Of a stretch of 64,000 nucleotides of DNA, positions 1 to 64,000 are shown in pieces. Both the position numbers and the translations under genes were made by a program. The notes beneath the pieces were generated by a model, which saw nothing but the letters and a program-made list of their open reading frames with translations, was not told the origin of the DNA and did not search any database. How positions within the stretch are numbered: the stretch's first letter is position 1; each line of letters opens with the position of its first letter. The stretch is from Candidatus Gagatemarchaeum stordalenia (lineage in GTDB: Archaea; Thermoproteota; Nitrososphaeria; Nitrososphaerales; Gagatemarchaeaceae): NCBI GenBank assembly GCA_003164815.1, contig PLUF01000094.1, positions 62,001 through 126,000 of the forward strand, given 5' to 3'.

Positions 1-638
1 TCCTTGAGCCGGACCTGGCGCCCCCTGCGGTAGAACCCGTCGGCGGTGATGAGCGCCTTCGCGCCCATGTCGTTTATCCTCGACGAGAGCGAGTCGGCGC
101 TGTAGCCGCTGAACACGACCGTGAACGTAAGCCCGAGCCGCGCGGCCGCCAGAAGGGTCACGATCGCCTCGGGGATCAGTGGGAGATAGACCGCCACCTT
201 ATCTCCCTTCTTCAGCCCGAACTTGGTCTTGAGGGCGAAGGCGAGCCTGTTGACCTCCCTCAGAAGCTCGCCGTAGGTCAGCTTCCTCACTTCCTTCGGG
301 GCCCCGTTCTCGTCGGTGGGCTCCCCCTCCCAGATGAGCGCGACCTTGTTCTTCCTCCAGGTCCTCACGTGCCGGTCCAGCGCGAGGTTGGAGAGGTTCA
401 GGGACCCTCCCCGGAACCACTCGTAGACGTGCGGGTGTCCGGTAGGTGAGACGACCGAGTCCCAGCCCCTGGACCATTCGAGCTCCTTCGCCAGCTTCTC
501 CCACTGGGCACCAGAGTCGAGCAGGCTCTTCGCATGGAGGGCCTTGTATGAGCTTATGTCGCTGCGGGGGCCCTGCCAGTCGGGGACCTCGACGAACTCG
601 TCGAGAGGGAGCGATTCGCCGAGGATCTCGGGGTTCAC
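1..638 (-). CDS. acs: Acetyl-CoA synthetase (AMP-forming), N-terminal part, cut by window edge
   Basis: Reading the minus strand from a GTG at 638 gives 212 residues with no stop up to the window edge. The first third reads as AMP-forming acetyl-CoA synthetase: a region starting VNPEILGE, then HVYEWFRGG, LNLSNLALDRHV (family: N-CYNCLDRH), LIWEGEP, LTYGELLREV and GDKVAVYLPLIPEAIVTLLAAARLG. The enzyme makes acetyl-CoA from acetate, ATP and CoA in the cytoplasm. The ATP-binding and catalytic lysine regions lie outside the window. It is divergent from the ABC ATPase gene; an AT-rich taagtaat element about 27 nt upstream of the GTG could be its TATA box. Propionyl-CoA synthetase is a possible alternative because the specificity residues are not visible. 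With malate synthase at 17017 it hints at acetate assimilation. Confidence 0.88.
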   Translation of the reverse strand, partial: MNPEILGESLPLDEFVEVPDWQGPRSDISSYKALHAKSLLDSGAQWEKLAKELEWSRGWDSVVSPTGHPHVYEWFRGGSLNLSNLALDRHVRTWRKNKVALIWEGEPTDENGAPKEVRKLTYGELLREVNRLAFALKTKFGLKKGDKVAVYLPLIPEAIVTLLAAARLGLTFTVVFSGYSADSLSSRINDMGAKALITADGFYRRGRQVRLK

Positions 639-717
639 AATCGTCCTTCGGCGTGGCAAACCGGTGATTACTTAGCCTTTGTCGGCCGGACGACGATTGA
701 GGGGACCCGAGGTGTAG

Positions 718-725
718 CATTAAAT
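718..725 (+). promoter_or_regulatory. TATA box of the ABC exporter operon
   Basis: The element cattaaat ends 31 nt before the ATG at 756, the usual archaeal TATA spacing for a near-leaderless transcript. Confidence 0.45.
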
Positions 726-755
726 CACCGCCCGGGTGAGGCGGCACGACAAGAG

Positions 756-1526
756 ATGGAGGAACTAGCGCTCCAGGCCAGCTCGCTCTCCAAGTCGTTC
801 GGAACGCTGAAGGCGGTGAACGGGATTGACTTCAGCATGAGGAGAGGGGAGATACTGGGGCTCCTCGGTCCCAACGGGTCGGGAAAGTCGACGACCATGA
901 AGATGATCCTCGGCATCCTCAAACCGGACACCGGGTCCATAGTCGTCGAGGGGATCGATGTGGCGCGCGACCCGATCGGGGTGAAGCGGATAGTCGGGTA
1001 CGTCCCCGAGACCCCCCAGATCTACGACTTCCTAACGGGGATCGAGTACCTGGACTTCATCTCGGACATGTACAGCATCCCCACAGGCGAGAGGGCTGGC
1101 AGGATAGGGCAGTTCCTGGACGGGCTGCAGCTCAGGGGCCACGAGAACGAGTTGATCAGCGGGTACTCGCAGGGGATGAAGCAGAAGATAGCGATAATCT
1201 CCGCGCTGCTGCACAGGCCGAAGGTGCTCGTCCTCGACGAGGCTCTCAATGGGCTCGACCCCCGCTCGGCGAAGCTGGTGAAGGACCTACTGAGGAGCCT
1301 TGCCGACGAGGGCGTCTCTGTCCTCTTCAGCACGCACGTGCTGGAGATCGCCGAGGCTCTCTGCGACGACGTCGCCATAATGTACCAGGGTTCGATACTC
1401 GCGAACGGGACGATCTCCGACCTGAGGCAGAAGGCGGGCCTCCCCGGCTCCACCCTCGAGGAGGTCTTCCTGAAGATAACGGGGACGGGCGACCTCGGAG
1501 ACGTGGTGAAGGAGCTCAGTCGTTGA
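756..1526 (+). CDS. ABC-2 type exporter, ATP-binding protein
   Basis: This 256-residue ATPase powers the permease encoded immediately downstream. It has a Walker A (GPNGSGKST, residues 38-46), a degenerate signature loop (GYSQGMKQK, 136-144), a Walker B (VLVLDE, 157-162), the D-loop GLDP and the H-loop His194. The ABC-2 subfamily (drug, lipid or polysaccharide export; also gliding or Na+ export systems) is indicated by the size and by the partner permease. The substrate cannot be read from the sequence. The ATG follows a TATA-like element by 31 nt. The gene overlaps the permease start by 4 nt (TTGA), so translation is probably coupled. Confidence 0.93.
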   Translation: MEELALQASSLSKSFGTLKAVNGIDFSMRRGEILGLLGPNGSGKSTTMKMILGILKPDTGSIVVEGIDVARDPIGVKRIVGYVPETPQIYDFLTGIEYLDFISDMYSIPTGERAGRIGQFLDGLQLRGHENELISGYSQGMKQKIAIISALLHRPKVLVLDEALNGLDPRSAKLVKDLLRSLADEGVSVLFSTHVLEIAEALCDDVAIMYQGSILANGTISDLRQKAGLPGSTLEEVFLKITGTGDLGDVVKELSR

Positions 1527-3196
1527 ACCCTAGGAAGATATTCGCGATCACGATAGCCCTCTCAAAGTCGCAGCTGCGCGCCAGCCGGGGCGGAAGGGCG
1601 GCGCTAAGCTTCCTGAGGAAGCCCTCCATACTGCTGATCCTCGACATCGCCGCCTTTGCAATCTGCGCGGTCCTCGGATACGCCGGTGTCACGCTCCTGA
1701 AGGAGTTCTCCGGGCCGGGGGCTTCGACAGGGAGCCTGCAGGCCTACTCCGACGTCGAGAACGCGGTCAGGGAGGCCCTGATCTTCATCCCGGTCTTCGT
1801 CCCGGGGATGGTGCTGATCGCAGGCCTCCTCTTCGAGCTCAACGTCTCCTCGAAGTTCTCGGCCAGCGACACGGTGAACTGGCTCCCCATCACCCAGGCC
1901 GAGTACGTGATCGCGTCCGCGCTCTCGGTCGCCTACAACTACTCGATTTCCGTCGCGATAGCGCTCGGGATAACGCTCGCGCCCTCGGTCTACTTCGGAT
2001 ACGGCTGGGCGTGGGCCGGGGTCGCCCTGGTGAGCATCCTCACCCTCTTCACGGGCGGCGCACTCGTGGAGATACTGAGGGCCGCGACAAACCGGGTCAG
2101 CTCCGTCGTCATGAAGCGTGCTCGGAGGGGGGCCCTGTTCTTCAGGCTCGCGCTGATGGTGGTGATAATCCTGATCTTCGAGACCGTCTTCAACCCGACC
2201 ATCCTGATAAGCGTGGTCAACACGCTGTCCGGTTCGCTCTCGGTCTTCGTCTTCATCCCTCTGTTCTGGGGGGCGCTGGCCATAGAGGGGATCGTGAACG
2301 GCGAGCCCCTCCGGGTCCTGGTCTTCTCGGTGGGGACGGTCGGGTTCACGGGCGCGCTGGTCTGGATCGCCACCAGGGTCCGCTCGAGGTACTGGTCGCC
2401 CGCGGCGTTCTCGGTCAGCATCACGAGCTCCGAGTACGCTCCCCGATCCAGCTCCCTTCTCAGGATGGGGCTCTCGCAGGGCGAGGCTGCGATAGTCCGT
2501 AAGGACATCAAGGGGATCACAAGGAGACGCGAGCTGCTCTCGTTCATGGCGATCCCTATCGTCTTCGTCGCGCTCTTCCTCGTCGAGAGCATCACTTCGA
2601 CCTCGGGCGGGATCGCGGCCGAGGGAGGCTTCTTCGCAGACTTCCCGACCCTCTTCGCAGCGAGCTTCTTCGCCCTCCTCATATCGTCGATCAGCTTCGG
2701 CCAGGAGAGCAAGTCGGTGATGATCCTCTATTCCCTCCCCATAGCGCCGGGGGAGATACTGAGGGCGAAGGCGTTCCTGGCCCTCGGGTTCTCCCTAGCG
2801 GCGACCTTCGCGACCCTTGCGATATTCTCGGTGATAGGCGGGTCGTCTCCGCTCGTCCTTGTTGAGAACATCACGATAGCGGCCTCGATAACCGTGGAGG
2901 AGGTCTGCGTCGGCCTCGCCTTCGGGTCGAGGTTCCCCGACTTCCAGGAGAGGCCCAGGCCCAGGTTCATCGACCCGGTCTGGCTGCTCGTCATGACAGC
3001 GGTGGGCCTCGCAGTGGCCCTGGTGACAGCCCTCCCGATAATCTTCCGCGACATCCTCAGTGCCCTCCCCGGCACGCTCTCGGCCCCGTGGTACCTCTTC
3101 CCCGCGGCATGGGTCTTCGCGGGCGTCGTGAGCGTCCTGGCATACCGCTTCGCGAAGGGGAGCTCGGAGAAGCTGATGGCCGAGTACAGAATATAG
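1523..3196 (+). CDS. ABC-2 type exporter, large permease
   Basis: This is a 557-residue polytopic membrane protein starting with a TTG that overlaps the ATPase stop as TTGA. Many hydrophobic helices are visible, for example around residues 30-60, 95-115, 130-185, 205-260, 345-395, 415-470 and 490-545, in two homologous-looking halves. It forms the channel of an exporter with the upstream ATPase. It resembles in size and layout the permease at 19447-21102, so the window holds two related exporters. The substrate is unknown. A large size and weak family conservation are normal for archaeal ABC-2 permeases. Confidence 0.85.
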   Translation: MNPRKIFAITIALSKSQLRASRGGRAALSFLRKPSILLILDIAAFAICAVLGYAGVTLLKEFSGPGASTGSLQAYSDVENAVREALIFIPVFVPGMVLIAGLLFELNVSSKFSASDTVNWLPITQAEYVIASALSVAYNYSISVAIALGITLAPSVYFGYGWAWAGVALVSILTLFTGGALVEILRAATNRVSSVVMKRARRGALFFRLALMVVIILIFETVFNPTILISVVNTLSGSLSVFVFIPLFWGALAIEGIVNGEPLRVLVFSVGTVGFTGALVWIATRVRSRYWSPAAFSVSITSSEYAPRSSSLLRMGLSQGEAAIVRKDIKGITRRRELLSFMAIPIVFVALFLVESITSTSGGIAAEGGFFADFPTLFAASFFALLISSISFGQESKSVMILYSLPIAPGEILRAKAFLALGFSLAATFATLAIFSVIGGSSPLVLVENITIAASITVEEVCVGLAFGSRFPDFQERPRPRFIDPVWLLVMTAVGLAVALVTALPIIFRDILSALPGTLSAPWYLFPAAWVFAGVVSVLAYRFAKGSSEKLMAEYRI

Positions 3197-3245
3197 CCGC
3201 CGGACCACGAAGCTTTATTCCGGTGGGGAGCGGGTCTCGGTCATA

Positions 3246-4703
3246 TTGAAGGACGACGCCTTCGGCTACGACACCTTCCTCTCACCTTTCACCTGGCGCT
3301 ACGGGAGCAAGGAGATGCGGGACCTCTTCTCCGAGCGCACCAGGAGGTCGACGTGGAGGATGGTCTGGCTGGAGCTCGCAACGGCGGAGGCCGGGTTCGG
3401 CCTCGTATCGCCGGAGGAGCTCGCGGGGATAAGGTCCAAGTCGGGCGCGAAGGACGTCGACATAGCGAGGGCCCACGAACTGGAGAGGAAGATCAGGCAC
3501 GACCTCATGGCGGAGCTGCGCACTTTCGCCGATCAGGCGGGGAAGGGCGGAGGGAAGCTCCACCTAGGGGCGACCTCGATGGACATCGAGGACAACGGGG
3601 ACGTCCTGATATTCAGGAGGGCGCTCGATCTCATCCTGACGAGGCTCGTCAACTGCCTCGCCGCCGCGAAGGGAAGGATCGTCGAGCACAGAGGGACAGT
3701 CTGCATGGCGTGGACGCACCTCCAGCCTGCAGAGCCGACGACCCTCGGCTACAGGTTCGCGAACTACGCCCAGGACCTGCTGATGGACATACAGCTCCTC
3801 GAGTTCGTTCTGGCCCGGTTCGTCAAGGGGAAGGGGATGAAGGGGGCGGTCGGGACGTCGGCCAGCTTCGAGAAGCTCCTTGGCAACGGCAGGGACGTGG
3901 AGGAGCTCGAGAGGAGGGTGATGTCGGCCCTCGGGCTCGACTCGTTCGCCGTCTCGACCCAGACGTATCCCAGGAAGCTGGACTTTGTCATGCTCTCGTG
4001 CCTGGCCTCGGTCGCCGCTTCGTGCCACAAGTTCGGGCTCGACCTCAGGGTGCTCCAGTCGCCGACGTTCGGGGAGCTCTCCGAGCCCATTGGAGAGCAC
4101 CAGGTGGGGTCGAGCGCGATGCCGTTCAAGCGGAACCCGGTGAGCGCCGAGCGGATGTGCTCCCTCGCCCGGCTGGTCTCTGGATACCCGTCCCTCGCCT
4201 TCGCGAACGCGGCCAACAGCATCCTCGAGCGGACCCTCGACGACTCGGCGAACAGGCGGGTCGCGATCCCGGAGGCTTTCCTCGCCCTCGACGAGTGCCT
4301 GCTGATCTATGAGAGGTTGATGAAGGGGCTGAAGGTCTACCCGGCCATGATAGGGAAGAACCTCGAGAAGTTCGGCCCCTTCGCCGGGACCGAGGCCGTG
4401 ATGATGAAGCTCGTGGAGAAGGGAGACGACCGGCAGGAGGTCCACGAGATGATCAGGGTGCACTCCTTCAAGGCCTGGGACGAGGTGATGAAGGACCGAC
4501 CGAATCCTCTCGTCGGGATGCTGACCGGGGACAAGATGATCAGCTCGAAGCTCGGGGCCGCCGAGGTCCGCAAGCTCCTGGACCCCAGGCACCACACCGG
4601 AGACGCCGAGAGCAAGTGCCGCCGGCTGGTGAGGGACTCGATCGACCCGGTCCTGAAGACCTACAGGAAGAAGGTCGGGATCTCGGGCGAGGTCGAGTAC
4701 TAG
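3246..4703 (+). CDS. purB: Adenylosuccinate lyase
   Basis: PurB cleaves SAICAR to AICAR in IMP synthesis and adenylosuccinate to AMP. The 485-residue product has the aspartase/fumarase superfamily signature GSSAMPFKRNP near residue 292, the upstream loop LGATSMDIEDN (residues 106-116) and the segment WTHLQPAEPTT (155-165). The TTG start at 3246 fits a TATA element agctttattc at 3211-3220. It faces the purM end of the minus-strand purine chain, and the two stop codons share the palindrome CTAG at 4700-4703. Confidence 0.95.
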   Translation: MKDDAFGYDTFLSPFTWRYGSKEMRDLFSERTRRSTWRMVWLELATAEAGFGLVSPEELAGIRSKSGAKDVDIARAHELERKIRHDLMAELRTFADQAGKGGGKLHLGATSMDIEDNGDVLIFRRALDLILTRLVNCLAAAKGRIVEHRGTVCMAWTHLQPAEPTTLGYRFANYAQDLLMDIQLLEFVLARFVKGKGMKGAVGTSASFEKLLGNGRDVEELERRVMSALGLDSFAVSTQTYPRKLDFVMLSCLASVAASCHKFGLDLRVLQSPTFGELSEPIGEHQVGSSAMPFKRNPVSAERMCSLARLVSGYPSLAFANAANSILERTLDDSANRRVAIPEAFLALDECLLIYERLMKGLKVYPAMIGKNLEKFGPFAGTEAVMMKLVEKGDDRQEVHEMIRVHSFKAWDEVMKDRPNPLVGMLTGDKMISSKLGAAEVRKLLDPRHHTGDAESKCRRLVRDSIDPVLKTYRKKVGISGEVEY

Positions 4704-5734
4704 TCGGTCAGGCGCAGGCCCCCGACGCGGACACCCGGCCCCTTCGACACGACGCCGATCTCCGTGGCCGGGAAACCGCTCCTCTGGAAGACCCTGGCGA
4801 CTGGCCCGGCCTCGCCGGCCGGGACGACCGCGCAGAGCCCGACGCCCATGTTGAACGTCCGCAGCATGTCGGAGTCCGAGAGGCCTCCTTCAGTCTGGAT
4901 CATGCGGAAGATTGGAGGAGGCGGAGGGAGCTCAAGAGAGAACCCCAGGTCGCGGCCTCCGACGAGCCTCGTGAGCTTCCGGAACGAGCCGCCGGTGATG
5001 TGACCGAGCGCGTGGACCTCGCGCTTCCTGAGCGCCTCAAGGGCGGGTTTGACGTAGATACTTGTCGGCGCCAGCATCGCGTCCCCCAGGGTCGACCCGA
5101 GGTCGTCGAGGCGCTCCTGAAGCGGATGTCTGGCCTGCAGGACGGACCGGGCTAGCGTGTAGCCGTTCGAGTGCAGCCCCGAGCTCGCTACGCCGACCAC
5201 GAGGTCCCCTTCGGCGATGGCGGAGCCGTCGAGGACCTTCTTCCGCTTGACCACCCCGACGCCCATCGAGACGAGGTCGAACCCCTTCACGGAGCTCCCC
5301 ATTATCGCCGTCTCGCCCCCGACGATCGCAGTCGAGGCCCTTCGGGCGCCTTCGATGAGCCCCACCATGATGCGGGAGACGAGCGACTCGTCCTCCCTCT
5401 CTAGGGCGATGTAGTCGAGGAGCGCCACGGGCTCGGCGCCGACGCAGATCAGGTCGTTCACGGTCATGGCAACGCAGTCTATTCCGATCGTCTCGTACCT
5501 GTCCATCTGGACGGCGAGCTGGACCTTGGTCCCCACGCCGTCGGTGTGCATCGCGAGGGCGCGGCCGCCCCCTATGTCGATGAGGCCAGCGTAGTGGCCG
5601 ATCCCCATCAGCGGGGTCCCGAATCTGCCCCTCCTGTTGGAGAAGGTGCCGGCCAGTGAGGCGGCGAGGGAGTCCTGTATCTTCCTTACGCGCTTCACGT
5701 CAACGCCGGCCTTCGCATAGGCGTCTTTCTTCAT
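4700..5734 (-). CDS. purM: Phosphoribosylformylglycinamidine cyclo-ligase (AIR synthetase)
   Basis: PurM converts FGAM and ATP to AIR, step five of IMP synthesis. The 344-residue protein shows the AIRS family pattern: Lys-rich start AYAKAGVDVK, GIGHYAGL (residues 45-52), MHTDGVGTK (62-70), IGIDCVAMTVNDL, and a C-terminal GHITGGSFRKLTR. It is the last gene of the purine chain, 18 nt after purC, and ends tail-to-tail with purB. The ATG start gives the normal family length. Confidence 0.96.
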   Translation of the reverse strand: MKKDAYAKAGVDVKRVRKIQDSLAASLAGTFSNRRGRFGTPLMGIGHYAGLIDIGGGRALAMHTDGVGTKVQLAVQMDRYETIGIDCVAMTVNDLICVGAEPVALLDYIALEREDESLVSRIMVGLIEGARRASTAIVGGETAIMGSSVKGFDLVSMGVGVVKRKKVLDGSAIAEGDLVVGVASSGLHSNGYTLARSVLQARHPLQERLDDLGSTLGDAMLAPTSIYVKPALEALRKREVHALGHITGGSFRKLTRLVGGRDLGFSLELPPPPPIFRMIQTEGGLSDSDMLRTFNMGVGLCAVVPAGEAGPVARVFQRSGFPATEIGVVSKGPGVRVGGLRLTD

Positions 5735-5752
5735 GCAGCGCCCCGGCCCTTG

Positions 5753-6595
5753 TCAGAGCTTCCTGCCGGTCAGTACCTCGTAGATGTGGACATAGCGGTC
5801 GCTCACCAGAGAGATCAGCTCAGGGGGGAGGACGGGCGGCTGAGGGGCAGGCTCTCCGCTCTTCCGCGCCCGGTCGAGCTTCTCCTTGTAGCCCGCCCCC
5901 GTGAGCCAGTCTCGGACGGGCTGCTTGTCGTAGCTGTCCTGGGACCTTCCGGGCGCGTACCTGTCCGCGGGCCACATCCTGAACTCGTCGGGACCGATGG
6001 AGTCGCCGAGGAGCACAGTCCCGTTCCTCCTCCCGAACTCCAGCTTCAGGTCGGCGAGGATGAACCCGGAGTCGCGCGCCCTCTGGCTCATCCTCCAGAA
6101 GATCGACTTGGTGGACCCCTTCACAAAATCAAGCTCGAACTGGCTCATCCTCCCCTCGCTGACTATCTCGGCCTCTGTGATCGGCTCGTCCTTAATCTCT
6201 GACTTGGTGGTCGGGTCGAAGTACGGCTCGGGGAGCTTCGCCGCGAGGACCCTGTCCACGGGGAGCGAGACCTCGCCCTTGAGGAGCCTGTCGTAGAGGC
6301 TCCCGTAGAGGTATCCGCGGACCACGCACTCCACCGGTATCATCGTCATCCTGTTGACGACCATCATGTTCGGCCCCTCGGTCGAGACCATGTGGTGCGG
6401 CACTCCCAGGGTCTCGAACCAGAAGGCGGAGAGCTTGCACAGCACCTCACCCTTGCGGGGGATCGTAGACGGGAGGACTACGTCGAAGGCCGAGACCCGG
6501 TCCGTGAAGTAGAAGAGAAGGTGCTCCTCATCGAGTTTGTAGATGTCCTTTACCTTCCCGGAGCGGAGGAAGGTCCCACGTGGCTTCACCGCCAT
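5753..6595 (-). CDS. purC: SAICAR synthetase
   Basis: PurC joins CAIR and aspartate with ATP to form SAICAR. The 280-residue protein carries the signature [13 protein letters not shown] (residues 10-22), [12 protein letters not shown], the loop [12 protein letters not shown] (93-104) and [14 protein letters not shown] (about 195-208). The ATG overlaps the end of purE by 10 nt, so the two are co-translated, matching their adjacent reactions. Length is normal. Confidence 0.95.
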
Positions 6596-7038
6596 GCCGC
6601 CCTCATCCTCTCGAGCCTCTCGGCGACACCGCTGTCGGTCAGGGCCAGGATCTCGGCCGCCAGTATCCCGGCGTTCCGGGCGTTGTCGACCCCGACGCAG
6701 GCCACGGGGACTCCCGGGGGCATCTGGACTATGGAGAGGAGCGAGTCAAGCCCGTTCAGCTTGACGTTCACCGGGACGCCTATCACGGGCTTCAGGGTCA
6801 TCGAGGCGATCACCCCGGGCAGATGGGCCGCCAGCCCGGCGACCGCTATGAAGACCCGCGCGTCCGAGGCGGAGACATACTCCTTCAGCCCCTCGGGGTT
6901 GCGGTGCGCCGAGAGGAACTTCACCTCGTGCGGGACCTCCAGCTCGGTCAGGATTTTCGAGGCCTCGTCGGTGACCGGTTGGTCACTCTTGCTTCCGGCT
7001 ATTATGGCTACGCTCATCTTCTGTGACATATCAACCAC
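6586..7038 (-). CDS. purE: N5-CAIR mutase / AIR carboxylase
   Basis: This 150-residue protein has the PurE core: AGSKSDQPV near residue 15, SAHRNPEGL (43-51), [13 protein letters not shown] (66-78) and [14 protein letters not shown] (95-108). PurE makes CAIR from N5-CAIR (class I, with PurK) or directly from AIR and CO2 (class II). The AAHLPG motif is class I-like, yet no purK lies in the cluster. The GTG at 7038 abuts the stop of the preceding gene; ATGs at 7029 and 7017 are alternative starts. Confidence 0.93.
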
Positions 7039-7614
7039 TCAGGTCGCGCTCCGGGCGAACCTCAGGACCCTCTTCTCGGTGACGACCATGTCCATGGAGA
7101 CGTCTGAGGGGACCTCGGGTATGGTCGGGACGTGCTGCGATTCAAGGGCGAGTCCGATGGCAAGGGAAGGCCCGCGCATGGCCAGGGCCCGGTCGAAGTA
7201 ACCTCTGCCGTAGCCAATCCGGTGCCCGCGGTCGTCCCAAGCCACGAGCGGGACTAGGACGAGGTCGGTCTCGCTCAGAGTCACCTGCTCCGATCCGCGC
7301 CCCGGTTCGAGGACCCCGAACCTCCCGGGCGAGAGCTCGTCGAGCCCGTGTATCTCGAAGAAGAGCAGGGAGTGCGATGGATCGTCGACCAGGGGCACGG
7401 CGACCCTCTTCCCTTCGGCCAGCATCCGCACTATGACCCCGGTCGTCTGGACCTCGTAGTCTCTCGAGACGTAGCAGACGACGAGCTTCGCCCGGCGGTA
7501 CTCGTCCTGGGCCGCGAGGTTTTCCTGAACGAGCAGGCTTTCGCGGGCGAGCTGTGAGATGGAGATCTTCCTCCTGGAGTAGAGGGCCTCTGCCCTGAGC
7601 TCCTCTTTGCTCAT
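7039..7614 (-). CDS. 5-formyltetrahydrofolate cyclo-ligase
   Basis: This 191-residue protein belongs to the 5-FCL/methenyltetrahydrofolate synthetase family, which recycles 5-formyl-THF into the one-carbon pool with ATP. Visible hallmarks are the basic N-terminal helix with YSRRKI, the segment KRVAVPLVDD, and the phosphate-binding stretch RIGYGRGYFDRAL (residues 131-143). It overlaps folD by 4 nt and sits between folD and purE, so it feeds folate for the PurN and PurH formyl transfers. The ATG start is clear. Confidence 0.9.
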   Translation of the reverse strand: MSKEELRAEALYSRRKISISQLARESLLVQENLAAQDEYRRAKLVVCYVSRDYEVQTTGVIVRMLAEGKRVAVPLVDDPSHSLLFFEIHGLDELSPGRFGVLEPGRGSEQVTLSETDLVLVPLVAWDDRGHRIGYGRGYFDRALAMRGPSLAIGLALESQHVPTIPEVPSDVSMDMVVTEKRVLRFARSAT

Positions 7615-8492
7615 AGGATTGGCACCGAGGCCTCTTTCAGCCCGTTCTGTTTTGCGGCCGCGACCAGGGTGTTCTCCATGAGCATGATCACGGTCATGGG
7701 GCCGACCCCCCCTGGGACCGGTGTGATGTACGAGGCCTTCGCCGAAACCCCCTCGAAGTCCACGTCGCCGATTAGCTTCCCCGCGATGCGGTTCATGGCG
7801 ACGTCGATTACGACGGCTCCCTCCCTGACCATCTCCCTCGTCACAGAGAACTGCGGCCTGCGACCCACGGCGGAGATCAGGATGTCCGCCTGTCGGGTTA
7901 TCCCCAGTAGGTCACGGGACTTGGAGTGGCAGACGGTGACCGTGGCGTCCTCGGCGAGGAGCAGGTGGAAGAGAGGCTTCCCCACGAGCGCGCTCCTGTT
8001 GATTATCACGGCACGCTGACCGGCGATAGGAATCTTGTAGAAGTGAAGGAGCCCCATCACTCCCCTGGGAGTGCACGGGATCAGGCTGGCCTGACCGTAG
8101 ACCAGGCGGCCCATGTTCTGGGACGTCAGGCCGTCTACGTCCTTGGCCGGGGAGATCCTCTCGATCATCCTCCGACCGTCGAGGTGCTGCGGAAGCGGCA
8201 ACTGGAGCAGAATCCCGCTGACCGAGGGGTCGGCGTTCAGGGAGTCGATGAGCTCTGCGACCTCCCCTTCCTTGGCGATCCCGGAGAGCGTGTGGTTCTC
8301 GGACTTTATCCCGATCTCCTCTGCGACCCTGTGCTTGCTCGCGAGGTAGACCTTGGATGGCGCGTCGTCGCCAACAAGGATGGTGGCTATCTTCGGCTCG
8401 ACTCCGACCTTCTTCATGTACCCAGCCTCCTCTCTCAGGGTCTGCTTGGTCTGCGCGGCCACTGACTTGCCGTCCATCAGGATGGCGGTCAA
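7611..8492 (-). CDS. folD: Methylenetetrahydrofolate dehydrogenase / methenyltetrahydrofolate cyclohydrolase
   Basis: FolD interconverts methylene-, methenyl- and 10-formyl-THF with NADP, supplying formyl groups for purine synthesis. Seen here: the active-site region VYLASKHRVAEEIGI (Tyr and Lys present), GILLQLPLPQHL, SPAKDVDG (about 115-122), IINRSALVGKPL and TPVPGGVGPMT near the C-terminus. Its TTG start at 8492 overlaps the purN stop as TTGA; an internal ATG five codons later is the other option. Length 293 is normal. Confidence 0.95.
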   Translation of the reverse strand: MTAILMDGKSVAAQTKQTLREEAGYMKKVGVEPKIATILVGDDAPSKVYLASKHRVAEEIGIKSENHTLSGIAKEGEVAELIDSLNADPSVSGILLQLPLPQHLDGRRMIERISPAKDVDGLTSQNMGRLVYGQASLIPCTPRGVMGLLHFYKIPIAGQRAVIINRSALVGKPLFHLLLAEDATVTVCHSKSRDLLGITRQADILISAVGRRPQFSVTREMVREGAVVIDVAMNRIAGKLIGDVDFEGVSAKASYITPVPGGVGPMTVIMLMENTLVAAAKQNGLKEASVPIL

Positions 8493-9109
8493 GGTCGTAT
8501 GATCACCTTTCTTCCCTTCAAGGTCAGTTTCCCCTCGACAAAAAGCTTCACAGCATGCGGGTAGATGACGTGCTCCTGCTTGAGTATCCTCGCCGACAGG
8601 CTCTCGAGCGAGTCACCCTCCGCGACCTCGACCGCCCTCTGCAGGATTATCGGGCCGGCGTCCACCTCTGGGACGACGAAGTGCACCGTGCAGCCCGTCA
8701 CCTTTACTCCGGCGTCCAGGGCCTGCTGCTGCGCGTTCAGGCCGGGGAAGGACGGGAGGAGCGACGGGTGGATGTTGAGCATTCTGCCGCTGTACCTCCC
8801 GACGAACTCGGGCGTCAGGAGGCGCATGAATCCTGCCAGGAGGACCATCCCGGAGCCGGGCTCGACCCCGTGCCGGATGAGCGCGTCGGCGAGCTTCGCG
8901 TCGTAGGCCGCGCGGTCCTGGACGTCCACCGGGATGACCTCGGTGGGGGTGCCAAACCGCTTCGCGATGTCGAGGGCGCGAACCCCGGGCTTGTTGCTGA
9001 TGACTATCGCTATTGGCGCGTTCTTGATGAAGCCGCTGGTGGTCGCCTTGAGGAGCGCCTCGAGGTTCGACCCCCTCCCCGAGACGAGGACGCCGATCTT
9101 GCAGGTCAA
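8489..9109 (-). CDS. purN: Phosphoribosylglycinamide formyltransferase (10-formyl-THF dependent)
   Basis: PurN formylates GAR. From the TTG at 9109 (sequence MTCKIGVLVSGRGSNLEAL, counting the initiator as Met) the protein is 206 residues, the usual size. It shows SGRGSN, AIVISNKPGVRAL, LAGFMRLLTPEFV, NIHPSLLPSFPG with the catalytic Asn-His, and TVHFVVPEVDAGPII. The reading frame is open 23 codons further upstream into purF, but those residues lack similarity, and the TTG overlaps the purF stop as TTGA, so the shorter start is preferred. Confidence 0.95.
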   Translation of the reverse strand: MTCKIGVLVSGRGSNLEALLKATTSGFIKNAPIAIVISNKPGVRALDIAKRFGTPTEVIPVDVQDRAAYDAKLADALIRHGVEPGSGMVLLAGFMRLLTPEFVGRYSGRMLNIHPSLLPSFPGLNAQQQALDAGVKVTGCTVHFVVPEVDAGPIILQRAVEVAEGDSLESLSARILKQEHVIYPHAVKLFVEGKLTLKGRKVIIRP

Positions 9110-10542
9110 CCCTTCATCGCCTTCTTCGTCTTGAAGTTCGGCGTCATCCCGAGCTTCGAGTAGTCCCCGTTGATGCACGCGAAGCAGAGGCTCGACTGGG
9201 GCAGGCCTATCGCCTGGCTGAGCCCCTCGATGTCGTTGTAGTGGAACTCCTCGACCCCGATCGCCTTGCCGACCTTCCTGCCGACTGTCGCTATGCTCGT
9301 GTCCCCCTTCGCGACCTGATGGGCGATCAGTTCGTCCCTGCTCGGGAAGTCGACGCCCATGTAGCAGGGGTACGCGATCGGCGGGAACGTGACGACCATC
9401 CCGACCCGCTTCGCGCCGGCCTTCTTGAGCGAGTCGACGATGATCCGAGAGCTCGTGCCCCTGACGACGCTGTCGTCCACCACTATCACTTCCTTGCCCT
9501 CGATCGCCTCGCGGATCGGGATTATCCTCTTGACGACCTCCTCGCGCCCGCTCTGCTTGGGCTCGATGAAGCTCCTCATGCTGCCCTTCCTCCGGTAGCG
9601 GTCCTTCATCAGCCCCTCGTCCATGGGGATCCCGCTCTGGACCGAGTACCCCAGCGCCGCGGGCCTCGCCGAGTCAGGGACGGGGATCACGACGTTGCCC
9701 CTCATACCGTGCTTCTTCGCGAGAATCTTCCCGACCTTCTTCCTTGCCTCGTAGACGCTGACGCCGTTCACCCGGGACGAAGGATGGGCGAAGTATGTGT
9801 ACTCGAATGAGCAGTATGCGCTCTCAGTCCGCGGCGCGAAGCGGAACGACTCGAGTCCCCTCTTGGGTCCGCCCAGCCGGACCATCTCGCCCGGCTCGAT
9901 GTCTCGCACGAACTCGGCGTCGATGGCGGTCAGCGCGCAGCTCTCCGAGGCGGCGACGTAGGTGTGGGACTTCTGGTGATAGCCGAGGCAGAGAGGCCTG
10001 TAGCCGCGGGGGTCCCTGATCGCAAAGACCTCCCCGCGCCTGTTGAGAATCACGAACGAGTACGCGCCTATCAGCTCCTTTCCGAGCCGCTCGAAGGCGT
10101 AGAACCAGTCGTTCTCCTGCCTTAGTATCTGCAGGAGTCTGTAGCCAGCCGCCTTGGTGTCTGTCCCGCACTTCCCCTTGTAGGTCGCCGAGACGGCCCG
10201 CGCCAGCTGCTCGGCGTTCACTATCGTCCCGTTATGGGCGATCGAGAACTCCGTGCCTATCTGTACCGGCTGGGCGTTGTCGAGGTTGGAGCGCCCCTTC
10301 GTGGAGTACCGGACGTGGCCTATCCCTGCCGGGCCCTTGTAGGCCGAGAGCTCCTGGGCGTAGTTGTACCAGTTGAAGGCGAGCCCCATCTTCTTGTAGA
10401 CGGGCCTCCCGCTCACCGCGATGCCCCACGACTCCTGTCCCCTGTGCTGCAGGGCCTCTAGCCCCTTGAGGAGCTTGGGGACGACGTCGACGCCCTTGGT
10501 CGAATGCGCGCCCACCACGCCGCAGGCTTCTCTAGCGCCCAT
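9106..10542 (-). CDS. purF: Amidophosphoribosyltransferase
   Basis: PurF commits PRPP to purine synthesis, making phosphoribosylamine from glutamine. It is an Ntn-hydrolase: the nucleophile is Cys7 after a six-residue leader (ACGVVGAHST), implying cleavage of a short propeptide as in Bacillus-type enzymes. Further marks are LQHRGQESWGIA, IGHVRYSTKG, the PRPP loop VIVVDDSVVRGTSS and the C-terminal LCFACINGDY, which matches the cysteines of the iron-sulfur type. The ATG shares one base with the purL stop (TGATG). Length 478 is normal. Confidence 0.96.
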   Translation of the reverse strand: MGAREACGVVGAHSTKGVDVVPKLLKGLEALQHRGQESWGIAVSGRPVYKKMGLAFNWYNYAQELSAYKGPAGIGHVRYSTKGRSNLDNAQPVQIGTEFSIAHNGTIVNAEQLARAVSATYKGKCGTDTKAAGYRLLQILRQENDWFYAFERLGKELIGAYSFVILNRRGEVFAIRDPRGYRPLCLGYHQKSHTYVAASESCALTAIDAEFVRDIEPGEMVRLGGPKRGLESFRFAPRTESAYCSFEYTYFAHPSSRVNGVSVYEARKKVGKILAKKHGMRGNVVIPVPDSARPAALGYSVQSGIPMDEGLMKDRYRRKGSMRSFIEPKQSGREEVVKRIIPIREAIEGKEVIVVDDSVVRGTSSRIIVDSLKKAGAKRVGMVVTFPPIAYPCYMGVDFPSRDELIAHQVAKGDTSIATVGRKVGKAIGVEEFHYNDIEGLSQAIGLPQSSLCFACINGDYSKLGMTPNFKTKKAMKG

Positions 10543-12749
10543 CAGTCCATCAGCCTCCCGATGCTGCCCTCGTAGCTCCGCTTCAGCGCCGTGACGTCGA
10601 GGACGGTCATCGGCTTGCTCCCCGCGTCGAGCCGGAGGGCCTCGCCCTTCACCTCGCCCACAGGCGCGTGGGCGATGCCGCGCTCCGAGAGGAGCCGCGA
10701 GGCGCCCTTCGGGTCGCCGGTGGCGAGGACGAACCGCCCGTGCGACTCGGAGAACAGAATGCCGGCAGGCCTGCCCTCCGAGCCCGGCACCTTCCTAAGG
10801 TCGATCCTGGCTCCACGTCCTCCCGCCACCGCCATCTCTGCAAGCGCCACGGCGAGGCCGCCCTTGGCGCAGTCGTGCACCGCCTTCGCGGCGCCCGAGC
10901 GGATCAGGTCGACGACCGCCTTGTAGAGGACTCCGTCGGTGTAGGGAGACGGTCTCGGGACGACCCCCCTGTCGAGGCTTCCAAGGAGGCGGTGATACTC
11001 GGAGCCCCCCAGCTCAGCCCTCGTCTCGCCGATAACTATCACAGAGTCTCCCTCGCTCTCGAAGCCCATCGAGACGAGGTGCTTCTCGTCTCTGACCAGG
11101 CCGACGACGAGCGCGATCGGCGAGGGCTTGATGGCCAGCTTCGTGCTGGAGTCCTCGTTATAGAAGCTCACCTTGCCGCCAACGACCGGGAGCTCAACGG
11201 CGGCGCAGTAGTCGGCCATCCCCCGGATCGACTCGCCGAACGACCAGTAGACCTCGGGGTCGGACGGATCCCCGAACTGGAGGTGGTCGACTAGCGCTAT
11301 GGGTTCGGCCCCGACCGACACGACGTTCCTGCACGCCTCGGCGACGCACCCTGCCGCCCCGTTGTACGGGTCGAGCGACGAGTGCGCGCTGTTCCCGTCC
11401 CCCTTCACGGCGAGGAGGCTGCCGTTCGGCAGACGGAGGAGGGCGGCGTCGGCCTGCCCCGGTTTGATCACCGTCCTGACCCCAACCTCATGGTCGTACT
11501 GCCTGTAGACCCAACGCTTGCTCGTGATGTTGGGACTCGCGAGGAGCGAGATGATGGAGCGGCCAACGTCGGGGGTTGGCAGCGGTCGTCTTGCCCTCGG
11601 CTCCTGCGCCGAGGGCTTCTTGCTCGGCCACGGGATGAGGGGAGCCTTGACGACCAGCTGGGCCGGCAGTCTTGCGACGACCTTCCCCTTCCATTTCAGC
11701 GTCAGGTTCCCGTCGCCGGTGACGCGCCCTATCGCCGAGTAGGGGACGTCGTACTTCCGGAGAATCGAAAGAATCGGCTCGGCGCCCCCGGGCGAGAGGA
11801 CGAGGAGCATCCGCTCTTGGGACTCCGATATCATGATCTCGGTGGGGGACATATCGCCCTCGCGGCATCTCACGTGGCCCAGGTCGACGTCGACCCCAGT
11901 CCCTCCGTTCGAGGCAATCTCAGAGAGGGCCGTGGAGAGGCCACCTCCTCCGAGGTCCTTCATGCCGCGGATGAGCTTCGTGCCTACGGCTTCGATAAGA
12001 GAGTCGATGAGGAGCTTCTTCATGAAGGGGTCCGGGACCTGCACCGAGGACCTGTCCTCCTCGGCCTTGTTCGAGAGATTCTTCGACGCGAAGGTCGCGC
12101 CCCTGATCCCGTCGCGGCCCGTGCTCCCGCCGATGAGCACCAGGACGTCCCCGGGGGTCTTGGCCTCTCCGAGGATCAGGTCGCTCTTCCTACCCAGGCC
12201 CACGCACGCCACGTCGACGAGGCAGTTCCTCTCGAAGCTCTCGTCGAACTCGATGTCGCCCGCGACCGTCGGTACTCCGACGCAGTTCCCGTAGTCGGCA
12301 ATGCCGCGCACGACGTTCCTGAAGAGCCAGCGGGCGTGGGCGCTCTTGTCTATCCTCCCGAACCTGAGTATGTCGACTAGGGCGACAGGCCTCGTGCCCA
12401 TCGAGAGGATGTCCCTGAGCACCCCGCCGATCCCGGTCGAGGCGCCGCCGTAGGGATCCACGGCGGAGGGGTGATTGTGGCTCTCGATGTGGAGCGTCAC
12501 TACGTAGCCGTTGCCGACGTCGACCACACCTGCATCGTAGCCGGGGCCGAGCACGACCCTCTTTCCCTTGGTAGGGAAGAGCCTGAGGAGGGCCTTGGAG
12601 GACTTGTAGCTGCTGTGCTCGGACCATTCGGCGTCGATAATCGACCACTCGACCTCGTTGGGCTCCCTCCCAAGGCCCTGCCGCACGCTCTCGATCTCTC
12701 CCTTAGTCAGGCCGAGCTGAAGCACGTCCAGGCTCATCTCAGGTTGCAC
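10542..12749 (-). CDS. purL: FGAM synthase, large subunit
   Basis: PurL with PurQ and PurS converts FGAR to FGAM. The 735-residue protein is the small-type PurL with two AIRS-like halves: EWSIIDAEWSEHSSYKSSK near the N-terminus, LHIESHNHPSAVDPYGGA, the second-half DHLQFGDPSDPEVYW, and VHDCAKGGLAVALAE. The GTG at 12749 overlaps purQ by 11 nt; an ATG at 12737, four codons in, is an equally good start. Confidence 0.95.
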   Translation of the reverse strand: MQPEMSLDVLQLGLTKGEIESVRQGLGREPNEVEWSIIDAEWSEHSSYKSSKALLRLFPTKGKRVVLGPGYDAGVVDVGNGYVVTLHIESHNHPSAVDPYGGASTGIGGVLRDILSMGTRPVALVDILRFGRIDKSAHARWLFRNVVRGIADYGNCVGVPTVAGDIEFDESFERNCLVDVACVGLGRKSDLILGEAKTPGDVLVLIGGSTGRDGIRGATFASKNLSNKAEEDRSSVQVPDPFMKKLLIDSLIEAVGTKLIRGMKDLGGGGLSTALSEIASNGGTGVDVDLGHVRCREGDMSPTEIMISESQERMLLVLSPGGAEPILSILRKYDVPYSAIGRVTGDGNLTLKWKGKVVARLPAQLVVKAPLIPWPSKKPSAQEPRARRPLPTPDVGRSIISLLASPNITSKRWVYRQYDHEVGVRTVIKPGQADAALLRLPNGSLLAVKGDGNSAHSSLDPYNGAAGCVAEACRNVVSVGAEPIALVDHLQFGDPSDPEVYWSFGESIRGMADYCAAVELPVVGGKVSFYNEDSSTKLAIKPSPIALVVGLVRDEKHLVSMGFESEGDSVIVIGETRAELGGSEYHRLLGSLDRGVVPRPSPYTDGVLYKAVVDLIRSGAAKAVHDCAKGGLAVALAEMAVAGGRGARIDLRKVPGSEGRPAGILFSESHGRFVLATGDPKGASRLLSERGIAHAPVGEVKGEALRLDAGSKPMTVLDVTALKRSYEGSIGRLMD

Positions 12750-13437
12750 CTTCCAGCAGCGAGGCGAATATCAGACGACCGTCGACCGAGCCCGACGGGC
12801 TGAACAGCGGGTCGCAGGCGCGCTCCGGGTGCGGCATCAGACCGACCACGTTCCCCTGCTCGTTGGAGATTCCGGCGACGTTCCGCGAGGCGCCCGTGGG
12901 GTTCGACCCCGCGACGGCCTTCCCGTACTCGTCCGAGTAGCGGAAGACTATCCTGCGGCCCCTCTCGAGCGCGCGCATCTCGTCGTCGGCGGCGTAGTAC
13001 CTCCCTTCCCCGTGGGCGATCGGCATCCTGAGAACCTGGCCTTCCTGGGCCAGGAGCGTGAACGGGGTGCGGGGAGAATCCACCCTCAGGTTCACCCAGT
13101 CGCAGACGAACTTCAGCGACGAGTTGCGCAGAAGCGCCCCAGGCAAGAGTCCGGCCTCGACGAGTATCTGGAAGCCGTTGCACACCCCGAGGATCGGCGT
13201 CCCCCTGTCAGCCATCCTCCTGATGGTGGACATCGCAGGGCTCCGCGCAGCGATCGAACCCGCCCTGAGGTAGTCGCCGAAAGAGAAGCCGCCGGGGAGC
13301 ACGACCGCGTCGTATCGCCCCAGTTTGTCGCTCTCGTGCCAGACCAGTTCCGGAGAGAGGCCGGCGATGCTTCTCATCGCGGCGACCGCGTCGAGGTCGC
13401 AGTTCGACCCCGGAAACCTTACGACGGCGACCCTCAT
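12739..13437 (-). CDS. purQ: FGAM synthase, glutaminase subunit
   Basis: PurQ hydrolyses glutamine and passes ammonia to PurL. The 232-residue class I amidotransferase has RFPGSNCDLDA, VLPGGFSFGDYLRAG, the nucleophile elbow GVCNGFQIL, and a C-terminal GLMPHPERA carrying His and Glu of the triad. The ATG at 13437 gives MRVAVVRFPG and overlaps the purS stop as ATGA; the frame is open 23 codons upstream, but those lie inside purS and are not family-like. Confidence 0.96.
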   Translation of the reverse strand: MRVAVVRFPGSNCDLDAVAAMRSIAGLSPELVWHESDKLGRYDAVVLPGGFSFGDYLRAGSIAARSPAMSTIRRMADRGTPILGVCNGFQILVEAGLLPGALLRNSSLKFVCDWVNLRVDSPRTPFTLLAQEGQVLRMPIAHGEGRYYAADDEMRALERGRRIVFRYSDEYGKAVAGSNPTGASRNVAGISNEQGNVVGLMPHPERACDPLFSPSGSVDGRLIFASLLEGAT

Positions 13438-13685
13438 CCGGTCAATCGCCCCGCTTCCACGTGGAGGGAGTGAGCTGCAGGGTTGTATATTCTCAGTTCG
13501 TCGCACATCTTCCTTACCAGCGCCTCGGCCGCCCTTTCGTCGGCGCCCTCGACCTCGACCCTAAGGGACTTGCCGGCGCGTATGGCCTTCACGTCCCCGA
13601 AGCCCGACCTATGAACGAGATCGCGGAGGATCGTCTCGCCCTCCGGGTCACGCGCCCCTTCCTTGTTAGAAATCACAACGTTCAC
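13434..13685 (-). CDS. purS: FGAM synthase, PurS subunit
   Basis: This 83-residue protein is the small structural subunit that bridges PurL and PurQ. It starts MNVVISNKEGARDPEGETI, matching the PurS pattern V-x-KxGxxDPEGxxI, followed by VKAIRAGKSLRVEVEG and a C-terminal helix MCDELRIYNP. It is the first gene of the long minus-strand purine operon; a TATA element sits 32 nt upstream. Confidence 0.93.
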   Translation of the reverse strand: MNVVISNKEGARDPEGETILRDLVHRSGFGDVKAIRAGKSLRVEVEGADERAAEALVRKMCDELRIYNPAAHSLHVEAGRLTG

Positions 13686-13716
13686 CTGAAAGATGCGCTT
13701 CTTGGTCGTAATCGGT

Positions 13717-13727
13717 GATAAAAATTC
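13717..13727 (-). promoter_or_regulatory. Probable TATA box of the purS operon
   Basis: The minus strand reads aatttttatc about 32 nt upstream of the purS ATG. The whole 13686-13820 gap is AT-rich and divergent; acaataacc at 13789-13797 (24 nt before purH) is a candidate TATA for the other direction. No clear purine operator or riboswitch could be recognised. Confidence 0.5.
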
Positions 13728-13820
13728 TCGCTATTTAAGTGACTTTTATCTCAGGGATGTTAAACGCGCCTGTGCCGCATCAAAACGGACAATAACCTGT
13801 CTCGTCGCGCGCGTCCCGTC

Positions 13821-15431
13821 ATGGAGGATAATCTGGTAGAGGTGAAGACGGCCCTGATCAGCGTCGCAGACAAGAGCGGGCTGATCGAGTTCGCCCGCGA
13901 GCTCGCGACGTTCGAGATAACCCTGCTTGCGACCGGGGGGACACACTCTGCGCTGAAGGAAGCCGGCATTCCGGTCCGCAGCCTCCAGGATGACATGAAC
14001 CTGCCCCAGTCCCTCTCGGGCAGGGTCAAGACCCTGCACTCGCCGCTCTTCGGCGCCATACTCGCCAAGAGGACACCCGAGCACCTCGCCGAGCTCCGGG
14101 CGATGAAGGTCGACCCGATCGACATGGTGGTCGTCAACTTCTATCCGTTCGAGAGGGTCGTAAGGGACAAGGACGCCGACGACGAGAAGGTCATCGAGAA
14201 CATCGACATCGGCGGCCCGTCGATGGTGAGGGCCTCGTCGAAGAACTTCGAGTACGTCACGGTGGTTCCATCGCCCAGGTTGTACGGTTTCGTCGTCGAG
14301 GAGCTGAGGTCGAACTCGGGCAGCACGACCCTGGCCGTTCGGAGGCGGCTCGCGGTCGAGGCCTTCTCGGTGACGGCATCGTACGACGCGGCCATCTACA
14401 ACGGGCTCTGGAGGCGGCTCGAGAAGGACCCCGGGCTACCGGGGAAGTACCTGCTCTCGGCGTCGAAGTTCCAGGATGCGAAGTATGGGGAGAACCCGGA
14501 TCAGCGCGCCACAATCTACTCAATCGACGGCGCCCGGGGAATGACCGGCTGGAAGCAGCTCGCAGGGGAGACGCTCTCGTTCAACAACTACCTCGACATC
14601 GGGTCGGCGTACGACATACTGGGGGGGTTCGACGGCGTACCCGCCGCAGCCACGGTGAAGCACGGCAACATCAGCGGTTTCGCGTTCGCGCCGACGGTCT
14701 CTGAGGCCTACTCGCTCGCCCACTCTTGCGACCCCGAGGCCGACTTCGGAGGCACGGTGGTCCTGAACCGGGAGGTCGACCTCGAGACCGCGATGCTGAT
14801 CGGCAAGAACGAGGGCATCAAGGACTCATCTGTCTACACGGAGATATTGATCGCTCCCTCGTACAGACAAGAGGCGCTCGAGCGGCTAGAGAAGAAACAG
14901 AAGAAGAAGATCAGGATCATACAGAGTGCGGCCGGCTCCGACTATCCGTTCGACCTCAAGGTCCTGGAAGGCGCCGTGCTCCTTCAAGAGTCGGTCGACT
15001 ACAGGGACAGGCTGGACGAGGGGAAGCTCACCTTCCCCACGAAGGCGCAGCCCGAGGAGGCGGTCAGGGCGAAGCTCCTCTCCGCCTGGGAGGTTGTCAG
15101 GAGGGTCCCTTCCAACGGGATAGTCATCGCCGACGGCAGATACGAGAACGGGCTCGTCACACACTTCTGGACCCTGGGGGTCGCGAGCTTCCGGAAGAGG
15201 AACGGTGCGGTCAGGATCGCCCTCGAGAACGCGGGCGAGAGAGCGAGGGGAGCGGTTTGCGCGTCCGACGGCTTCTTCCCGTTCAGAGACAACGTCGACC
15301 TGCTCGGAAGGGCAGGCGTCAGGGCCGTGGTGCAGCCGGGGGGCTCCGTGAGCGACCCTGACATAGTGGCGGCCGCCGACGAGTACGGGATCGCCATGGG
15401 GCTCACCCACGTCAGGGCCTTCAAGCACTGA
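13821..15431 (+). CDS. purH: Bifunctional AICAR transformylase / IMP cyclohydrolase
   Basis: PurH carries out the last two steps to IMP. The 536-residue length accommodates both domains: the N-terminal cyclohydrolase with SVADKSGLIEFAREL, TGGTHSALKEAGI, GRVKTLHSPLFGAIL and the C-terminal transformylase with KYGENPDQRATIY, the catalytic Lys-His in VKHGNISGFA, and FPFRDNVDLLGRAG. Many archaea instead use PurP and PurO, so a bacterial-type full-length PurH is notable and may be of transferred origin. It is transcribed divergently from the purS operon and convergently with purD. Confidence 0.95.
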   Translation: MEDNLVEVKTALISVADKSGLIEFARELATFEITLLATGGTHSALKEAGIPVRSLQDDMNLPQSLSGRVKTLHSPLFGAILAKRTPEHLAELRAMKVDPIDMVVVNFYPFERVVRDKDADDEKVIENIDIGGPSMVRASSKNFEYVTVVPSPRLYGFVVEELRSNSGSTTLAVRRRLAVEAFSVTASYDAAIYNGLWRRLEKDPGLPGKYLLSASKFQDAKYGENPDQRATIYSIDGARGMTGWKQLAGETLSFNNYLDIGSAYDILGGFDGVPAAATVKHGNISGFAFAPTVSEAYSLAHSCDPEADFGGTVVLNREVDLETAMLIGKNEGIKDSSVYTEILIAPSYRQEALERLEKKQKKKIRIIQSAAGSDYPFDLKVLEGAVLLQESVDYRDRLDEGKLTFPTKAQPEEAVRAKLLSAWEVVRRVPSNGIVIADGRYENGLVTHFWTLGVASFRKRNGAVRIALENAGERARGAVCASDGFFPFRDNVDLLGRAGVRAVVQPGGSVSDPDIVAAADEYGIAMGLTHVRAFKH

Positions 15432-15473
15432 ACGCGATTCACGCCGGGGCCGTCGCAGGCTCTACGGTCGGCC

Positions 15474-16862
15474 TCATGCGCCGTGGTGGCGCCTGAGCGA
15501 CTCCATGTGCTCGGCGCTCCTCCTGAGGTCGCGGGCGCCGGCGATGTCCCTCCTCGTGCGGAGCGGGCCCCTCAGCGCGTCGACGCCGGCGAGCGAGAGT
15601 GCCCTCGCCTCCTCGATGGTTGGACGCGTCCCCACGACGGCGACGGAGCGCGACCCGCCCAGGTAGGTCGAGCCTCCCTCGACCCTGACGTCCATCGGGT
15701 AGACGCCCAGCCCGTCGCTGCTCCCCTGGAGCGCGAATGCGGCCGTGAGGTCGATCCTCTCCTTCTCGACCGGGAGTGTCTGCGGTATCCCGTAACCCCG
15801 GGGGACTGCGCACATGACGACCGAGGCCTTCTTCGAGAATCGTATGCTCTTCAGCGACCCCTCGAGCATCTTGAAGCAGATGTCCACGAAGTCGTTCTCG
15901 ATCGTGGCCAGGACGCTGATCTGCTCGGTATTGCCCCCGCGGCTGTTCCTCTCGAGCACCTTGAAACCGTCGCCGGTGTGCATCAGCGCGTCGTAGAGGA
16001 CGATGCCACGGAGGCCGGGCTCGGACCCCCTGCCCCTCCAACGGTCGAACGCGCTCTTCTCCGCCGCCACGACGTGCTCCCATTCAGAGGGTCTCAGGAA
16101 GGGCAGGTGGGGCTCCGGTCCCCGGTAGCTCCCCATGCCCCCCGTGAGCCGGCCGTGGTCGCCCTCGAGCGCCCGTTTGTAGTCCCGGGTCTGCGGGGCC
16201 ACGACGAAGTGCCGTCCGTCGCTGAACGCCTGGAAGCTCGACTCCTCTCCTTCGACCCTCTCTTCGACGAGGACCCTCCCCCTTGCATAGACGTTCCGGA
16301 AGAACGCCACCATCTCCTTCTCCGTGCCGAAGTCTCTGCCCCAGACGCCGACTCCGGCCCCCCGCGCGGGCGCGTCGGGCTTGATGACGGGCTCCCGGAC
16401 CTCGGACGCGAACCTCTTGAATTGGGCCACCGCCGCGGCATCCGTGCGATACTCCTTGGGGTCGAAGACGGCAAATCGCGGGTTCGCGCCCTTGAAGACG
16501 TCGTCGAAGAGCAGCCTCTGGTCCGCCTTGCTCCTCTCCACCGCGTGACGCCGGTCCACGCAGAGCATGGGGACGCCGCTCTCGTGCTCCACGACGTCCC
16601 TCCCGCCGGCTGTGATGAAGTCCTCCGTGTCGGTGAGCCCGAAGCTGATCTTCCTCTTGTGCTTCCGGGCGAAGGCGGCGACCTCGAGCACGTCAAGGTC
16701 AGGGATGACCTGATGGATGGTCGCGCTCTCCAAGTTGTACGGGTTGGGCTGACGCTCGGCCACATAGAACTCCGGGCTGTACTTGGAGCTCCTCCTGAAA
16801 GCGCCGATCATCGCCGCAGCGCTGAGGCACTTCGATATGATGAGTATCCCGACCCGGTCCAT
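15474..16862 (-). CDS. purD: Phosphoribosylamine-glycine ligase (divergent archaeal form)
   Basis: This roughly 462-residue ATP-grasp protein is best read as PurD, which makes GAR. Supporting features are VGILIISKCLSAAAM at the start, EPVIKPDAPARGAGVGVW (ATP-grasp Lys loop), VLVEERVEGEESSFQAF, GGMGSYRGPEPHLPF and GIVLYDALMHTGDGFKVLERNSRGG; the last replaces the family NARFGDPE. It fills the only missing GAR step of the surrounding purine set. The ATG at 16862 follows GAGGT by 5 nt and a TATA-like tttttagg by about 31 nt; a GTG at 16874 is an alternative. It diverges from canonical PurD, so the call rests partly on context. Confidence 0.8.
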   Translation of the reverse strand: MDRVGILIISKCLSAAAMIGAFRRSSKYSPEFYVAERQPNPYNLESATIHQVIPDLDVLEVAAFARKHKRKISFGLTDTEDFITAGGRDVVEHESGVPMLCVDRRHAVERSKADQRLLFDDVFKGANPRFAVFDPKEYRTDAAAVAQFKRFASEVREPVIKPDAPARGAGVGVWGRDFGTEKEMVAFFRNVYARGRVLVEERVEGEESSFQAFSDGRHFVVAPQTRDYKRALEGDHGRLTGGMGSYRGPEPHLPFLRPSEWEHVVAAEKSAFDRWRGRGSEPGLRGIVLYDALMHTGDGFKVLERNSRGGNTEQISVLATIENDFVDICFKMLEGSLKSIRFSKKASVVMCAVPRGYGIPQTLPVEKERIDLTAAFALQGSSDGLGVYPMDVRVEGGSTYLGGSRSVAVVGTRPTIEEARALSLAGVDALRGPLRTRRDIAGARDLRRSAEHMESLRRHHGA

Positions 16863-17016
16863 GGATGACCTCACTTGTTCCCCGGCGCGGCCCTAAAAAC
16901 GATTGGTACCGCCCAGACCCCGGATCCTCCGCGTCTGAGGCGGGTCGCAGGCACGACCGAGGACATTCCCCGGAGCTGATGGTGCGCGTGGGTCGGACGC
17001 GGAACTTGTGATCCCG

Positions 17017-18645
<1,629 letters not shown>

Positions 18646-18671
18646 GATTGTGACGCTCCCGCTTCGGCTCG

Positions 18672-18683
18672 GGATATAAAAAA
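18672..18683 (-). promoter_or_regulatory. TATA box of malate synthase
   Basis: A run of T followed by tatatccc on the minus strand, 27 nt or more upstream of the ATG, is the strongest TATA element of this region. Confidence 0.55.
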
Positions 18684-18719
18684 ATCGCTGAAAGCTCCCC
18701 CCGCTCGGCCTCGGAGCGG

Positions 18720-19541
18720 CTAGTACCCGCTCTTCATGAGCCCGGCGTAGTCGAAGACCATGACCCCGTCACTGTTCTGGAGGGCGTACTGGTACTGCTG
18801 CTGGTAGTCGGCGCGGCTGGTAGTGGCGAAGACCCCGACGCTCCCGATGATCCCGGGACCTATGAACGACCGATCCTGAGAGCCGTAGGTCTCGAACACG
18901 AGGAGGTCGGGCTTGAGCGGGAGGGTGAAGTCCGTCGTGGTTATCGCGACCTGGCCCGTCTGGAACCCGTGCCCGACGGCCGAGAAGATGGAGGTCTGCG
19001 CTGAGAGCGAAAGGGAGGACATGTCTAGACTTACCCCGTCCTCACCCAGCGGGAAGATCGAAGACGGCACGGGCTGCGACGAGTTCGTGAAGTAGAGCGC
19101 GAAGAAGATCTTGAGCCCCAGGCCGTGGGCCTGCGCCACGAAGGTGCTGAGCTGAGCAGGCTGGAAGAGCAGGGCCCCTTCCCTGTAGACCTGGAAGAAT
19201 ATGGTGTTGAACCCGTGCGCTTCGGAGAAAGAGATCATCGAGCCGAAGTTCGACTCGTTGACCGCCCCGTTCCCCTGGTTGATGTACAGGATGATGGGCT
19301 TCTCCGAGGAGCCCGTCGTCACGGTGGAACCGGGGTGGAGGGCGAGCGCGCCCGCGATTAGGATCGCGACCGCGGCTGCTACTGCGACCAGCACGAGGTA
19401 AAGGCGAGCGTTCCGTCGTCGTCTCCCTCCTCGTCTCCCGGGAGACCTAAAGGCCTGCCACCTCCGAACGTCCCTCGCACCGCCTCTCGATCTGGGAGGA
19501 TCCTTGCGCCCGCACCCGCCGGAGGACGACCGCAGCGGCAA
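18720..19541 (-). CDS. Membrane-anchored extracellular protein, TIM-barrel-like, unknown function
   Basis: The product has an Arg-rich cytoplasmic head (GRRGGRRRR), one transmembrane anchor (about residues 47-68) and a roughly 200-residue outer domain. That domain alternates strands and helices like a (beta/alpha) barrel: IILYINQGNG, GFNTIFFQVYREG, LGLKIFFALYFTNS, VAITTTDFTL, LLVFETYGS and GVMVFDYAGL. This recalls putative sugar-hydrolase barrels, but no catalytic pair is recognised. It follows the ABC permease with a 95-nt overlap if the TTG at 19541 is used; no better start exists before a GTG inside the membrane helix, so the true start is uncertain. Confidence 0.6.
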   Translation of the reverse strand: MPLRSSSGGCGRKDPPRSRGGARDVRRWQAFRSPGRRGGRRRRNARLYLVLVAVAAAVAILIAGALALHPGSTVTTGSSEKPIILYINQGNGAVNESNFGSMISFSEAHGFNTIFFQVYREGALLFQPAQLSTFVAQAHGLGLKIFFALYFTNSSQPVPSSIFPLGEDGVSLDMSSLSLSAQTSIFSAVGHGFQTGQVAITTTDFTLPLKPDLLVFETYGSQDRSFIGPGIIGSVGVFATTSRADYQQQYQYALQNSDGVMVFDYAGLMKSGY

Positions 19542-21102
19542 CCAGTTCAGCGGCCGAGCATGCTGCGAGCCATTCGACGGAGAGAGTGTGGCTCCTCGAG
19601 ACGAGGAACTCCGCCGAGTAGAGGAGCGCCGGGAGTATGAGCACGCACTCGCCCAAACCGACCCCCGCGGCGAACCGGACCGCCGCGCCCTTGCCGCGCT
19701 CCGTGAGGGCCTTCAGGACGAGGACCTCGACGACGCAGGCGGCGAAGACCGAGGTCAGGGCGGCGAACGGGATGATCGCCCCGCCGCCGAACGTTGAGGG
19801 CTTGACGAGGAGCACGACCGCCAGCACCACGGGCACGGGGAGATAGGTGGCTGTGGAGATGATGACCTTCGAGAGGGTCCTGACCGCCTCGTTCAGCGGG
19901 AGCGCGGACCTGCGCTCGATCCCGAGGTCTTCCACCGTGACGAGTAGGAATGCGATGAAGAGCGCGAAGCCCCCACCCACCTGGGTCCCGACGAGGAGGG
20001 CAGACATTCGGACTACCGGGGTCGCGGTCAGAGGGACCACCACAGCAAGGATCTCGAAGACGGGGAGGGCGAAGAGGAACCCGGTCGCTGGGTTCCGCGA
20101 AGAGACGCGCACGTCCTTGAGCGCGTATCCAGCTAGCGGGCCCCGAACCGCGAAGGAGTAGTCGACTGCGTGCTCTCCCTCCGCGCCCGCCCTTCCCGGG
20201 AGGACCACGCCGTTGATGATTCTGGAGGCGCCGTAAGCAGCGGCCGCGGCGCCGGCTAGGGCAACGATCAAACCCGTGAGCGAGAGCAGGAGCGAGAGCC
20301 GGCCGACTGCCTCCCCTGCAGCCGACGCGGCGAGGATGCCCGCCGAGAACGGGAAGACGAGCGACGCCGCTGCCCCAGCCAAAGTGTTCGAGCCGGTGAG
20401 AAGCGCGTTCAGCGGCGGGGCAACGAAGGAAACGAGGCTGAAGAGGAAGACCGCGCTCATGACGCCGAGCCCCCACAAGACGAAGAGAACGGGCCGGAAG
20501 AGGCCGCGCAACCCCGCCATGCTGCTGCCCTCGAGTCTACGCTGGAAGAGGGAGGTCAGCCAGAGCGCAGCCCCGACCGCCAGCACAGAGCCGGACGCCA
20601 TCGCTGTGAAGACCACCACCGTCGCGACGGCAGACCCCGTGAAGTACGCCACCGTGAGCGCCTGCGTGAGGAGGCTCAGGGCCAGAATGTAGTCCAGGGT
20701 CCTCCAGAGCGTGAAGGTCGCGACCTTCGACGTCTCTCCCGGGGTGAGCGGGAGCTGTGCGAGGGGGCCGAAGGACCCGGCGCTGACGAACGTGGGCAGC
20801 ACCTGGATCGAGTAAAGGACGATGTAACCGAAGACCAGAAGGATGCTGAGAGAGACCGCCAGCCTGAGGGAGATCGACTCCAACCCCAAGCGGTAGAGGA
20901 AGAAGGGGAAGGCCGCTCCCCCCATCGTGAAGATTGAGAAGATCAGCTTGTTGATGGTGGCTCCACGAAGGGCGTTCCTAACGGACCTGGACGACCCCGA
21001 GTCCTTCGTCGCGTATCCGGACCTCAGGAGCGGGCGGTAGACGAGCTCGGTGTAGGACACCCTGCTGGCGGCCCACGCCTCAGCCAGGTCCGTTGGTCCC
21101 AC
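19447..21102 (-). CDS. ABC-2 type exporter, large permease
   Basis: This 551-residue polytopic protein has about a dozen hydrophobic helices and a loop with Arg/Lys-rich conserved segments (RNALRGATINKL near residue 43 and YALKDVRVSSRNPATGF near 330). The second segment resembles the position of IVRKDIKGITRRREL in the permease at 1523. Its ATG lies inside the end of the ATPase gene (23-nt overlap), so the pair is translationally coupled. The substrate is unknown. The downstream anchored protein at 18720 may belong to the same unit. Confidence 0.85.
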   Translation of the reverse strand: MGPTDLAEAWAASRVSYTELVYRPLLRSGYATKDSGSSRSVRNALRGATINKLIFSIFTMGGAAFPFFLYRLGLESISLRLAVSLSILLVFGYIVLYSIQVLPTFVSAGSFGPLAQLPLTPGETSKVATFTLWRTLDYILALSLLTQALTVAYFTGSAVATVVVFTAMASGSVLAVGAALWLTSLFQRRLEGSSMAGLRGLFRPVLFVLWGLGVMSAVFLFSLVSFVAPPLNALLTGSNTLAGAAASLVFPFSAGILAASAAGEAVGRLSLLLSLTGLIVALAGAAAAAYGASRIINGVVLPGRAGAEGEHAVDYSFAVRGPLAGYALKDVRVSSRNPATGFLFALPVFEILAVVVPLTATPVVRMSALLVGTQVGGGFALFIAFLLVTVEDLGIERRSALPLNEAVRTLSKVIISTATYLPVPVVLAVVLLVKPSTFGGGAIIPFAALTSVFAACVVEVLVLKALTERGKGAAVRFAAGVGLGECVLILPALLYSAEFLVSRSHTLSVEWLAACSAAELVAAAVVLRRVRAQGSSQIERRCEGRSEVAGL

Positions 21103-21877
21103 CCTCCCTGAGCTTCGCGACCGCCTCGGCGATGAACCCCTCCTCGTTAGTGACCTTAAGAAAGACGTCCTCCAGGGAACTCCCCTTGCGCCCGGAGAGG
21201 TCCCTGAGTTCCTCCATCGTCCCCTCGGCGACGATCCTCCCGCCGTCTATGATGCCGATCTTGGTGCACATCCCCTCGGCGACTTCCATCACGTGGGTGG
21301 AGAAGATCACGGCGCCGCGCCTCTCGGTGTGCAGGAGGACGAGCTCCTTCAGGATCCTGCTGCTCTTGGCGTCCAGCCCGTTCAGGGGCTCGTCCAGCAG
21401 CAGGAGCGGCGGTTCGTGCATGAGCGCGGCTATCACCGAGATCTTCTGCTTCGTCCCCAGCGACAGCGCGCCCACCGGGATGTCGAGGCTCGCTCCTATC
21501 TCGAAGACCGAGGCCAGCCGGGAGACCCTTTCCTTCACCCTGTCGTCGAGCTCCCGCGTCGAGGCAACGAACTCGAAGTACTCCCTCGGTGTGAGCGACT
21601 CGTAGAGGACCGCGGACTCGGCGACGTAGCCTGTCCTCCGCTTCACTTCGATCCTCTGCGAGACCGGGTCGTAGCCGACGACCCGCACCGAACCGCTCGT
21701 GGGCGTCTCGAGGCCGCTCAGTATCCGCAGGGCCGTCGTCTTCCCGGCGCCGTTCGGGCCCAGCAGGCCGTAGACCTCCCCGGGCATCACCTTCAGCTCG
21801 AGCCCCGAGAGGGCCGAGACGGTCCCGTAGCTCTTCACGATGTCCGAGGCGTCCACGAGCGGCTGGCCCGACGGCAA
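21080..21877 (-). CDS. ABC-2 type exporter, ATP-binding protein
   Basis: This 265-residue ATPase has a Walker A GPNGAGKTT (40-48), a signature loop LSLGTKQK (138-145), a Walker B LLLLDEP (158-164) and an H-loop FSTHVMEVAEGM. It is paralogous to the ATPase at 756. The TTG start is downstream of a TATA element (cgataaatag, 21909-21918). It is the first gene of a unit with the permease and perhaps the anchored outer protein. Confidence 0.93.
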   Translation of the reverse strand: MPSGQPLVDASDIVKSYGTVSALSGLELKVMPGEVYGLLGPNGAGKTTALRILSGLETPTSGSVRVVGYDPVSQRIEVKRRTGYVAESAVLYESLTPREYFEFVASTRELDDRVKERVSRLASVFEIGASLDIPVGALSLGTKQKISVIAALMHEPPLLLLDEPLNGLDAKSSRILKELVLLHTERRGAVIFSTHVMEVAEGMCTKIGIIDGGRIVAEGTMEELRDLSGRKGSSLEDVFLKVTNEEGFIAEAVAKLREGGTNGPG

Positions 21878-21934
21878 ACAGGTTCCCCTGGAGTTTCGTC
21901 GCGTCGGCTATTTATCGGATATCGCTGCGGGAGG

Positions 21935-22420
21935 TCAGGTGTAGGCGCTGTAGGAGGACGGATACATCTCTATCAAGTCGATGTTGAGCACGAGGACGTT
22001 GACGTACTGGAGCTCGACATACCGCCCCTGCTGGTCGATGTTGTTGTCCACGAGCTGCTGGAGGCTCGCGGCGGGGATCCCGGTCGCGTTGCTTATCCCC
22101 TGAATCTGGGCGTCCGCCTGCTGGACCGTGATGTCCGGGTCCAGTCCGGAGGCCGACTGCGACTCGTCTCTGGTGTGGAAGAATATCGGCAGCGTGAAGT
22201 TCTGGGCGATGTTGTAGGATCCGACGGTCTGTCCGTTGGGGAGGTGCACGAGGTTGCCGTTGGCCTGGGTGGGGAGGACGACCTGCGCGATCCCGGTGAT
22301 GAGCAGCGGGAAGAACAGCCCGCAGACCAGGAGCGAGACGATGGCTATGCCTACCACGGGCCGGTAGTCGGCCTTTTCTGCTCCTTCCTTGTTGTCTCTT
22401 GATGTTTCCAAGCATTTCAC
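21935..22420 (-). CDS. kdpC: Potassium-transporting ATPase, subunit C
   Basis: KdpC is the single-span accessory subunit of the high-affinity Kdp K+ pump. The protein (161 residues) has a membrane helix at about 22-45, then NIAQNFTLPIFFHTR, the family core SASGLDPDITVQQADAQI and a C-terminal NVLVLNIDLIEMYPSS. It is somewhat shorter than common KdpC proteins (near 190) through reduced loops. The GTG at 22420 abuts the kdpB stop (TAGGTG). It is the last gene of kdpABC; no kdpDE sensor pair is in the window. Confidence 0.92.
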   Translation of the reverse strand: MKCLETSRDNKEGAEKADYRPVVGIAIVSLLVCGLFFPLLITGIAQVVLPTQANGNLVHLPNGQTVGSYNIAQNFTLPIFFHTRDESQSASGLDPDITVQQADAQIQGISNATGIPAASLQQLVDNNIDQQGRYVELQYVNVLVLNIDLIEMYPSSYSAYT

Positions 22421-24583
22421 CTACAACGCTGATATCAGAAGATCGATCAGCTTGATCCCTACGAAGGGCACTATGACCCCTCCCACTCCGTATATCAGGA
22501 CGTTCCGTAAGAAGATTGTCATGGTGCCCGCGGGCTTGAAACTGACCCCGCGCATGGCGAGCGGGATCAGCATCGGGATGATAATCGCGTTGAAGATGAG
22601 CGCCGAGAGGACAGCGGTGTGCAGGCCGAGGTGGAGTATGTTCAGGCCGTTCAGCTGAGGCAGGGTCGCCGCGAAGAGCACCGGGACGATCGCGAAGTAC
22701 TTGGCGATGTCGTTGGCTATGCTGAACGCGGTAACGGCCCCCCTTGTCATCAGGAGCTGCTTCCCAAGGAGGACGACGTCGATGATCTTCGCCGGGTTCG
22801 ACTCGAGGTCGACCATGTTGGCGGCCTCCTTCGCCGCCTCCGTCCCGGAGTTCATCGCCAGCCCGACGTCCGCGACCGCAAGCGCCGGGGCGTCGTTCGT
22901 CCCGTCCCCTATCATGGCGACTATCCTTGACTGGGCCTGCTCCTTCTTGACTATCTCGAACTTGTCCTCGGGCTTCGCCTTTGGCACGAACTCATCGATG
23001 CCCACCTCGGAAGCGATGCTCTTGGCGGTTAGTGGCTGGTCGCCGGTGATCATCACCGGCCTAATCCCCATCATCTTGACGGCCTGGATCTTCTCCTTGA
23101 TACCTGGCTTGAGGATGTCCTTCAGCCTTATGATCCCCAGCATCTCGCCGTTCCTCTCGATGGCTATCGGCGTCTCGCCCGCGGAGGAGATCCCGTCAAC
23201 GACGACGTCGAACGTCAGGGGGACGGAGGCCACCTTCGCCTTCACTGCGTCCGGGGAGCCCTTGATGATCTCGACCTCCGCCTCAGGGGCCACGTCGGAC
23301 CCCGTCACGTCGTACTTCGAGGACTTCCTCCTGAACCGTCCCCTCTCGGCCCCGCCCTTGGGCAGCATGAATGTCGTGGCCTTCGATATCTTGACACCGC
23401 TCGTGCGGGTGCTGGCGGAGAACTCGTAGGCCTGGGAAAGCGCGAGCGCGTTCAGCTCCATGGGGACGAACCCCTTCCCGTAGGCAAGCCTGATGATGCT
23501 CCTCCCTTCGGGGGTGTCGTCCTGCCACGATGACAGAAAGGCCGACTCTCCGACCTCCCTCTCGGTGTGCCCTTCGAAGGGGACGAACTGAATCGCCTCC
23601 CTGTTGCCGACAGTGATCGTCCCGGTCTTGTCGAGCAGGATGACGTCGGCGTCGCCGGCTGTCTCTATCGCCTTCCCCGATTTCGCGACGATCTTCCTCT
23701 CGTACAGCCGGGAGATCCCGGAGAGGCCGATGGCGGGGAGGAGCGCGCCGATCGTGGTGGGAAGGAGACAGACATAGAGAGCGATCAGGACCGAGAGGTC
23801 CGCCCCGAGCCCGAGGGTGACCGAGAGCCCGAGGAGGGCCATGATGATGATGCTGAATATCGCCGTCAGCCCGATCAGGACCATCGTGACCGCCTGCTCG
23901 TTGGGGGTCTTCGGCCTCTTCGAGGACTCGACGAGCCTGATCATCTGGTTCAGGTAGCTCTCGCCGGGGTTGGCCGCGACCCTCGCGGTCAGGGTGTCGC
24001 TGACGATGAGGGAGCCGCCGATCAGCGCGTCTCCAGGCGCCTTCCTCACCGGGGCAGACTCTCCCGTGAGCAGCGACTCGTCCACCATGGCTATGCCCTC
24101 GAGCACCTCGGCGTCTATCGGGACCAGGTCGTTCTTCTCGAGGAGGATGAGCTCGCCCTTCAGAAGCTGCGAGGAGGGGGTTGGAATGATTTCCCTTGAC
24201 CAACCCTGGGTCACCACCTTCTTGCTTACCACCTGGGTCTCGAGCTTCCGAAGGCTGCTCGCCGTGTTCTTCGCCTGCTGCTCGGCGAGCGCATCGGAGA
24301 GGGTGCTGAACCAGACGGTTATGATCAGGATCACGGCTACCTCGACGTAGAAGAGCCGCTCGCCGACGCTCGCAACGTCCACGAACGCCTGCGGGTAGAC
24401 GGCCATCGCGGCGACGATGAAGAAGGTGATCTCAACGATGAGCATCACAGGGTTCGATTTTAGGGACGCCGGGCTCAATCGGACCAGCGAATCGGCCAGG
24501 AGCTTTCCAGTCAGGGCGCTTGAACGGCGGCCGACCTTGCCGGTCCCGGATTTCTCGTCATTCTTTGGTGTGACTGGATCCAA
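22421..24583 (-). CDS. kdpB: Potassium-transporting ATPase, subunit B (P-type catalytic subunit)
   Basis: KdpB hydrolyses ATP to drive K+ uptake through KdpA. In 720 residues it shows the TGES loop (173-176), the phosphorylation site DKTGT with Asp318, the nucleotide-site KGSPDAVK (441-448), MITGD (511-515) and the hinge GDGTNDAPA (559-567). The TTG start lies 5 nt after the kdpA stop. Compared with bacterial KdpB of about 680 residues there is an extra, basic segment between SGVKI and IIKGS (about residues 399-438) inside the nucleotide-binding domain. Confidence 0.96.
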   Translation of the reverse strand: MDPVTPKNDEKSGTGKVGRRSSALTGKLLADSLVRLSPASLKSNPVMLIVEITFFIVAAMAVYPQAFVDVASVGERLFYVEVAVILIITVWFSTLSDALAEQQAKNTASSLRKLETQVVSKKVVTQGWSREIIPTPSSQLLKGELILLEKNDLVPIDAEVLEGIAMVDESLLTGESAPVRKAPGDALIGGSLIVSDTLTARVAANPGESYLNQMIRLVESSKRPKTPNEQAVTMVLIGLTAIFSIIIMALLGLSVTLGLGADLSVLIALYVCLLPTTIGALLPAIGLSGISRLYERKIVAKSGKAIETAGDADVILLDKTGTITVGNREAIQFVPFEGHTEREVGESAFLSSWQDDTPEGRSIIRLAYGKGFVPMELNALALSQAYEFSASTRTSGVKISKATTFMLPKGGAERGRFRRKSSKYDVTGSDVAPEAEVEIIKGSPDAVKAKVASVPLTFDVVVDGISSAGETPIAIERNGEMLGIIRLKDILKPGIKEKIQAVKMMGIRPVMITGDQPLTAKSIASEVGIDEFVPKAKPEDKFEIVKKEQAQSRIVAMIGDGTNDAPALAVADVGLAMNSGTEAAKEAANMVDLESNPAKIIDVVLLGKQLLMTRGAVTAFSIANDIAKYFAIVPVLFAATLPQLNGLNILHLGLHTAVLSALIFNAIIIPMLIPLAMRGVSFKPAGTMTIFLRNVLIYGVGGVIVPFVGIKLIDLLISAL

Positions 24584-24588
24584 CTATC

Positions 24589-26241
24589 TCATGCTCCTTG
24601 GAAGTAGGACAGTATCGGCCCGAGCGCCAGGAACGGGAAGAAGGTGAGCACCACCAGGATAAGGATGCTCGCGACCAGGACGACCGTGAAGATCGGGCTG
24701 TCGGTCTTGAGACCTACCTCATCCCCCCTCTTCCTGCCAATCATCGAGCCGGAGAGGGCGACCAGTATCCCGATGGGCGCGTAGCGGCCCAGGAACATCA
24801 CGACCGCGGTGGCGACGTTGAAGAAGACCGTGTTCGCGGAGGCTCCGAGGAAGTCAGAGCCGTTGTTCGCCGCGGCCGAGGTGAACTCGTAGAATATCTG
24901 CGTGAACCCGGAGGCGTTCGTCCCCACCCCTATCGCGGCGGCGGCTCCCGTGGCGAACGCCAGTAGAGTGGGTATCAGGATTACGATCGGGTGGATTAGG
25001 AAAGCGATCATCACGAGCTTGACGTCCCTGGAGGTGATCTTGATCCCCAGGTACTCGGGCGTCCGGCCCGACATCAAGCCGACGATGAAGACCGTGATTA
25101 TGATGTACATCACCATATACATCAGGCCCACGCCCTTCCCACCGGGCGTTGACTGGATCAGCATCCCCATGAACGCCGCGAGGATGGTCAGCGCATGCAT
25201 CCCCCCTAGGGAGGAGTTGACGGAGCCGGTCGTAACCGCCGTAGTCACGACCGTCCAGAACGCGGAGAAGAACCCGCCGAACCTCGTTTCGATGCCCGCG
25301 CCGAGCACGGTGTTCGGGATGAGTCCGATCACGAGGTCGATCGCGAAGAGGAGGTATGCACCCCAGAGCAGCGGCCTCGTCTCGCGCTTCTTGCCCAGGA
25401 CCTGCCCGTAGACGAAGCACAGGGTGGTCGGCAGCAGGAGCATCAGGAAGATCTCGAAGATGTCGGTAGCTGGGCTCGGGTTCTGGAACGGGTTTGCGGA
25501 GTTCGCTCCGTAGTACCCTCCTCCGTTGGTCCCCAGCTGCATGATAGAGACGAGCGAGGCGACGGGCCCTATCCGGATTATCTCGGAGGCCCCGTTCACC
25601 AGCCCCTCGACCGTGGTCGCGCTGACATAGCCGCTGATGGTCTGGGGGATGCCCAGCCAGACTAGGACGACGGACGCCACGAGGCAGAGGGGAATCAGGA
25701 TCCTGGTGATGGACCGGACAAAGTCGACGTAGAAGTTCCCCATGTCCTTCGAACCGCTGGTCAGCCCCCTGGTGAAGGCTATGGCGACGCAAATCCCGGT
25801 GGCGGCCGAGGTGAACTGCAGGAACTGGATGGCCGACATCTGGCTGAAGTAGGAGAGGACGTACTCGCCGTTGTAGTGCTGCAGGTTGGTGTTCGTCGCG
25901 AAGGACACGACGGTGTTCAGCGCCAGGCTCCATGAGATCCCAGGAAAGTGCTGGGGATTCAGGGGCAAGATCTTCTGGTATGTCAGAATGATGAAGGCGA
26001 TTGCCATCTGCACGATGTTGACGAGCAGGGCGGCGAAGAAGTACTCCTTCCAGCCCATTCGGTGGCCTGGGTTTACGCCAGTGACGCGGTAGATGCCGTT
26101 CTCGATCGGGTTGAGTACCCTATCGAGCCGGCCGGGGGCCCTGGCGAAGACCCGGACGATGTAGGGAGAGAGACGCCAGCCGGCCAGAATGGCCGATCCG
26201 AGGATACCTATGACAAAGAGTAGCTGGATGGCGTCTATCAA
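24589..26241 (-). CDS. kdpA: Potassium-transporting ATPase, subunit A (channel-like)
   Basis: KdpA forms the K+ selectivity pore. The 550-residue membrane protein keeps the four filter regions: TNTNLQHYNGE, GTNGGGYYGANSANPFQNP, TTGSVNSSLGG and NNGSDFLGASAN. About ten transmembrane helices are evident. The TTG start at 26241 is 20 nt from a GACTATAGTC element that serves as TATA, giving a leaderless transcript. kdpA-kdpB-kdpC follow in order with gaps of 5 and 0 nt, so expression under K+ limitation as one unit is expected. Confidence 0.96.
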   Translation of the reverse strand: MIDAIQLLFVIGILGSAILAGWRLSPYIVRVFARAPGRLDRVLNPIENGIYRVTGVNPGHRMGWKEYFFAALLVNIVQMAIAFIILTYQKILPLNPQHFPGISWSLALNTVVSFATNTNLQHYNGEYVLSYFSQMSAIQFLQFTSAATGICVAIAFTRGLTSGSKDMGNFYVDFVRSITRILIPLCLVASVVLVWLGIPQTISGYVSATTVEGLVNGASEIIRIGPVASLVSIMQLGTNGGGYYGANSANPFQNPSPATDIFEIFLMLLLPTTLCFVYGQVLGKKRETRPLLWGAYLLFAIDLVIGLIPNTVLGAGIETRFGGFFSAFWTVVTTAVTTGSVNSSLGGMHALTILAAFMGMLIQSTPGGKGVGLMYMVMYIIITVFIVGLMSGRTPEYLGIKITSRDVKLVMIAFLIHPIVILIPTLLAFATGAAAAIGVGTNASGFTQIFYEFTSAAANNGSDFLGASANTVFFNVATAVVMFLGRYAPIGILVALSGSMIGRKRGDEVGLKTDSPIFTVVLVASILILVVLTFFPFLALGPILSYFQGA

Positions 26242-26260
26242 TTATCCCAAGTTTCTTTTC

Positions 26261-26270
26261 GACTATAGTC
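26261..26270 (-). promoter_or_regulatory. Palindromic TATA-region element of kdpABC
   Basis: GACTATAGTC is a perfect 10-bp palindrome 20-29 nt upstream of the kdpA start, where the TATA box is expected. Its symmetry would also suit a dimeric regulator. Confidence 0.45.
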
Positions 26271-26304
26271 TCCGTCACCAAGAGTTTGTACGGAAGTACT
26301 GCCG

Positions 26305-26601
26305 TTACTGACGCGCCGGGGCCTTTACCTTTTCGAGCTCGTCCTCGCATCGAGGACCCTTGTGCGACTTGAGCACTATCGAGCTCACGGTGCTCTTTAC
26401 TCCCTTTATCTTCATGATCTTGTTCTTGAGTACCTCCCTGAACTCCTCGATGTCCGAGGCGGAAAGGAGGGTGACTATGTCGTACTCTCCTGTGACCTCA
26501 TACAGTTCTTCCAGGTTCTCGAGTTTCTTGAGGGCAGCCACAACGTCATCCATTTGGGCCGATTCTACGAAGATGTCGACGAAGGCTAGTAATCCTGACA
26601 T
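26305..26601 (-). CDS. Stand-alone Lrp/AsnC-type RAM (ligand-binding) domain protein
   Basis: This 98-residue protein is only the alpha-beta sandwich of Lrp/AsnC regulators: FVDIFVESAQMDDVVAAL, a conserved EVTGEYDIVTLLSASD, and IKGVKSTVSSIVLK. No DNA-binding helix-turn-helix precedes it. Such proteins bind amino acids or other small molecules and modulate full-length Lrp partners. It has its own TATA (cttataac, 26636-26648) about 36 nt upstream and follows no operon partner. The Lys-rich C-terminal tail is not part of the fold. Confidence 0.88.
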   Translation of the reverse strand: MSGLLAFVDIFVESAQMDDVVAALKKLENLEELYEVTGEYDIVTLLSASDIEEFREVLKNKIMKIKGVKSTVSSIVLKSHKGPRCEDELEKVKAPARQ

Positions 26602-26635
26602 ATCATTTCATCAGAGTTCGTCCATCGTCGAAGAT

Positions 26636-26648
26636 GAGGTTATAAGAG
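26636..26648 (-). promoter_or_regulatory. TATA box of the RAM-domain gene
   Basis: The minus strand reads ctcttataacctc, ending about 35 nt before the ATG at 26601. The rest of 26602-26776 shows no gene. Confidence 0.5.
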
Positions 26649-26776
26649 TTGCTACCGTGGAAATGGACATCATAACGGTATTCGGCTCCAAAACCATGTT
26701 CCAAAGGTTTTGCGAACGTCCGGGCCCGTTCGGGGCTGGCAGACGGAGCTTGATTGGGGAAGACGGTTGAAACGGG

Positions 26777-27217
26777 CTATTCTTGTTTGAGCGCTATTGC
26801 CACGCAGATGGCTGTCATCAGGTAGTTCAGCACGTACAGGCTGACGCAGACGGGGCAGAGAGCGTGGATCACGCCCAGCTCGAGGTACCAGAGGTAGAGG
26901 GTGAAGACGTTCCCCACCATCAGTATCGGGACCATGACCGCTCCGTTGATGCCGCCCTTCTTCCTGGTGAACCAGAGGCCGAGCCCCAGCATCAGGGGGA
27001 ACCAGATCAGCCCGTAGACGAAGAGCGAGAGGCCGCCGTGCGGCGGGAAGGTGGTATAGCCGCTGTGGAAGACGTTGCCGCAGGACCAGAAGTTGTTGAT
27101 GTTGCAGACTGTCGTCCCAGGGGCCGAGAAGTTCGTGACCTCGTCGTAGCCGTGGTAGACCGCGACCAGTATCCCGATGGCAGCGAGGATTACAAACGAC
27201 TTGCCGAGCTTGTCCAT
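26777..27217 (-). CDS. VKOR-family quinone-linked disulfide-forming membrane protein
   Basis: The 146-residue product has four membrane helices and the four cysteines of the vitamin K epoxide reductase family: Cys38 and Cys46 in the loop [13 protein letters not shown] and the active pair Cys121-P-V-Cys124. VKOR proteins pass electrons from periplasmic thioredoxin-like partners to quinones, so disulfides are made outside the membrane. The ATG at 27217 lies 28 nt inside the preceding DUF929 gene, whose CPFC motif makes it the probable partner. The frame extends 35 codons further upstream, but that part overlaps DUF929 and is not VKOR-like. Confidence 0.9.
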
Positions 27218-28104
27218 CGAGCTTCCTCTCGGACCAGGGTCAGTAGGGCCATGCTCTGCTGCCCTGCGCCTCCCGAGGCCGTGGTGTAGGCGAGGGTGAC
27301 GGTCGCGTAGGACTGGGTGCACACGGTCGCCGGCAGGCCACCGTCGATCTTGCAGAACGCCGTTATCAGGGTGTTCGTCGCCCCGTCGATCAGCTGGGCG
27401 GTCGGGTTGCTCGCGGTGTCGAGCAGGGGGGCCACCTGGGTCCAGTTCTGTCCCGAGATGTCTAGGGCGGACTGGGCGCCGCAGTCCACGGCGTACTGGT
27501 TGGCGATGTCAACGAACGGGACCCCGCCGCTCCCGCCGCTGGGGCAGACGTCGTAGCTGGAGACCAGAGCCTGCTCGGCCGCCGTCAGCGTGATCACGGG
27601 GACATCCGCCCTGTTGGCCTCTTCGATTCCGAGGAACGCGAGGTAGGGGCTGCTGTAGCTCGCGTTGCTGAATGTGAAGGTCGGCGTATTCGGGTTCTCG
27701 TCGGTGGCCGAGGACTCCATGTACTGGAGGCCGGTGAAGTTCCCGAACCGGGACAGGGCCATTATCAGGCTCCACCTCTCGACGGCGCAGAATGGGCAGT
27801 AGTCCCCTCCGACGTAGACCACCTCGGGCTTGCCTCCGGAAGTCAGGGCGGTTCCAGTTATGGCGTTGGGCGCCGTGACTCCGCTGGGCACGGCTACGGT
27901 GTTGAGCGTGCCGTCGCTCACGCCCGTGATCTGCTGCAGGACACTGGGGTCGACTGGGAGACCGATGTACTTGGCGTTCGGGTCCGAGGTAGAGTTGATG
28001 ATGAGGGCCAGGACCACGACGGCTGCGATAATCACGACGACGATGGAGATGGTTATTATGCGCCGGTTCCTCTTCTTCGCGTTGAGTGTAGCTCGCCTTC
28101 CCAT
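27190..28104 (-). CDS. DUF929 thioredoxin-like anchored protein
   Basis: This 304-residue protein has a basic head, a signal-anchor helix (about residues 15-37) and an outer domain with a redox motif Cys103-P-F-Cys106 after VVYVGGDY, the mark of archaeal DUF929 proteins. Later [20 protein letters not shown] resembles the cis-Pro region of thioredoxin folds, and three further cysteines (in DCGA, FCKI and VCTQ) are present. It is likely an extracytoplasmic oxidase or isomerase working with the overlapping VKOR gene. The ATG is preceded by TATA cgttttatctc at 28134-28144. Confidence 0.88.
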
Positions 28105-28133
28105 CTTAAAGCGATAGACCGCCCCTCAACGGG

Positions 28134-28144
28134 GAGATAAAACG
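28134..28144 (-). promoter_or_regulatory. TATA box of the DUF929-VKOR operon
   Basis: cgttttatctc on the minus strand ends 30 nt upstream of the ATG at 28104. It lies in the 49-nt gap after the winged-helix gene, so the two units are separable. Confidence 0.5.
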
Positions 28145-28153
28145 CTTTGGGAC

Positions 28154-28660
28154 TCAGAAATCCCAGAGGTCCACGAAACTGTCGGCGGCCACGGTCATCA
28201 GGTTCCTCTCGAACATCGCGAGCGCCTCTCCGACCCGAGCCCTGTCGTGAATCTCGTAGACGACGCCGTCAAGGGTGACCGACTTGGCCGCTAGCTCGGT
28301 CTGGCAGAGCAGCTCGGTGTGCTCGCTCACGGTCGACTTGGGCAGGCCTGTGGCGGCCGAGATCTCACCGTTGGTCAGCCTTCCTCCGCTCACGAGGGTC
28401 CGGAGGACATGGCGGGTGGACTTGTTGTGCAGGACCGAGTAGAGCCCCCTCGCGCCCCCGTCGAATCCCGCCGGGAAGAGCCGAGAGTAGCCGCCCACCC
28501 TGGAGCAGACCACCTCGCCGTCCCTCTCGAGATTGTAGGCGTGGTACCTGGTGGTGTTGAAAGACGCGTTCAGGAGCCTCTGGAGCTGCCTGAGATGGAC
28601 TCCCGGGAAGAGGGAGACGAGCTCCTTGGCCCTGATTCTGTTGACGTTCTCTGCGCTCAA
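28154..28660 (-). CDS. Double winged-helix transcription regulator
   Basis: The 168-residue protein has two consecutive winged helix-turn-helix units: residues about 10-65 (ELVSLFPGVHLRQLQRLL, then TTRYHAYNLERDGEVVCSRV) and about 75-150 (RHVLRTLVSGGRLTNGEI, GLPKSTVSEHTELL, then a wing). No metal-binding cysteine cluster is visible. It overlaps the small membrane protein gene upstream as ATGA, a pairing often seen in archaea where the membrane protein may sense a signal. Targets may include the neighbouring redox genes; this is inference. Confidence 0.82.
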   Translation of the reverse strand: MSAENVNRIRAKELVSLFPGVHLRQLQRLLNASFNTTRYHAYNLERDGEVVCSRVGGYSRLFPAGFDGGARGLYSVLHNKSTRHVLRTLVSGGRLTNGEISAATGLPKSTVSEHTELLCQTELAAKSVTLDGVVYEIHDRARVGEALAMFERNLMTVAADSFVDLWDF

Positions 28661-28971
28661 GTGCTCAGCCCCCTTGCCGGGACGATGAGCGCCAGGGCGA
28701 AGCTCACCATCATCAAGAGCTCCAGGAAGTGCACGAGATGGAGGTCCACGTAGGGGATGAGGATGAGCAGGCCACCCGTGTACAGCTCCTGGTAGAACGT
28801 GACGACCTGGTCGGCACAGAGGAGGCTGAACGCGAGCATGAGAAAGAGGTAGCGGTTCCCCCGCCTCCTCACGAAAGCCCCGACAGAGACGGCGAACAGG
28901 CCGCCGGAGAAGACCACCAGCAGTAGGTGGAGCATGTCGTTGGGGTCGGATGTCGCCGGGGAGAAGAGCAA
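28657..28971 (-). CDS. Small three-helix membrane protein paired with the regulator
   Basis: The 104-residue product has three hydrophobic helices (about 13-33, 42-60 and 66-97) linked by a basic loop RRRGNR. It lacks recognisable catalytic residues. The stop overlaps the regulator start (ATGA), so the two are translated together; a signal-relay or anti-regulator role is inferred from this. The TTG at 28971 is the longest start; an ATG at 28935 (MLHLLLVV) would also give a complete first helix. TATA-like cgttatagtc lies just upstream. Confidence 0.7.
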   Translation of the reverse strand: MLFSPATSDPNDMLHLLLVVFSGGLFAVSVGAFVRRRGNRYLFLMLAFSLLCADQVVTFYQELYTGGLLILIPYVDLHLVHFLELLMMVSFALALIVPARGLST

Positions 28972-29075
28972 TGACTATCGGTGGCCAGACTATAACGCAT
29001 GTTCTATCATTTAAAAGTCTCGGGCGTTCGCCGTTTGAGCCACTGCGCCGGACCCGGCGGCCGGAGGGGGTTCCG

Positions 29076-29540
29076 CTAGGGGGCTACGCTCAGCTCGCCG
29101 TACTGCATGTAGATGTGGATGGGGCACGGTATGGAACAGTAGATCAGGAAGTTCCCTGCCTTGTCGGCGATGAAGGCAGGTATGTGGAGGACCTCTCCGG
29201 GCGAGATTGTCACGAGCGAGCTCTGGTAGTACCCCGAGATCTGGAATCCATGGGCGTAGTTGGCCGTGTTGCAGACCGTTATGTTCACGGTGCTGCCCTG
29301 TGTCACGTTGATTATCGGCCATGAACCCGTCCCGTAGTGGAGCTCGCTATCGTTGTAGCCCAAGTTGCTGGCGACGATGAGGAAGCCGCCCGGGGGCTTG
29401 GTGCATCCTGGCGGGAGCCCAGAGGACGCGGTGGTCTTGTTGAGGCTTAGGACATAGAACGCCGAGGTCGACGCCACCCCAGCGATTATGACCACCGCGA
29501 CCACGAGGAGTATCCTGCTGTTCGCTTTCACCCATGCCAC
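29076..29540 (-). CDS. Anchored cupredoxin with a CuA-like motif
   Basis: This 154-residue protein has an N-terminal membrane anchor (about 9-31) and a cupredoxin domain. Ligand candidates are His97 (NYAHGF) and a C-terminal loop with Cys135, Cys139, His142 and Met145 (CSIPCPIHIYM). The two cysteines four apart recall the CuA site of oxidase subunit II and N2O reductase, but the His is one residue closer than in the canonical C-x3-C-x3-H-x2-M. It is 9 nt downstream of the ZIP-like gene, in one operon. Electron transfer or copper handling at the outer face is the likely role. The GTG start is chosen because it precedes the anchor. Confidence 0.82.
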   Translation of the reverse strand: MAWVKANSRILLVVAVVIIAGVASTSAFYVLSLNKTTASSGLPPGCTKPPGGFLIVASNLGYNDSELHYGTGSWPIINVTQGSTVNITVCNTANYAHGFQISGYYQSSLVTISPGEVLHIPAFIADKAGNFLIYCSIPCPIHIYMQYGELSVAP

Positions 29541-29549
29541 CGGTCCGCC

Positions 29550-30359
29550 CTAGGAGTGGAGCAGCGCGGCGAGATAAAGGCACGTGAAGCCCAGCAAGAC
29601 CATCAACGCCATCTTGGTTGAGTCCATGGACGACGTGCGCTGTCCCTCGAACATCCCCCGCGCAAGCCTGAACGCGGCATAGAGCGAAGTTCCAAGCCCG
29701 AGCGCAAAGACGTAGGTGAAGTCTGCGCTCGGATAGGCCTGGACGAAGTAGTACGCGGTCGCGCCTCCGATAATCCCAGGGAGAGTGAACGCGAGCGTGA
29801 GCACGGAGAGGTCCTTGATCCGTCCGTTGAGGTCCTTCGCGTGGTCCTTGGCGTAGATCCAGTAGGCGGCGCCGACCATCATGGGCTCGAGCGCCTTGTG
29901 GAGGACGAACGCCGCCCCCGCCGCTAGGCCTCCGAAGGCGTCGACGAGGCTGGTGGACGGGGTGGTGACCGCGGTTGCGCTCAGCGCCGCGCCTTCCCCG
30001 AAGCCGTGTATGCCGATCGCTATAGCGACGAGCACCGGGATCGCAAAGCCGAGCTTCATGCCCTCTGGACCTGGGGAGAACATGTCCTTGTCGAGAGTAA
30101 GCATCAGCAGGAGGCCCACCCCGAAGCAAACCCAGAGCGCGACATGGAAGATCCCGCCCGAGAAACCCTCATTCGCGCCGAGGAGGTTCGCGTCCCCGAT
30201 GGTGTCGGAGAAGAACCAGAAGTAGAGCCCAATCGCGAAGGCGGCCAGGTACTTCGCGTTCAGGAAGCGGGCCGCGAACGAGATTATCGCCAGCCCCGCC
30301 GCGGCAGGGATGATGAACGACGCCAGCGTGCCGCCCAAGGTCTCGGCGAAACCTAGCAT
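29550..30359 (-). CDS. ZIP-like divalent metal transporter
   Basis: The 269-residue protein has about eight membrane helices with the paired ZIP metal-site patterns: His118-GFG-Glu122-G in IGIHGFGEGAALSA and His154-KAL-Glu158 in AFVLHKALEPMMVG. ZIP proteins move zinc, iron or other divalent ions into the cytoplasm. A short acidic/His loop is absent, so regulation by a cytosolic loop is unlikely. It heads an operon with the CuA-like cupredoxin and is divergent from a NikR-like repressor, pointing to metal-controlled expression. TATA gcttaatcta at 30381-30390. Confidence 0.78.
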   Translation of the reverse strand: MLGFAETLGGTLASFIIPAAAGLAIISFAARFLNAKYLAAFAIGLYFWFFSDTIGDANLLGANEGFSGGIFHVALWVCFGVGLLLMLTLDKDMFSPGPEGMKLGFAIPVLVAIAIGIHGFGEGAALSATAVTTPSTSLVDAFGGLAAGAAFVLHKALEPMMVGAAYWIYAKDHAKDLNGRIKDLSVLTLAFTLPGIIGGATAYYFVQAYPSADFTYVFALGLGTSLYAAFRLARGMFEGQRTSSMDSTKMALMVLLGFTCLYLAALLHS

Positions 30360-30380
30360 AGCTCACAAGTGATGTCCTGG

Positions 30381-30390
30381 TAGATTAAGC
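30381..30390 (-). promoter_or_regulatory. TATA box of the ZIP-cupredoxin operon
   Basis: gcttaatcta on the minus strand ends about 22 nt from the ATG. The 165-nt gap to the NikR-like gene is where an operator would lie, but no clear long inverted repeat was found by eye. Confidence 0.4.
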
Positions 30391-30492
30391 GTTGTGGCTC
30401 AAGCCGCGTCTTCAGGAACGAGGAGGTTGTTGAGGGAAGGCCCGAGAGGGACCCGCGCGCCAGCGGTCCGGCTTGTTAAGAAAGGGTCAACA

Positions 30493-30501
30493 TCTTATAT
30501 C
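30493..30501 (+). promoter_or_regulatory. TATA box of the NikR-like gene
   Basis: tcttatatc is 24 nt upstream of the ATG at 30525, giving a leaderless message. Confidence 0.55.
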
Positions 30502-30524
30502 AGGCCTAGTATCACAGACTCGCA

Positions 30525-30908
30525 ATGCCGATAGTGAGCCTCTCGTTCCCCGAGAGCATGATGAAGGAGATGGACGATCTGCAGCAGGCTCTGGGATTCA
30601 CCGGCAGGTCCGAGCTCGTCAGGGCGAGCATCCGCCTGATGCTGCAGGACGTCAGGGAGAAGAACTCGCTGGCAGGGAAGGGGAGCGCCGTGATCGTCCT
30701 CACGCACACTGAAGAGAACGAGGAGCCTGTGACACGGATCAAGCACCGCTACGACGACATCGTAAGGACCCACATCCACAACAAGATCACGAAGAAAAAC
30801 TGCGTGGAGATGTTCCTCCTTGAGGGAAGCTCACACGAGGTGGCGACGATGGCGAAGGATTTTCAGAAGGAAGAAGGGATCAAGAGCGTTAAACTCGTGA
30901 TGCTCTAG
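30525..30908 (+). CDS. NikR-like ribbon-helix-helix metal-responsive regulator
   Basis: The 127-residue protein has an N-terminal ribbon-helix-helix (VSLSFPESMMKEMDDL, then GRSELVRASIRLML) and a C-terminal ACT-like domain as in NikR. NikR binds nickel through three His and one Cys. Here candidates are His74, His83, His85 and Cys93, but spacing differs from E. coli NikR: His85 to Cys93 is 8 residues rather than 6, and His74 is 9 rather than 11 before His83. Metal specificity is therefore open. Its divergent neighbour is a ZIP-like transporter, a likely target. Confidence 0.85.
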   Translation: MPIVSLSFPESMMKEMDDLQQALGFTGRSELVRASIRLMLQDVREKNSLAGKGSAVIVLTHTEENEEPVTRIKHRYDDIVRTHIHNKITKKNCVEMFLLEGSSHEVATMAKDFQKEEGIKSVKLVML

Positions 30909-30941
30909 GCCGGGTCATCGCGGCCAGGTTTGAGAGAGAAG

Positions 30942-31047
30942 TGGGCCGGCCCGGATTTGAACCGGGGACCTTGGCGGTTTTCAGCTTTCGCCGTGTGAGA
31001 GCTTGACGGATCGCTCTGACGTCCAAACCAGGCTAGACGACCGGCCC
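30942..31047 (-). tRNA. Intron-containing tRNA, identity unresolved (Glu suspected)
   Basis: The minus strand has a perfect 7-bp acceptor (GGGCCGG with CCGGCCC), discriminator A, a T arm with loop TTCAAAT closed by CCCGG/CCGGG, and a D arm starting TCGTCTAG, which is typical of tRNA-Glu. Between D arm and variable loop there are 48 nt where 17 are needed, so about 31 nt of intron are present. CTCTCAC inside this stretch could be a Glu-CTC anticodon loop, but no single excision restores a paired anticodon stem; more than one intron or another anticodon (Leu-CAA, Phe-GAA) is possible. A TATA box (cgttaaatcc, 31071-31080) lies 24 nt upstream. No CCA is encoded. Confidence 0.7.
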
Positions 31048-31070
31048 TTGCCTGCGCCTGACGATGAACC

Positions 31071-31080
31071 GGATTTAACG
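31071..31080 (-). promoter_or_regulatory. TATA box of the tRNA gene
   Basis: cgttaaatcc on the minus strand is 24-33 nt upstream of the tRNA 5' end, supporting transcription of this unusual tRNA. Confidence 0.45.
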
Positions 31081-31093
31081 TTATTCGCCGGAG

Positions 31094-31780
31094 CTAGAGG
31101 TCGAAGTACCCCCACCTCAGGACGCGTCCCACGAATCTGGAAGCGCGATCGAGCGCGGTTCGGAGGTACTTCTCGAGGACGAAGGTCCCGAGGAGGGCTA
31201 TGGAGAATCCGAGAAACACCCCACCCAGGACATCGGTCGGATAGTGCGCCCCCACGTAGACCCTCGAGTAGCAGACGACCGCCGCCTCGAAGGCGAGCAG
31301 GATCGCGACGCTCTTCTTCTTGAACTTAGAGATGGCGAAACCCCCTCCTATCGAGACTATCAGCGCGTGCCCCGAGGGGAAGGAGGAGTCCGTGTCGGTG
31401 GCGACTCGCTGAACTATCCCGGCCAGGGCTTCGAACGGCCTCTCCCTGAACAGGACCGGTTTGAGCACGTCCCCGGCGACGATCCCGACCATGAACAGTA
31501 CCGCCAGCTCCAGCGCCAGTCGCTTGGTCGGACCCTTCCCGAGGAGCAACATGACCGCGACGACTCCGATCCAGAAGTACTCGCGGCCGTAGTTCGTCGC
31601 GTCGACCATCAGCTGGTTCAGCGCGCTTCCGAGGTACCCCTGGTCTATCGCGAGCGCCAGGGAGTTGTCTGCGCCCTGAATAGCGCCTGAGAAGACGAGG
31701 ACGGTTGTAAGGATGAACGCGGCCAGGCTCACGGCTCCTGCGAGGAGGAGACGGCGCTGGGAGTCCTTCGATTCCGTCAT
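31094..31780 (-). CDS. PAP2-family membrane phosphatase
   Basis: This 228-residue protein with about six membrane helices carries the three PAP2 motifs: KPVLFRERP (K-x6-RP), SFPSGHA (PSGH) and SRVYVGAHYPTDVLGG (SR-x5-H-x3-D). The family removes phosphate from lipid or polyprenyl phosphates on the membrane, often recycling the lipid carrier for glycosylation. The ATG start precedes a first hydrophobic helix. No operon partners are evident; substrate specificity cannot be read. Confidence 0.9.
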   Translation of the reverse strand: MTESKDSQRRLLLAGAVSLAAFILTTVLVFSGAIQGADNSLALAIDQGYLGSALNQLMVDATNYGREYFWIGVVAVMLLLGKGPTKRLALELAVLFMVGIVAGDVLKPVLFRERPFEALAGIVQRVATDTDSSFPSGHALIVSIGGGFAISKFKKKSVAILLAFEAAVVCYSRVYVGAHYPTDVLGGVFLGFSIALLGTFVLEKYLRTALDRASRFVGRVLRWGYFDL

Positions 31781-31867
31781 TAGATCTCCACTTCCGAGCG
31801 ATGAAGGGGCTCCGAGAAGAACCTATTCCCGGCGCCGAGCGGACCCAGCAACCCGGGCGTAGGGCAC

Positions 31868-32035
31868 CTACTTCTTGAGGCCCACGGAGCGGTTCTTGAG
31901 CCGGAGGTCAGAGGCGTGGCACTTCCTGCACCTCGTAGCCGCGAGAGGGTTCCTCGAACCGCACTTAAGACAGACCTTCAGGAAGAGGCGCTTCTTCTGC
32001 GCTATCTGCTTCTTGGTAACGTCAGCGATTGGCAA
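31868..32035 (-). CDS. rpl40e: Large-subunit ribosomal protein L40e
   Basis: The 55-residue protein matches archaeal L40e: a start PIADVTKKQIAQKKRLFLKV, then a zinc-binding set CLKCGSRNPLAATRCRKC (two CxxC pairs) and the basic tail LRLKNRSVGLKK. The TTG at 32035 gives the family N-terminus; the frame is open ten codons further to a TTG at 32065, which adds unrelated residues. L40e is a late-assembling 50S protein. Confidence 0.92.
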   Translation of the reverse strand: MPIADVTKKQIAQKKRLFLKVCLKCGSRNPLAATRCRKCHASDLRLKNRSVGLKK

Positions 32036-32152
32036 TTCTAATCGGTTCTTCCCCAGCCCTCCCAACGCCCCTTAAGGACTTTTCGAGGGCGTCGGGCCGG
32101 AATGGGTTGGGGTGGGTCGGGAAAAGGCCGTGCAAGGAGACAACGCAGGAAT

Positions 32153-32161
32153 GGTATTAAT
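32153..32161 (+). promoter_or_regulatory. TATA box of the anchored cyclophilin
   Basis: ggtattaat is 27 nt upstream of the ATG at 32188, supporting that start over the TTG at 32170. Confidence 0.5.
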
Positions 32162-32187
32162 CCTGAGTATTGATAGGCCTGACGCGA

Positions 32188-32880
32188 ATGGCACGCAAGT
32201 CAAGGCGAGGGAAGAAGTCCTCCCGTCGCAACCTCTACCTCAGCATAGCGGTCGTTGTCATACTCGTCGTAGCCATAGGGGCCGTGTACGATATTGAGGC
32301 ACGAGGAGGGACCAAGACGACGAGCAGCAGTAGCTCGACGTCCTCTGGAACTGGAGAGTACGCGGTCCTTGATACCACCCAGGGCAACATAACGATTCAG
32401 TTGTTCCCCGCGGACGCGCCCAAGACGGTCGCGAACTTCGTCAACCTCGCCAATACAGGGTTCTACAACGACCTTGTCTGGCACCGGATCGTCGCGGGAT
32501 TCATAATACAGACTGGGGACCCAAACACAAAGGGAGCTCCAAGTGACGAGAGCAATTGGGGGCAGGGAGGCTCGGGGACGACGATTCCCTTTGAGAACAG
32601 CGGACTTCCTGAGGGGGAGTACTACGTGGCGATGGCCAATACCATCGCGCAGGGCGACGGTGCATCATCCCAGTTCTTCATCAACCTAGTCAACAACGTC
32701 TCCTCGCTGGGCTCGGGGTACGCTGTCTTCGGCATGGTCGTGCAGGGCATGAACGCGGTGCAGGCGATCGGCGCACTCCCTGTCGCCTCGACGTGTTCGA
32801 GCAGCAATGGTCTTACATGCCCACCCTTGAATCCAGGCCAAGCTCTTCTAATCAGCGTCACCATCCAGAGCACGCCGTAG
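32188..32880 (+). CDS. Membrane-anchored cyclophilin-type peptidyl-prolyl isomerase
   Basis: The 230-residue protein has a basic head, a signal-anchor (about 17-37), a Ser/Thr-rich linker and a cyclophilin domain: TTQGNITIQLFPADAPKTVANF, WHRIVAGFIIQTGDP (catalytic Arg, Phe and Gln present) and SSQFFINLVNN. It would speed proline isomerisation in exported proteins. The ATG at 32188 is preferred by its TATA spacing; the frame is open to a TTG six codons earlier. A C-terminal pair of cysteines (STCSSSNGLTCPP) may form a disulfide. A cytosolic relative follows directly. Confidence 0.92.
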   Translation: MARKSRRGKKSSRRNLYLSIAVVVILVVAIGAVYDIEARGGTKTTSSSSSTSSGTGEYAVLDTTQGNITIQLFPADAPKTVANFVNLANTGFYNDLVWHRIVAGFIIQTGDPNTKGAPSDESNWGQGGSGTTIPFENSGLPEGEYYVAMANTIAQGDGASSQFFINLVNNVSSLGSGYAVFGMVVQGMNAVQAIGALPVASTCSSSNGLTCPPLNPGQALLISVTIQSTP

Positions 32881-32953
32881 ATGGACAGGGGCCCCGGCAG
32901 CCGGTGAGCCCAAGAGTCCTAATACCGGCACTCCGGAGAGCACGCCGAAAGGC

Positions 32954-33514
32954 TTGGACTCGACAACATCCAGCGGACCCGGTCCGCGCGTGACAATTTC
33001 GACGACTCAGGGGACCTTTGAAGTGGAACTGTTCCCGAAGGCGGCGCCGAAGACTGTAGCGAACTTCATCAGCCTCGCCAACACCGGGTTCTACAACAAC
33101 CTGGTCTGGCACCGGATCGTCAAGGGTTTCGCCATACAGATAGGCGACCCGACGAGCCGAAACGGGGGAGGCAACCCCTCCATGTGGGGGAGCACGGGCT
33201 CGAGCCAGACCGTCCCTCTCGAGACCAGCAGAACCCTGGTCGGCGAAGGATACGCGAACGACATCGGGTCCCTCGGGATGGCACGGACGTCCGACCCCAA
33301 CAGCGGGAGCTCGCAGTTCTTCATCAATCTGGCCGACAACTCCTTCCTCAACGGGCAGTACACGGTCTTCGGCAGGGTGGTAGCCGGCATGGATGTGGTC
33401 GACAAGTTAGCGAACCTCCCCGTCAGCCCTGACTGCATGGCTAGCGGCGGGATGAACTGCCGTCCTCTGGACCCGCAGCAGGCAGAGATCCTCACGATTA
33501 CGACGTCGGGCTAG
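32954..33514 (+). CDS. Cyclophilin-type peptidyl-prolyl isomerase without anchor
   Basis: This 186-residue protein is closely similar to the preceding one over the cyclophilin domain (STTQGTFEVELFPKAAPKTVANF, WHRIVKGFAIQIGDP, SSQFFINLADN), including the C-terminal DCMASGGMNCRPL cysteine pair. It lacks the anchor and linker, so it is probably cytoplasmic. The TTG at 32954 is the first start in an open frame, and a TATA-like cctaatac lies about 30 nt upstream. The pair looks like a tandem duplication that split the locations. Confidence 0.88.
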   Translation: MDSTTSSGPGPRVTISTTQGTFEVELFPKAAPKTVANFISLANTGFYNNLVWHRIVKGFAIQIGDPTSRNGGGNPSMWGSTGSSQTVPLETSRTLVGEGYANDIGSLGMARTSDPNSGSSQFFINLADNSFLNGQYTVFGRVVAGMDVVDKLANLPVSPDCMASGGMNCRPLDPQQAEILTITTSG

Positions 33515-33665
33515 ACATACCGCCCCAGTGCATCCTCGCGGACCCGGGGCGGCTGCCAAGGTACGCCCCAAAAGAGGGGTTTCTCGTCGTTCCCCCTGGG
33601 TAGGCTCGCGTGCGGTCGACCACTGAGCCACAAGTCTTAACTCCCGAGATTTTCTCCGCCTTTTC

Positions 33666-35198
33666 ATGGCCACGCAGGGCGATGGCCCAAAGCGCCGGGT
33701 TAACCCGAAGTATCTGGCAGTTATAGCCATCGTGCTCTTCGGGAGCGCAGCGCTAGCCGGCTTCTACTCGTTCGGGATGCAGCCCTCGGGCACGACTGTG
33801 GGCTCATCGTCTTCGAACTCGAGCAGTACGACTGCGTGCACGGCGGCCGCGCCCGAGGTAGACCAGAGACTGGCTTACACGACGTTCGGCGCCATTACGG
33901 AGTACACGCTCCCGGCCAACAGGACTCCGAGCGGTGTGGCCGTTGCTCCAGATGGCTCGGCCTGGTTCGGAGAATGGGGGCTTCCTGGGGTCGCTCACCT
34001 CTTCCCGAACGGCACCATTACCGAGTACAAGTGGCCCTATCCCGACCCCGCATCGATAAGCAACTGCCAGATGGCGACCCAGATCTGGGGGGTCGCCCTT
34101 TGGAACGGATCGGTCTGGGGCAGCGATTTCCTCTACTCGAGGCTGGTCGGCGTCAACCCGTCGACCGGACAGGCCCAGAAGATAGACCTCGCGAACGGGA
34201 CGACGCCCTACACCCTCGCCGTAAGCCCCAACAACTACCTATGGTTCACAGAGAGCAAGCTGGGAGCGGCCATAGGGAGGGTGAGCCCAACCAACGGCAC
34301 GGTGGACTACTACAACCTCCCGACGGCGAAGTACTGGGAATCTGTCTACGTGCTGTTCAAGAGCGACAGCACAGCCGGATATGTCCTCGCCCTCGACGGG
34401 GCAGACCCTGAGCTCGCCCAGGTCTTCTCTTTCAACTCGGCCTCTTCAAACCCTGTCTTCTCGCCCGTGGGGGAGAACCAGACGCTCTATGCGCCGACCG
34501 GCCTCGCCCTCGGGGAGGGGGGCCTCTGGGCCACCGAGCACTCGGCCTCGGCGATGGCCTTCCTGAACTTCACGACAAACCGCTGGACGATCTACCCCAC
34601 TTCCACGGTGCCCTACACCCCCTGGGTCCTGACCTACTTCGATGGGTCGAACGGGACGGCGGTATGGTTCAACGAGCACTACGGCAACCGGATGGGAGTG
34701 ATCTACGACAACTCGACACAGCTGACTGAGTACAACGTCTCGAACCCCCCTCTCTACAACCTGACGACGATAACCGACCCGACTGACGGAATCAACATGG
34801 TGACCATGGGTCTCGCGCCGGACGGGGCTTGGTTCGCTGCCGCGGGCGGCTTCGTCGGGTTCGTCAACGGCTCCTACGTCCCGCCGTTCTCCATCTCACT
34901 CGGGAGCGCATCGGTCCAAGTCGCGCCCGGCGGTTCGACCCAGATGAAGATCCAACTGTCAGGGGCAGTTCAGGAGAAGAACGTCTCGCTACAATTCTCA
35001 GATAACGAGTTCAACAACGGCAGCGCGAAATACCTCTCGTTCACGCCGGGGTCGCCGGTGTCGTCCTCGGGCGGAAGCAGTGTGGGGGTCACCATCGCAG
35101 CAGCGAGTAACATGCAGCCCGGCACCTACATTGCTGCTGCCACGGTGACGAACGGGAGTATCTACAGGTCCGTCTACTTCACAGTGGTCGTCACCTAG
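33666..35198 (+). CDS. Secreted Vgb/NHL-type beta-propeller protein
   Basis: The 510-residue protein has a signal-anchor (about residues 17-38), a Ser-rich linker and repeated propeller blades of the virginiamycin B lyase-like family: ITEYTLPANRTPSGVAVAPDG with AWFGEWG, LAVSPNNYLWFTESKLGAAIGRV, and further WATEHSASAMAFL and AVWFNEHYGNRMGVI. The last 100 residues form an Ig-like domain (VQVAPGGSTQMKIQLSG, ending YRSVYFTVVVT). Its role is unknown; binding or a lyase activity at the outer surface is possible. The ATG follows TATA agtcttaac by 25 nt. Confidence 0.85.
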   Translation: MATQGDGPKRRVNPKYLAVIAIVLFGSAALAGFYSFGMQPSGTTVGSSSSNSSSTTACTAAAPEVDQRLAYTTFGAITEYTLPANRTPSGVAVAPDGSAWFGEWGLPGVAHLFPNGTITEYKWPYPDPASISNCQMATQIWGVALWNGSVWGSDFLYSRLVGVNPSTGQAQKIDLANGTTPYTLAVSPNNYLWFTESKLGAAIGRVSPTNGTVDYYNLPTAKYWESVYVLFKSDSTAGYVLALDGADPELAQVFSFNSASSNPVFSPVGENQTLYAPTGLALGEGGLWATEHSASAMAFLNFTTNRWTIYPTSTVPYTPWVLTYFDGSNGTAVWFNEHYGNRMGVIYDNSTQLTEYNVSNPPLYNLTTITDPTDGINMVTMGLAPDGAWFAAAGGFVGFVNGSYVPPFSISLGSASVQVAPGGSTQMKIQLSGAVQEKNVSLQFSDNEFNNGSAKYLSFTPGSPVSSSGGSSVGVTIAAASNMQPGTYIAAATVTNGSIYRSVYFTVVVT

Positions 35199-35284
35199 TG
35201 CACGGTTCGGTCGACCCCGGCATCCCTTACTAACATGAACTAGTCGTGGCGCGCTTATGCAGCCGGAGCGAAAGGTCTCTCGAT

Positions 35285-35347
35285 ATGGCGAGGCGCAGGC
35301 TCATCGAGATTGTCGTCAAGGCGGACTCGGCAGAGGAGGAGCGGTAG
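35285..35347 (+). CDS. Possible 20-residue microprotein or gene fragment
   Basis: An ATG opens a short frame of 20 residues starting MARRRLIEIVVKADSAEEER. The beginning resembles the beta-strand start of many small alpha-beta proteins, and the frame ends abruptly, so it may be a decayed gene. A TATA-like cttatgc lies about 26-32 nt upstream. Expression is unproven. Confidence 0.25.
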   Translation: MARRRLIEIVVKADSAEEER

Positions 35348-35529
35348 GGGTGGTGCTGACCGACCTTTTCCGGATACTCAGCGGTGCGTTGAACGTACCT
35401 CGGACGCTTGGAGAGGAGCCAGAGAATCATGAATGAAAGCATCCCGCCCATGTCGCACGGAATGTCATCATCCATTACAATCGTTATACTAGGGAGGCTC
35501 TTCCCTACATGAGTATCTGACCCCCAGCA

Positions 35530-35539
35530 GGCTTATATC
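35530..35539 (+). promoter_or_regulatory. TATA box of the Rieske gene
   Basis: ggcttatatc lies 33 nt upstream of the ATG at 35572. Starts at 35542 and 35551 would fall at or before the expected transcription start, so this element decides the start. Confidence 0.55.
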
Positions 35540-35571
35540 GGGTGACCAATATGGGGCGTGCGATAGTAAAA

Positions 35572-35970
35572 ATGTCCGTCGAAGTGGCGCGAACGAGCGA
35601 AATCCCTGTCGGAACCATGAAGCGTGTCACGGCATTCGGCGAGCATGTCTTGCTCTCTAATGTTGGTGGCAAGATATACGCGACGCAGAACGACTGCGGC
35701 CATCAGAGGGCGAGCCTCGCGAGAGGTAAGCTGGAGGGAAACATAGTTACCTGTCCTCTCCACGGAGCGAAGTTCGATGTTACGAGCGGCCGCAATATCG
35801 AGGGGGTCCGAATGGGGATGTCCCCAGAGCTCATGCAGAAGATGCCGCCAGAGGTGGTGGTGATGTTCAAGAACATGGGCGAGATAATGGCCGACATCGA
35901 GATTCGGCCGCTGAGGACCTACAAGGTCGAGTTCAAGGGAGACTCGATCTACCTGGACAAGGTGACATGA
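35572..35970 (+). CDS. Small Rieske [2Fe-2S] protein with an insertion
   Basis: This 132-residue soluble protein has a Rieske-type ferredoxin fold with ligands Cys42-G-His44 and Cys61-P-L-His64 (NDCGHQRASL; CPLHGAKFD). After the second motif an extra Met-rich segment of about 35 residues (MGMSPELMQKMPPEVVVMF) precedes the last strands. Such ferredoxins feed electrons to oxygenases or sense redox, but no oxygenase is nearby. The start at 35572 is set by the TATA spacing. A second Rieske gene follows after 53 nt. Confidence 0.88.
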   Translation: MSVEVARTSEIPVGTMKRVTAFGEHVLLSNVGGKIYATQNDCGHQRASLARGKLEGNIVTCPLHGAKFDVTSGRNIEGVRMGMSPELMQKMPPEVVVMFKNMGEIMADIEIRPLRTYKVEFKGDSIYLDKVT

Positions 35971-36023
35971 GCCTGTCCAATCTTTCTAAGGTGGGAGAAG
36001 GCAATTTCGTCTAGGTCGCCGGA

Positions 36024-36335
36024 GTGGAGGAAGCGAAAGAAGGTTCGATGTTCGGCGTGGCCGTCGGCGGCAATGCGATCCTCCTGTTAAAGATCGGCGG
36101 GAAGATCTACGCGATGGACGCGGTGTGTTCTCACTATTTTGGATACCTGCCCAAGGGCGACGTGAAGGACCGCGCGGTAATTTGCCCGGTTCACAAGGCC
36201 CAGTTCGAGGTTACCACTGGGAAGGTCGTGAAGAACGTCCCCGCCCTGATGAAGCTTGCGACCCGCAAGGAAGCGACCGACCTGCGCGCTTACGAGGTCG
36301 AAGTGGTCGATAACAGCATCCGAATAAAGGTCTAG
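36024..36335 (+). CDS. Small Rieske [2Fe-2S] protein
   Basis: The 103-residue protein has Cys35-S-His37 and Cys54-P-V-His57 as cluster ligands (AVCSHYFGY; ICPVHKAQFEV). An in-frame stop at 36012 leaves GTG at 36024 or ATG at 36048 as starts; the GTG is used because it keeps the first strand. It follows the larger Rieske gene, probably in one transcript. Partner unknown. The shared GGKIYA segment ahead of the first ligand pair shows that the two are related. Confidence 0.87.
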   Translation: MEEAKEGSMFGVAVGGNAILLLKIGGKIYAMDAVCSHYFGYLPKGDVKDRAVICPVHKAQFEVTTGKVVKNVPALMKLATRKEATDLRAYEVEVVDNSIRIKV

Positions 36336-36510
36336 CGCGAGCCGGGTCTTTGCCAAACCGCCTCGCTCTCGGGTTCAATCCGGTTCTACCCGTGAGAGAA
36401 GCAGTCCGGCTCGGCCAGAAGGCGAAACAGCGCGGGTCCGAAGAGATCGAAGACAGGGAGGGCGGGATGCTGAGCGAGGCATAATAGCCGAACCACATGA
36501 ACGTGAGACG
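36336..36510. other. Gap without recognisable gene
   Basis: No gene is supported here on either strand; the region becomes less GC-rich toward 36480. A TATA-like gcataata at 36478-36486 precedes the zinc-finger frame that follows. Confidence 0.4.
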
Positions 36511-36621
36511 ATGCCAATCTGTCCCAAGTGTCATAACCTCATTAGCACGAATAATTACGAGAGGCACCTCACACGGCTTATTCTCCATTCTCGGCAGACG
36601 AAGGGGCCACGAGAAACATGA
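36511..36621 (+). CDS. Zinc-finger microprotein (36 residues)
   Basis: An ATG at 36511 opens 36 codons to TGA with a zinc-finger-like pattern: Cys4-PK-Cys7 followed by His19 and His26 (C-x2-C-x11-H-x6-H) in a helix YERHLTRLILH. Archaeal C2H2 microproteins of this size are known as DNA-binding or regulatory factors. A TATA-like gcataata is 25-33 nt upstream, matching leaderless transcription. Its AT content exceeds the flanks. The frame is too short to be certain, but motif, start and promoter agree. Confidence 0.55.
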   Translation: MPICPKCHNLISTNNYERHLTRLILHSRQTKGPRET

Positions 36622-36704
36622 TAATGCGGGGTAGAACAAGTGTACTTTACTAAAGGTTTATCCTAATTACAGTAAACATATGGCAAATTGCGGAATGTGA
36701 ACGA

Positions 36705-36713
36705 ATATATATG
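36705..36713 (+). promoter_or_regulatory. TATA box of the PhoU-like gene
   Basis: atatatatg forms a strong TATA about 40 nt upstream of the ATG at 36753; it overlaps the ATG at 36711, which is therefore excluded as start. Confidence 0.55.
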
Positions 36714-36752
36714 GAGTTGGGGTGTAGAAGGCAGCGGATTGGTCATTGTAAC

Positions 36753-37814
36753 ATGGTAGCACTGCAAGAGAAAGAAAGGAGGAAGGTGCAGATCTCAGGA
36801 AAGTCCTCATGCATGGTCGCCCTCCCCAAGAAGTGGGTGAGGGAGATGGGCTTGCGCCAGGGTTCGGAGATAGTCATAACGCGGCCGAGCCTCGCCTCGC
36901 TTCTGGTCACGGCGGACGTCACCGAGCCCGTGAGCGAGAGACAGGAGGCGATAATCGAGGTCTCGGACAGGGACGGACCCGACTCCCTCTTCAGGAAGAT
37001 CGTCTCGCTCTACATCCTCGGATACAGCCAGATCAGCATCAGGGGAGGGAACGGGTTCCTCGGCTCGGCGAAGAGGGACGCGATCAAGGACCTCGTAAGG
37101 AGGCACCTCATCGGGACCGAGGGAGTCGCCGACTCGAAGGACAAGATAACGGTCCACGTCCTGCTGGGCTACTCCGAGCTCAGCGTCGACAACGCGCTGA
37201 AGAAGATGCTCCTCATCACCTCGTCCATGCACAGGGACGCGGCTGCCGCCCTCGAGAACCATGACAAGGCCCTCGCCGAGGGCGTCATCCAGAGGGACGA
37301 TGAGGTCGGGAGGTTCGGCCTGTACGTAATCCGCCAGTTGAACGTCTCGATCAGCCAGGGGATCTCCAAGGAGGCCATCCTCGAGCCCAGAGATCTGCTG
37401 GGTTACACCCAGGTGGCAAGGAGCGTCGAACGCATCGCGTCCCACGCGAGCAGGATGGCGAAGGTCGTGGCAGTCCTGGACAAGCCCCTGTCGAAGCAGC
37501 TCGTTGTAAGGCTGGGCTCGATGAGCGAGTACGCCGCAGGGCTCGTCGAAGAGGCCCTGCTCTCGCTCTTCAAGAGAGACTACGGCGGTGCGGACGTCGT
37601 CGTCGAGAAGGCCAAGCGGTTCGTCGACATGGAGGACGAACTGATCAGGTCGCTGGATGAGAGGGAGATACAGGCGTACTACACCATCCAGCTGCTGGTC
37701 GACTCGCAGAAGCGCATAGCGGAATACGCCAGGGACATAGCCGAGGTCGTCCTCGACCTGACCATCGAGAGGGTCGTGAGGAAGGAGGCTGCCCCGTACC
37801 TGAGGGCCGTCTGA
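36753..37814 (+). CDS. PhoU-domain regulator with N-terminal SpoVT/AbrB DNA-binding domain
   Basis: The 353-residue protein starts with an AbrB-like swapped-hairpin domain (RKVQISGKSSCMVALPKKWVREM, then GLRQGSEIVI) and continues with PhoU-type helical bundles (NALKKMLLITSSMHRDAAAAL and ELIRSLDEREIQAYYTI). Archaeal proteins of this type regulate phosphate uptake or related metal-phosphate responses. No pst genes are nearby. The start at 36753 places the DNA-binding domain at residue 10, after the strong TATA. Confidence 0.9.
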   Translation: MVALQEKERRKVQISGKSSCMVALPKKWVREMGLRQGSEIVITRPSLASLLVTADVTEPVSERQEAIIEVSDRDGPDSLFRKIVSLYILGYSQISIRGGNGFLGSAKRDAIKDLVRRHLIGTEGVADSKDKITVHVLLGYSELSVDNALKKMLLITSSMHRDAAAALENHDKALAEGVIQRDDEVGRFGLYVIRQLNVSISQGISKEAILEPRDLLGYTQVARSVERIASHASRMAKVVAVLDKPLSKQLVVRLGSMSEYAAGLVEEALLSLFKRDYGGADVVVEKAKRFVDMEDELIRSLDEREIQAYYTIQLLVDSQKRIAEYARDIAEVVLDLTIERVVRKEAAPYLRAV

Positions 37815-37841
37815 TCCGACCCAGCAAGGAGGCTGCCGTCT

Positions 37842-38717
37842 CTACTTCTTCAGGCTCGAGGCGAGTAGCTCAGGGATCCCCGCCGGGGTCATGGCGACCT
37901 TCACCCCGGCACCCTGCAGGGCGGCGATCTTCGACTCTGCGGTCCCGAGGTTCCCGTAGATTATCGCGCCGGCGTGCCCCATCTTCTTCTCCTTCGGGGC
38001 TGCCCTCCCCGCCACATAGGCGAAGACGGGTTTGGCGAACTTGGTGTCGATGATGTACTTCGCTAGCCTCTCCTCCGCGTCCCCTCCAATCTCGCCGACG
38101 GCGACGACGGCCTTGACCTCTTCCCGGTTCCGAACCCAGTCGAAGCAGTCCGTCAGCGTTGACCCGTTTATCGGGTCGCCCCCGATGCCGAGCGCGACCG
38201 CCTGCCCGAACCCGTTGGTCGAGAGGAGGTTCGCGATCTCGTACATGAGGGTCCCGCTCCTCGAGAAGAGCGCGACGTTCCCCGGCCTGAATGAAGTCGC
38301 GGGCACGATCCCGAGCTTCAGCAGCCTCGAAGGGATGATGAGGCCGGGCGTGTTCGGACCGATCACTGTGGCCCCCATGGTCTTCGCGAGCTCGACGAGC
38401 TTCAGTTCGTCCCTAATCGGGACGTGCTCGGTTATGGCTACAACTAACTTGATCCCGGCCCGCAACGCCTCCTCGGCCGCAGCGTAGAACGACGGCGCTG
38501 GCACGAAGATGATCGAGCTCGTCGCTCCGGTCTTGGCGACCGCGTCGGCGACCTTGTCGTAGACCCTGACGCCCATTATCCGCTCTCCGGCCTTCCCGGG
38601 GGTGACCCCGGCGGCGACGTTCGTGCCGTACTGGAGCATCAGGCCTGCATGGAGGCTGCCGTAGTGCCCCGTGATCCCCTGGACGATTATCGGCGCCCCC
38701 CTCTCTGGCAGCATCAT
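37842..38717 (-). CDS. sucD: Succinyl-CoA synthetase, alpha subunit
   Basis: SucD with SucC interconverts succinyl-CoA and succinate with ATP or GTP formation. The 291-residue protein has VQGITGHYGSLHAG (CoA site), TPGKAGERIMG, VVAITEHVPIRDE, IGPNTPGLI, the loop ALGIGGDPINGSTLTDC and the phosphohistidine in KKMGHAGAI. It overlaps the sucC end by 4 nt (ATGA). It is a central TCA-cycle step consistent with an aerobic heterotroph. Length is normal. Confidence 0.95.
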   Translation of the reverse strand: MMLPERGAPIIVQGITGHYGSLHAGLMLQYGTNVAAGVTPGKAGERIMGVRVYDKVADAVAKTGATSSIIFVPAPSFYAAAEEALRAGIKLVVAITEHVPIRDELKLVELAKTMGATVIGPNTPGLIIPSRLLKLGIVPATSFRPGNVALFSRSGTLMYEIANLLSTNGFGQAVALGIGGDPINGSTLTDCFDWVRNREEVKAVVAVGEIGGDAEERLAKYIIDTKFAKPVFAYVAGRAAPKEKKMGHAGAIIYGNLGTAESKIAALQGAGVKVAMTPAGIPELLASSLKK

Positions 38718-39811
38718 GCCTTGCTCACCGCGGCCTTGACCGCCTCGGCCGCCGTCGGGTATAGCTTCACCGGAGTGCCTGCGAGCAGGCTCCTAGCCTG
38801 CGCCTCCTCCGCGCCGCTTATCCTAGCGTAGATCGGCTGCATCCCGCCCTCGCCGACGACTTTCTTGAGCCCCGCGGCGACGTCGGTCGTCCGGGTTATC
38901 CCGCCGAATATGTTCACGAGCACCCTCTTCGTGTTGGGGAGCTTTTTCACGAGCCTCAGCGCCGCCTCCACCCTTTCCTGCTGGGACCCCCCTCCGAGGT
39001 CGAGGAAGCACGCCGGCACGCCTCCCGCGTCTGCCACCAGGTCCAGGGTCGAGAGTACGAGCCCGGCTCCGTTCCCCACGACCGCGAGGTCGCCGTCCAG
39101 CCTGACGAACGAGAACCCATCCTTGGAGGCCTCGCCTTCTAGCGGGTCTTCCGGAGGGAGCTGGGAGAACTCATGGTGCCTGAAGAGGGCGTTGTCGTCG
39201 ATGACTATCTTCGAGTCGAGGGCCACCATCGTCCCGTCTCCGGATATCGCCAGGGGGTTGATCTCCGCCAGCTCGCACTCCTCCTCCCTGCAGAGCCTCT
39301 CGAGGTCCATGAGTATCCGGACGAACTGGGCTTCGTCCTGGCCCCAGAGGTTCATCCGGAACGCCACCGACTTGGCGGCCCATTCCTTGAGCCCGTCGAC
39401 GGGCACGGGCTCCATTATCTTCCCCTGCATCGACTCGACATCTACCCCGCCGACCCTCGCACCGATGATCACGAAGCTCCGCGTCCCCCTGTCGAGCGTT
39501 ATCGAGAGGTACATCTCCTCACGAATCGGGGTGGCCCTCTCGACCAGGAGAGAGCTCGGCCTCTCGCCGCCAATCCGGAGCTGCCTAATCCTCGAGGCCG
39601 CCTTCCTGGCCTCGTCCCTGCTCTTCACGACGGCGACGCCTCCGGCCTTTCCCCTGCCCCCCGCCAGGACCTGGGCCTTGACAACCGCCGGGAGCCCGAC
39701 CTTCTGAAGGGCCGAGTCGAGCTCGGCATCGGTCCGGACTACCACAGATTCGGGGATGGGGATACCGTACTTCCTGAAGAGGTCCTTCCCCTGGTACTCG
39801 AAGAGACGCAC
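38714..39811 (-). CDS. sucC: Succinyl-CoA synthetase, beta subunit
   Basis: The 365-residue ATP-grasp protein begins MRLFEYQGKDLFRKYGIPIP and carries AVVKAQVLAGGRGKAGGV, LAEINPLAISGDG and VNIFGGITRTTDVAAGL. It supplies the nucleotide-binding half of the enzyme. The GTG start is 23 nt from a TATA (gcataaact, 39834-39842), so the message is leaderless, and sucD follows by overlap. Confidence 0.95.
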   Translation of the reverse strand: MRLFEYQGKDLFRKYGIPIPESVVVRTDAELDSALQKVGLPAVVKAQVLAGGRGKAGGVAVVKSRDEARKAASRIRQLRIGGERPSSLLVERATPIREEMYLSITLDRGTRSFVIIGARVGGVDVESMQGKIMEPVPVDGLKEWAAKSVAFRMNLWGQDEAQFVRILMDLERLCREEECELAEINPLAISGDGTMVALDSKIVIDDNALFRHHEFSQLPPEDPLEGEASKDGFSFVRLDGDLAVVGNGAGLVLSTLDLVADAGGVPACFLDLGGGSQQERVEAALRLVKKLPNTKRVLVNIFGGITRTTDVAAGLKKVVGEGGMQPIYARISGAEEAQARSLLAGTPVKLYPTAAEAVKAAVSKA

Positions 39812-39833
39812 GCCCGGTCGAAGCGCGGATGTT

Positions 39834-39842
39834 GCATAAACT
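39834..39842 (-). promoter_or_regulatory. TATA box of sucCD
   Basis: agtttatgc on the minus strand, 23 nt upstream of the sucC GTG. Confidence 0.45.
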
Positions 39843-40041
39843 TAGCGGAACGGACCCGGGGAACTAGTGGACTCCCGCTCCAGGTTCTGTCAAGTCTTCG
39901 GGTTATGCCCGAGGTTGTTGACCATCGGGCGATGATCGCCGCCCGAGGGGTTTACAGGCGAACTCACCACCCAAGGAATAAACAGAAGCCCGCTCCATTA
40001 AGGATAAATAACAATCGGCGTTGCGCGCCTCGAAGAATATC

Positions 40042-40326
40042 ATGGGCGAACATGGAAGCGACAGCACCGTCTTCGTCGGCAAGAAACCGACGATGAGCTA
40101 CGTAATGGCGTGCCTCACCCTCTTCCAGAACGGCGCGGTCGACATAACCCTCAAGGCGCGCGGGAGGGCAATCTCGAAGGCCGTCGACGCCGCTCAGATT
40201 CTGACCAAGAAGTTCGTCCCCGACGTCACGGTGAAGAGCATCGAACTAGGGACTGAGCTCGTGAAGAGCATCGACTCGGGCACGACAAGCGACGTCAGCT
40301 CGATGGAAATCCATCTCTCGAAGTAG
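40042..40326 (+). CDS. alba: Alba-type chromatin protein
   Basis: This 94-residue DNA/RNA-binding protein has the Alba fold: VFVGKKPTMSYVMACLTLFQNG with Lys14 and Lys15 at the DNA-binding position (Lys16/Lys17 in Sulfolobus), then ITLKARGRAISKAVDAAQIL and a C-terminal strand pair. It packages DNA and may bind RNA. The ATG at 40042 is 31 nt downstream of a TATA (ggataaata, 40002-40010); an upstream in-frame TTG at 40021 is less likely. Confidence 0.94.
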   Translation: MGEHGSDSTVFVGKKPTMSYVMACLTLFQNGAVDITLKARGRAISKAVDAAQILTKKFVPDVTVKSIELGTELVKSIDSGTTSDVSSMEIHLSK

Positions 40327-40379
40327 TCCGACGGGGCCGTCGGGGTGGAGGGACTGTGTGAGTGTTTTCGCGGCCGATA

Positions 40380-40388
40380 TTTTTATAT
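40380..40388 (+). promoter_or_regulatory. TATA box of the NusA-like gene
   Basis: tttttatat lies 30 nt upstream of the TTG at 40418. The reading frame opens earlier at a GTG (40358), but that is upstream of the promoter, so this element decides the start. Confidence 0.6.
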
Positions 40389-40417
40389 TGGAAGCAATAG
40401 CTAGCTTTATCGTTCTC

Positions 40418-40948
40418 TTGCCACTTAGAATCCCCATTTGCGCGTTCGACGCAAAGACAGGCATCCTTTGTGGTAAATGTCAGGCCAAGCTCACGGCGGG
40501 ACAGATAACCGAGGCGGACATACAGGTCTCCCGCGCGCTCGTGAAGCTGGCGGAGAAGATCCAGGACGTGAACAAGATGACGCTCCTTAGGAGTTTCCAC
40601 GTAGACGGAAGCTATGTCCTAGAAGTCGAGCAGTCGGACGCCGCCATCGTGAGGTCGAAACCCGAGATAAAGCAGAAGCTGGAAGAACAGCTCAAGGGTC
40701 GGGTCTGGGTGATAGCGGCTTCGAACTCCGAGAGGAGGTTCCTGGAGGACCTGTTCTACCCCATAAGGCTTCTTACGGTCAACACGGTCTGGCTCCCCGA
40801 CGGCAGCAAGCTCACGAAGGCCATCATCCCCGGACGCAGGGTCGAGCGCCTCTCGGGCGAGATCGAGCTCCTCAAGAAAATCGTGAAACAGGTGAAGGGC
40901 ATCGAGCTCATGGTCGAGTTCGAGCGCGAAGCGACAGTGCGCCTCTGA
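40418..40948 (+). CDS. NusA-like KH-domain protein
   Basis: The 176-residue protein has an N-terminal cysteine-containing turn (Cys8, Cys18, Cys21; PICAFDAKTGILCGKCQ) and two KH domains like archaeal NusA homologues (SFHVDGSYVLEVEQSDAAI; GRVWVIAASNSERRFLEDLF; PDGSKLTKAIIPGR with a GxxG-like loop). It is thought to bind nascent RNA during transcription elongation. TTG at 40418 fits the TATA and the family N-terminus. In archaea this gene is often beside translation or RNA polymerase genes; here it sits between alba and aspS. Confidence 0.85.
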   Translation: MPLRIPICAFDAKTGILCGKCQAKLTAGQITEADIQVSRALVKLAEKIQDVNKMTLLRSFHVDGSYVLEVEQSDAAIVRSKPEIKQKLEEQLKGRVWVIAASNSERRFLEDLFYPIRLLTVNTVWLPDGSKLTKAIIPGRRVERLSGEIELLKKIVKQVKGIELMVEFEREATVRL

Positions 40949-40974
40949 GGAACACGAGAACGGCGTCAGCGTAC

Positions 40975-42288
40975 CTAGGGTTGCAGCCTTTCTGGATCTC
41001 GCGGGAAGAGCGCGGCCTCCTTTGCGCTCGCGATGTTGAGCATCTGGGCGGTGAACCTCTCGATCCCGAGCGAGAACCCTCCGTGGGGCGGGACGCCGAA
41101 CCTGAAAGGCTCCGTGAACCACTTTAGCTCCTCCTCGTTCATCCCCTTCTCGCGGATCTGTTCCAGGATCCTGTCGTGGCGGTGCTCCCGCTGCCCTCCC
41201 GACGATAGCTCGAGCCCCTTGTAGAGCATGTCGACCGAGCGCGCGTATCTCGGGTTCTCGTCCACGTGCATGACGTAGAACGGCTTGACCTTCGAAGGGA
41301 ACCGGTTGACGAAGAAGAAGTCTGAGCCGAACTCGTTCTTTACGTGCTCGCTCAGGAGCTTCTCCGACTCCCGGTCCAGGTCCGAGTCCTCTGGGAGCTT
41401 GTGCCCCAGGCCTTCGAGCAGGGGATAGATCTCCGGGAACGCGAGCTCGGGGAAGGGCGTCTTGGGCTCCTCCAGCGAGACCTTGAGGAGCTCTAGCTCG
41501 GTCGTACACGAGCCCAGGACAGAGCGTATCGCGGAGACGATCATCCCCTCCTCGACGCGCATGGTGTCCCGCTCGTCGGTCACGAACGACATCTCGGGAG
41601 CGATCGTCCTGTGCTCGCTCATGTGCCGCGGCGTGTGCGAAAGCTCGGCGCGCCAGTTCGCGCCGAGGTCGTAGACCCTGCCCAGCCCTCCGGCCATGGC
41701 GAGCTGCCTGTGGAGCTGTGGGTCCTGGCGGAGGAACGCGGGCTTGCCGTAGAAGTCTATCTTGAATACCTCGGAGCCACCCTCCGAGATTCCCCCCAGG
41801 ATGCTGGGGGTGAAGACCTGGATGAAGCCTTCCTGGCGGAGATAGGACTCCATCCCGTAGATCAGGGCGGCCTCCACCTTGAAGAGGGCGGTCGTCTCCG
41901 GTCTCCTCAGGTCCAGCGTCCGCCACTCGAACCTCGTGTCGAGATTGGCGTCCGTTATACCACGGGGATCGAGTGGGAGCGGTGTTGCCGACGCGCTGAG
42001 GACCGTTATCGAGTCAGGGATTATCTCGAACCCGTTCCTCGCTATCTTGGAGTCCTTGACTAGGCCGGTGCAGATTATCACGTCCTCGGGATGGAGCGAG
42101 GAGACGGCGTCCAGGATCTCCTGCGTGACGCTCTTCTTAGGCGTGGTGAGCTGAATGATGCCCTCCCTGTTTCGCAGGAGAACGAAGTTAATCCCGCCGA
42201 GCAGCCGGACATCATGGACCCAGCCTGCGACCCGGATCTTCTGCCCGATCCTGCTCCGGATCTCCGAGATGGAGAGAAGGTCTTCCAA
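40975..42288 (-). CDS. aspS: Aspartyl-tRNA synthetase (archaeal type)
   Basis: This class IIb synthetase has an OB-fold anticodon domain (KIRVAGWVHDVRLLGGINFVLL) and a catalytic core with motif 2 region FEWRTLDLRRPE, the loop HTPRHMSEHRTIAPEMSF and motif 3 GVPPHGGFSLGIERF. The archaeal enzyme is often non-discriminating (Asp and Asn); which is true here cannot be read without GatCAB context. The TTG start at 42288 follows a GGAGGTG motif and a TATA at 42311-42320. Length 437 is normal. Confidence 0.95.
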   Translation of the reverse strand: MEDLLSISEIRSRIGQKIRVAGWVHDVRLLGGINFVLLRNREGIIQLTTPKKSVTQEILDAVSSLHPEDVIICTGLVKDSKIARNGFEIIPDSITVLSASATPLPLDPRGITDANLDTRFEWRTLDLRRPETTALFKVEAALIYGMESYLRQEGFIQVFTPSILGGISEGGSEVFKIDFYGKPAFLRQDPQLHRQLAMAGGLGRVYDLGANWRAELSHTPRHMSEHRTIAPEMSFVTDERDTMRVEEGMIVSAIRSVLGSCTTELELLKVSLEEPKTPFPELAFPEIYPLLEGLGHKLPEDSDLDRESEKLLSEHVKNEFGSDFFFVNRFPSKVKPFYVMHVDENPRYARSVDMLYKGLELSSGGQREHRHDRILEQIREKGMNEEELKWFTEPFRFGVPPHGGFSLGIERFTAQMLNIASAKEAALFPRDPERLQP

Positions 42289-42403
42289 CGCACCTCCCGT
42301 CCTCGGCCGGAGCTTAATGAAGATTGAAGAAATCCTAGTTTGCAGCCGCGTTTTCCTGCTGGGAGAGCTACTCTCCGCGCTCCTCCGTCCTCGTCTGGAC
42401 CGC

Positions 42404-43657
42404 TCAGAGGGCCTTGTACTGTTCGGTCCAGTTGGTGTAGGCGCGCAGCATGTCCGGTGAGACGCTTGGGCGGCGCGACTTCATTATCTCCTTGAAGTCC
42501 GTCATCACTATGGGTCTGGGCTGCACGGTCTTGTCGACGGCCTTGCCGCTCTCGAAGAGCTCTCGCACGACCCTCAGCTGCCCGCCCTGGCAGATGTCTC
42601 TTATGTCCGAGCCTGAGTACCCCTCGGAGATCCGGGAGAGGTCTTCCAGACTTATCGTCTGGTCGACGTTTATCGGGGCGGTGTAGTTCTTGAACATCGA
42701 TATCCTCCCCTCGAAGTTGGGGAGAGGGACGTAGATGCGCTTCTCGAAGCGCCGGAGGAACGGCCAGTCCAGGGCCCACGGCTTGTTCGTCGCGCCGATC
42801 GTGTACAGGTGGGTGTGCTTGCCCTTGTCCTGGATCCCGTCCATCTCCTTGAGGAACTGGTTCCTGACCCTGATCTCGCCTCCGACCTCGTTGTTCCGGG
42901 AGCCGAGCATCGAGTCGAGCTCGTCGATGAATATGATGACCGGGTCCCCCTTCTCGAGGAGCTTCCTCGCCTCGGTGAAGAGCTTGGCTACGTTCTTCTC
43001 AGCCTCCCCGAGCCACTTGGACATGATCGATGCGGCGTCGATGGAGATGAAGTACCCGTTGATCTCCGCCGCGGTCGCCGCCGCGAGGATGGTCTTTCCG
43101 CACCCGGGGGGACCGTAGAGGAGCATCCCGCGGGGCCACCCGAGCGGGAAGAGGTCGGGACGCTCGAACGGGAAGACGATGGACTCCCTGATCGCGCGCT
43201 TCGCGTCGTCGAGCCCGATCACGTCGTCCCAGCGGACGTTCGGCTTCTCCTTTACAACCAGTTCACTGAACGACGACTTTAGCTGCTGGACCATCTGGGG
43301 CCCCTTCGCCGCCCCGTTCCCTCCCTCCGGCGCGTGGCCGTTCACTGTCTCGGCGGGGCTTCCCGTCGGCACGGTCATCGGTGGGAAGGCCGATTCTTCT
43401 GGCTGTATGTCTCGTGGAATCAAACCGTGAGCCTGCTGGATGGCCTTGACCCGCTCCTGGTAGAGCCCTGCACGTTCCATGTAGTGCCTGTTGAGCTTGT
43501 AATCCGGGTAGAGGTGGACGAGCTTGATCAGGGTCGAGATCGCCCTCTGGTAGTTCTGGATGGCCATCCCGTGGGCACCCTGCGAGTCGAGGCGGATGGC
43601 CTCGCCCGCGTACTTCCTTGCATCTTCTTCAAGCTCTCTGGCGGCTACTACGCTCAT
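42404..43657 (-). CDS. cdvC: CdvC, Vps4-like AAA+ ATPase
   Basis: CdvC remodels and disassembles ESCRT-III polymers during archaeal cell division. The 417-residue protein has an N-terminal MIT domain (about 1-75), a linker, and an AAA+ domain with Walker A GPPGCGKT (182-189), Walker B IIFIDELDS (241-249, Asp246, Glu247), and RFEKRIYVPLPN after the arginine-finger region. The C-terminal helix region matches Vps4. It follows cdvB by 2 nt on the minus strand, with AAGGAG in the end of cdvB as its ribosome site. Confidence 0.95.
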   Translation of the reverse strand: MSVVAARELEEDARKYAGEAIRLDSQGAHGMAIQNYQRAISTLIKLVHLYPDYKLNRHYMERAGLYQERVKAIQQAHGLIPRDIQPEESAFPPMTVPTGSPAETVNGHAPEGGNGAAKGPQMVQQLKSSFSELVVKEKPNVRWDDVIGLDDAKRAIRESIVFPFERPDLFPLGWPRGMLLYGPPGCGKTILAAATAAEINGYFISIDAASIMSKWLGEAEKNVAKLFTEARKLLEKGDPVIIFIDELDSMLGSRNNEVGGEIRVRNQFLKEMDGIQDKGKHTHLYTIGATNKPWALDWPFLRRFEKRIYVPLPNFEGRISMFKNYTAPINVDQTISLEDLSRISEGYSGSDIRDICQGGQLRVVRELFESGKAVDKTVQPRPIVMTDFKEIMKSRRPSVSPDMLRAYTNWTEQYKAL

Positions 43658-43659
43658 CG

Positions 43660-44529
43660 CTATGATTCACTCCTTCTTTGTGACTTGACCTTGCCCGCGG
43701 CGACCAGCCGTATCATCGAATGCTCGACCTCGTCCTGGGGTATCCCAAGGTCAGAGGAGGTCTCGGAGACGTCGATCACTCCGTTGTGCGAGGTCGCATA
43801 CCTCAGGACCTCTCCCTCCGTCTTGGGGTCGGAGCTAGGGCCGAATAGGGTGCCGAGGATGACCTGTTCATCGTCACTGTCGTCGCCCGTCGCGAGTATG
43901 GGGATGTGGTCGTCCGTCCGGTGGATCTCCTCCTCGTACCTGCTCGGCATGACGTGCAGGCTCATCTTGAGCTTCTCCGCCTGCTCCTCCGCGAACCGCC
44001 TGGCCTGGTCCACAAGCTCCTCGGCGTTCTCGGTGTGGACGTCCACGTTTATCCCGGGAGAGATCTGGCCCATCTGGGCCATGGTCTCGGTCAGGGTGTT
44101 GTTGATGCTCGTCGAGGTGGCGTCGAGCGCGGGCACGAAGTCCTCCATGGTCTTCGAGACCGTCTTCAGCGACTTGAAGGCCGCTGTCACGTGAACCATC
44201 GCGTCGCCGACCTCCATGATCGACTGGAGCCGGAGGGAGACCTGGGTCAGCGCCAGCTCGCTCGCCTCGACTATCCTGATCGTCTTCCTGACCTCGGCGT
44301 GCTCGTTGGCGTAGACGTTCGCCTTGGACTTGTTCTTCTCCTGGAGCGACCTGACGGTAGAGTCGAAGAGCTTCTGTCGCCTCTCGGCGAGGCGGACCTT
44401 CAGGCCCTCGAGCTCGCGCCGCTGTATCTCGATCTCCTTGAGCGCGACCACGATCTTGTTCTTGTAATCCCCGTCCTTCGTCGTGCGGAGCGAGAACACG
44501 GAGCTAATCTTCCCCAAAATAGATCCCAC
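43660..44529 (-). CDS. cdvB: CdvB, ESCRT-III-like division protein with winged-helix tail
   Basis: The protein has the Snf7/ESCRT-III helical core (GSILGKISSVFSLRT, basic helices and ALTQVSLRLQSIMEVGDAMVHV) and a C-terminal winged helix (EGEVLRYATSHNGVIDVSE, LGIPQDEVEHSMIRLVAAGKV), the arrangement of Sulfolobus CdvB where the tail binds CdvA. It polymerises at the division site. The GTG at 44529 is chosen because it places the first helix directly at the N-terminus; a TTG at 44595 adds 22 unrelated residues. CdvA is not in the window. Confidence 0.9.
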   Translation of the reverse strand: MGSILGKISSVFSLRTTKDGDYKNKIVVALKEIEIQRRELEGLKVRLAERRQKLFDSTVRSLQEKNKSKANVYANEHAEVRKTIRIVEASELALTQVSLRLQSIMEVGDAMVHVTAAFKSLKTVSKTMEDFVPALDATSTSINNTLTETMAQMGQISPGINVDVHTENAEELVDQARRFAEEQAEKLKMSLHVMPSRYEEEIHRTDDHIPILATGDDSDDEQVILGTLFGPSSDPKTEGEVLRYATSHNGVIDVSETSSDLGIPQDEVEHSMIRLVAAGKVKSQRRSES

Positions 44530-44658
44530 TAACCACTCTTGAGGGTACCGGAGACGGACTGAGTAATCACCATCTTGGTCAACAATCGGAAACAAAAAAC
44601 TAAACGTGCGACAAATCTCGGCTGGAAGAGAAGACGACCGGAGGTCAAACTGTGGGCA

Positions 44659-44690
44659 CCCTTTCAGGGTATTGAAGAAAAAGAGGAGTA
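44659..44690 (-). terminator. Hairpin and T-rich tract after the second CdvB gene
   Basis: The minus strand downstream of the gene at 44758 is T-rich (ctctttttcttc) and is followed by the inverted repeat accct-ttc-agggt at 44659-44671. It separates the two CdvB genes. Confidence 0.4.
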
Positions 44691-44757
44691 GAGTGGGTGT
44701 TTCGCCCGCGCGGCAAGTTTCTCAGCCCCGCGGGCACGTACCCCACTCTCGGTTTCC

Positions 44758-45402
44758 CTAGGATGTCTCTGCGGAACCTTCCACAGAGGGGAGTCCGGAG
44801 GGGATCTCCGGGAACTTCTCCTTCATTCTCTGCTCTGCCACTGCTGCAGCCTCTGCAAGGACCTTCTCTGCGTCCTCATTGGCAGCCTCGAAGTTCAGGT
44901 TGTATCCGCCCACAGTGCCGGCATCCACCAGGATGCTGCTGAGTAGGCCTGATATCTCCCCGATCTCTCCTTCGGCCTCCGGGAGTACGCTGACGAGTCC
45001 CTGCCGCACGCTGCGGATCACGGACATTGCAGGAGTGAGGGTGACGACTATGTCGCCGAGTTCTGTGATGGTGTTGAGGCGGAGCGTTATCTGTTCGAGA
45101 GCCAGTTTGGCCTGTGTGACCATCCTGTTCATCTTCCTTACCTCCGCGAGCTCATTCGCGTAGACTGAAGCATGCTGTGAGTCATGCTTCTGGATGGATG
45201 AAACGACCTTGTTGAAGATCGAAGCGTCCCTCTCTCTCAGTTTCGCTGTGGTCGCGTCGAGCTTTGCGACCTGCACCTGGATTTGGCGTATTGCTAGGTC
45301 CAACCTTGGCTTCAGAGGACCTGGATTCTTGACGGACTCACGCATTCTCGTCGTGAATCCGGTGTTGTTTGACTTCTCCCACTTGCTGCTGAAAGTGCTC
45401 AT
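44758..45402 (-). CDS. CdvB-like ESCRT-III protein without winged helix
   Basis: The 214-residue protein (MSTFSSKWEKSNNTGF at the start) has the Snf7-like helical core with the same signature as CdvB: VYANELAEVRKMNRMVTQAKLALEQITLRLNTI, against VYANEHAEVRKTIRIVEASELAL in the neighbour. The CdvA-binding winged helix is lacking, as in the CdvB1/B2 paralogues that constrict the ring. The ATG at 45402 is 25 nt from a TATA (ggataaatc, 45427-45435), so it has its own promoter. Related in role to cdvBC, but the exact subtype is not resolved. Confidence 0.87.
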   Translation of the reverse strand: MSTFSSKWEKSNNTGFTTRMRESVKNPGPLKPRLDLAIRQIQVQVAKLDATTAKLRERDASIFNKVVSSIQKHDSQHASVYANELAEVRKMNRMVTQAKLALEQITLRLNTITELGDIVVTLTPAMSVIRSVRQGLVSVLPEAEGEIGEISGLLSSILVDAGTVGGYNLNFEAANEDAEKVLAEAAAVAEQRMKEKFPEIPSGLPSVEGSAETS

Positions 45403-45426
45403 GTTGCCTCGGGTTGGTTGAGGCGA

Positions 45427-45435
45427 GGATAAATC
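45427..45435 (-). promoter_or_regulatory. TATA box of the second CdvB gene
   Basis: gatttatcc on the minus strand, 25 nt upstream of the ATG at 45402. Confidence 0.5.
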
Positions 45436-45641
45436 GGCGGCGTGACCTGAGCCAATGTCTCCGCGGTGACAGGGTGCTCGGTGACACCTCCCAGCCTCCG
45501 CCGTCCCGCCCTGCGACGGGGGGAGGGGACGGGCGGCCGTTCTAGCTATTCTTGACGTCTTTGTTGACTCCCGCTGACAAGACTCCTTATCGAAACCTGT
45601 TACCACGAAGTGAGAGGTCTCGGTGACAATGGTCTTGGAGT

Positions 45642-46853
45642 GTGTCTCGGTTGCTGTCCGCTAACGAAGTCAGTGAAATCTCCTCTGGTCTCCAGGGGTT
45701 CGGCCTGACGGAGTACGAATCGAAGGTCTACGTGGCGTTGCTCTCGGGCGGTCCCAGCACGGTCAACCAGCTCCAGTACGTCTCGATGGTCCCGAGGACC
45801 AAGGTCTACCAGGTAGCCCTCCAGCTCGTCAAGAAACAGGTCGTCAAGGAGCTCGACGGGAAGCCGGTGAGGTTCGAGGCGCTCCCACCCGACGTCTTCC
45901 AGGGAGTCCTGGTCGACCGGGAGAGGAACGTTAGGTCCCTGAAGAGGGCGATGGGCTCGCTCAAGAAGCTCAGGGAGAAGAACATCATGCCCCAGGACTC
46001 GGTCGAGGAGAGGTACCTCTCGCTCGGGTCCCAGAGCACCCTGATGAAGCTCAAGGAGGCGATCCTGAAGGCCCAGGGCAGCATAAGGTGCGCCGTCGAC
46101 AGCTGGGGCCTCCACCTGATCCAGGAGTGCTCGGAGGAGATCGAGACGGTCTGCAGGCAGGACGTCGAGGTGAGGGTAGTCGCCTCGGTCCCGGCCGTCC
46201 TTCCCACGTTCCCGTTCGCCTCATCCAAGCTGAAGATCAGGTACGGCAAGCACATGTCGGGGAGGAGCGCGTTCATGATCGACAACGGCGAGGTTCTGCT
46301 CATCAACAGCCAGACCGGTCGGGGGTTCCAGTTCATGCTCCCGGAGCTGAGGGGCGCGTTCAGCGAGGACCTCTTCGAGGAGTTCTGGAAGGCCTCCACC
46401 GGGTCCAAGACGCTCGCTTCGATCTCCAACGCCGACAACCTCCCGTTCCTCATAGACGGACAGGGCATAAGCCGGATATTCGTCGAGGCGGTCACGAGGG
46501 TGGTGAGGGACGAGTCGCAGATGGAGAGCATCGGCCACGAGTTCCTCGACATCCTGGAGGAGAGGGGTGCGCCCAAACTGAGGAACGAGAGCTTCGAGAA
46601 CGCGGTCAAGTTGGTGCTTGCCCTGATGCAGGAGGAGCTCGGAGAGGAGTCCACGGCCGAGTACGACTCGCTGACCAGGATATTCAGGCTCGAACTGCCC
46701 AGCTACCAGGAGGGGACGCCGGCCTCCGCATGGTACTACGCGCTCTCGGGGCTGCTCAAGGACTCTGGGATAAGGAACGAGCTGCTTCACGATGCCCCGT
46801 TCCCCGAGGCCAGAAACCGGATAATACAGCGCAGGTTCGCGGCCACGAACTAG
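45642..46853 (+). CDS. TrmB-like transcription regulator
   Basis: The 403-residue protein has an N-terminal winged helix-turn-helix of the TrmB family (residues about 18-75: GLTEYESKVYVALLSGG, then MVPRTKVYQVALQLVKKQVV), a coiled linker, and a larger effector domain with a phospholipase-D-like fold (MKLKEAILKAQGSIRCAVDSWG; GKHMSGRSAFMIDNGEVLLIN). TrmB proteins usually sense sugars and are abundant in Thaumarchaeota. The GTG start at 45642 matches the first helix. It lies opposite the second CdvB gene and ends in a shared CTAG with the next gene. Confidence 0.85.
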   Translation: MSRLLSANEVSEISSGLQGFGLTEYESKVYVALLSGGPSTVNQLQYVSMVPRTKVYQVALQLVKKQVVKELDGKPVRFEALPPDVFQGVLVDRERNVRSLKRAMGSLKKLREKNIMPQDSVEERYLSLGSQSTLMKLKEAILKAQGSIRCAVDSWGLHLIQECSEEIETVCRQDVEVRVVASVPAVLPTFPFASSKLKIRYGKHMSGRSAFMIDNGEVLLINSQTGRGFQFMLPELRGAFSEDLFEEFWKASTGSKTLASISNADNLPFLIDGQGISRIFVEAVTRVVRDESQMESIGHEFLDILEERGAPKLRNESFENAVKLVLALMQEELGEESTAEYDSLTRIFRLELPSYQEGTPASAWYYALSGLLKDSGIRNELLHDAPFPEARNRIIQRRFAATN

Positions 46854-47050
46854 TCCACGGCGCTCCAGACCAGCACCGCGATAAGCATCAGGAAGCCGCC
46901 GGCAATCCCGGCGAGGATCGCGCCGGCTATGTCCTGGTTCAGGCCGATGCTTGAAACCAGGTTCGAGACCGATGCGCGGAGGAGCCATGCCAGGAACCCC
47001 AGCACGAATCCGAAGAGCGAGAACCCCATCAGGGTCGTCTTCCTTCCCAT
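46850..47050 (-). CDS. Small two-helix membrane protein
   Basis: This 66-residue protein has a basic start MGRKTTLMG and two hydrophobic helices (about 9-27 and 42-63), with a loop LLRASVSNLVSSIGLNQ. No family is recognised. The ATG at 47050 is 29 nt from the shared TATA box at 47079-47090. Its stop shares the palindrome CTAG (46850-46853) with the TrmB-like gene. The frame continues 51 codons upstream into the divergent phosphoesterase; that part is discarded because it would lie in front of the promoter. Confidence 0.68.
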   Translation of the reverse strand: MGRKTTLMGFSLFGFVLGFLAWLLRASVSNLVSSIGLNQDIAGAILAGIAGGFLMLIAVLVWSAVD

Positions 47051-47078
47051 ATCCGCCTTTGACGGAAGAACGGTGTTC

Positions 47079-47090
47079 GGTATATAAGGA
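47079..47090. promoter_or_regulatory. Symmetric bidirectional TATA box
   Basis: ggtatataagga contains the self-complementary core tatata. It is 29 nt from the ATG of the minus-strand small membrane protein (47050) and about 28 nt from the plus-strand ATG at 47115, so one TATA can serve both leaderless genes. Confidence 0.6.
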
Positions 47091-47114
47091 ATGTCGGCCC
47101 CCGGACGGGCCGGG

Positions 47115-47813
47115 ATGACCTGGACCGCGGAGCTGGCCTTCGTCTCTGACGTCCATTCGAACCTCGAGGCGCTGGAGGCGGTCCTCGAAGACATCGGGGA
47201 CATGGAGATCTACTGCCTCGGCGATGTGGTGGGATACGGCGCGTCGCCCAACGAGGTGATCGCGCGCCTGAAGGAGAAGGGCGCGAAGTGCGTCCTCGGG
47301 AACCACGACTCCGCCGTCCTCAGCGGGAGGGCGAACGAGTTCAACGCCCGCGCTATGCAGGCCGTTGCCTGGACCGCCAGGAACATCAGCGACGAGGGCA
47401 GGGAGTTCCTGGCCGGGCTCCCCCTGAGCCGCACGATCACGTTCGGAGGCCGGAGGGTCTTCATGACGCACGGGAGCCCCGAGGACAACCTTGGCGAGTA
47501 TGTCTATCCAGCCACCCACTCTGACCTCTTCGGGTACTATCTGCAGAAGCTCGGCGTGCAGGTGATCGCGCTCGGGCACACCCACGTCCCGTTCATCTGG
47601 GCGGACCGGGAGGGGACGGTCTTCAACCCGGGCTCTGTCGGACAGCCACGGACCGGCGACAGACGCGCGTCCTACGCGCTCCTCAAGGTCAACGAGGCGC
47701 AGATCGCGGTCGAGCACCGCGCCGTTGAGTACGACGTCGAGAGGTCGGCGAAGAAGATAGTCGAGGCCGGCCTTCCGGACTCGCTCGCCAGGCGCCTCTT
47801 CACGGGGGACTAG
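47115..47813 (+). CDS. Calcineurin-like metallophosphoesterase
   Basis: The 232-residue protein has all dinuclear metal motifs: Asp12-V-His14 (SDVHSN), GDVVGYG, GNHD, MTHGSP and GHTHVPF. It is of the YfcE/MJ0936-like group of small phosphodiesterases; substrates vary (cyclic nucleotides, RNA ends), so the role is open. An earlier ATG at 47091 falls on the TATA box, so the ATG at 47115 is the start. It is divergent from the small membrane protein. Confidence 0.9.
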   Translation: MTWTAELAFVSDVHSNLEALEAVLEDIGDMEIYCLGDVVGYGASPNEVIARLKEKGAKCVLGNHDSAVLSGRANEFNARAMQAVAWTARNISDEGREFLAGLPLSRTITFGGRRVFMTHGSPEDNLGEYVYPATHSDLFGYYLQKLGVQVIALGHTHVPFIWADREGTVFNPGSVGQPRTGDRRASYALLKVNEAQIAVEHRAVEYDVERSAKKIVEAGLPDSLARRLFTGD

Positions 47814-47815
47814 GC

Positions 47816-50800
47816 TCAGGAGACGTCGATGTAGATCGGCCTGCCGTCGAGCTCGTCCTCCTCCCACTCGCCCTCCTCGCTCTTCTCAGAGAGGATGCGG
47901 ACGCCTTTGACCCGGACCAAGAAGCTTAGCTCGCCGGCGAGAGGTCTCAGCAGGGAGGTCATCTCCTCGTCCAGCCCCGCGACCATGGCCTTCTCCAGTA
48001 TCGCCGTGGGCGAGTATCCCCTGGCTTTCCTGAGGGCCTGGAGCCTCCGGGCTATGTCCCTGAGCAGCCCCTCGGCTATCAGCGCGTCGTCACGGACCTT
48101 CTCGAGGGCTATCATTATCCCGTCCCTGGCGACGGCCTCCCACTCGCCCGTCCCTTGGAAGCTGAAGATCAGCGTCGAGATCGGGACGTCGACCACTCCG
48201 GAGTCTGTCTGGACGTGCAGGGGCTCGCCCGCCTGGAAGGCCAGCCAGGCCTCGTCGCCCTCCAGCCCCCTGAAGCTCTTGAGGACGGCCTGGGTCTTCT
48301 CCTTGAAATGCGCTCCGATCTGCGACCTGTTCGGCGCCAGCGTGACCGAGATGGGAAGGGAGGAGACGCTCCTCGCCACCGTGACCTTCTTCACGTTGCA
48401 GAGCAGCGAGACGAGGTCCTTAGCCTTCTCCATCTGGGGGAGCTTGGACTCGGTCACGAGTACCTGGATCTCCCGGAGGGGCCACCTCCTCTTCAGCTTG
48501 GCCCTCTGCCGAGCCGAGTTGCAAGCGCCCTCGACCTCGAGGGCGAGGTCGACGACCGCCTTGTCCTCCTTCGCAGTCGCCGGCATCGAGACCAACGGGA
48601 AGTCTTGTACGAGCAGCGGGCGCGCCCAGGCCCCGTCGAGGAACGTCTCCTGGTAGAGGTACTCGGTCATGTACGGCGAGACGGGGTGGAGCAGGAGGTC
48701 GAGCGTCTTCAGGGCGAACGCTATCACCGCGTAAATCGCGAGGCGCCGGTCGAGGCTCTCGGGCGAGTCGCTCCACAGCTCGTTCCTGACCATCCGGACG
48801 TAGCCCTGGCTGAGGACCTCGACTATCTCAGTCTCGATCCGCTTGCAGGCGTCGTTGTAGCGCCCTTCCGAGTAGGACGCCTTGATCTCGGCCGAGGCCT
48901 CGTCGACGCTGGCGAGGAGCCACCGGTCCATGAGGGTCAGGACGCCCTTCTGCTGGGCCCAGGCGATGTCGTGCACGGCCGGGTCGAATCCGTCCTGCTC
49001 CCCGTTCTGCTTCAGGTATACGTGGAGGTGGTAGAGCGTGTTCAGGATCTGGTACGGGCGGCCGGCCATCTCCTTCAGGTCGAGGCTCACAGCGTCCACC
49101 GGAGAGCTCTTCCAGGTGATGTAGAAGCGGAGGAGGTCCACGGAGCCCTCCCTGAGCAGCCCGAGCGCGTCGACGACGTTACCAAGGCTCTTGGACATCT
49201 TCCGGCCCTTCTCGTCCAGGACGTGCCCCTGGAAGAGGAAGGCACGGTAGGGGGCTTCCGGCTTCCTCAGGTAGATGACGTTGAGCACCAGCAGCGTGTA
49301 GGCCCATCCCCGGGTCTGGTCGATCCCCTCGGTCAGATGCTCGACGGGGACCAGCTCTCGCCTCTCCTCGTCTGTGAACGACGCGAGGGGGGCCGAGCCG
49401 CTGTTGTGCCAGGTATCGAGGACGAAGGGCTCGCGGTGGGCGTCGCCCCCGCACTTCGGGCACCTCAGGACGATCCTGTCGATCCACGGCCGGTGGAGCT
49501 CGAACCCCTCTCCGTCGGGGAGTGCCACCGCCTGCCGGACGATGCTCTCCCGCGAGAAGGCGGGAACCTTCTCCTTGCAGTCGGCGCAGACCCAGATCGG
49601 GAGCGGGGTACCCCAGACCCTCTCCCTCGAGATGCACCAGGGCGGCGACTGCCGGATGAACTCCAGGAAACGGTTGCGCGGCTGGTCGAAGTAGTACTCG
49701 ACCTTCTCCGCGGCTGCGACCAGGTCGCCCTTTATCCGGTCGATCCAGTAGAAGTACTCCCTCCTCGCGACCCAGACCAGCCTGTGCCCGGACCTCCAGC
49801 AGGTGGGGTACTCGTGCTCGAGCCGGCCGTCGCTGACCAGGTTCCCTTTCTCTCCGAGGAGCTTGGTGACGAGGGCGTCGGAGTCCCTGACGAACATCCC
49901 TGCGAACCTGCCTGCGTCTTCGGTGAAGCAAACCCTGTCGTCGATAGGCACGAAGACGGGCATTTTCCGCCTCGTCGCGACGAAGAAGTCCTCCTCTCCG
50001 TTGGCAGGCGCGAGGTGGACGAGGCCCGTACCGGTGGCCGTGTCGACGAAGTCCTCGGAGACGACGACGTGTATCTTCCCCTCCCTGCTGATCCTCTCCA
50101 GACCGGGAATCTCCGCGAGGAGGGGGTGGGCATAGTGGAGCCCTTCGAGGTCCTTCCCCTTGACCACCTTGACGGTCTCGCCGAACTCGAGCTTGAGCTC
50201 CTTGGCGAGGGCGGCCATCCGTTCGACACCGAGGATCCAGACCTCGCCGCCGACCCTGACGTAGGCGTAGTCGGCTTCCGGCTTCACGCCGACCATCTCG
50301 TCCGTCACCACCGTGAACGGCATCGTCGTCCAGATTACCAGAAAAGCGCCGTCGGAGGTCCTGACCTTGTAGTAGAGGCTCGGGTCCTCCAGCGTCTCGT
50401 AGCCGAGGACCGCCTCTGCGTGGCTGAGCGAGGTCTGGCAGCTGGGACAGTAGGGGACCACTTTGAACCCCTCGCCCAGAATCCCGTCCTTCCAGGCGCT
50501 CTCCAGGAACATCCATTCCCTCTCGATGTACGAGTCGCGGTAGGTCATGTACGCGTTGTCGTGGTCGAGGAGGAGCCCCAGGAGGTCGTCCGCCTCCACC
50601 CAGGCGGCCAGGTACTTCGTGACCAGCCTCTTGCACGCCTCGACCATCTTCTCCTCGCCGATCTGCTTGAGGTCCTCCCACTTGTTCCCCGAGAGGCCGA
50701 GCTCCTTCTCCGCCTGAAGCTCGACCGGGAGCCCCTGGCAGTCCCACCCAGCCCTGAAGACCACGTTCTTCTTGGAGAGGGTGCTGAACCGATACCACAG

Positions 50801-51034
50801 GTCCTTCATTATCCTCCCGCGAATATGGCCTATGTGTGGGACCCCGTTGAGAGTGGGCGGGCCCTCGACATAGCCGACGACTGGGTTCCTCCCCAGGGCC
50901 TCCCGGACTGCGTTCTGAAGGTCCACCTCCGAGTTGAACCGCCGGACCCTAGGCTCCAGCACCTTCCAGTCGTAGTTAGAGGGGAGCGTCGGACTGTTCT
51001 GCTCTGAATCATTATCGCTGGATTTTATAACCAC
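47816..51034 (-). CDS. ileS: Isoleucyl-tRNA synthetase
   Basis: This class Ia synthetase of 1072 residues has PHIGHIRGR (HIGH motif near residue 66), an editing domain, the zinc-type inserts WVCADCKEK and LRCPKCGG, and GRKMSKSLGN (KMSKS near residue 610), then the anticodon-binding region. It is eukaryote/archaea-like. The GTG start at 51034 abuts the gtrA-like stop; a TATA (ttataaaa, 51022-51030) lies inside the N-terminus, so an internal GTG at 50962 (MLEPRVRRF) is a possible alternative start. The usual WFDSG motif reads WHNSG here. Confidence 0.96.
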   Translation of the reverse strand: MVIKSSDNDSEQNSPTLPSNYDWKVLEPRVRRFNSEVDLQNAVREALGRNPVVGYVEGPPTLNGVPHIGHIRGRIMKDLWYRFSTLSKKNVVFRAGWDCQGLPVELQAEKELGLSGNKWEDLKQIGEEKMVEACKRLVTKYLAAWVEADDLLGLLLDHDNAYMTYRDSYIEREWMFLESAWKDGILGEGFKVVPYCPSCQTSLSHAEAVLGYETLEDPSLYYKVRTSDGAFLVIWTTMPFTVVTDEMVGVKPEADYAYVRVGGEVWILGVERMAALAKELKLEFGETVKVVKGKDLEGLHYAHPLLAEIPGLERISREGKIHVVVSEDFVDTATGTGLVHLAPANGEEDFFVATRRKMPVFVPIDDRVCFTEDAGRFAGMFVRDSDALVTKLLGEKGNLVSDGRLEHEYPTCWRSGHRLVWVARREYFYWIDRIKGDLVAAAEKVEYYFDQPRNRFLEFIRQSPPWCISRERVWGTPLPIWVCADCKEKVPAFSRESIVRQAVALPDGEGFELHRPWIDRIVLRCPKCGGDAHREPFVLDTWHNSGSAPLASFTDEERRELVPVEHLTEGIDQTRGWAYTLLVLNVIYLRKPEAPYRAFLFQGHVLDEKGRKMSKSLGNVVDALGLLREGSVDLLRFYITWKSSPVDAVSLDLKEMAGRPYQILNTLYHLHVYLKQNGEQDGFDPAVHDIAWAQQKGVLTLMDRWLLASVDEASAEIKASYSEGRYNDACKRIETEIVEVLSQGYVRMVRNELWSDSPESLDRRLAIYAVIAFALKTLDLLLHPVSPYMTEYLYQETFLDGAWARPLLVQDFPLVSMPATAKEDKAVVDLALEVEGACNSARQRAKLKRRWPLREIQVLVTESKLPQMEKAKDLVSLLCNVKKVTVARSVSSLPISVTLAPNRSQIGAHFKEKTQAVLKSFRGLEGDEAWLAFQAGEPLHVQTDSGVVDVPISTLIFSFQGTGEWEAVARDGIMIALEKVRDDALIAEGLLRDIARRLQALRKARGYSPTAILEKAMVAGLDEEMTSLLRPLAGELSFLVRVKGVRILSEKSEEGEWEEDELDGRPIYIDVS

Positions 51035-51337
51035 TCAAGGCCCGCACCGTCCACCCGACCTCGATTTTAAAAAGCTTAGTCGGCTCGCCGCGTCCCAGAC
51101 CGTGCGGGCCCAGGAGATGTTCTCCCGCGTCCCGCTCTCGATCTTGATGTTCCCCACCAGTATGTTCCCGACGTAGTTGAACCCGAAGACCAGGATGATG
51201 GCGATGAGCTCGGAGTAGAGGTAGTAGAGGTGGGCGTACTCCGTCAGTCCGAAGAGTATCCCCAGGTTCAGGACGGTCCCGATGCCGCCGATGAACCCAA
51301 ACTTGATTCCCTTGGTGACGAACTGCCTGAGGTCCAT
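51035..51337 (-). CDS. Truncated GtrA-like membrane protein
   Basis: The 100-residue product starts like GtrA proteins (LRQFVTKGIKFGFIGGIGT, then FNYVGNILVGN matching NFxxN) and has two helices; the family normally has about 130 residues and four helices. The C-terminal part (SWARTVWDAASRLSFLKSRSGG) is hydrophilic and not GtrA-like. GtrA proteins are linked to cell-surface polysaccharide synthesis or flipping. The stop abuts ileS. It may be decayed or shortened; a sequencing frameshift is possible. Confidence 0.65.
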   Translation of the reverse strand: MDLRQFVTKGIKFGFIGGIGTVLNLGILFGLTEYAHLYYLYSELIAIILVFGFNYVGNILVGNIKIESGTRENISWARTVWDAASRLSFLKSRSGGRCGP

Positions 51338-51380
51338 CTTGGGCTTCGCTTGCGTGACGGTGTGCCGCGCCGCACCGAGC

Positions 51381-51390
51381 CTTATTTAAC
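51381..51390. promoter_or_regulatory. Shared TATA region for the divergent genes at 51337 and 51423
   Basis: cttatttaac is 33 nt upstream of the plus-strand ATG and 44 nt from the minus-strand ATG; it reads gttaaataag on the other strand, so it can work both ways. Confidence 0.4.
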
Positions 51391-51422
51391 AAGGGTGAAC
51401 GGGCCGTACGCTGGAAGCGGAG

Positions 51423-51827
51423 ATGCCCAAAATCAGCTACGAGCCCACCGAGGAGATAGTCCTGCACCAGGTCCTGGAGTACGACAACAAGGCCTTCTTC
51501 GAGGAGGTCATGCGGCAGAACCTCGCCCAGCAGATGTCCGTCATCCCCACCGTGAACTGGATAGACGGGATTGCGTTCTCGGTCTGGAGGTTCCCCGAGA
51601 CCGACGACGTCGTGCGCGACGCCCTGGACGGGAAGCTCCACCTCTTTTCGGTCGCGTTCACGAGGGTGGGCTTTCAGACGCCCTTTCCGATAAACCTGGC
51701 AAACCAGGAAATCAAGGTCCCGCTCAAGAACGCGAGCAACAACGCGAACTTCGTCGCGATCGTCGCATTCCTGAAGAACTTCAAGCCGGAGAACTCGGAC
51801 GTCGCTGTCTCCGCGGTCCAGGAATAG
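51423..51827 (+). CDS. Conserved-looking soluble protein, unknown
   Basis: The 134-residue protein has no membrane helix or recognised motif. It alternates helices and strands: EIVLHQVLEYDNKAFFEEVMRQN, IDGIAFSVWRFP, LHLFSVAFTRVGF, and a C-terminal FVAIVAFLKNF. Codon use and ATG spacing from the TATA at 51381-51390 are gene-like. I do not recognise the family. It converges with the exonuclease gene 11 nt away. Confidence 0.6.
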   Translation: MPKISYEPTEEIVLHQVLEYDNKAFFEEVMRQNLAQQMSVIPTVNWIDGIAFSVWRFPETDDVVRDALDGKLHLFSVAFTRVGFQTPFPINLANQEIKVPLKNASNNANFVAIVAFLKNFKPENSDVAVSAVQE

Positions 51828-51838
51828 CAGTCCGTCCG

Positions 51839-52831
51839 CTAGTAGTCCGACAGGAAAGCCTGATAGCCGCTGAGCGGCTTGGCGTCGAACCCGAGCTTCC
51901 TGAGATCCTGCGCGAATTCCGCCGTGAACCCGTGCGTCGTGTAGACCTGCTCCGGCGAGACCTCCTTCACAAGTCCGAGGAGCTCGTTGTAGTCGCAGTG
52001 GTCGCTGACCGCGAAGGCGTAGTCGGCCCCGATGGAGTAGGCGTAGCCCGGGTCCGCGGCCCACCCGCTGAACGCCACGAGCGCGGCGTCGTGCTCCTTC
52101 TTCAGCCGCTGCGCGACCTTGCTACGCGAGCTCATCATCGGCGCGACCATGACCCACGGCCCCGGGGAGAGGCCCTCGAGGTCGGCGCCGACGACCTTCC
52201 CCATCCGGAGGCTCACCCCGCACTGTCCGTAGACATCGTTGATCTCGGCCACCTTCTCGTGGACGTAGAATGGGCTCCAGGACGCGAACAGGTGCGAGAG
52301 AATCTGCGACTTGCCCAGCGCGTAACCCATCAGCACGACAGGCCGTCCCTTGTCGAAGAGCATCCCGATCGTCGAGTTCACGTCCTTCACTATCTGGGAG
52401 ACAGGGGGAAAGACGTAGTTGCTCCTGCCGAAGGTCGATTCGGTTATGAGCACCCTGGCTTTCTTCGTCCTGCACCTGCCGAGGAAGGCCCGGTCCCTGC
52501 CGGCCGCGTCCCCGGTGTAGAGCACTTCGTCGCCGATGCAGATGGCGCGAGCCCCGAGGATGTGCCCCGAGTCAAGGAGATTGACGTCATCGGCCGTCTC
52601 CGTGGTCTTTCCGAGGTCGAACCCCCTCGCCTTCGCCAGGAGCCGGGTCTCCTTCGACGCGAGGACCTTGCTCCCCGGGTCTGGGGTCTGCACGTGATCG
52701 AGGTGCGCGTGGGACACGAAGGTGTAGTCGGCCTTGGCCTGCCCCTTCGGGTCGAGGGCGTAGGAAGCGGCCGCGTACTCGACGGTTATGCCGTTGCGCA
52801 GGGAGATCTTCGCACGACCCAAGGAGGCCAC
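51839..52831 (-). CDS. Metallo-beta-lactamase exonuclease (Cft2/YSH1-like)
   Basis: The 330-residue protein has the metallo-beta-lactamase zinc ligands (HAHLDH near residue 41, LLDSGHILGA with His, and a distal FAVSDHCDYNEL plus YTTHGF) of the Cft2/YSH1 family of RNA/DNA exonucleases. It has no added KH or beta-CASP extension of large archaeal CPSF proteins, and resembles DNA-ligase-linked exonuclease variants. GTG start at 52831 with TATA-like cataaac 26-30 nt upstream. No DNA ligase is nearby. Confidence 0.85.
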   Translation of the reverse strand: MASLGRAKISLRNGITVEYAAASYALDPKGQAKADYTFVSHAHLDHVQTPDPGSKVLASKETRLLAKARGFDLGKTTETADDVNLLDSGHILGARAICIGDEVLYTGDAAGRDRAFLGRCRTKKARVLITESTFGRSNYVFPPVSQIVKDVNSTIGMLFDKGRPVVLMGYALGKSQILSHLFASWSPFYVHEKVAEINDVYGQCGVSLRMGKVVGADLEGLSPGPWVMVAPMMSSRSKVAQRLKKEHDAALVAFSGWAADPGYAYSIGADYAFAVSDHCDYNELLGLVKEVSPEQVYTTHGFTAEFAQDLRKLGFDAKPLSGYQAFLSDY

Positions 52832-52889
52832 TTGTGCGGTGCGACGGCCGAGGCGGGTTTATGATGTTATCCCCGCTGCGCGAGGCGCG

Positions 52890-55223
52890 CTATCGGTCCC
52901 GGGGCCTCGATATCTCGGCGACCCTGTAGACCCTCCAGGAGTTGGGCCCCAGGTCGACGCGGAACTCCAGCTTCTCGAGGAGCCTCCTCCTGTCGAGTTT
53001 CTCCCACAGCCACGTCTCCTGGTTGAACTCCTCCACGTCCACGAAGAGCGCGGTCGCGAGCGGCTTGCCTCTCGTAGGGACCTGGATGACCCCCGTCGAG
53101 GGAGAGCCTGAGGTGTTACCGACGCAAATAACGAGCGAGGATGGATCCCAGAAGAGGACGCACTCGAGGGATGCGGGTCCCTCGAGCGCCTCGCTCCGCC
53201 CGAGCTTGATCGAGCTATCATCGTCGGTCCTGTCGTAGCTAGAGACCGTGAGGGTCCGGGAGAGGGACCTGCCGGCGAAGAGGGCTCCCTCGACGCCCGG
53301 CCTCAGCCCCCGGAGCGAGATCCACCTGAGGCGGGACCCTGCAGGGACCTTGAAGCTGGGTCCCTCGGGAGAGGTGGTCAGCCCTGCCTCCCCGGTGAGT
53401 AGCGCCTCCACGAACCTCGACGAAGCCACCGGGTCCGACCCGACCGACTCTACCTGCCTCTTCTCGGGATCGAACCAGTAGGGGAACTCCCCGGGCACGC
53501 CCCCCATCTTCTCGCAATCCGAGTGCACGAGAGCCGAGACCTTCTCGATCAGGGCGCTCCCGACGGCGGGGAGGCCCGAGGCGTACGCGAGTATTGCAAG
53601 CGCGAGCGAGCCTCGGGTCCAGCACCCGCCCAGCTGCCCTTCGCCGTAGGACGGATTGTAATACAGGGCGTTCGTCTGCGAGACGGTGCGGGGCCCGTAG
53701 CCGGTCTCGAAGTCCTTCTCCTGGAGCCTGTGGACGGTCGAGGGTCCGAGCTTCGCGCCGACCCCCGAGTACGAGAGGCCGACGGCCTGGTCGACGGTCG
53801 CCTCCGAGTGGAGCCTCCCCTTCGGGTCGAGGTTGACCGCGAGGCTCCCCGTCTCGATATCCCTCAGACGCTCGTCCGCAGTTTTGAGGATCTTCGCGCC
53901 CGCGTCCCGGAACCCGGCGGAGTCGCCGGCCTTGTTGAGCGCGCCCGAGAGCGACGCCAGATCCGAGAGGGCCCTGGCGGCGACCAAGTTCACCTCGGTC
54001 ACGCGCCCGGTCGGATATCCCGAGCCGAGGCGCCGTCTCCAGCCATCCGGCGAACCCGACGGAGTCGCGATGAGGCCATCGGAGGCGGCGTTGCGGAGTG
54101 CGTTGCCCGCTTTCCTGAGAGTTGGGTACCACTTCCTCGAAAGTTTTCTGTCTCCCTTGAGGCCGAGGTAGATGCAAGAGTTGATCACGAAGAGCGAAGT
54201 CTCCATCGGGCCGCCGCGGTCCGACGCCGAGTGGGGGAGCATCCCGTCTCTTCGCTGCGAAGCCTTAGACGCGCCGAAGTCGGTCTCAAAGAGGTCCGGT
54301 CGGAGGAGAGCCAGCCCGAAACCCGCGTTGATACGGTCGAGTGAGCGGGGCTCGCGTTCGATGGAGTCGAGGGAGGCCCTCGCCCAGGCGTAGGCGAAGT
54401 TCACCGGGGCGCTGGAGCTCCTGAACGTCGGACCGCGGCTCGCTGAGGCGACCTCGCCCGCGGCGGCGACGCCGGATCTGAGCTCCGAGAGGGCCGACTC
54501 GAGAGAGGAGCCATGATAGAGCGACGTCACGTTAACCTCGTAGGATCCTCCGGGCGGAAGCTCCACGTCGTGCTGGCTGAGGATGAGGATGGCGCCCGAC
54601 ATGCCGGCCGTGCTCTCGGGGAGCTCACCGGAAGCGGCGAAGTCGATCGCCTTCTGCCTGTTCCGCGTGAGATAGATGGCTGTGGGCACCGGCGTGAAAC
54701 CGATGACCCGGACTCCCGTGGTGTCGCCGACGTCGTCCATCACCACGTGGTCCCCGCGGTTGAAGGCGTTCACGCCGATGTCCGAGGGAGGGTCACTCTC
54801 GAGCCTGAAGTTCAGCGTGGTCGGATCGTGCAGCGTGAGTACCCTCAGCCTGAGCCCGGACTCTGACCTGTTGGTGTACCTGAGGAGCCGTAGGTATCCG
54901 TTCGAGTACCTTCCGCTCAGCCGGACAGTCTGGGATGCCTGCACCGGATCCTGCGGACCCGATGAGAAGCCGATCAAACCCGGCGAGAGCCTGACCCGCC
55001 GTTCCCTCTGGCGCAGCGGTATGACCACTCCAGCCTGGATCTTGAAGGCCTCGACCGACCCCCTCCCGAATAGGACCTTGCCGAACTCGGTCGAGTGGAG
55101 GTAGGAGACGCTGCCGTCTGGCTCGACCTTCAGCCTCTCGTGCCCGGCGTCGATGTAGAGGCTCCGCTTGAGCGTCGCGCTCGAGACTTCTCGCCCGTGC
55201 GCGAGCGGGGCCTCCTGTTGCAT
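52890..55223 (-). CDS. Six-hairpin glycosidase-like protein (debranching-enzyme type)
   Basis: The 777-residue soluble protein has an N-terminal beta-sandwich (about 20-260) and a middle region of repeated helical hairpins (PVNFAYAWARASLDSIEREPRSL, SLFVINSCIYLGLKGDRKL, GYGPRTVSQTNALYYNPSYGEGQLGGCWTRG) as in six-hairpin glycosidases. The C-terminal part is a second beta-domain (LGPNSWRVYRVAEI). This matches glycogen-debranching/GH15-GH63-like layouts; the substrate and catalytic acids are not identified. No signal peptide is seen. An internal trehalase-like reading is also possible. Confidence 0.65.
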   Translation of the reverse strand: MQQEAPLAHGREVSSATLKRSLYIDAGHERLKVEPDGSVSYLHSTEFGKVLFGRGSVEAFKIQAGVVIPLRQRERRVRLSPGLIGFSSGPQDPVQASQTVRLSGRYSNGYLRLLRYTNRSESGLRLRVLTLHDPTTLNFRLESDPPSDIGVNAFNRGDHVVMDDVGDTTGVRVIGFTPVPTAIYLTRNRQKAIDFAASGELPESTAGMSGAILILSQHDVELPPGGSYEVNVTSLYHGSSLESALSELRSGVAAAGEVASASRGPTFRSSSAPVNFAYAWARASLDSIEREPRSLDRINAGFGLALLRPDLFETDFGASKASQRRDGMLPHSASDRGGPMETSLFVINSCIYLGLKGDRKLSRKWYPTLRKAGNALRNAASDGLIATPSGSPDGWRRRLGSGYPTGRVTEVNLVAARALSDLASLSGALNKAGDSAGFRDAGAKILKTADERLRDIETGSLAVNLDPKGRLHSEATVDQAVGLSYSGVGAKLGPSTVHRLQEKDFETGYGPRTVSQTNALYYNPSYGEGQLGGCWTRGSLALAILAYASGLPAVGSALIEKVSALVHSDCEKMGGVPGEFPYWFDPEKRQVESVGSDPVASSRFVEALLTGEAGLTTSPEGPSFKVPAGSRLRWISLRGLRPGVEGALFAGRSLSRTLTVSSYDRTDDDSSIKLGRSEALEGPASLECVLFWDPSSLVICVGNTSGSPSTGVIQVPTRGKPLATALFVDVEEFNQETWLWEKLDRRRLLEKLEFRVDLGPNSWRVYRVAEISRPRDR

Positions 55224-55317
55224 GGGTCCCTTTTCGACTGATGCGAACTAATGGAGGTGGATTTACCTAAGTTGAGCGATTGTGCACGAGTTCTTTACTA
55301 CGGCCGGGGGCGGGGCG

Positions 55318-56721
55318 TCACTCCGCCTTCCAGGAGACGCCGCCCCCTGGTCGGTCCTCGAGGGCTATCCCCTTCTTCTTGAGCTGAGCCCGTATCTCAT
55401 CCGCCCGCTTGTAGTCCCGTCTCCGCCTCGCCTCCTCTCGCTCGCGAATCATCTCCTCCACGCGGGCCGAGACGGTCGATACCTCGTCGGGCTGCATCAC
55501 CCCGAGGACGGAGTCGACCCTCCTGAGGGCCTCGGCGACGGCGTCGCGTCCGGGCCTCGAGAGCCCCCCGGAGTCGATCAGGGTGTTGATGGTCCGCATG
55601 AATCCGTAGAGCGCCGCCAGCGCCTCGGCGACATTGAGGTCGTCGTCCATGGCGCTCTCGAACTCCGCGAGGAACGAGCTGCTGAACCCGACCCCGCCTG
55701 GACCGTCCTCCTGGACCTGGGCTTCCTTGAGGCGCGCGGAGAAGGCGTCGATCCTTGCGAGGTTCGACTTGGCCTGCTGGAGCGACTCGTCGGTGAGGTC
55801 GAGCTTGTCCCGGTAGTGGGCCCCGATCAGGAAGAGCCTAATCGCCCTCGGCTTCCATCCCTTCTCGGTGAGCTGTCTCAGCGTCACCACGTTGCCCACA
55901 GACTTGTGCATCTCCTCTCCGCTGACGTTCAGGAAATCGGAGTGGAGCCAGCAGCGCACGAACTCCTTCCCCGTGGCGGCTTCGGACTGCGCGATCTCGT
56001 TCTCGTGATGGGGGAACCTGTTGTCGATCCCGCCCGTGTGGATGTCGAAGGTCTCGCCCAAGTACTTCATCGACATCGCCGAGCACTCGATGTGCCAGCC
56101 GGGCCTGCCCTTTCCGAGCTCCGTCTCCCAGAAGACTTCCCCGTCGTCCGCGTCCCATGCCTTCCAGAGCGCAAAGTCGTTGGCCTCGTCCTTGTCGTAG
56201 GAGTCGTTCTTCACCCTCGCTCCCGCCACGAGCTGCGAGGGTCGGATCCCGGAGAGTTCACCGTACCTCTCGAACTTCGATACATCGTAGTAGACGGATC
56301 CGTCGTCCGCCCTGTAGGCGTAGCCCTTCTGCATCAGCGTCTTGATCAGCTCGACCATCTCCGGGATGTGCTTTGTGGCGCGAGGATAGACCTCCGCCCT
56401 CTCGATGTTCAGGGTCGAGAGATCCTCCATGAACGCGCGCTCGTAGAACAAAGTGAGGTCCTCGAGGGTCTTACCGGATTGCTTCATCCCCTTGATTATC
56501 TTGTCCTCGACGTCCGTGATGTTCATGACCTGGGTCACCTTGTAGCCCTTGAACTTCAGGTAGCGGCGCAGGATGTCCTCGAAGACGAACGTGCGAAAGT
56601 TGCCCACGTGCGCGTAGTTCCAGACCGTCGGCCCGCAGGTGTACATCCGCACCTCTCCTGCGCGAAGCGGCTCGAAGGGATAGACCTTCCTCCCCAGGCT
56701 GTTGTAGAGGTGCAGAGCCAA
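55318..56721 (-). CDS. cysS: Cysteinyl-tRNA synthetase
   Basis: This class Ia enzyme of 467 residues has zinc Cys29 (MYTCGPTVWNYAHVGN, with HVGN for HIGH), GWHIECSAMS and HHENEIAQSEAATG (remaining zinc ligands), and a C-terminal helical domain. The second signature reads EEMHKSVGN (about residue 268) in place of KMSKSxGN, a marked variant. It charges tRNA-Cys; a tRNA-Cys gene is at 62217. Clean ATG start. Upstream of the DUF5679 gene's end there is a T-rich tract. Confidence 0.95.
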   Translation of the reverse strand: MALHLYNSLGRKVYPFEPLRAGEVRMYTCGPTVWNYAHVGNFRTFVFEDILRRYLKFKGYKVTQVMNITDVEDKIIKGMKQSGKTLEDLTLFYERAFMEDLSTLNIERAEVYPRATKHIPEMVELIKTLMQKGYAYRADDGSVYYDVSKFERYGELSGIRPSQLVAGARVKNDSYDKDEANDFALWKAWDADDGEVFWETELGKGRPGWHIECSAMSMKYLGETFDIHTGGIDNRFPHHENEIAQSEAATGKEFVRCWLHSDFLNVSGEEMHKSVGNVVTLRQLTEKGWKPRAIRLFLIGAHYRDKLDLTDESLQQAKSNLARIDAFSARLKEAQVQEDGPGGVGFSSSFLAEFESAMDDDLNVAEALAALYGFMRTINTLIDSGGLSRPGRDAVAEALRRVDSVLGVMQPDEVSTVSARVEEMIREREEARRRRDYKRADEIRAQLKKKGIALEDRPGGGVSWKAE

Positions 56722-56765
56722 GATGGGAGGAACCCGCGCCCCGCGGCGTGATAAGCTCTTCCCCT

Positions 56766-56784
56766 TTGCAAAATAAAAAGGAAA
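56766..56784 (-). terminator. T-rich tract after the DUF5679 gene
   Basis: The minus strand reads ctttcctttttattttg just past the stop of the gene at 56797, an archaeal oligo-T termination signal. Confidence 0.4.
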
Positions 56785-56796
56785 GGGAGATTGGTC

Positions 56797-56946
56797 TTAC
56801 TTGAGCTTGCCGATGCGGAAGATTGGCTTTCCGCAGGATCCGCATGTACCCTTGACAGCAGCTCTACCGTTCTTGAGCTTGATCTGTTTCGGGTTCTTGA
56901 TCTCCCTGTTCTTCTTCTTCTCGTATACACAGTAGCCGGTTACCAC
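56797..56946 (-). CDS. DUF5679-like zinc-ribbon microprotein
   Basis: The 49-residue protein MVTGYCVYEKKKNREIKNPK (first 20) continues with KNGRAAVKGTCGSCGKPIFRIGK, the common pattern of archaeal DUF5679. The usual first CxxC is reduced to C-V-Y-E, leaving one intact CxxC (CGSC). The GTG at 56946 is chosen because a TATA (acttatatat, 56977-56986) lies 31 nt upstream and matches the family start; a longer open frame up to 57114 would contain that promoter. Function unknown. Confidence 0.75.
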   Translation of the reverse strand: MVTGYCVYEKKKNREIKNPKQIKLKNGRAAVKGTCGSCGKPIFRIGKLK

Positions 56947-57296
56947 TGTCTTTTTCCTCGCCTCGTGAGCGTGGAGGTTGATATATAAGTTCTTGGTAAA
57001 GCGGCAAGAATCAAGGTTTTTTCGGAAAACAGAGACTCTTTGCGACCTGAAAAAAGGATAGGAGCAAATCGGCCTTCTATGAAGACCCTCCAGTCCTCCG
57101 ATTTTTGCCCGCAACCGGTAAATTGCCTAGACCGACTGGTCGTGCGTCTCGTAAGGGGAAAGAATCAGAACGCTCTGTCCATCCTGCCGAGGGGAGGCGC
57201 GGGCCGTTGGCCAAAATCGGTCGAAAAAGGGTGAGTCGAACTGACATGTCGCGCCGCCGAGTTAGAAAAAACATAGTTGGGCGAAGACCTCAGTGG
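56947..57296. other. 350-nt gap with promoter and terminator signals
   Basis: The 56977-56986 TATA of the DUF5679 gene and, at the other end, a terminator hairpin of the cupredoxin gene lie in this stretch. No coding frame in it is supported: the plus-strand frames starting at 57040, 57105 and 57246 overlap the cupredoxin or have odd composition. Confidence 0.5.
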
Positions 57297-57306
57297 TCAG
57301 GTCTTC
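57264..57306 (-). terminator. Hairpin-T terminator of the oxidase/cupredoxin operon
   Basis: The minus strand forms an 8-bp stem GAAGACCT / AGGTCTTC (57283-57290 and 57299-57306) straddling the stop codon of the gene at 57297, followed about 12 nt later by a T6 run (57265-57270). Confidence 0.55.
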
Positions 57307-57761
57307 ACGACTATGGTGCCTTCGACGATCTGCGAGAGGAACACCTCGTAGGTGTAGGTGCCGGGTGCCGTGAGCGTCACGCAGTAGATGTTCCCGCCCG
57401 ACATCCCGTCGAAGTACCACTGCACCCCGTTGGGCGGGACCGAGACCGAGATCACGTTGTGCGCGGCCGTCGTGTCCTGATCGTTCCAGGTCACGGTGTT
57501 GTTCACCCCGACGACGACGGTCAGCGTGGGGGGCTCGAATCGGATGCTCGCGTTCGAGCCCACGCCCTGCGGGATGACTATCTGGACGCCGAGAGTGGGG
57601 CACGCTGTGTCCGAGCTCGCGTTCGCCGGCGGGAGAGAGGCGGGAGTCCCCAGGTAGTACGCCACCCCTGCGATGGCCGCGAGGACCAGAATCAGGACGG
57701 TCGAGATCGAGACCGTCCTCTTCTTATTCGAAGGACCCGGCGGCTGTTGTGTCGTCTCCAA
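57297..57761 (-). CDS. Anchored cupredoxin-fold protein lacking the copper ligands
   Basis: This 154-residue protein has a signal-anchor (about 18-38), a low-complexity linker and a cupredoxin domain aligned with the blue-copper domains next to it: VGVNNTVTWNDQDTTAAHNV with His101, ending GTYTYEVFLSQIVEGTIVV. The C-terminal loop that carries Cys, His and Met in its neighbours here reads Val140, Ser143 and Val146, so type-1 copper binding appears lost; an extra Cys127 stands alone. It may be structural or bind another partner. TTG start. Last gene of the oxidase cluster. Confidence 0.78.
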   Translation of the reverse strand: METTQQPPGPSNKKRTVSISTVLILVLAAIAGVAYYLGTPASLPPANASSDTACPTLGVQIVIPQGVGSNASIRFEPPTLTVVVGVNNTVTWNDQDTTAAHNVISVSVPPNGVQWYFDGMSGGNIYCVTLTAPGTYTYEVFLSQIVEGTIVVKT

Positions 57762-57939
57762 TGGCGTCGTCTATCTCCTTATCGTTCGGGGGCCCGCGAT
57801 GGAGGGGCAGAGTCCGCGGCGAGGTGCAACCTCGCAAGTTGGTTCGGGGACCGGGACCTCAAGCGGCATGGGCAAACTCCATCCTCCGGCTTTAAATCAG
57901 TTGCATTCGACTCAGGTATTCTCGCCGGACTCGCGGAGC

Positions 57940-58395
57940 TCAGCCGGTGACGGTTATCGTTCCCTTCATCCAGCTGTGATAGTCGCAGACGTAACTGTAG
58001 GTACCGGGCGTGGTCAGGGTCACGCTGTATGAATTGCCGCCCTTCAGGTTCGGCGACGTGGTCCCTGACGTGACTGTCGAGCCCGCGGGCACCGACTGGA
58101 AGTCGATGTTGTGAGTGACCCCGGTGTCCTGGTTGGTGAACGTGATCGTCGTGCCCGAGGTCACTGTGAGGGTGGACGGGGAGAAGTTGGCGCCGCTGCC
58201 TGCGCCGAGCGGGATCGTGATCGTCGAGCCGGAGCCGCTGCTCGTGGTTGAGCCCGTCGCGGCCTGCGCAGTCTTCGCCGGGAGGCTCGGAGGACCGTTG
58301 ATCAGGACCGCCCCGAGCGCGATCGGGATCACTATCGCAATCACGACCACGAGCGCCAGTACCATCTTCGTCGAACCGCTCATCTTGTTGCTCAT
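57940..58395 (-). CDS. Anchored plastocyanin-like blue-copper protein
   Basis: This 151-residue protein has a signal-anchor (about 10-32), a Ser/Thr/Gly linker and a cupredoxin domain with all four type-1 copper ligands: His95 (VTHNI), Cys137, His140 and Met143 (CDYHSWM). It is nearly the same as the C-terminal domain of CoxB (TLTVTSGTTITFTNQD, GTYSYVCDYHSWMKGTITV). It probably donates electrons to or near the oxidase. ATG at 58395 preferred; a GTG at 58404 is possible. It directly follows the subunit-IV-like gene. Confidence 0.9.
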   Translation of the reverse strand: MSNKMSGSTKMVLALVVVIAIVIPIALGAVLINGPPSLPAKTAQAATGSTTSSGSGSTITIPLGAGSGANFSPSTLTVTSGTTITFTNQDTGVTHNIDFQSVPAGSTVTSGTTSPNLKGGNSYSVTLTTPGTYSYVCDYHSWMKGTITVTG

Positions 58396-58400
58396 TTTTC

Positions 58401-58670
58401 TCACTGGATTATCGGGAAGGCGAGGAGCAGGGTGATAATCAGGACCCCCACGAGGAGGACCGGGACCAGGAAGAGGTATTTGACCGCCGTCGACTCCTCC
58501 CTGATGTTCATCGAGAAGAGAGCGGTCACGACCGCGCTGACAGAGGCGATCACACCTATCACGATGTCGATGTTCAGGCCGCCGGGATTCACCCTGTACG
58601 CGACTACCTCGACCACGCTTGCCACTACGAGGTATAACCAGATTCCAACGGCTAGACTCGTTTTCATCAT
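58401..58670 (-). CDS. Small oxidase subunit (subunit IV-like)
   Basis: The 89-residue membrane protein has three hydrophobic helices (about 4-22, 30-48 and 63-88), position and length like bacterial caa3-type subunit IV. It sits between coxAC and the cupredoxin gene. The double ATG at 58670/58667 follows GGTGAT. No catalytic residues are expected; it probably stabilises the complex. Confidence 0.75.
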   Translation of the reverse strand: MMKTSLAVGIWLYLVVASVVEVVAYRVNPGGLNIDIVIGVIASVSAVVTALFSMNIREESTAVKYLFLVPVLLVGVLIITLLLAFPIIQ

Positions 58671-58675
58671 ATCAC

Positions 58676-61039
58676 CTACAATAGGTAGAACATCGGGAAG
58701 ACGAAGACCCAGATCAGGTCGACGAAGGCCCAGTAGAGCGCGAAGTTCTCGACGCCGGTGAAGTTGGTGGTACTGAACCCGTTCTTCCTCGCCTTGTTGA
58801 TGAGGTAGGCCATCACCACAATCCCTGCGGTGACGTGGGCGCCGTGGAGGCCCACCGTGAAGAAGTAGGTGCTCTCGGGCAGAGTGCCGCCCCAGGGAGT
58901 GAAGGACGGGTTCCGGGTCACGATGTACCCATACCACTCGTAGGCCTTGATCACCATGAAGGTCGACGCGAGGACGAGGGTAATGGAGAGGTATCGGATC
59001 AGGTTCTTGTTCTTGCCCGCCTTAGCTGCCTCCAGGGCGAGGACCGCCGTGAGTCCGCTCGTTAGCAGGATGATTGTGAGTATCAGGCCGAGGTTGATGT
59101 CGTGTATTGCGCCCGGGAGCGGCCACGCAGCTGGGTCGTTTATCCTCAGGTAGAGGTCGCTGGCGATTATGGCGCCGAAGACTATGATGTCCGAGGAGAG
59201 GAAGATCCACATCGCGAGGCGGAGCTTCGGGATGTTCGTGAACGGCCATCTCTCGGAAGGCGTGTCGGGGAACTTGAACTTGTTCTTGGTGTCGTCTCCG
59301 GCCCAGCCTATCAGGGTGTAGCCCAGCACCACAAACCCCGCGAGCATCATCAGGACGCTGGAGGTCTGGTAGTAGGTGAAGAGGCAGAGGCCGAAGAAGG
59401 TCACGGCCATGCCCGCCGCGAGCTGGATGGGTCGCGGGCTGTAGTGCTCCTCGTGACCGCCCCCGTGGTAGCCCTCGACGTGCTCCTCGGCCGACCCGGG
59501 CGCGTCGTGGGCTCCTGACGCCCCCATGATGGTGGGCGTCCATTCGAGCCCGGTCGCGCCCCACGGGTTGACAGGCGCCACCGCGCCGCTGCGCACCGTG
59601 TAGACGAGGTTCAGCACCAGTAGGACCTGGGCGAGTGCGAAGACGAACGCGCCGATGGTCGAGATCATGTTGAGCATGTTCCAGGACGGGATGGACTGGT
59701 AGGTGTAGATCCTCCTCGGCATGTCATAGAGGAAGAACATCGGGAAGTATAGGACGTTGAACCCTATGAACGAGATGATGAAGTGGGCCTTGGCCATCCC
59801 GTCGTGGTACATCCTGCCCGTCATCTTGGGGAGGTAGAAGTAGATCCCGCCGAAGAGCGCGAAGATCGCGGCACCGACCATGACGTAATGGAAGTGCGCA
59901 ACTACGAAGTACGTCCCCCTGAAGACGACGTCCAGCACGAACGACGAGAGGAAGACCCCCGTGATTCCGCCGATGATGAAGAGGATGATCGAGCCGATCG
60001 CGAATAGCATCGGCACCGATAGGCGGATCGATGACTTTGCGAGCGACTTTACGAAAGAGAGGATGATCACGTCGAACGGGAGCGAGATCAAGAGGGTCGC
60101 GACGCTGAACGCCTCATCCTCGGTCAGGCTGACACCCGTGATGAACATGTGGTGCTCCCAGACCAGATAGCTCAGCGGGACGATGACGGCCCCCGTGACA
60201 GCGAGGATGATGTTCCTCTCGGCGATCGGACGGCCGGAGAAGACCGGGAGTATCTCCGTGATCATCCCGAAGCCGGGCAGCAGCACGACGTAGACCTCCG
60301 GGTGCCCGAAGAACCAGAAGATGTCGTCCCAGAGGACGGAGCCTCCAGCCGCGACGCCCTGGGATACCGGCAAGGAGAAGATGACGGTACCCAGGACCCT
60401 GTCCGATACGAGCATTAGCAGACCCGCCAGCAGGGACGGGAACGAGAAGAGCATCTGGAGGATCGTGAAGAGGACGAACCACGTGAACATGGGTATCTTC
60501 CGCCAGGTCATCCCGGGGGCGCGCATGTAGACGATCGTGAGCAGGATGTTGACGCTGCCTATGGTGATGGAGACGACGAGCATTATCAGTCCGAGGAAGG
60601 CGAGGGTCGGACCGGGGCCCGGCGTGTAGGACGTCGAGAGAGGCACGTATGAGGTCCAGCCTCCGCTCGCGTTGCCGCCGGGGAGGAAGAACCCGAGCGT
60701 CGCGAGTATCCCTCCGAAGACGAAGAGCCAGTAGCCGAGGGCGTTGAGCCTCGGCATCGCCATGTCCTTCGCGCCGATCTGGAGCGGCATCATGTAGTTC
60801 ATGAAGGCGATCGCGAGGGGCGAGAGGAAGAACAGAATCATTATCAGGCCATGCAGGGTCACGGCCTGGTCGTATGCAGCGGCGCCCAGGAAGTTGTTGA
60901 GCGGGACGGAGAGCTGGACCCGCATGAAGATGGCGAGGAGAGCGCCGATGAAGCCGAAGTAGAGCGCGCTGATGAAGTAGAGGACGCCGATGTCCTTGTG
61001 GTTCGTCGTGTAGAGCCAGCGTCTAAGCCAGGGGTCCAT
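58676..61039 (-). CDS. coxAC: Heme-copper oxidase, fused subunits I and III (type A1)
   Basis: The 787-residue protein joins a CoxA domain (about 1-540) and a CoxC domain (about 560-787), a fusion known in some bacteria and archaea. CoxA shows GHPEVYVVLLPGFG with the crosslinked His-Tyr and Glu of type A1 enzymes, VAHFHYVMVG (high-spin heme and CuB), LHGLIMILFFLSP, and IGAKDMAMPRLN with the D-channel entry Asp and the N beyond it. A linker carrying GYHGGGHEEHYS separates the halves. It reduces O2 and pumps protons in the membrane. Close upstream coxB and downstream small subunit form one operon. Confidence 0.96.
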   Translation of the reverse strand: MDPWLRRWLYTTNHKDIGVLYFISALYFGFIGALLAIFMRVQLSVPLNNFLGAAAYDQAVTLHGLIMILFFLSPLAIAFMNYMMPLQIGAKDMAMPRLNALGYWLFVFGGILATLGFFLPGGNASGGWTSYVPLSTSYTPGPGPTLAFLGLIMLVVSITIGSVNILLTIVYMRAPGMTWRKIPMFTWFVLFTILQMLFSFPSLLAGLLMLVSDRVLGTVIFSLPVSQGVAAGGSVLWDDIFWFFGHPEVYVVLLPGFGMITEILPVFSGRPIAERNIILAVTGAVIVPLSYLVWEHHMFITGVSLTEDEAFSVATLLISLPFDVIILSFVKSLAKSSIRLSVPMLFAIGSIILFIIGGITGVFLSSFVLDVVFRGTYFVVAHFHYVMVGAAIFALFGGIYFYLPKMTGRMYHDGMAKAHFIISFIGFNVLYFPMFFLYDMPRRIYTYQSIPSWNMLNMISTIGAFVFALAQVLLVLNLVYTVRSGAVAPVNPWGATGLEWTPTIMGASGAHDAPGSAEEHVEGYHGGGHEEHYSPRPIQLAAGMAVTFFGLCLFTYYQTSSVLMMLAGFVVLGYTLIGWAGDDTKNKFKFPDTPSERWPFTNIPKLRLAMWIFLSSDIIVFGAIIASDLYLRINDPAAWPLPGAIHDINLGLILTIILLTSGLTAVLALEAAKAGKNKNLIRYLSITLVLASTFMVIKAYEWYGYIVTRNPSFTPWGGTLPESTYFFTVGLHGAHVTAGIVVMAYLINKARKNGFSTTNFTGVENFALYWAFVDLIWVFVFPMFYLL

Positions 61040-61045
61040 CGATTA

Positions 61046-62026
61046 TCACCCGGTCACCGTTATGGTGGCCTTCATCCAGGAGTGGTAGTCGCAGATGTAC
61101 GTGTAAGTGCCCGGAGTCGTCAGGGTCACCGTGTAGGACTGGCCCTGCTTGAGGTTCGACGATGGCGTTCCACCCGGGATTGTTGCGCCGGCAGGGAGGA
61201 CCGTGAAGCGTATGTTGTGAACCGCTAGGTCCTGGTTCGTGAACGTTATCGTCGTCCCTGACGTGACGGAGAGGGTCGACGGAGAGAAGTTGGCCCCGTT
61301 GCTCGCGCCGGATGGGATGGTGACGGAAGCGGTCTGCCCGTTGCTCGAGACCGAGGCGCTGGTGCTCGAGGCACCGCTGCCGCCGGTCCCGGCATACCAC
61401 GTGGTGTAGGAGGACTGCGAGAGGACCGTGAGGTTTCCAATCATGAGGGCGTGGCCGACCCCGCAGAGCTCCTTGCAGCGGATCCCGTCGACCACCGTGC
61501 CGAGGTTGGTCGCGTTGAACCACAGGATATTGTACTGGCCGGGGATCGCGTCCTTGGCCACGCTGAGGCTCGGGATCGTGAAGGAATGGTCCACGTCCAC
61601 GGACGTGATGTTTAGCACGATGATCGTGTTGACGGGTACGACGAGGTTGTGGAATGCGGTGTACCCGTTGGGATAGGTGAAGCTCCAGACGAACTGCTGG
61701 CCCGTCACGTTGATGTAAAGGGGTGGGTCCGCGTTGGCGGGCGGGTTGATGAGGTTAGTGGAGGCGAAGGTCTGGTACTCGACGAAGCCGAGGACCGTCC
61801 CTGTAACGAGCAGCGTCATGACGACGTTCTTCCAGTTGCCCCACCCGCCCTCCTCGTGGAACTTGGGCGCTTCCTTGACGTCCTTCTGCCGATACTTCAC
61901 GACCCAGTAGACTATGTAGGCCGTGACGATAGTCCCGGCCGCGAAGCCGAGGAACATGTAGTAGTGGAAGAGAGACCACCAGATTGCGCTCGTAGGGGCC
62001 TGCACGTCGATCTGCAGAAACAACAT
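61046..62026 (-). CDS. coxB: Oxidase subunit II (CuA) with fused C-terminal blue-copper domain
   Basis: The 326-residue protein has two N-terminal membrane helices (about 18-43 and 67-85), the CoxII CuA domain with His147 and CKELCGVGHALM (Cys184, Glu186, Cys188, His192, Met195), then a Ser/Thr/Ala-rich linker and a plastocyanin-like domain with His270, Cys312, His315 and Met318. The usual subunit II ends after CuA, so the extra domain is a fused electron donor or relay that could replace cytochrome c. ATG at 62026 fits the TATA 28 nt upstream; a GTG at 62035 is less likely. First gene of the oxidase operon. Confidence 0.95.
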   Translation of the reverse strand: MLFLQIDVQAPTSAIWWSLFHYYMFLGFAAGTIVTAYIVYWVVKYRQKDVKEAPKFHEEGGWGNWKNVVMTLLVTGTVLGFVEYQTFASTNLINPPANADPPLYINVTGQQFVWSFTYPNGYTAFHNLVVPVNTIIVLNITSVDVDHSFTIPSLSVAKDAIPGQYNILWFNATNLGTVVDGIRCKELCGVGHALMIGNLTVLSQSSYTTWYAGTGGSGASSTSASVSSNGQTASVTIPSGASNGANFSPSTLSVTSGTTITFTNQDLAVHNIRFTVLPAGATIPGGTPSSNLKQGQSYTVTLTTPGTYTYICDYHSWMKATITVTG

Positions 62027-62053
62027 TCGACGCACGAGGCGGCACGAGGTTTC

Positions 62054-62062
62054 GATATAAAG
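62054..62062 (-). promoter_or_regulatory. TATA box of the oxidase operon
   Basis: ctttatatc on the minus strand, 28 nt upstream of the coxB ATG at 62026; this supports the ATG over the GTG at 62035. Confidence 0.6.
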
Positions 62063-62183
62063 ATTATCAAGTATGTGATAGCTATAACTTCCTCGGGCAC
62101 CGGAACGTTACAGGTCGACGCGCGCCCGGCGCTCGCGCAGTCTTGTGTCCTGCGCAGCCTCTCTTGGCTGTTCCCCTCCTAAC

Positions 62184-62192
62184 GCATAATTA
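62184..62192 (+). promoter_or_regulatory. TATA box of tRNA-Cys
   Basis: gcataatta lies 25 nt upstream of the tRNA 5' end. Confidence 0.45.
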
Positions 62193-62216
62193 GCCATGTG
62201 CTGGACGAGCGCTCGC

Positions 62217-62288
62217 GGTGGGATGGCGGAGCGGCTACGCGCACGCCTGCAGAGCGTGTTCACATGGGTTCGAGTCCCATTCCCACCT
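62217..62288 (+). tRNA. tRNA-Cys (GCA)
   Basis: A 7-bp acceptor (GGTGGGA/TCCCACC), D arm, anticodon stem CACGC/GCGTG with loop CTGCAGA (anticodon GCA), T arm ATGGG-TTCGAGT-CCCAT and discriminator T, the known identity base of tRNA-Cys. No intron and no encoded CCA. A TATA box is 25 nt upstream. The gene matches the cysS in the window. Confidence 0.95.
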
Positions 62289-62350
62289 CTACAGCCTCTA
62301 TTTGCCATTCGGAGTTTATTTCTAGACCATTATCTTAAATGGGTCACTAT

Positions 62351-63163
62351 TTAGGTCTTTATGAGACTGACCGCGCGGATTAATCTCTCGTTCTTACATC
62401 TTATCTTGAACCCCACCTTTTCGAGGAAAACGCGCCTCGAGCTATTCCGAATCCGTATTACCAGACAATCCTCGTTTGCGTGGTATACTTTCCCTTTGAT
62501 TGTTACGGTTCTACCCCCCTTTGATCCTAGATATGGACCGGTTGTATGGATTCCAAGCGAATGCAGTTGAGACAAGACCAAGCAAATCAGGTCCTTGTCG
62601 GTGTTTGAAGCCTTGAGTGATCCGCCAGAGACGCCTCCTTCAGAATCAAAGAACCCTCGGAGAAAACCACACGTACATTCCTCGCTTTGTTTGATGAACC
62701 TCCCGAGTTCCTCGACCGGCCTCTTCAAGAACTGCTGGAGCAGCAGGCTCGAGATGTCGACGTGCCACGCGTCGGTCTTTGCGTGGTACCGCACCGGCGG
62801 GACGGACCGGTTCAGTACGACCGCGATTGCACCGGCGAACGCCTGGGCAAAGTCCCTATCGGTGACCCTGAGCTTCAGCTTGTAGCTGTGGTCCCCACAG
62901 ACGCTCATCGAACCATCCCCGAGCATCACGCCGATGACGTAGCCCAGCTCCGCCGTCGGCGTCGGCACGAACTTCCTGACGTTCCCGTCAGGGAGATGGT
63001 CGCCGCGCAGCCAGTTGCTTACGTGCGACTTGCTCAGCTTCGCGTGGAACTCCTCCTCGACCGACAGGATGATCTGGTTGTAGCTCTCGCCCGCCGCGCG
63101 GTGCCTCATCACGGCTCCGTAGAGCTGCGTCCTCGTGGCTAGGTCGCGCTGCGGCCTCTTCAT
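62351..63163 (-). CDS. Free-standing LAGLIDADG homing-endonuclease-like protein with N-terminal helix-turn-helix
   Basis: This 270-residue protein has an N-terminal helix-turn-helix (about 1-55, LYGAVMRHRAAGESYNQIIL, then LSKSHVSNWLRGDHLPDG) and two LAGLIDADG motifs: ELGYVIGVMLGDGS (Asp83) and CGFLRGFFDSEGG (Asp173). It is a single-chain endonuclease or maturase-like protein. It is not inside an intron or intein but converges with tRNA-Cys 62 nt away. The 3' half of the gene is poorer in GC than its surroundings. ATG start. Whether it is active is unknown. Confidence 0.87.
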   Translation of the reverse strand: MKRPQRDLATRTQLYGAVMRHRAAGESYNQIILSVEEEFHAKLSKSHVSNWLRGDHLPDGNVRKFVPTPTAELGYVIGVMLGDGSMSVCGDHSYKLKLRVTDRDFAQAFAGAIAVVLNRSVPPVRYHAKTDAWHVDISSLLLQQFLKRPVEELGRFIKQSEECTCGFLRGFFDSEGGVSGGSLKASNTDKDLICLVLSQLHSLGIHTTGPYLGSKGGRTVTIKGKVYHANEDCLVIRIRNSSRRVFLEKVGFKIRCKNERLIRAVSLIKT

Positions 63164-63306
63164 GCCGTGCCTCGCGGATGTTCAGGCCGAGGTCAGATAA
63201 GAGCGCCAATGTCGGGGCGATTCCAGCGGCCGCAGAATATGCCGCCAGCGGATTTTATTCCGCCGACGAAAATAACCCAAGTTTAAATCGAGTCCGTGCG
63301 AGGGCC

Positions 63307-64000
63307 ATGGCCAGCATCGATTTGAGTTTCAGCAGCGCACCGCGAGGCGCCCGTTCAGGCGGGAAGGCGGCCCCCGCCAAGAAGGCAAAGAAGCAGAAAC
63401 GAGAGTTTCGCACGACCAAGACCAAGGCCGCAAGGGAGGAGAAGGAGGTCGACCTCGGCGCGGCGAAGGCTAGGGCCCTCGAGGGTCTGGCCCACCTAGG
63501 CAAGCAGATGTTCACGGCCGAGCCCGGGGGCTACGACCTCAAGCACTGGCTGAAGAGTCTGAACCTCCTGCTCGACGACCTCGAGTCCAAGGTGAAGGCC
63601 GAGGAGCTGCCGGCCGGATATCCGGAGAAGAGGGCCGAGGTCACTGCGCGGTTCGCGGCGGGCGTCGACACATCGAAGGTCGAGTCCGAGGCCGAGATAA
63701 TCAGGAAGGAGGAGGCGGAGATCAAGTCGACCTTCGACAGGGAGAAGGAGCGGATCACCGCGAGGCTCGTCACGCTGAAGGTCGAGAAGGACGGGAAAGG
63801 AAAGGAGATCGAGGCCCAGAAGGCCGCGCTCGAGGAGATAATGGCGAAGAGGAAGTCCGCCTCGTTCTTCTCGAAGCTGGTGGGGAGGTCGGGGCCTCCG
63901 ACGGAGCCGGTCGAGCTGAAGATCAAGGAGCTGGAGAAGGGATCGGCATCCCTGGAGGATGAGGCTCTCAACCTTCAGAGCGTCCGCGCCTCAATCGAGA
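63307..64000 (+). CDS. Lys/Glu-rich coiled-coil protein, cut by window edge
   Basis: From an ATG at 63307 the frame is open to the window end (231 codons). It begins with a basic low-complexity tail (SFSSAPRGARSGGKAAPAKK), then long charged helices of coiled-coil type (AAREEKEVDLGAAKARALEGL; SEAEIIRKEEAEIKSTFDRE; KGKEIEAQKAALEEIM). No known domain is recognised; a structural or SMC-like partner role is possible. A TATA (gtttaaatc, 63282-63290) lies 17-25 nt upstream of the ATG. Confidence 0.78.
   Translation, partial: MASIDLSFSSAPRGARSGGKAAPAKKAKKQKREFRTTKTKAAREEKEVDLGAAKARALEGLAHLGKQMFTAEPGGYDLKHWLKSLNLLLDDLESKVKAEELPAGYPEKRAEVTARFAAGVDTSKVESEAEIIRKEEAEIKSTFDREKERITARLVTLKVEKDGKGKEIEAQKAALEEIMAKRKSASFFSKLVGRSGPPTEPVELKIKELEKGSASLEDEALNLQSVRASIE

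Follow-up and report, generated by a model that had tools for sequence, protein, structure and literature searches.

In the A-type caa3 oxidases of Thermus thermophilus (2YEV) and Acidobacteriaceae, the CuA domain of subunit II is followed by a C-terminal tethered donor domain, and this domain carries haem c. Blue-copper proteins act as donors to oxidases in other archaea, where sulfocyanin (in SoxM) and halocyanin have been described (PMC3062577, PMC3128077). In the SoxM supercomplex of Sulfolobus and the sulfocyanin-linked oxidase of Ferroplasma, subunit I is fused to subunit III, subunit II bears CuA and a blue-copper protein is the donor in place of cytochrome c, but there the sulfocyanin is a separate protein. 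In haloarchaeal ba3 oxidases, halocyanin is covalently attached to an oxidase subunit (PMC3128077); however, these enzymes are B-type, and the domain sits on the small subunit IIa helix upstream of subunit II. Type-1 domains tethered to a copper enzyme also occur in nitrite reductases with a fused cupredoxin (6HBE, 2DV6) and in a multicopper oxidase of Nitrosopumilus (9CCK), which are fold matches to the protein described below but are other enzymes, without CuA or haem.

Here, we describe an archaeal oxidase operon in which subunit II itself ends in a plastocyanin/amicyanin-like domain, covalently joined behind the CuA domain of a two-helix CoxB. We assign a probability of roughly 70% to the reading that this operon encodes an A1-type oxygen reductase with a tethered blue-copper donor on subunit II (i.e., a copper analogue of bacterial caa3), with copper binding and the electron route predicted from sequence. 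Blue-copper-tethered oxidases are already known as a kind; the variant at the C terminus of CoxB is new relative to the open-access literature searched, in which we found no description of such a fusion. Automatic annotation of proteins from ammonia oxidisers may already show both domains.

The features of the locus are listed in the table below, with positions counted in the window (the whole 64,000-nucleotide stretch of DNA analysed). CoxB matched both Pfam COX2 (57.5 bits, cut-off 22) and Copper-bind (PF00127; 49.3 bits, cut-off 21.2), as well as the NCBIfam CoxB model TIGR02866 (153.5, cut-off 147.7). The fused domain also matched Pfam Cupredoxin_1 (49.2 bits), with plastocyanin and amicyanin among its PDB matches, while the best PDB fold match to CoxB was caa3 subunit II (2yev_B). 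Numbered from the ATG (reading of the frame leaves a GTG at 62035 as a possible alternative start), the CuA ligands are H147, C184, E186 (through its carbonyl), C188, H192 and M195, which give the pattern C-x-E-x-C-x3-H-x2-M plus an upstream His within the COX2 domain. The type-1 ligands of the fused domain are H270, C312, H315 and M318, and their C-x2-H-x2-M spacing is amicyanin-like. An initial annotation of this DNA, made from its letters alone, had claimed a complete CuA site and a plastocyanin-like C-terminal domain with four type-1 ligands. Both claims hold, because both domains score above their cut-offs and all ten ligands are invariant across the four genomes that carry this architecture, where CoxB is 59-60% identical to the window CoxB. 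Its fold and its His, Cys, His and Met ligands place the fused domain in the plastocyanin/amicyanin family, and we predict that it binds type-1 copper and transfers electrons.

Table. Features of the oxidase locus and other genes of the window. Residues are numbered from the ATG of coxB.
Feature	Position	Strand	Description
coxB	61046-62026	minus	326 aa ORF; ATG at 62026, stop at 61046-61048
CoxB core, residues 1-214	61385..62026	minus	Two transmembrane helices and periplasmic CuA domain
Linker, residues 215-230	61337..61384	minus	Ser/Thr/Gly-rich, flexible, ~16 residues; AlphaFold pLDDT 48-60
C-terminal plastocyanin/amicyanin-like domain, residues 231-326	61049..61336	minus	Pfam and PDB matches, AlphaFold
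coxAC	58676..61039	minus	Fusion of subunits I and III, 787 aa; Pfam COX1 420 bits, COX3 79 bits
coxD	58401..58670	minus	Subunit IV, 89 aa; Pfam COX4_pro 36.6 bits (cut-off 28.9)
Free plastocyanin	57940..58404	minus	One N-terminal hydrophobic helix, full type-1 site (CDYHSWM); Pfam Copper-bind 53.7 bits
Second cupredoxin-like protein	57297..57761	minus	Pfam Copper-bind 20.1 bits, just below cut-off
Cysteinyl-tRNA synthetase-like gene	55318-56721		
tRNA-Cys (GCA)	62217-62289		
LAGLIDADG endonuclease-like ORF	62351-63163		Free-standing
Rieske-type ferredoxin	35542-35970		Small
Rieske-type ferredoxin	36024-36335		Small

The AlphaFold model of CoxB placed helices at residues 11-46 and 65-89 and gave the CuA and cupredoxin domains a pLDDT of ~90 each; its pTM of 0.52 goes with two confident domains and an uncertain linker, of low confidence at residues 216-229. 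The 16-residue linker is long enough for several docking positions of the cupredoxin domain. An assembly artefact was ruled out, because the architecture is common to four separate metagenome-assembled genomes (MAGs) and the fused and free domains in the window differ at ~26% of aligned bases.

The genes of the operon are tightly packed in the order coxB-coxAC-coxD-plastocyanin. coxAC begins 6 bases past the end of coxB, coxD follows 5 bases past coxAC, and the free plastocyanin gene overlaps coxD by 4 bases; this gene is the free sister copy that the initial annotation had placed in the operon. Reading the coxAC translation revealed the GHPEV glutamate motif of A1-type oxidases (in WFFGHPEVYVV), which, together with membership of the COX1 family, classifies the predicted enzyme as an A1-type oxygen reductase. 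The sole COX2 match and the sole CoxAC match found in the window genome are those of this operon. The coxAC fusion and the CuA-bearing subunit II are as in SoxM. Neither the fused nor the free operon domain contains the sulfocyanin motif FNFNGTS (PMC3750248) in its inspected translation. The gene for the second cupredoxin-like protein adjoins the operon in all four fused genomes (homologues in L041, L042 and L160), and in all of them the protein is without the Cys, second His and Met of the type-1 site. This conserved, copper-less cupredoxin is perhaps a structural subunit; two cysteines are kept at equivalent places and could form a disulphide.

The better comparison for the fused CoxB, absent from the initial annotation, is caa3. 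After archaea, the next best relatives of coxAC are in Acidobacteriaceae (~40% identity), many of them with the same coxAC fusion. Every Acidobacteriaceae locus with a readable CuA motif encodes a CoxB tail of 145-163 residues with one CxxCH, and the one tail checked by Pfam contains a Cytochrom_C domain. The tails of the archaeal fused CoxB are close to this in size (about 131-144 residues); in the tail of the window CoxB, however, CxxCH is absent and a type-1 copper domain of plastocyanin fold stands in place of haem c. A copper protein thus appears to have taken the job of a haem protein in electron entry to the oxidase. Because unfused CoxB lie between the two in the tree, the later gain of a cupredoxin by a donor-less CoxB fits better than the direct replacement of a cytochrome c. 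These related oxidases amount to a natural bioenergetics experiment, with cytochrome c or a blue-copper domain at the same place, and make possible a direct comparison of the properties needed to feed CuA.

The nearest named genomes to that of the window are Nitrososphaerales archaeon JOPF037 and Thaumarchaeota archaeon AcS1-27, and archaeal amoA was not found in the window genome; we infer that the host is a soil archaeon of the Nitrososphaeria which is related to ammonia oxidisers but does not itself oxidise ammonia, and which resembles Gagatemarchaeaceae (group I.1c). For that group the same coxAC, coxB and coxD composition has been described, with the cupredoxin unmentioned (PMC10640624). 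The genomes that we compared are MAGs, and the window genome assembly is ~96% complete with 5% contamination. Genomes carrying the fusion (G000, which is the window genome, G001, G005 and G006) all belong to the window's genus, and in the remaining family genomes that match the CoxB part the match ends at about position 215-260. One of the four, G005, has an unfused oxidase in addition to the fused one. Across 300 sampled genomes of the phylum, matches extending over both domains were confined to the window genome and G066, an ammonia-oxidising relative. A plasmid-borne fusion was rejected, with 0 of 392 matching plasmid records covering >=80% of the fused protein. The initial annotation had called fusions of this kind sparse and had raised the contrary case of an extension universal in thaumarchaeal CoxB. 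We found that the extension is not universal, and rarity holds within the family (4 of 46 genomes examined), but a separate CoxB-cupredoxin fusion is present in many soil ammonia-oxidising archaea (see below). Since close relatives run the same oxidase without it, the fusion is not essential. The unfused CoxB of G003, G004 and G007 (L007, L008 and L009) have Gln in place of the CuA glutamate (CRQLCG), as do the Acidobacteriaceae caa3 proteins (CTQYCG), and the fused CoxB retain Glu.

In many members of the family, a free cupredoxin gene stands behind coxAC, ~3 kb downstream of coxB. Such a free sister copy is normal for the family, and its presence in so many members suggests that it probably predates the fusion and was the likely source of the fused domain. 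The cores of the fused CoxB form one clade within the unfused ones (support 93/87), and 37-40 residues separate the last CuA ligand and the cupredoxin domain in all four. The cupredoxin tree tells a different history from that of the cores: fused domains group with the free copies of their own genomes, and a single clade of the genus's fused domains was rejected (p 1.7e-10). In the three genomes that have both, the fused domain shares 75, 82 and 82% amino acid identity with its own genome's free copy (75% in the window), versus 47-59% with the fused domains of other genomes. Within G001, identity between the fused domain and the free copy is 63-67% over the first 60 bases and 80-97% over the remainder, with one exact match of 44 bases, a pattern expected of a conversion tract. 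The dN/dS of fused versus free domain (NG86) is 0.20, 0.25 and 0.07, which indicates purifying selection on the fused domain relative to the free copy.

Together, these data point to concerted evolution, in which the fused and free domains are kept alike within each genome. One fusion event would have occurred in the genus, with the domain most likely taken from the operon's own plastocyanin gene; the simplest account of its continued likeness to the free copy since then is gene conversion. Repeated replacement of the domain is an alternative to gene conversion that would give a similar domain tree. The likeness of fused and free donors within a genome makes this respiratory operon a case in which concerted evolution can be tested. 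Further one- and two-domain plastocyanins close to the fused domain are encoded outside the operon in G005 and G006 (L161, L162 and L163), and the homogenised cupredoxin family may be larger than two copies. A cupredoxin remnant in the tail of the unfused G005 CoxB (L043) was sought and set aside, as the comparison with shuffles was inconsistent (p 0.01-0.7 over seven comparisons). In G006 (L160:5384-6985), the ligand-less cupredoxin gene comes immediately after the fused coxB, with coxAC, coxD and the free plastocyanin absent between them, and coxAC was not found anywhere in that assembly; recombination between two cupredoxin repeats, either in the cell or as a collapse in assembly, would explain this gap.

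A second fusion was found in a family of soil ammonia-oxidising archaea (f8). In all 16 inspected long-frame CoxB from this family (L129-L144), a long linker joins the CuA domain to a cupredoxin that has the full set of type-1 ligands; Pfam agreed in 3 of 3 tested, and the tested members all have archaeal amoA. In other genomes of the family, the COX2 open frames are 158-184 residues long and have no room for a cupredoxin domain, and the fusion is present in some genera and not in others. Although the order of domains is that of the window CoxB, the f8 proteins are short, one-helix CoxB with another linker, and their cupredoxins form a clade of their own in the domain tree. A single clade of the fused domains from f8 and the window's genus was rejected at p 1.4e-4, a result not independent of rejecting the genus's own fused domains as a clade, and for the CoxB core alone the same grouping was borderline (p 0.051). 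The f8 fusion most likely originated separately. We lean somewhat towards the broader view that copper versions of caa3 arose at least twice in Nitrososphaeria by fusion of a type-1 domain to the CuA subunit, and that in the window's genus tethered and mobile donors stay matched to the same partners through gene conversion.

The initial annotation had proposed electron entry free of cytochrome c and suggested looking for cytochrome c genes. Cytochrome c domains of class I or CBB3 (PF00034, PF13442) were not detected in the window genome, in agreement with that proposal, and cytochrome c of these classes was set aside as the donor. The genome does encode one CcmF-like cytochrome c assembly protein (L165 / G000:C14:1128-1604), which points to a degree of haem c chemistry and, with an assembly short of complete, makes c-type cytochromes of another, undetected class possible. 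It also encodes a cytochrome b of full length together with a Rieske protein that bears a TAT-like signal, a pair that likely constitutes complex III. In the proposed route, complex III (cytochrome b and Rieske) would take electrons from quinol and hand them on to the tethered type-1 copper, either directly or by way of the membrane-anchored free plastocyanin; they would then reach CuA, haem and finally the haem-copper centre, where oxygen is reduced. The linker would let the cupredoxin domain swing between its reductase and CuA, so that a donor is always at hand. Such a route bears on the link from complex III to oxygen in archaea without detectable cytochrome c, among them ammonia-oxidising and related soil archaea.

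The tethered domain could instead be an entry port for electrons from periplasmic dehydrogenases (e.g., PQQ-dependent ones) rather than from complex III, with the chemistry otherwise the same. As many as eight PQQ dehydrogenases per genome are reported for Gagatemarchaeaceae (PMC10640624), and in marine relatives enzymes of this kind have been suggested as electron sources for blue-copper proteins (PMC7300363). However, the operon contains no dehydrogenase and the genome has a candidate complex III, and we consider this source of electrons unlikely. Cupredoxin-like domains are able to handle copper, and a domain linked to CuA would transfer it more easily, which raises the idea that the domain is a reservoir or chaperone supplying copper to CuA while the enzyme is assembled, and not an electron carrier. 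That role is very improbable for a domain whose ligands are those of a type-1 site for electron transfer, which closely copies the free operon plastocyanin, and without which relatives keep the oxidase.

The least probable reading is a neutral or structural fusion, tolerated but adding nothing. It would account for the domain being missing in most close relatives, but it sits poorly with four ligands invariant at ~59% protein identity, with dN/dS values far below 1, with an independent gain in ammonia-oxidising archaea, and with bacterial relatives that carry cytochrome c at the same place. We favour a tethered electron donor to CuA. Around the oxidase cluster, a tRNA-Cys gene and a cysteinyl-tRNA synthetase-like gene lie one on each side, with the LAGLIDADG endonuclease-like frame adjoining the tRNA, and the window also contains two adjacent Rieske-type ferredoxin genes.
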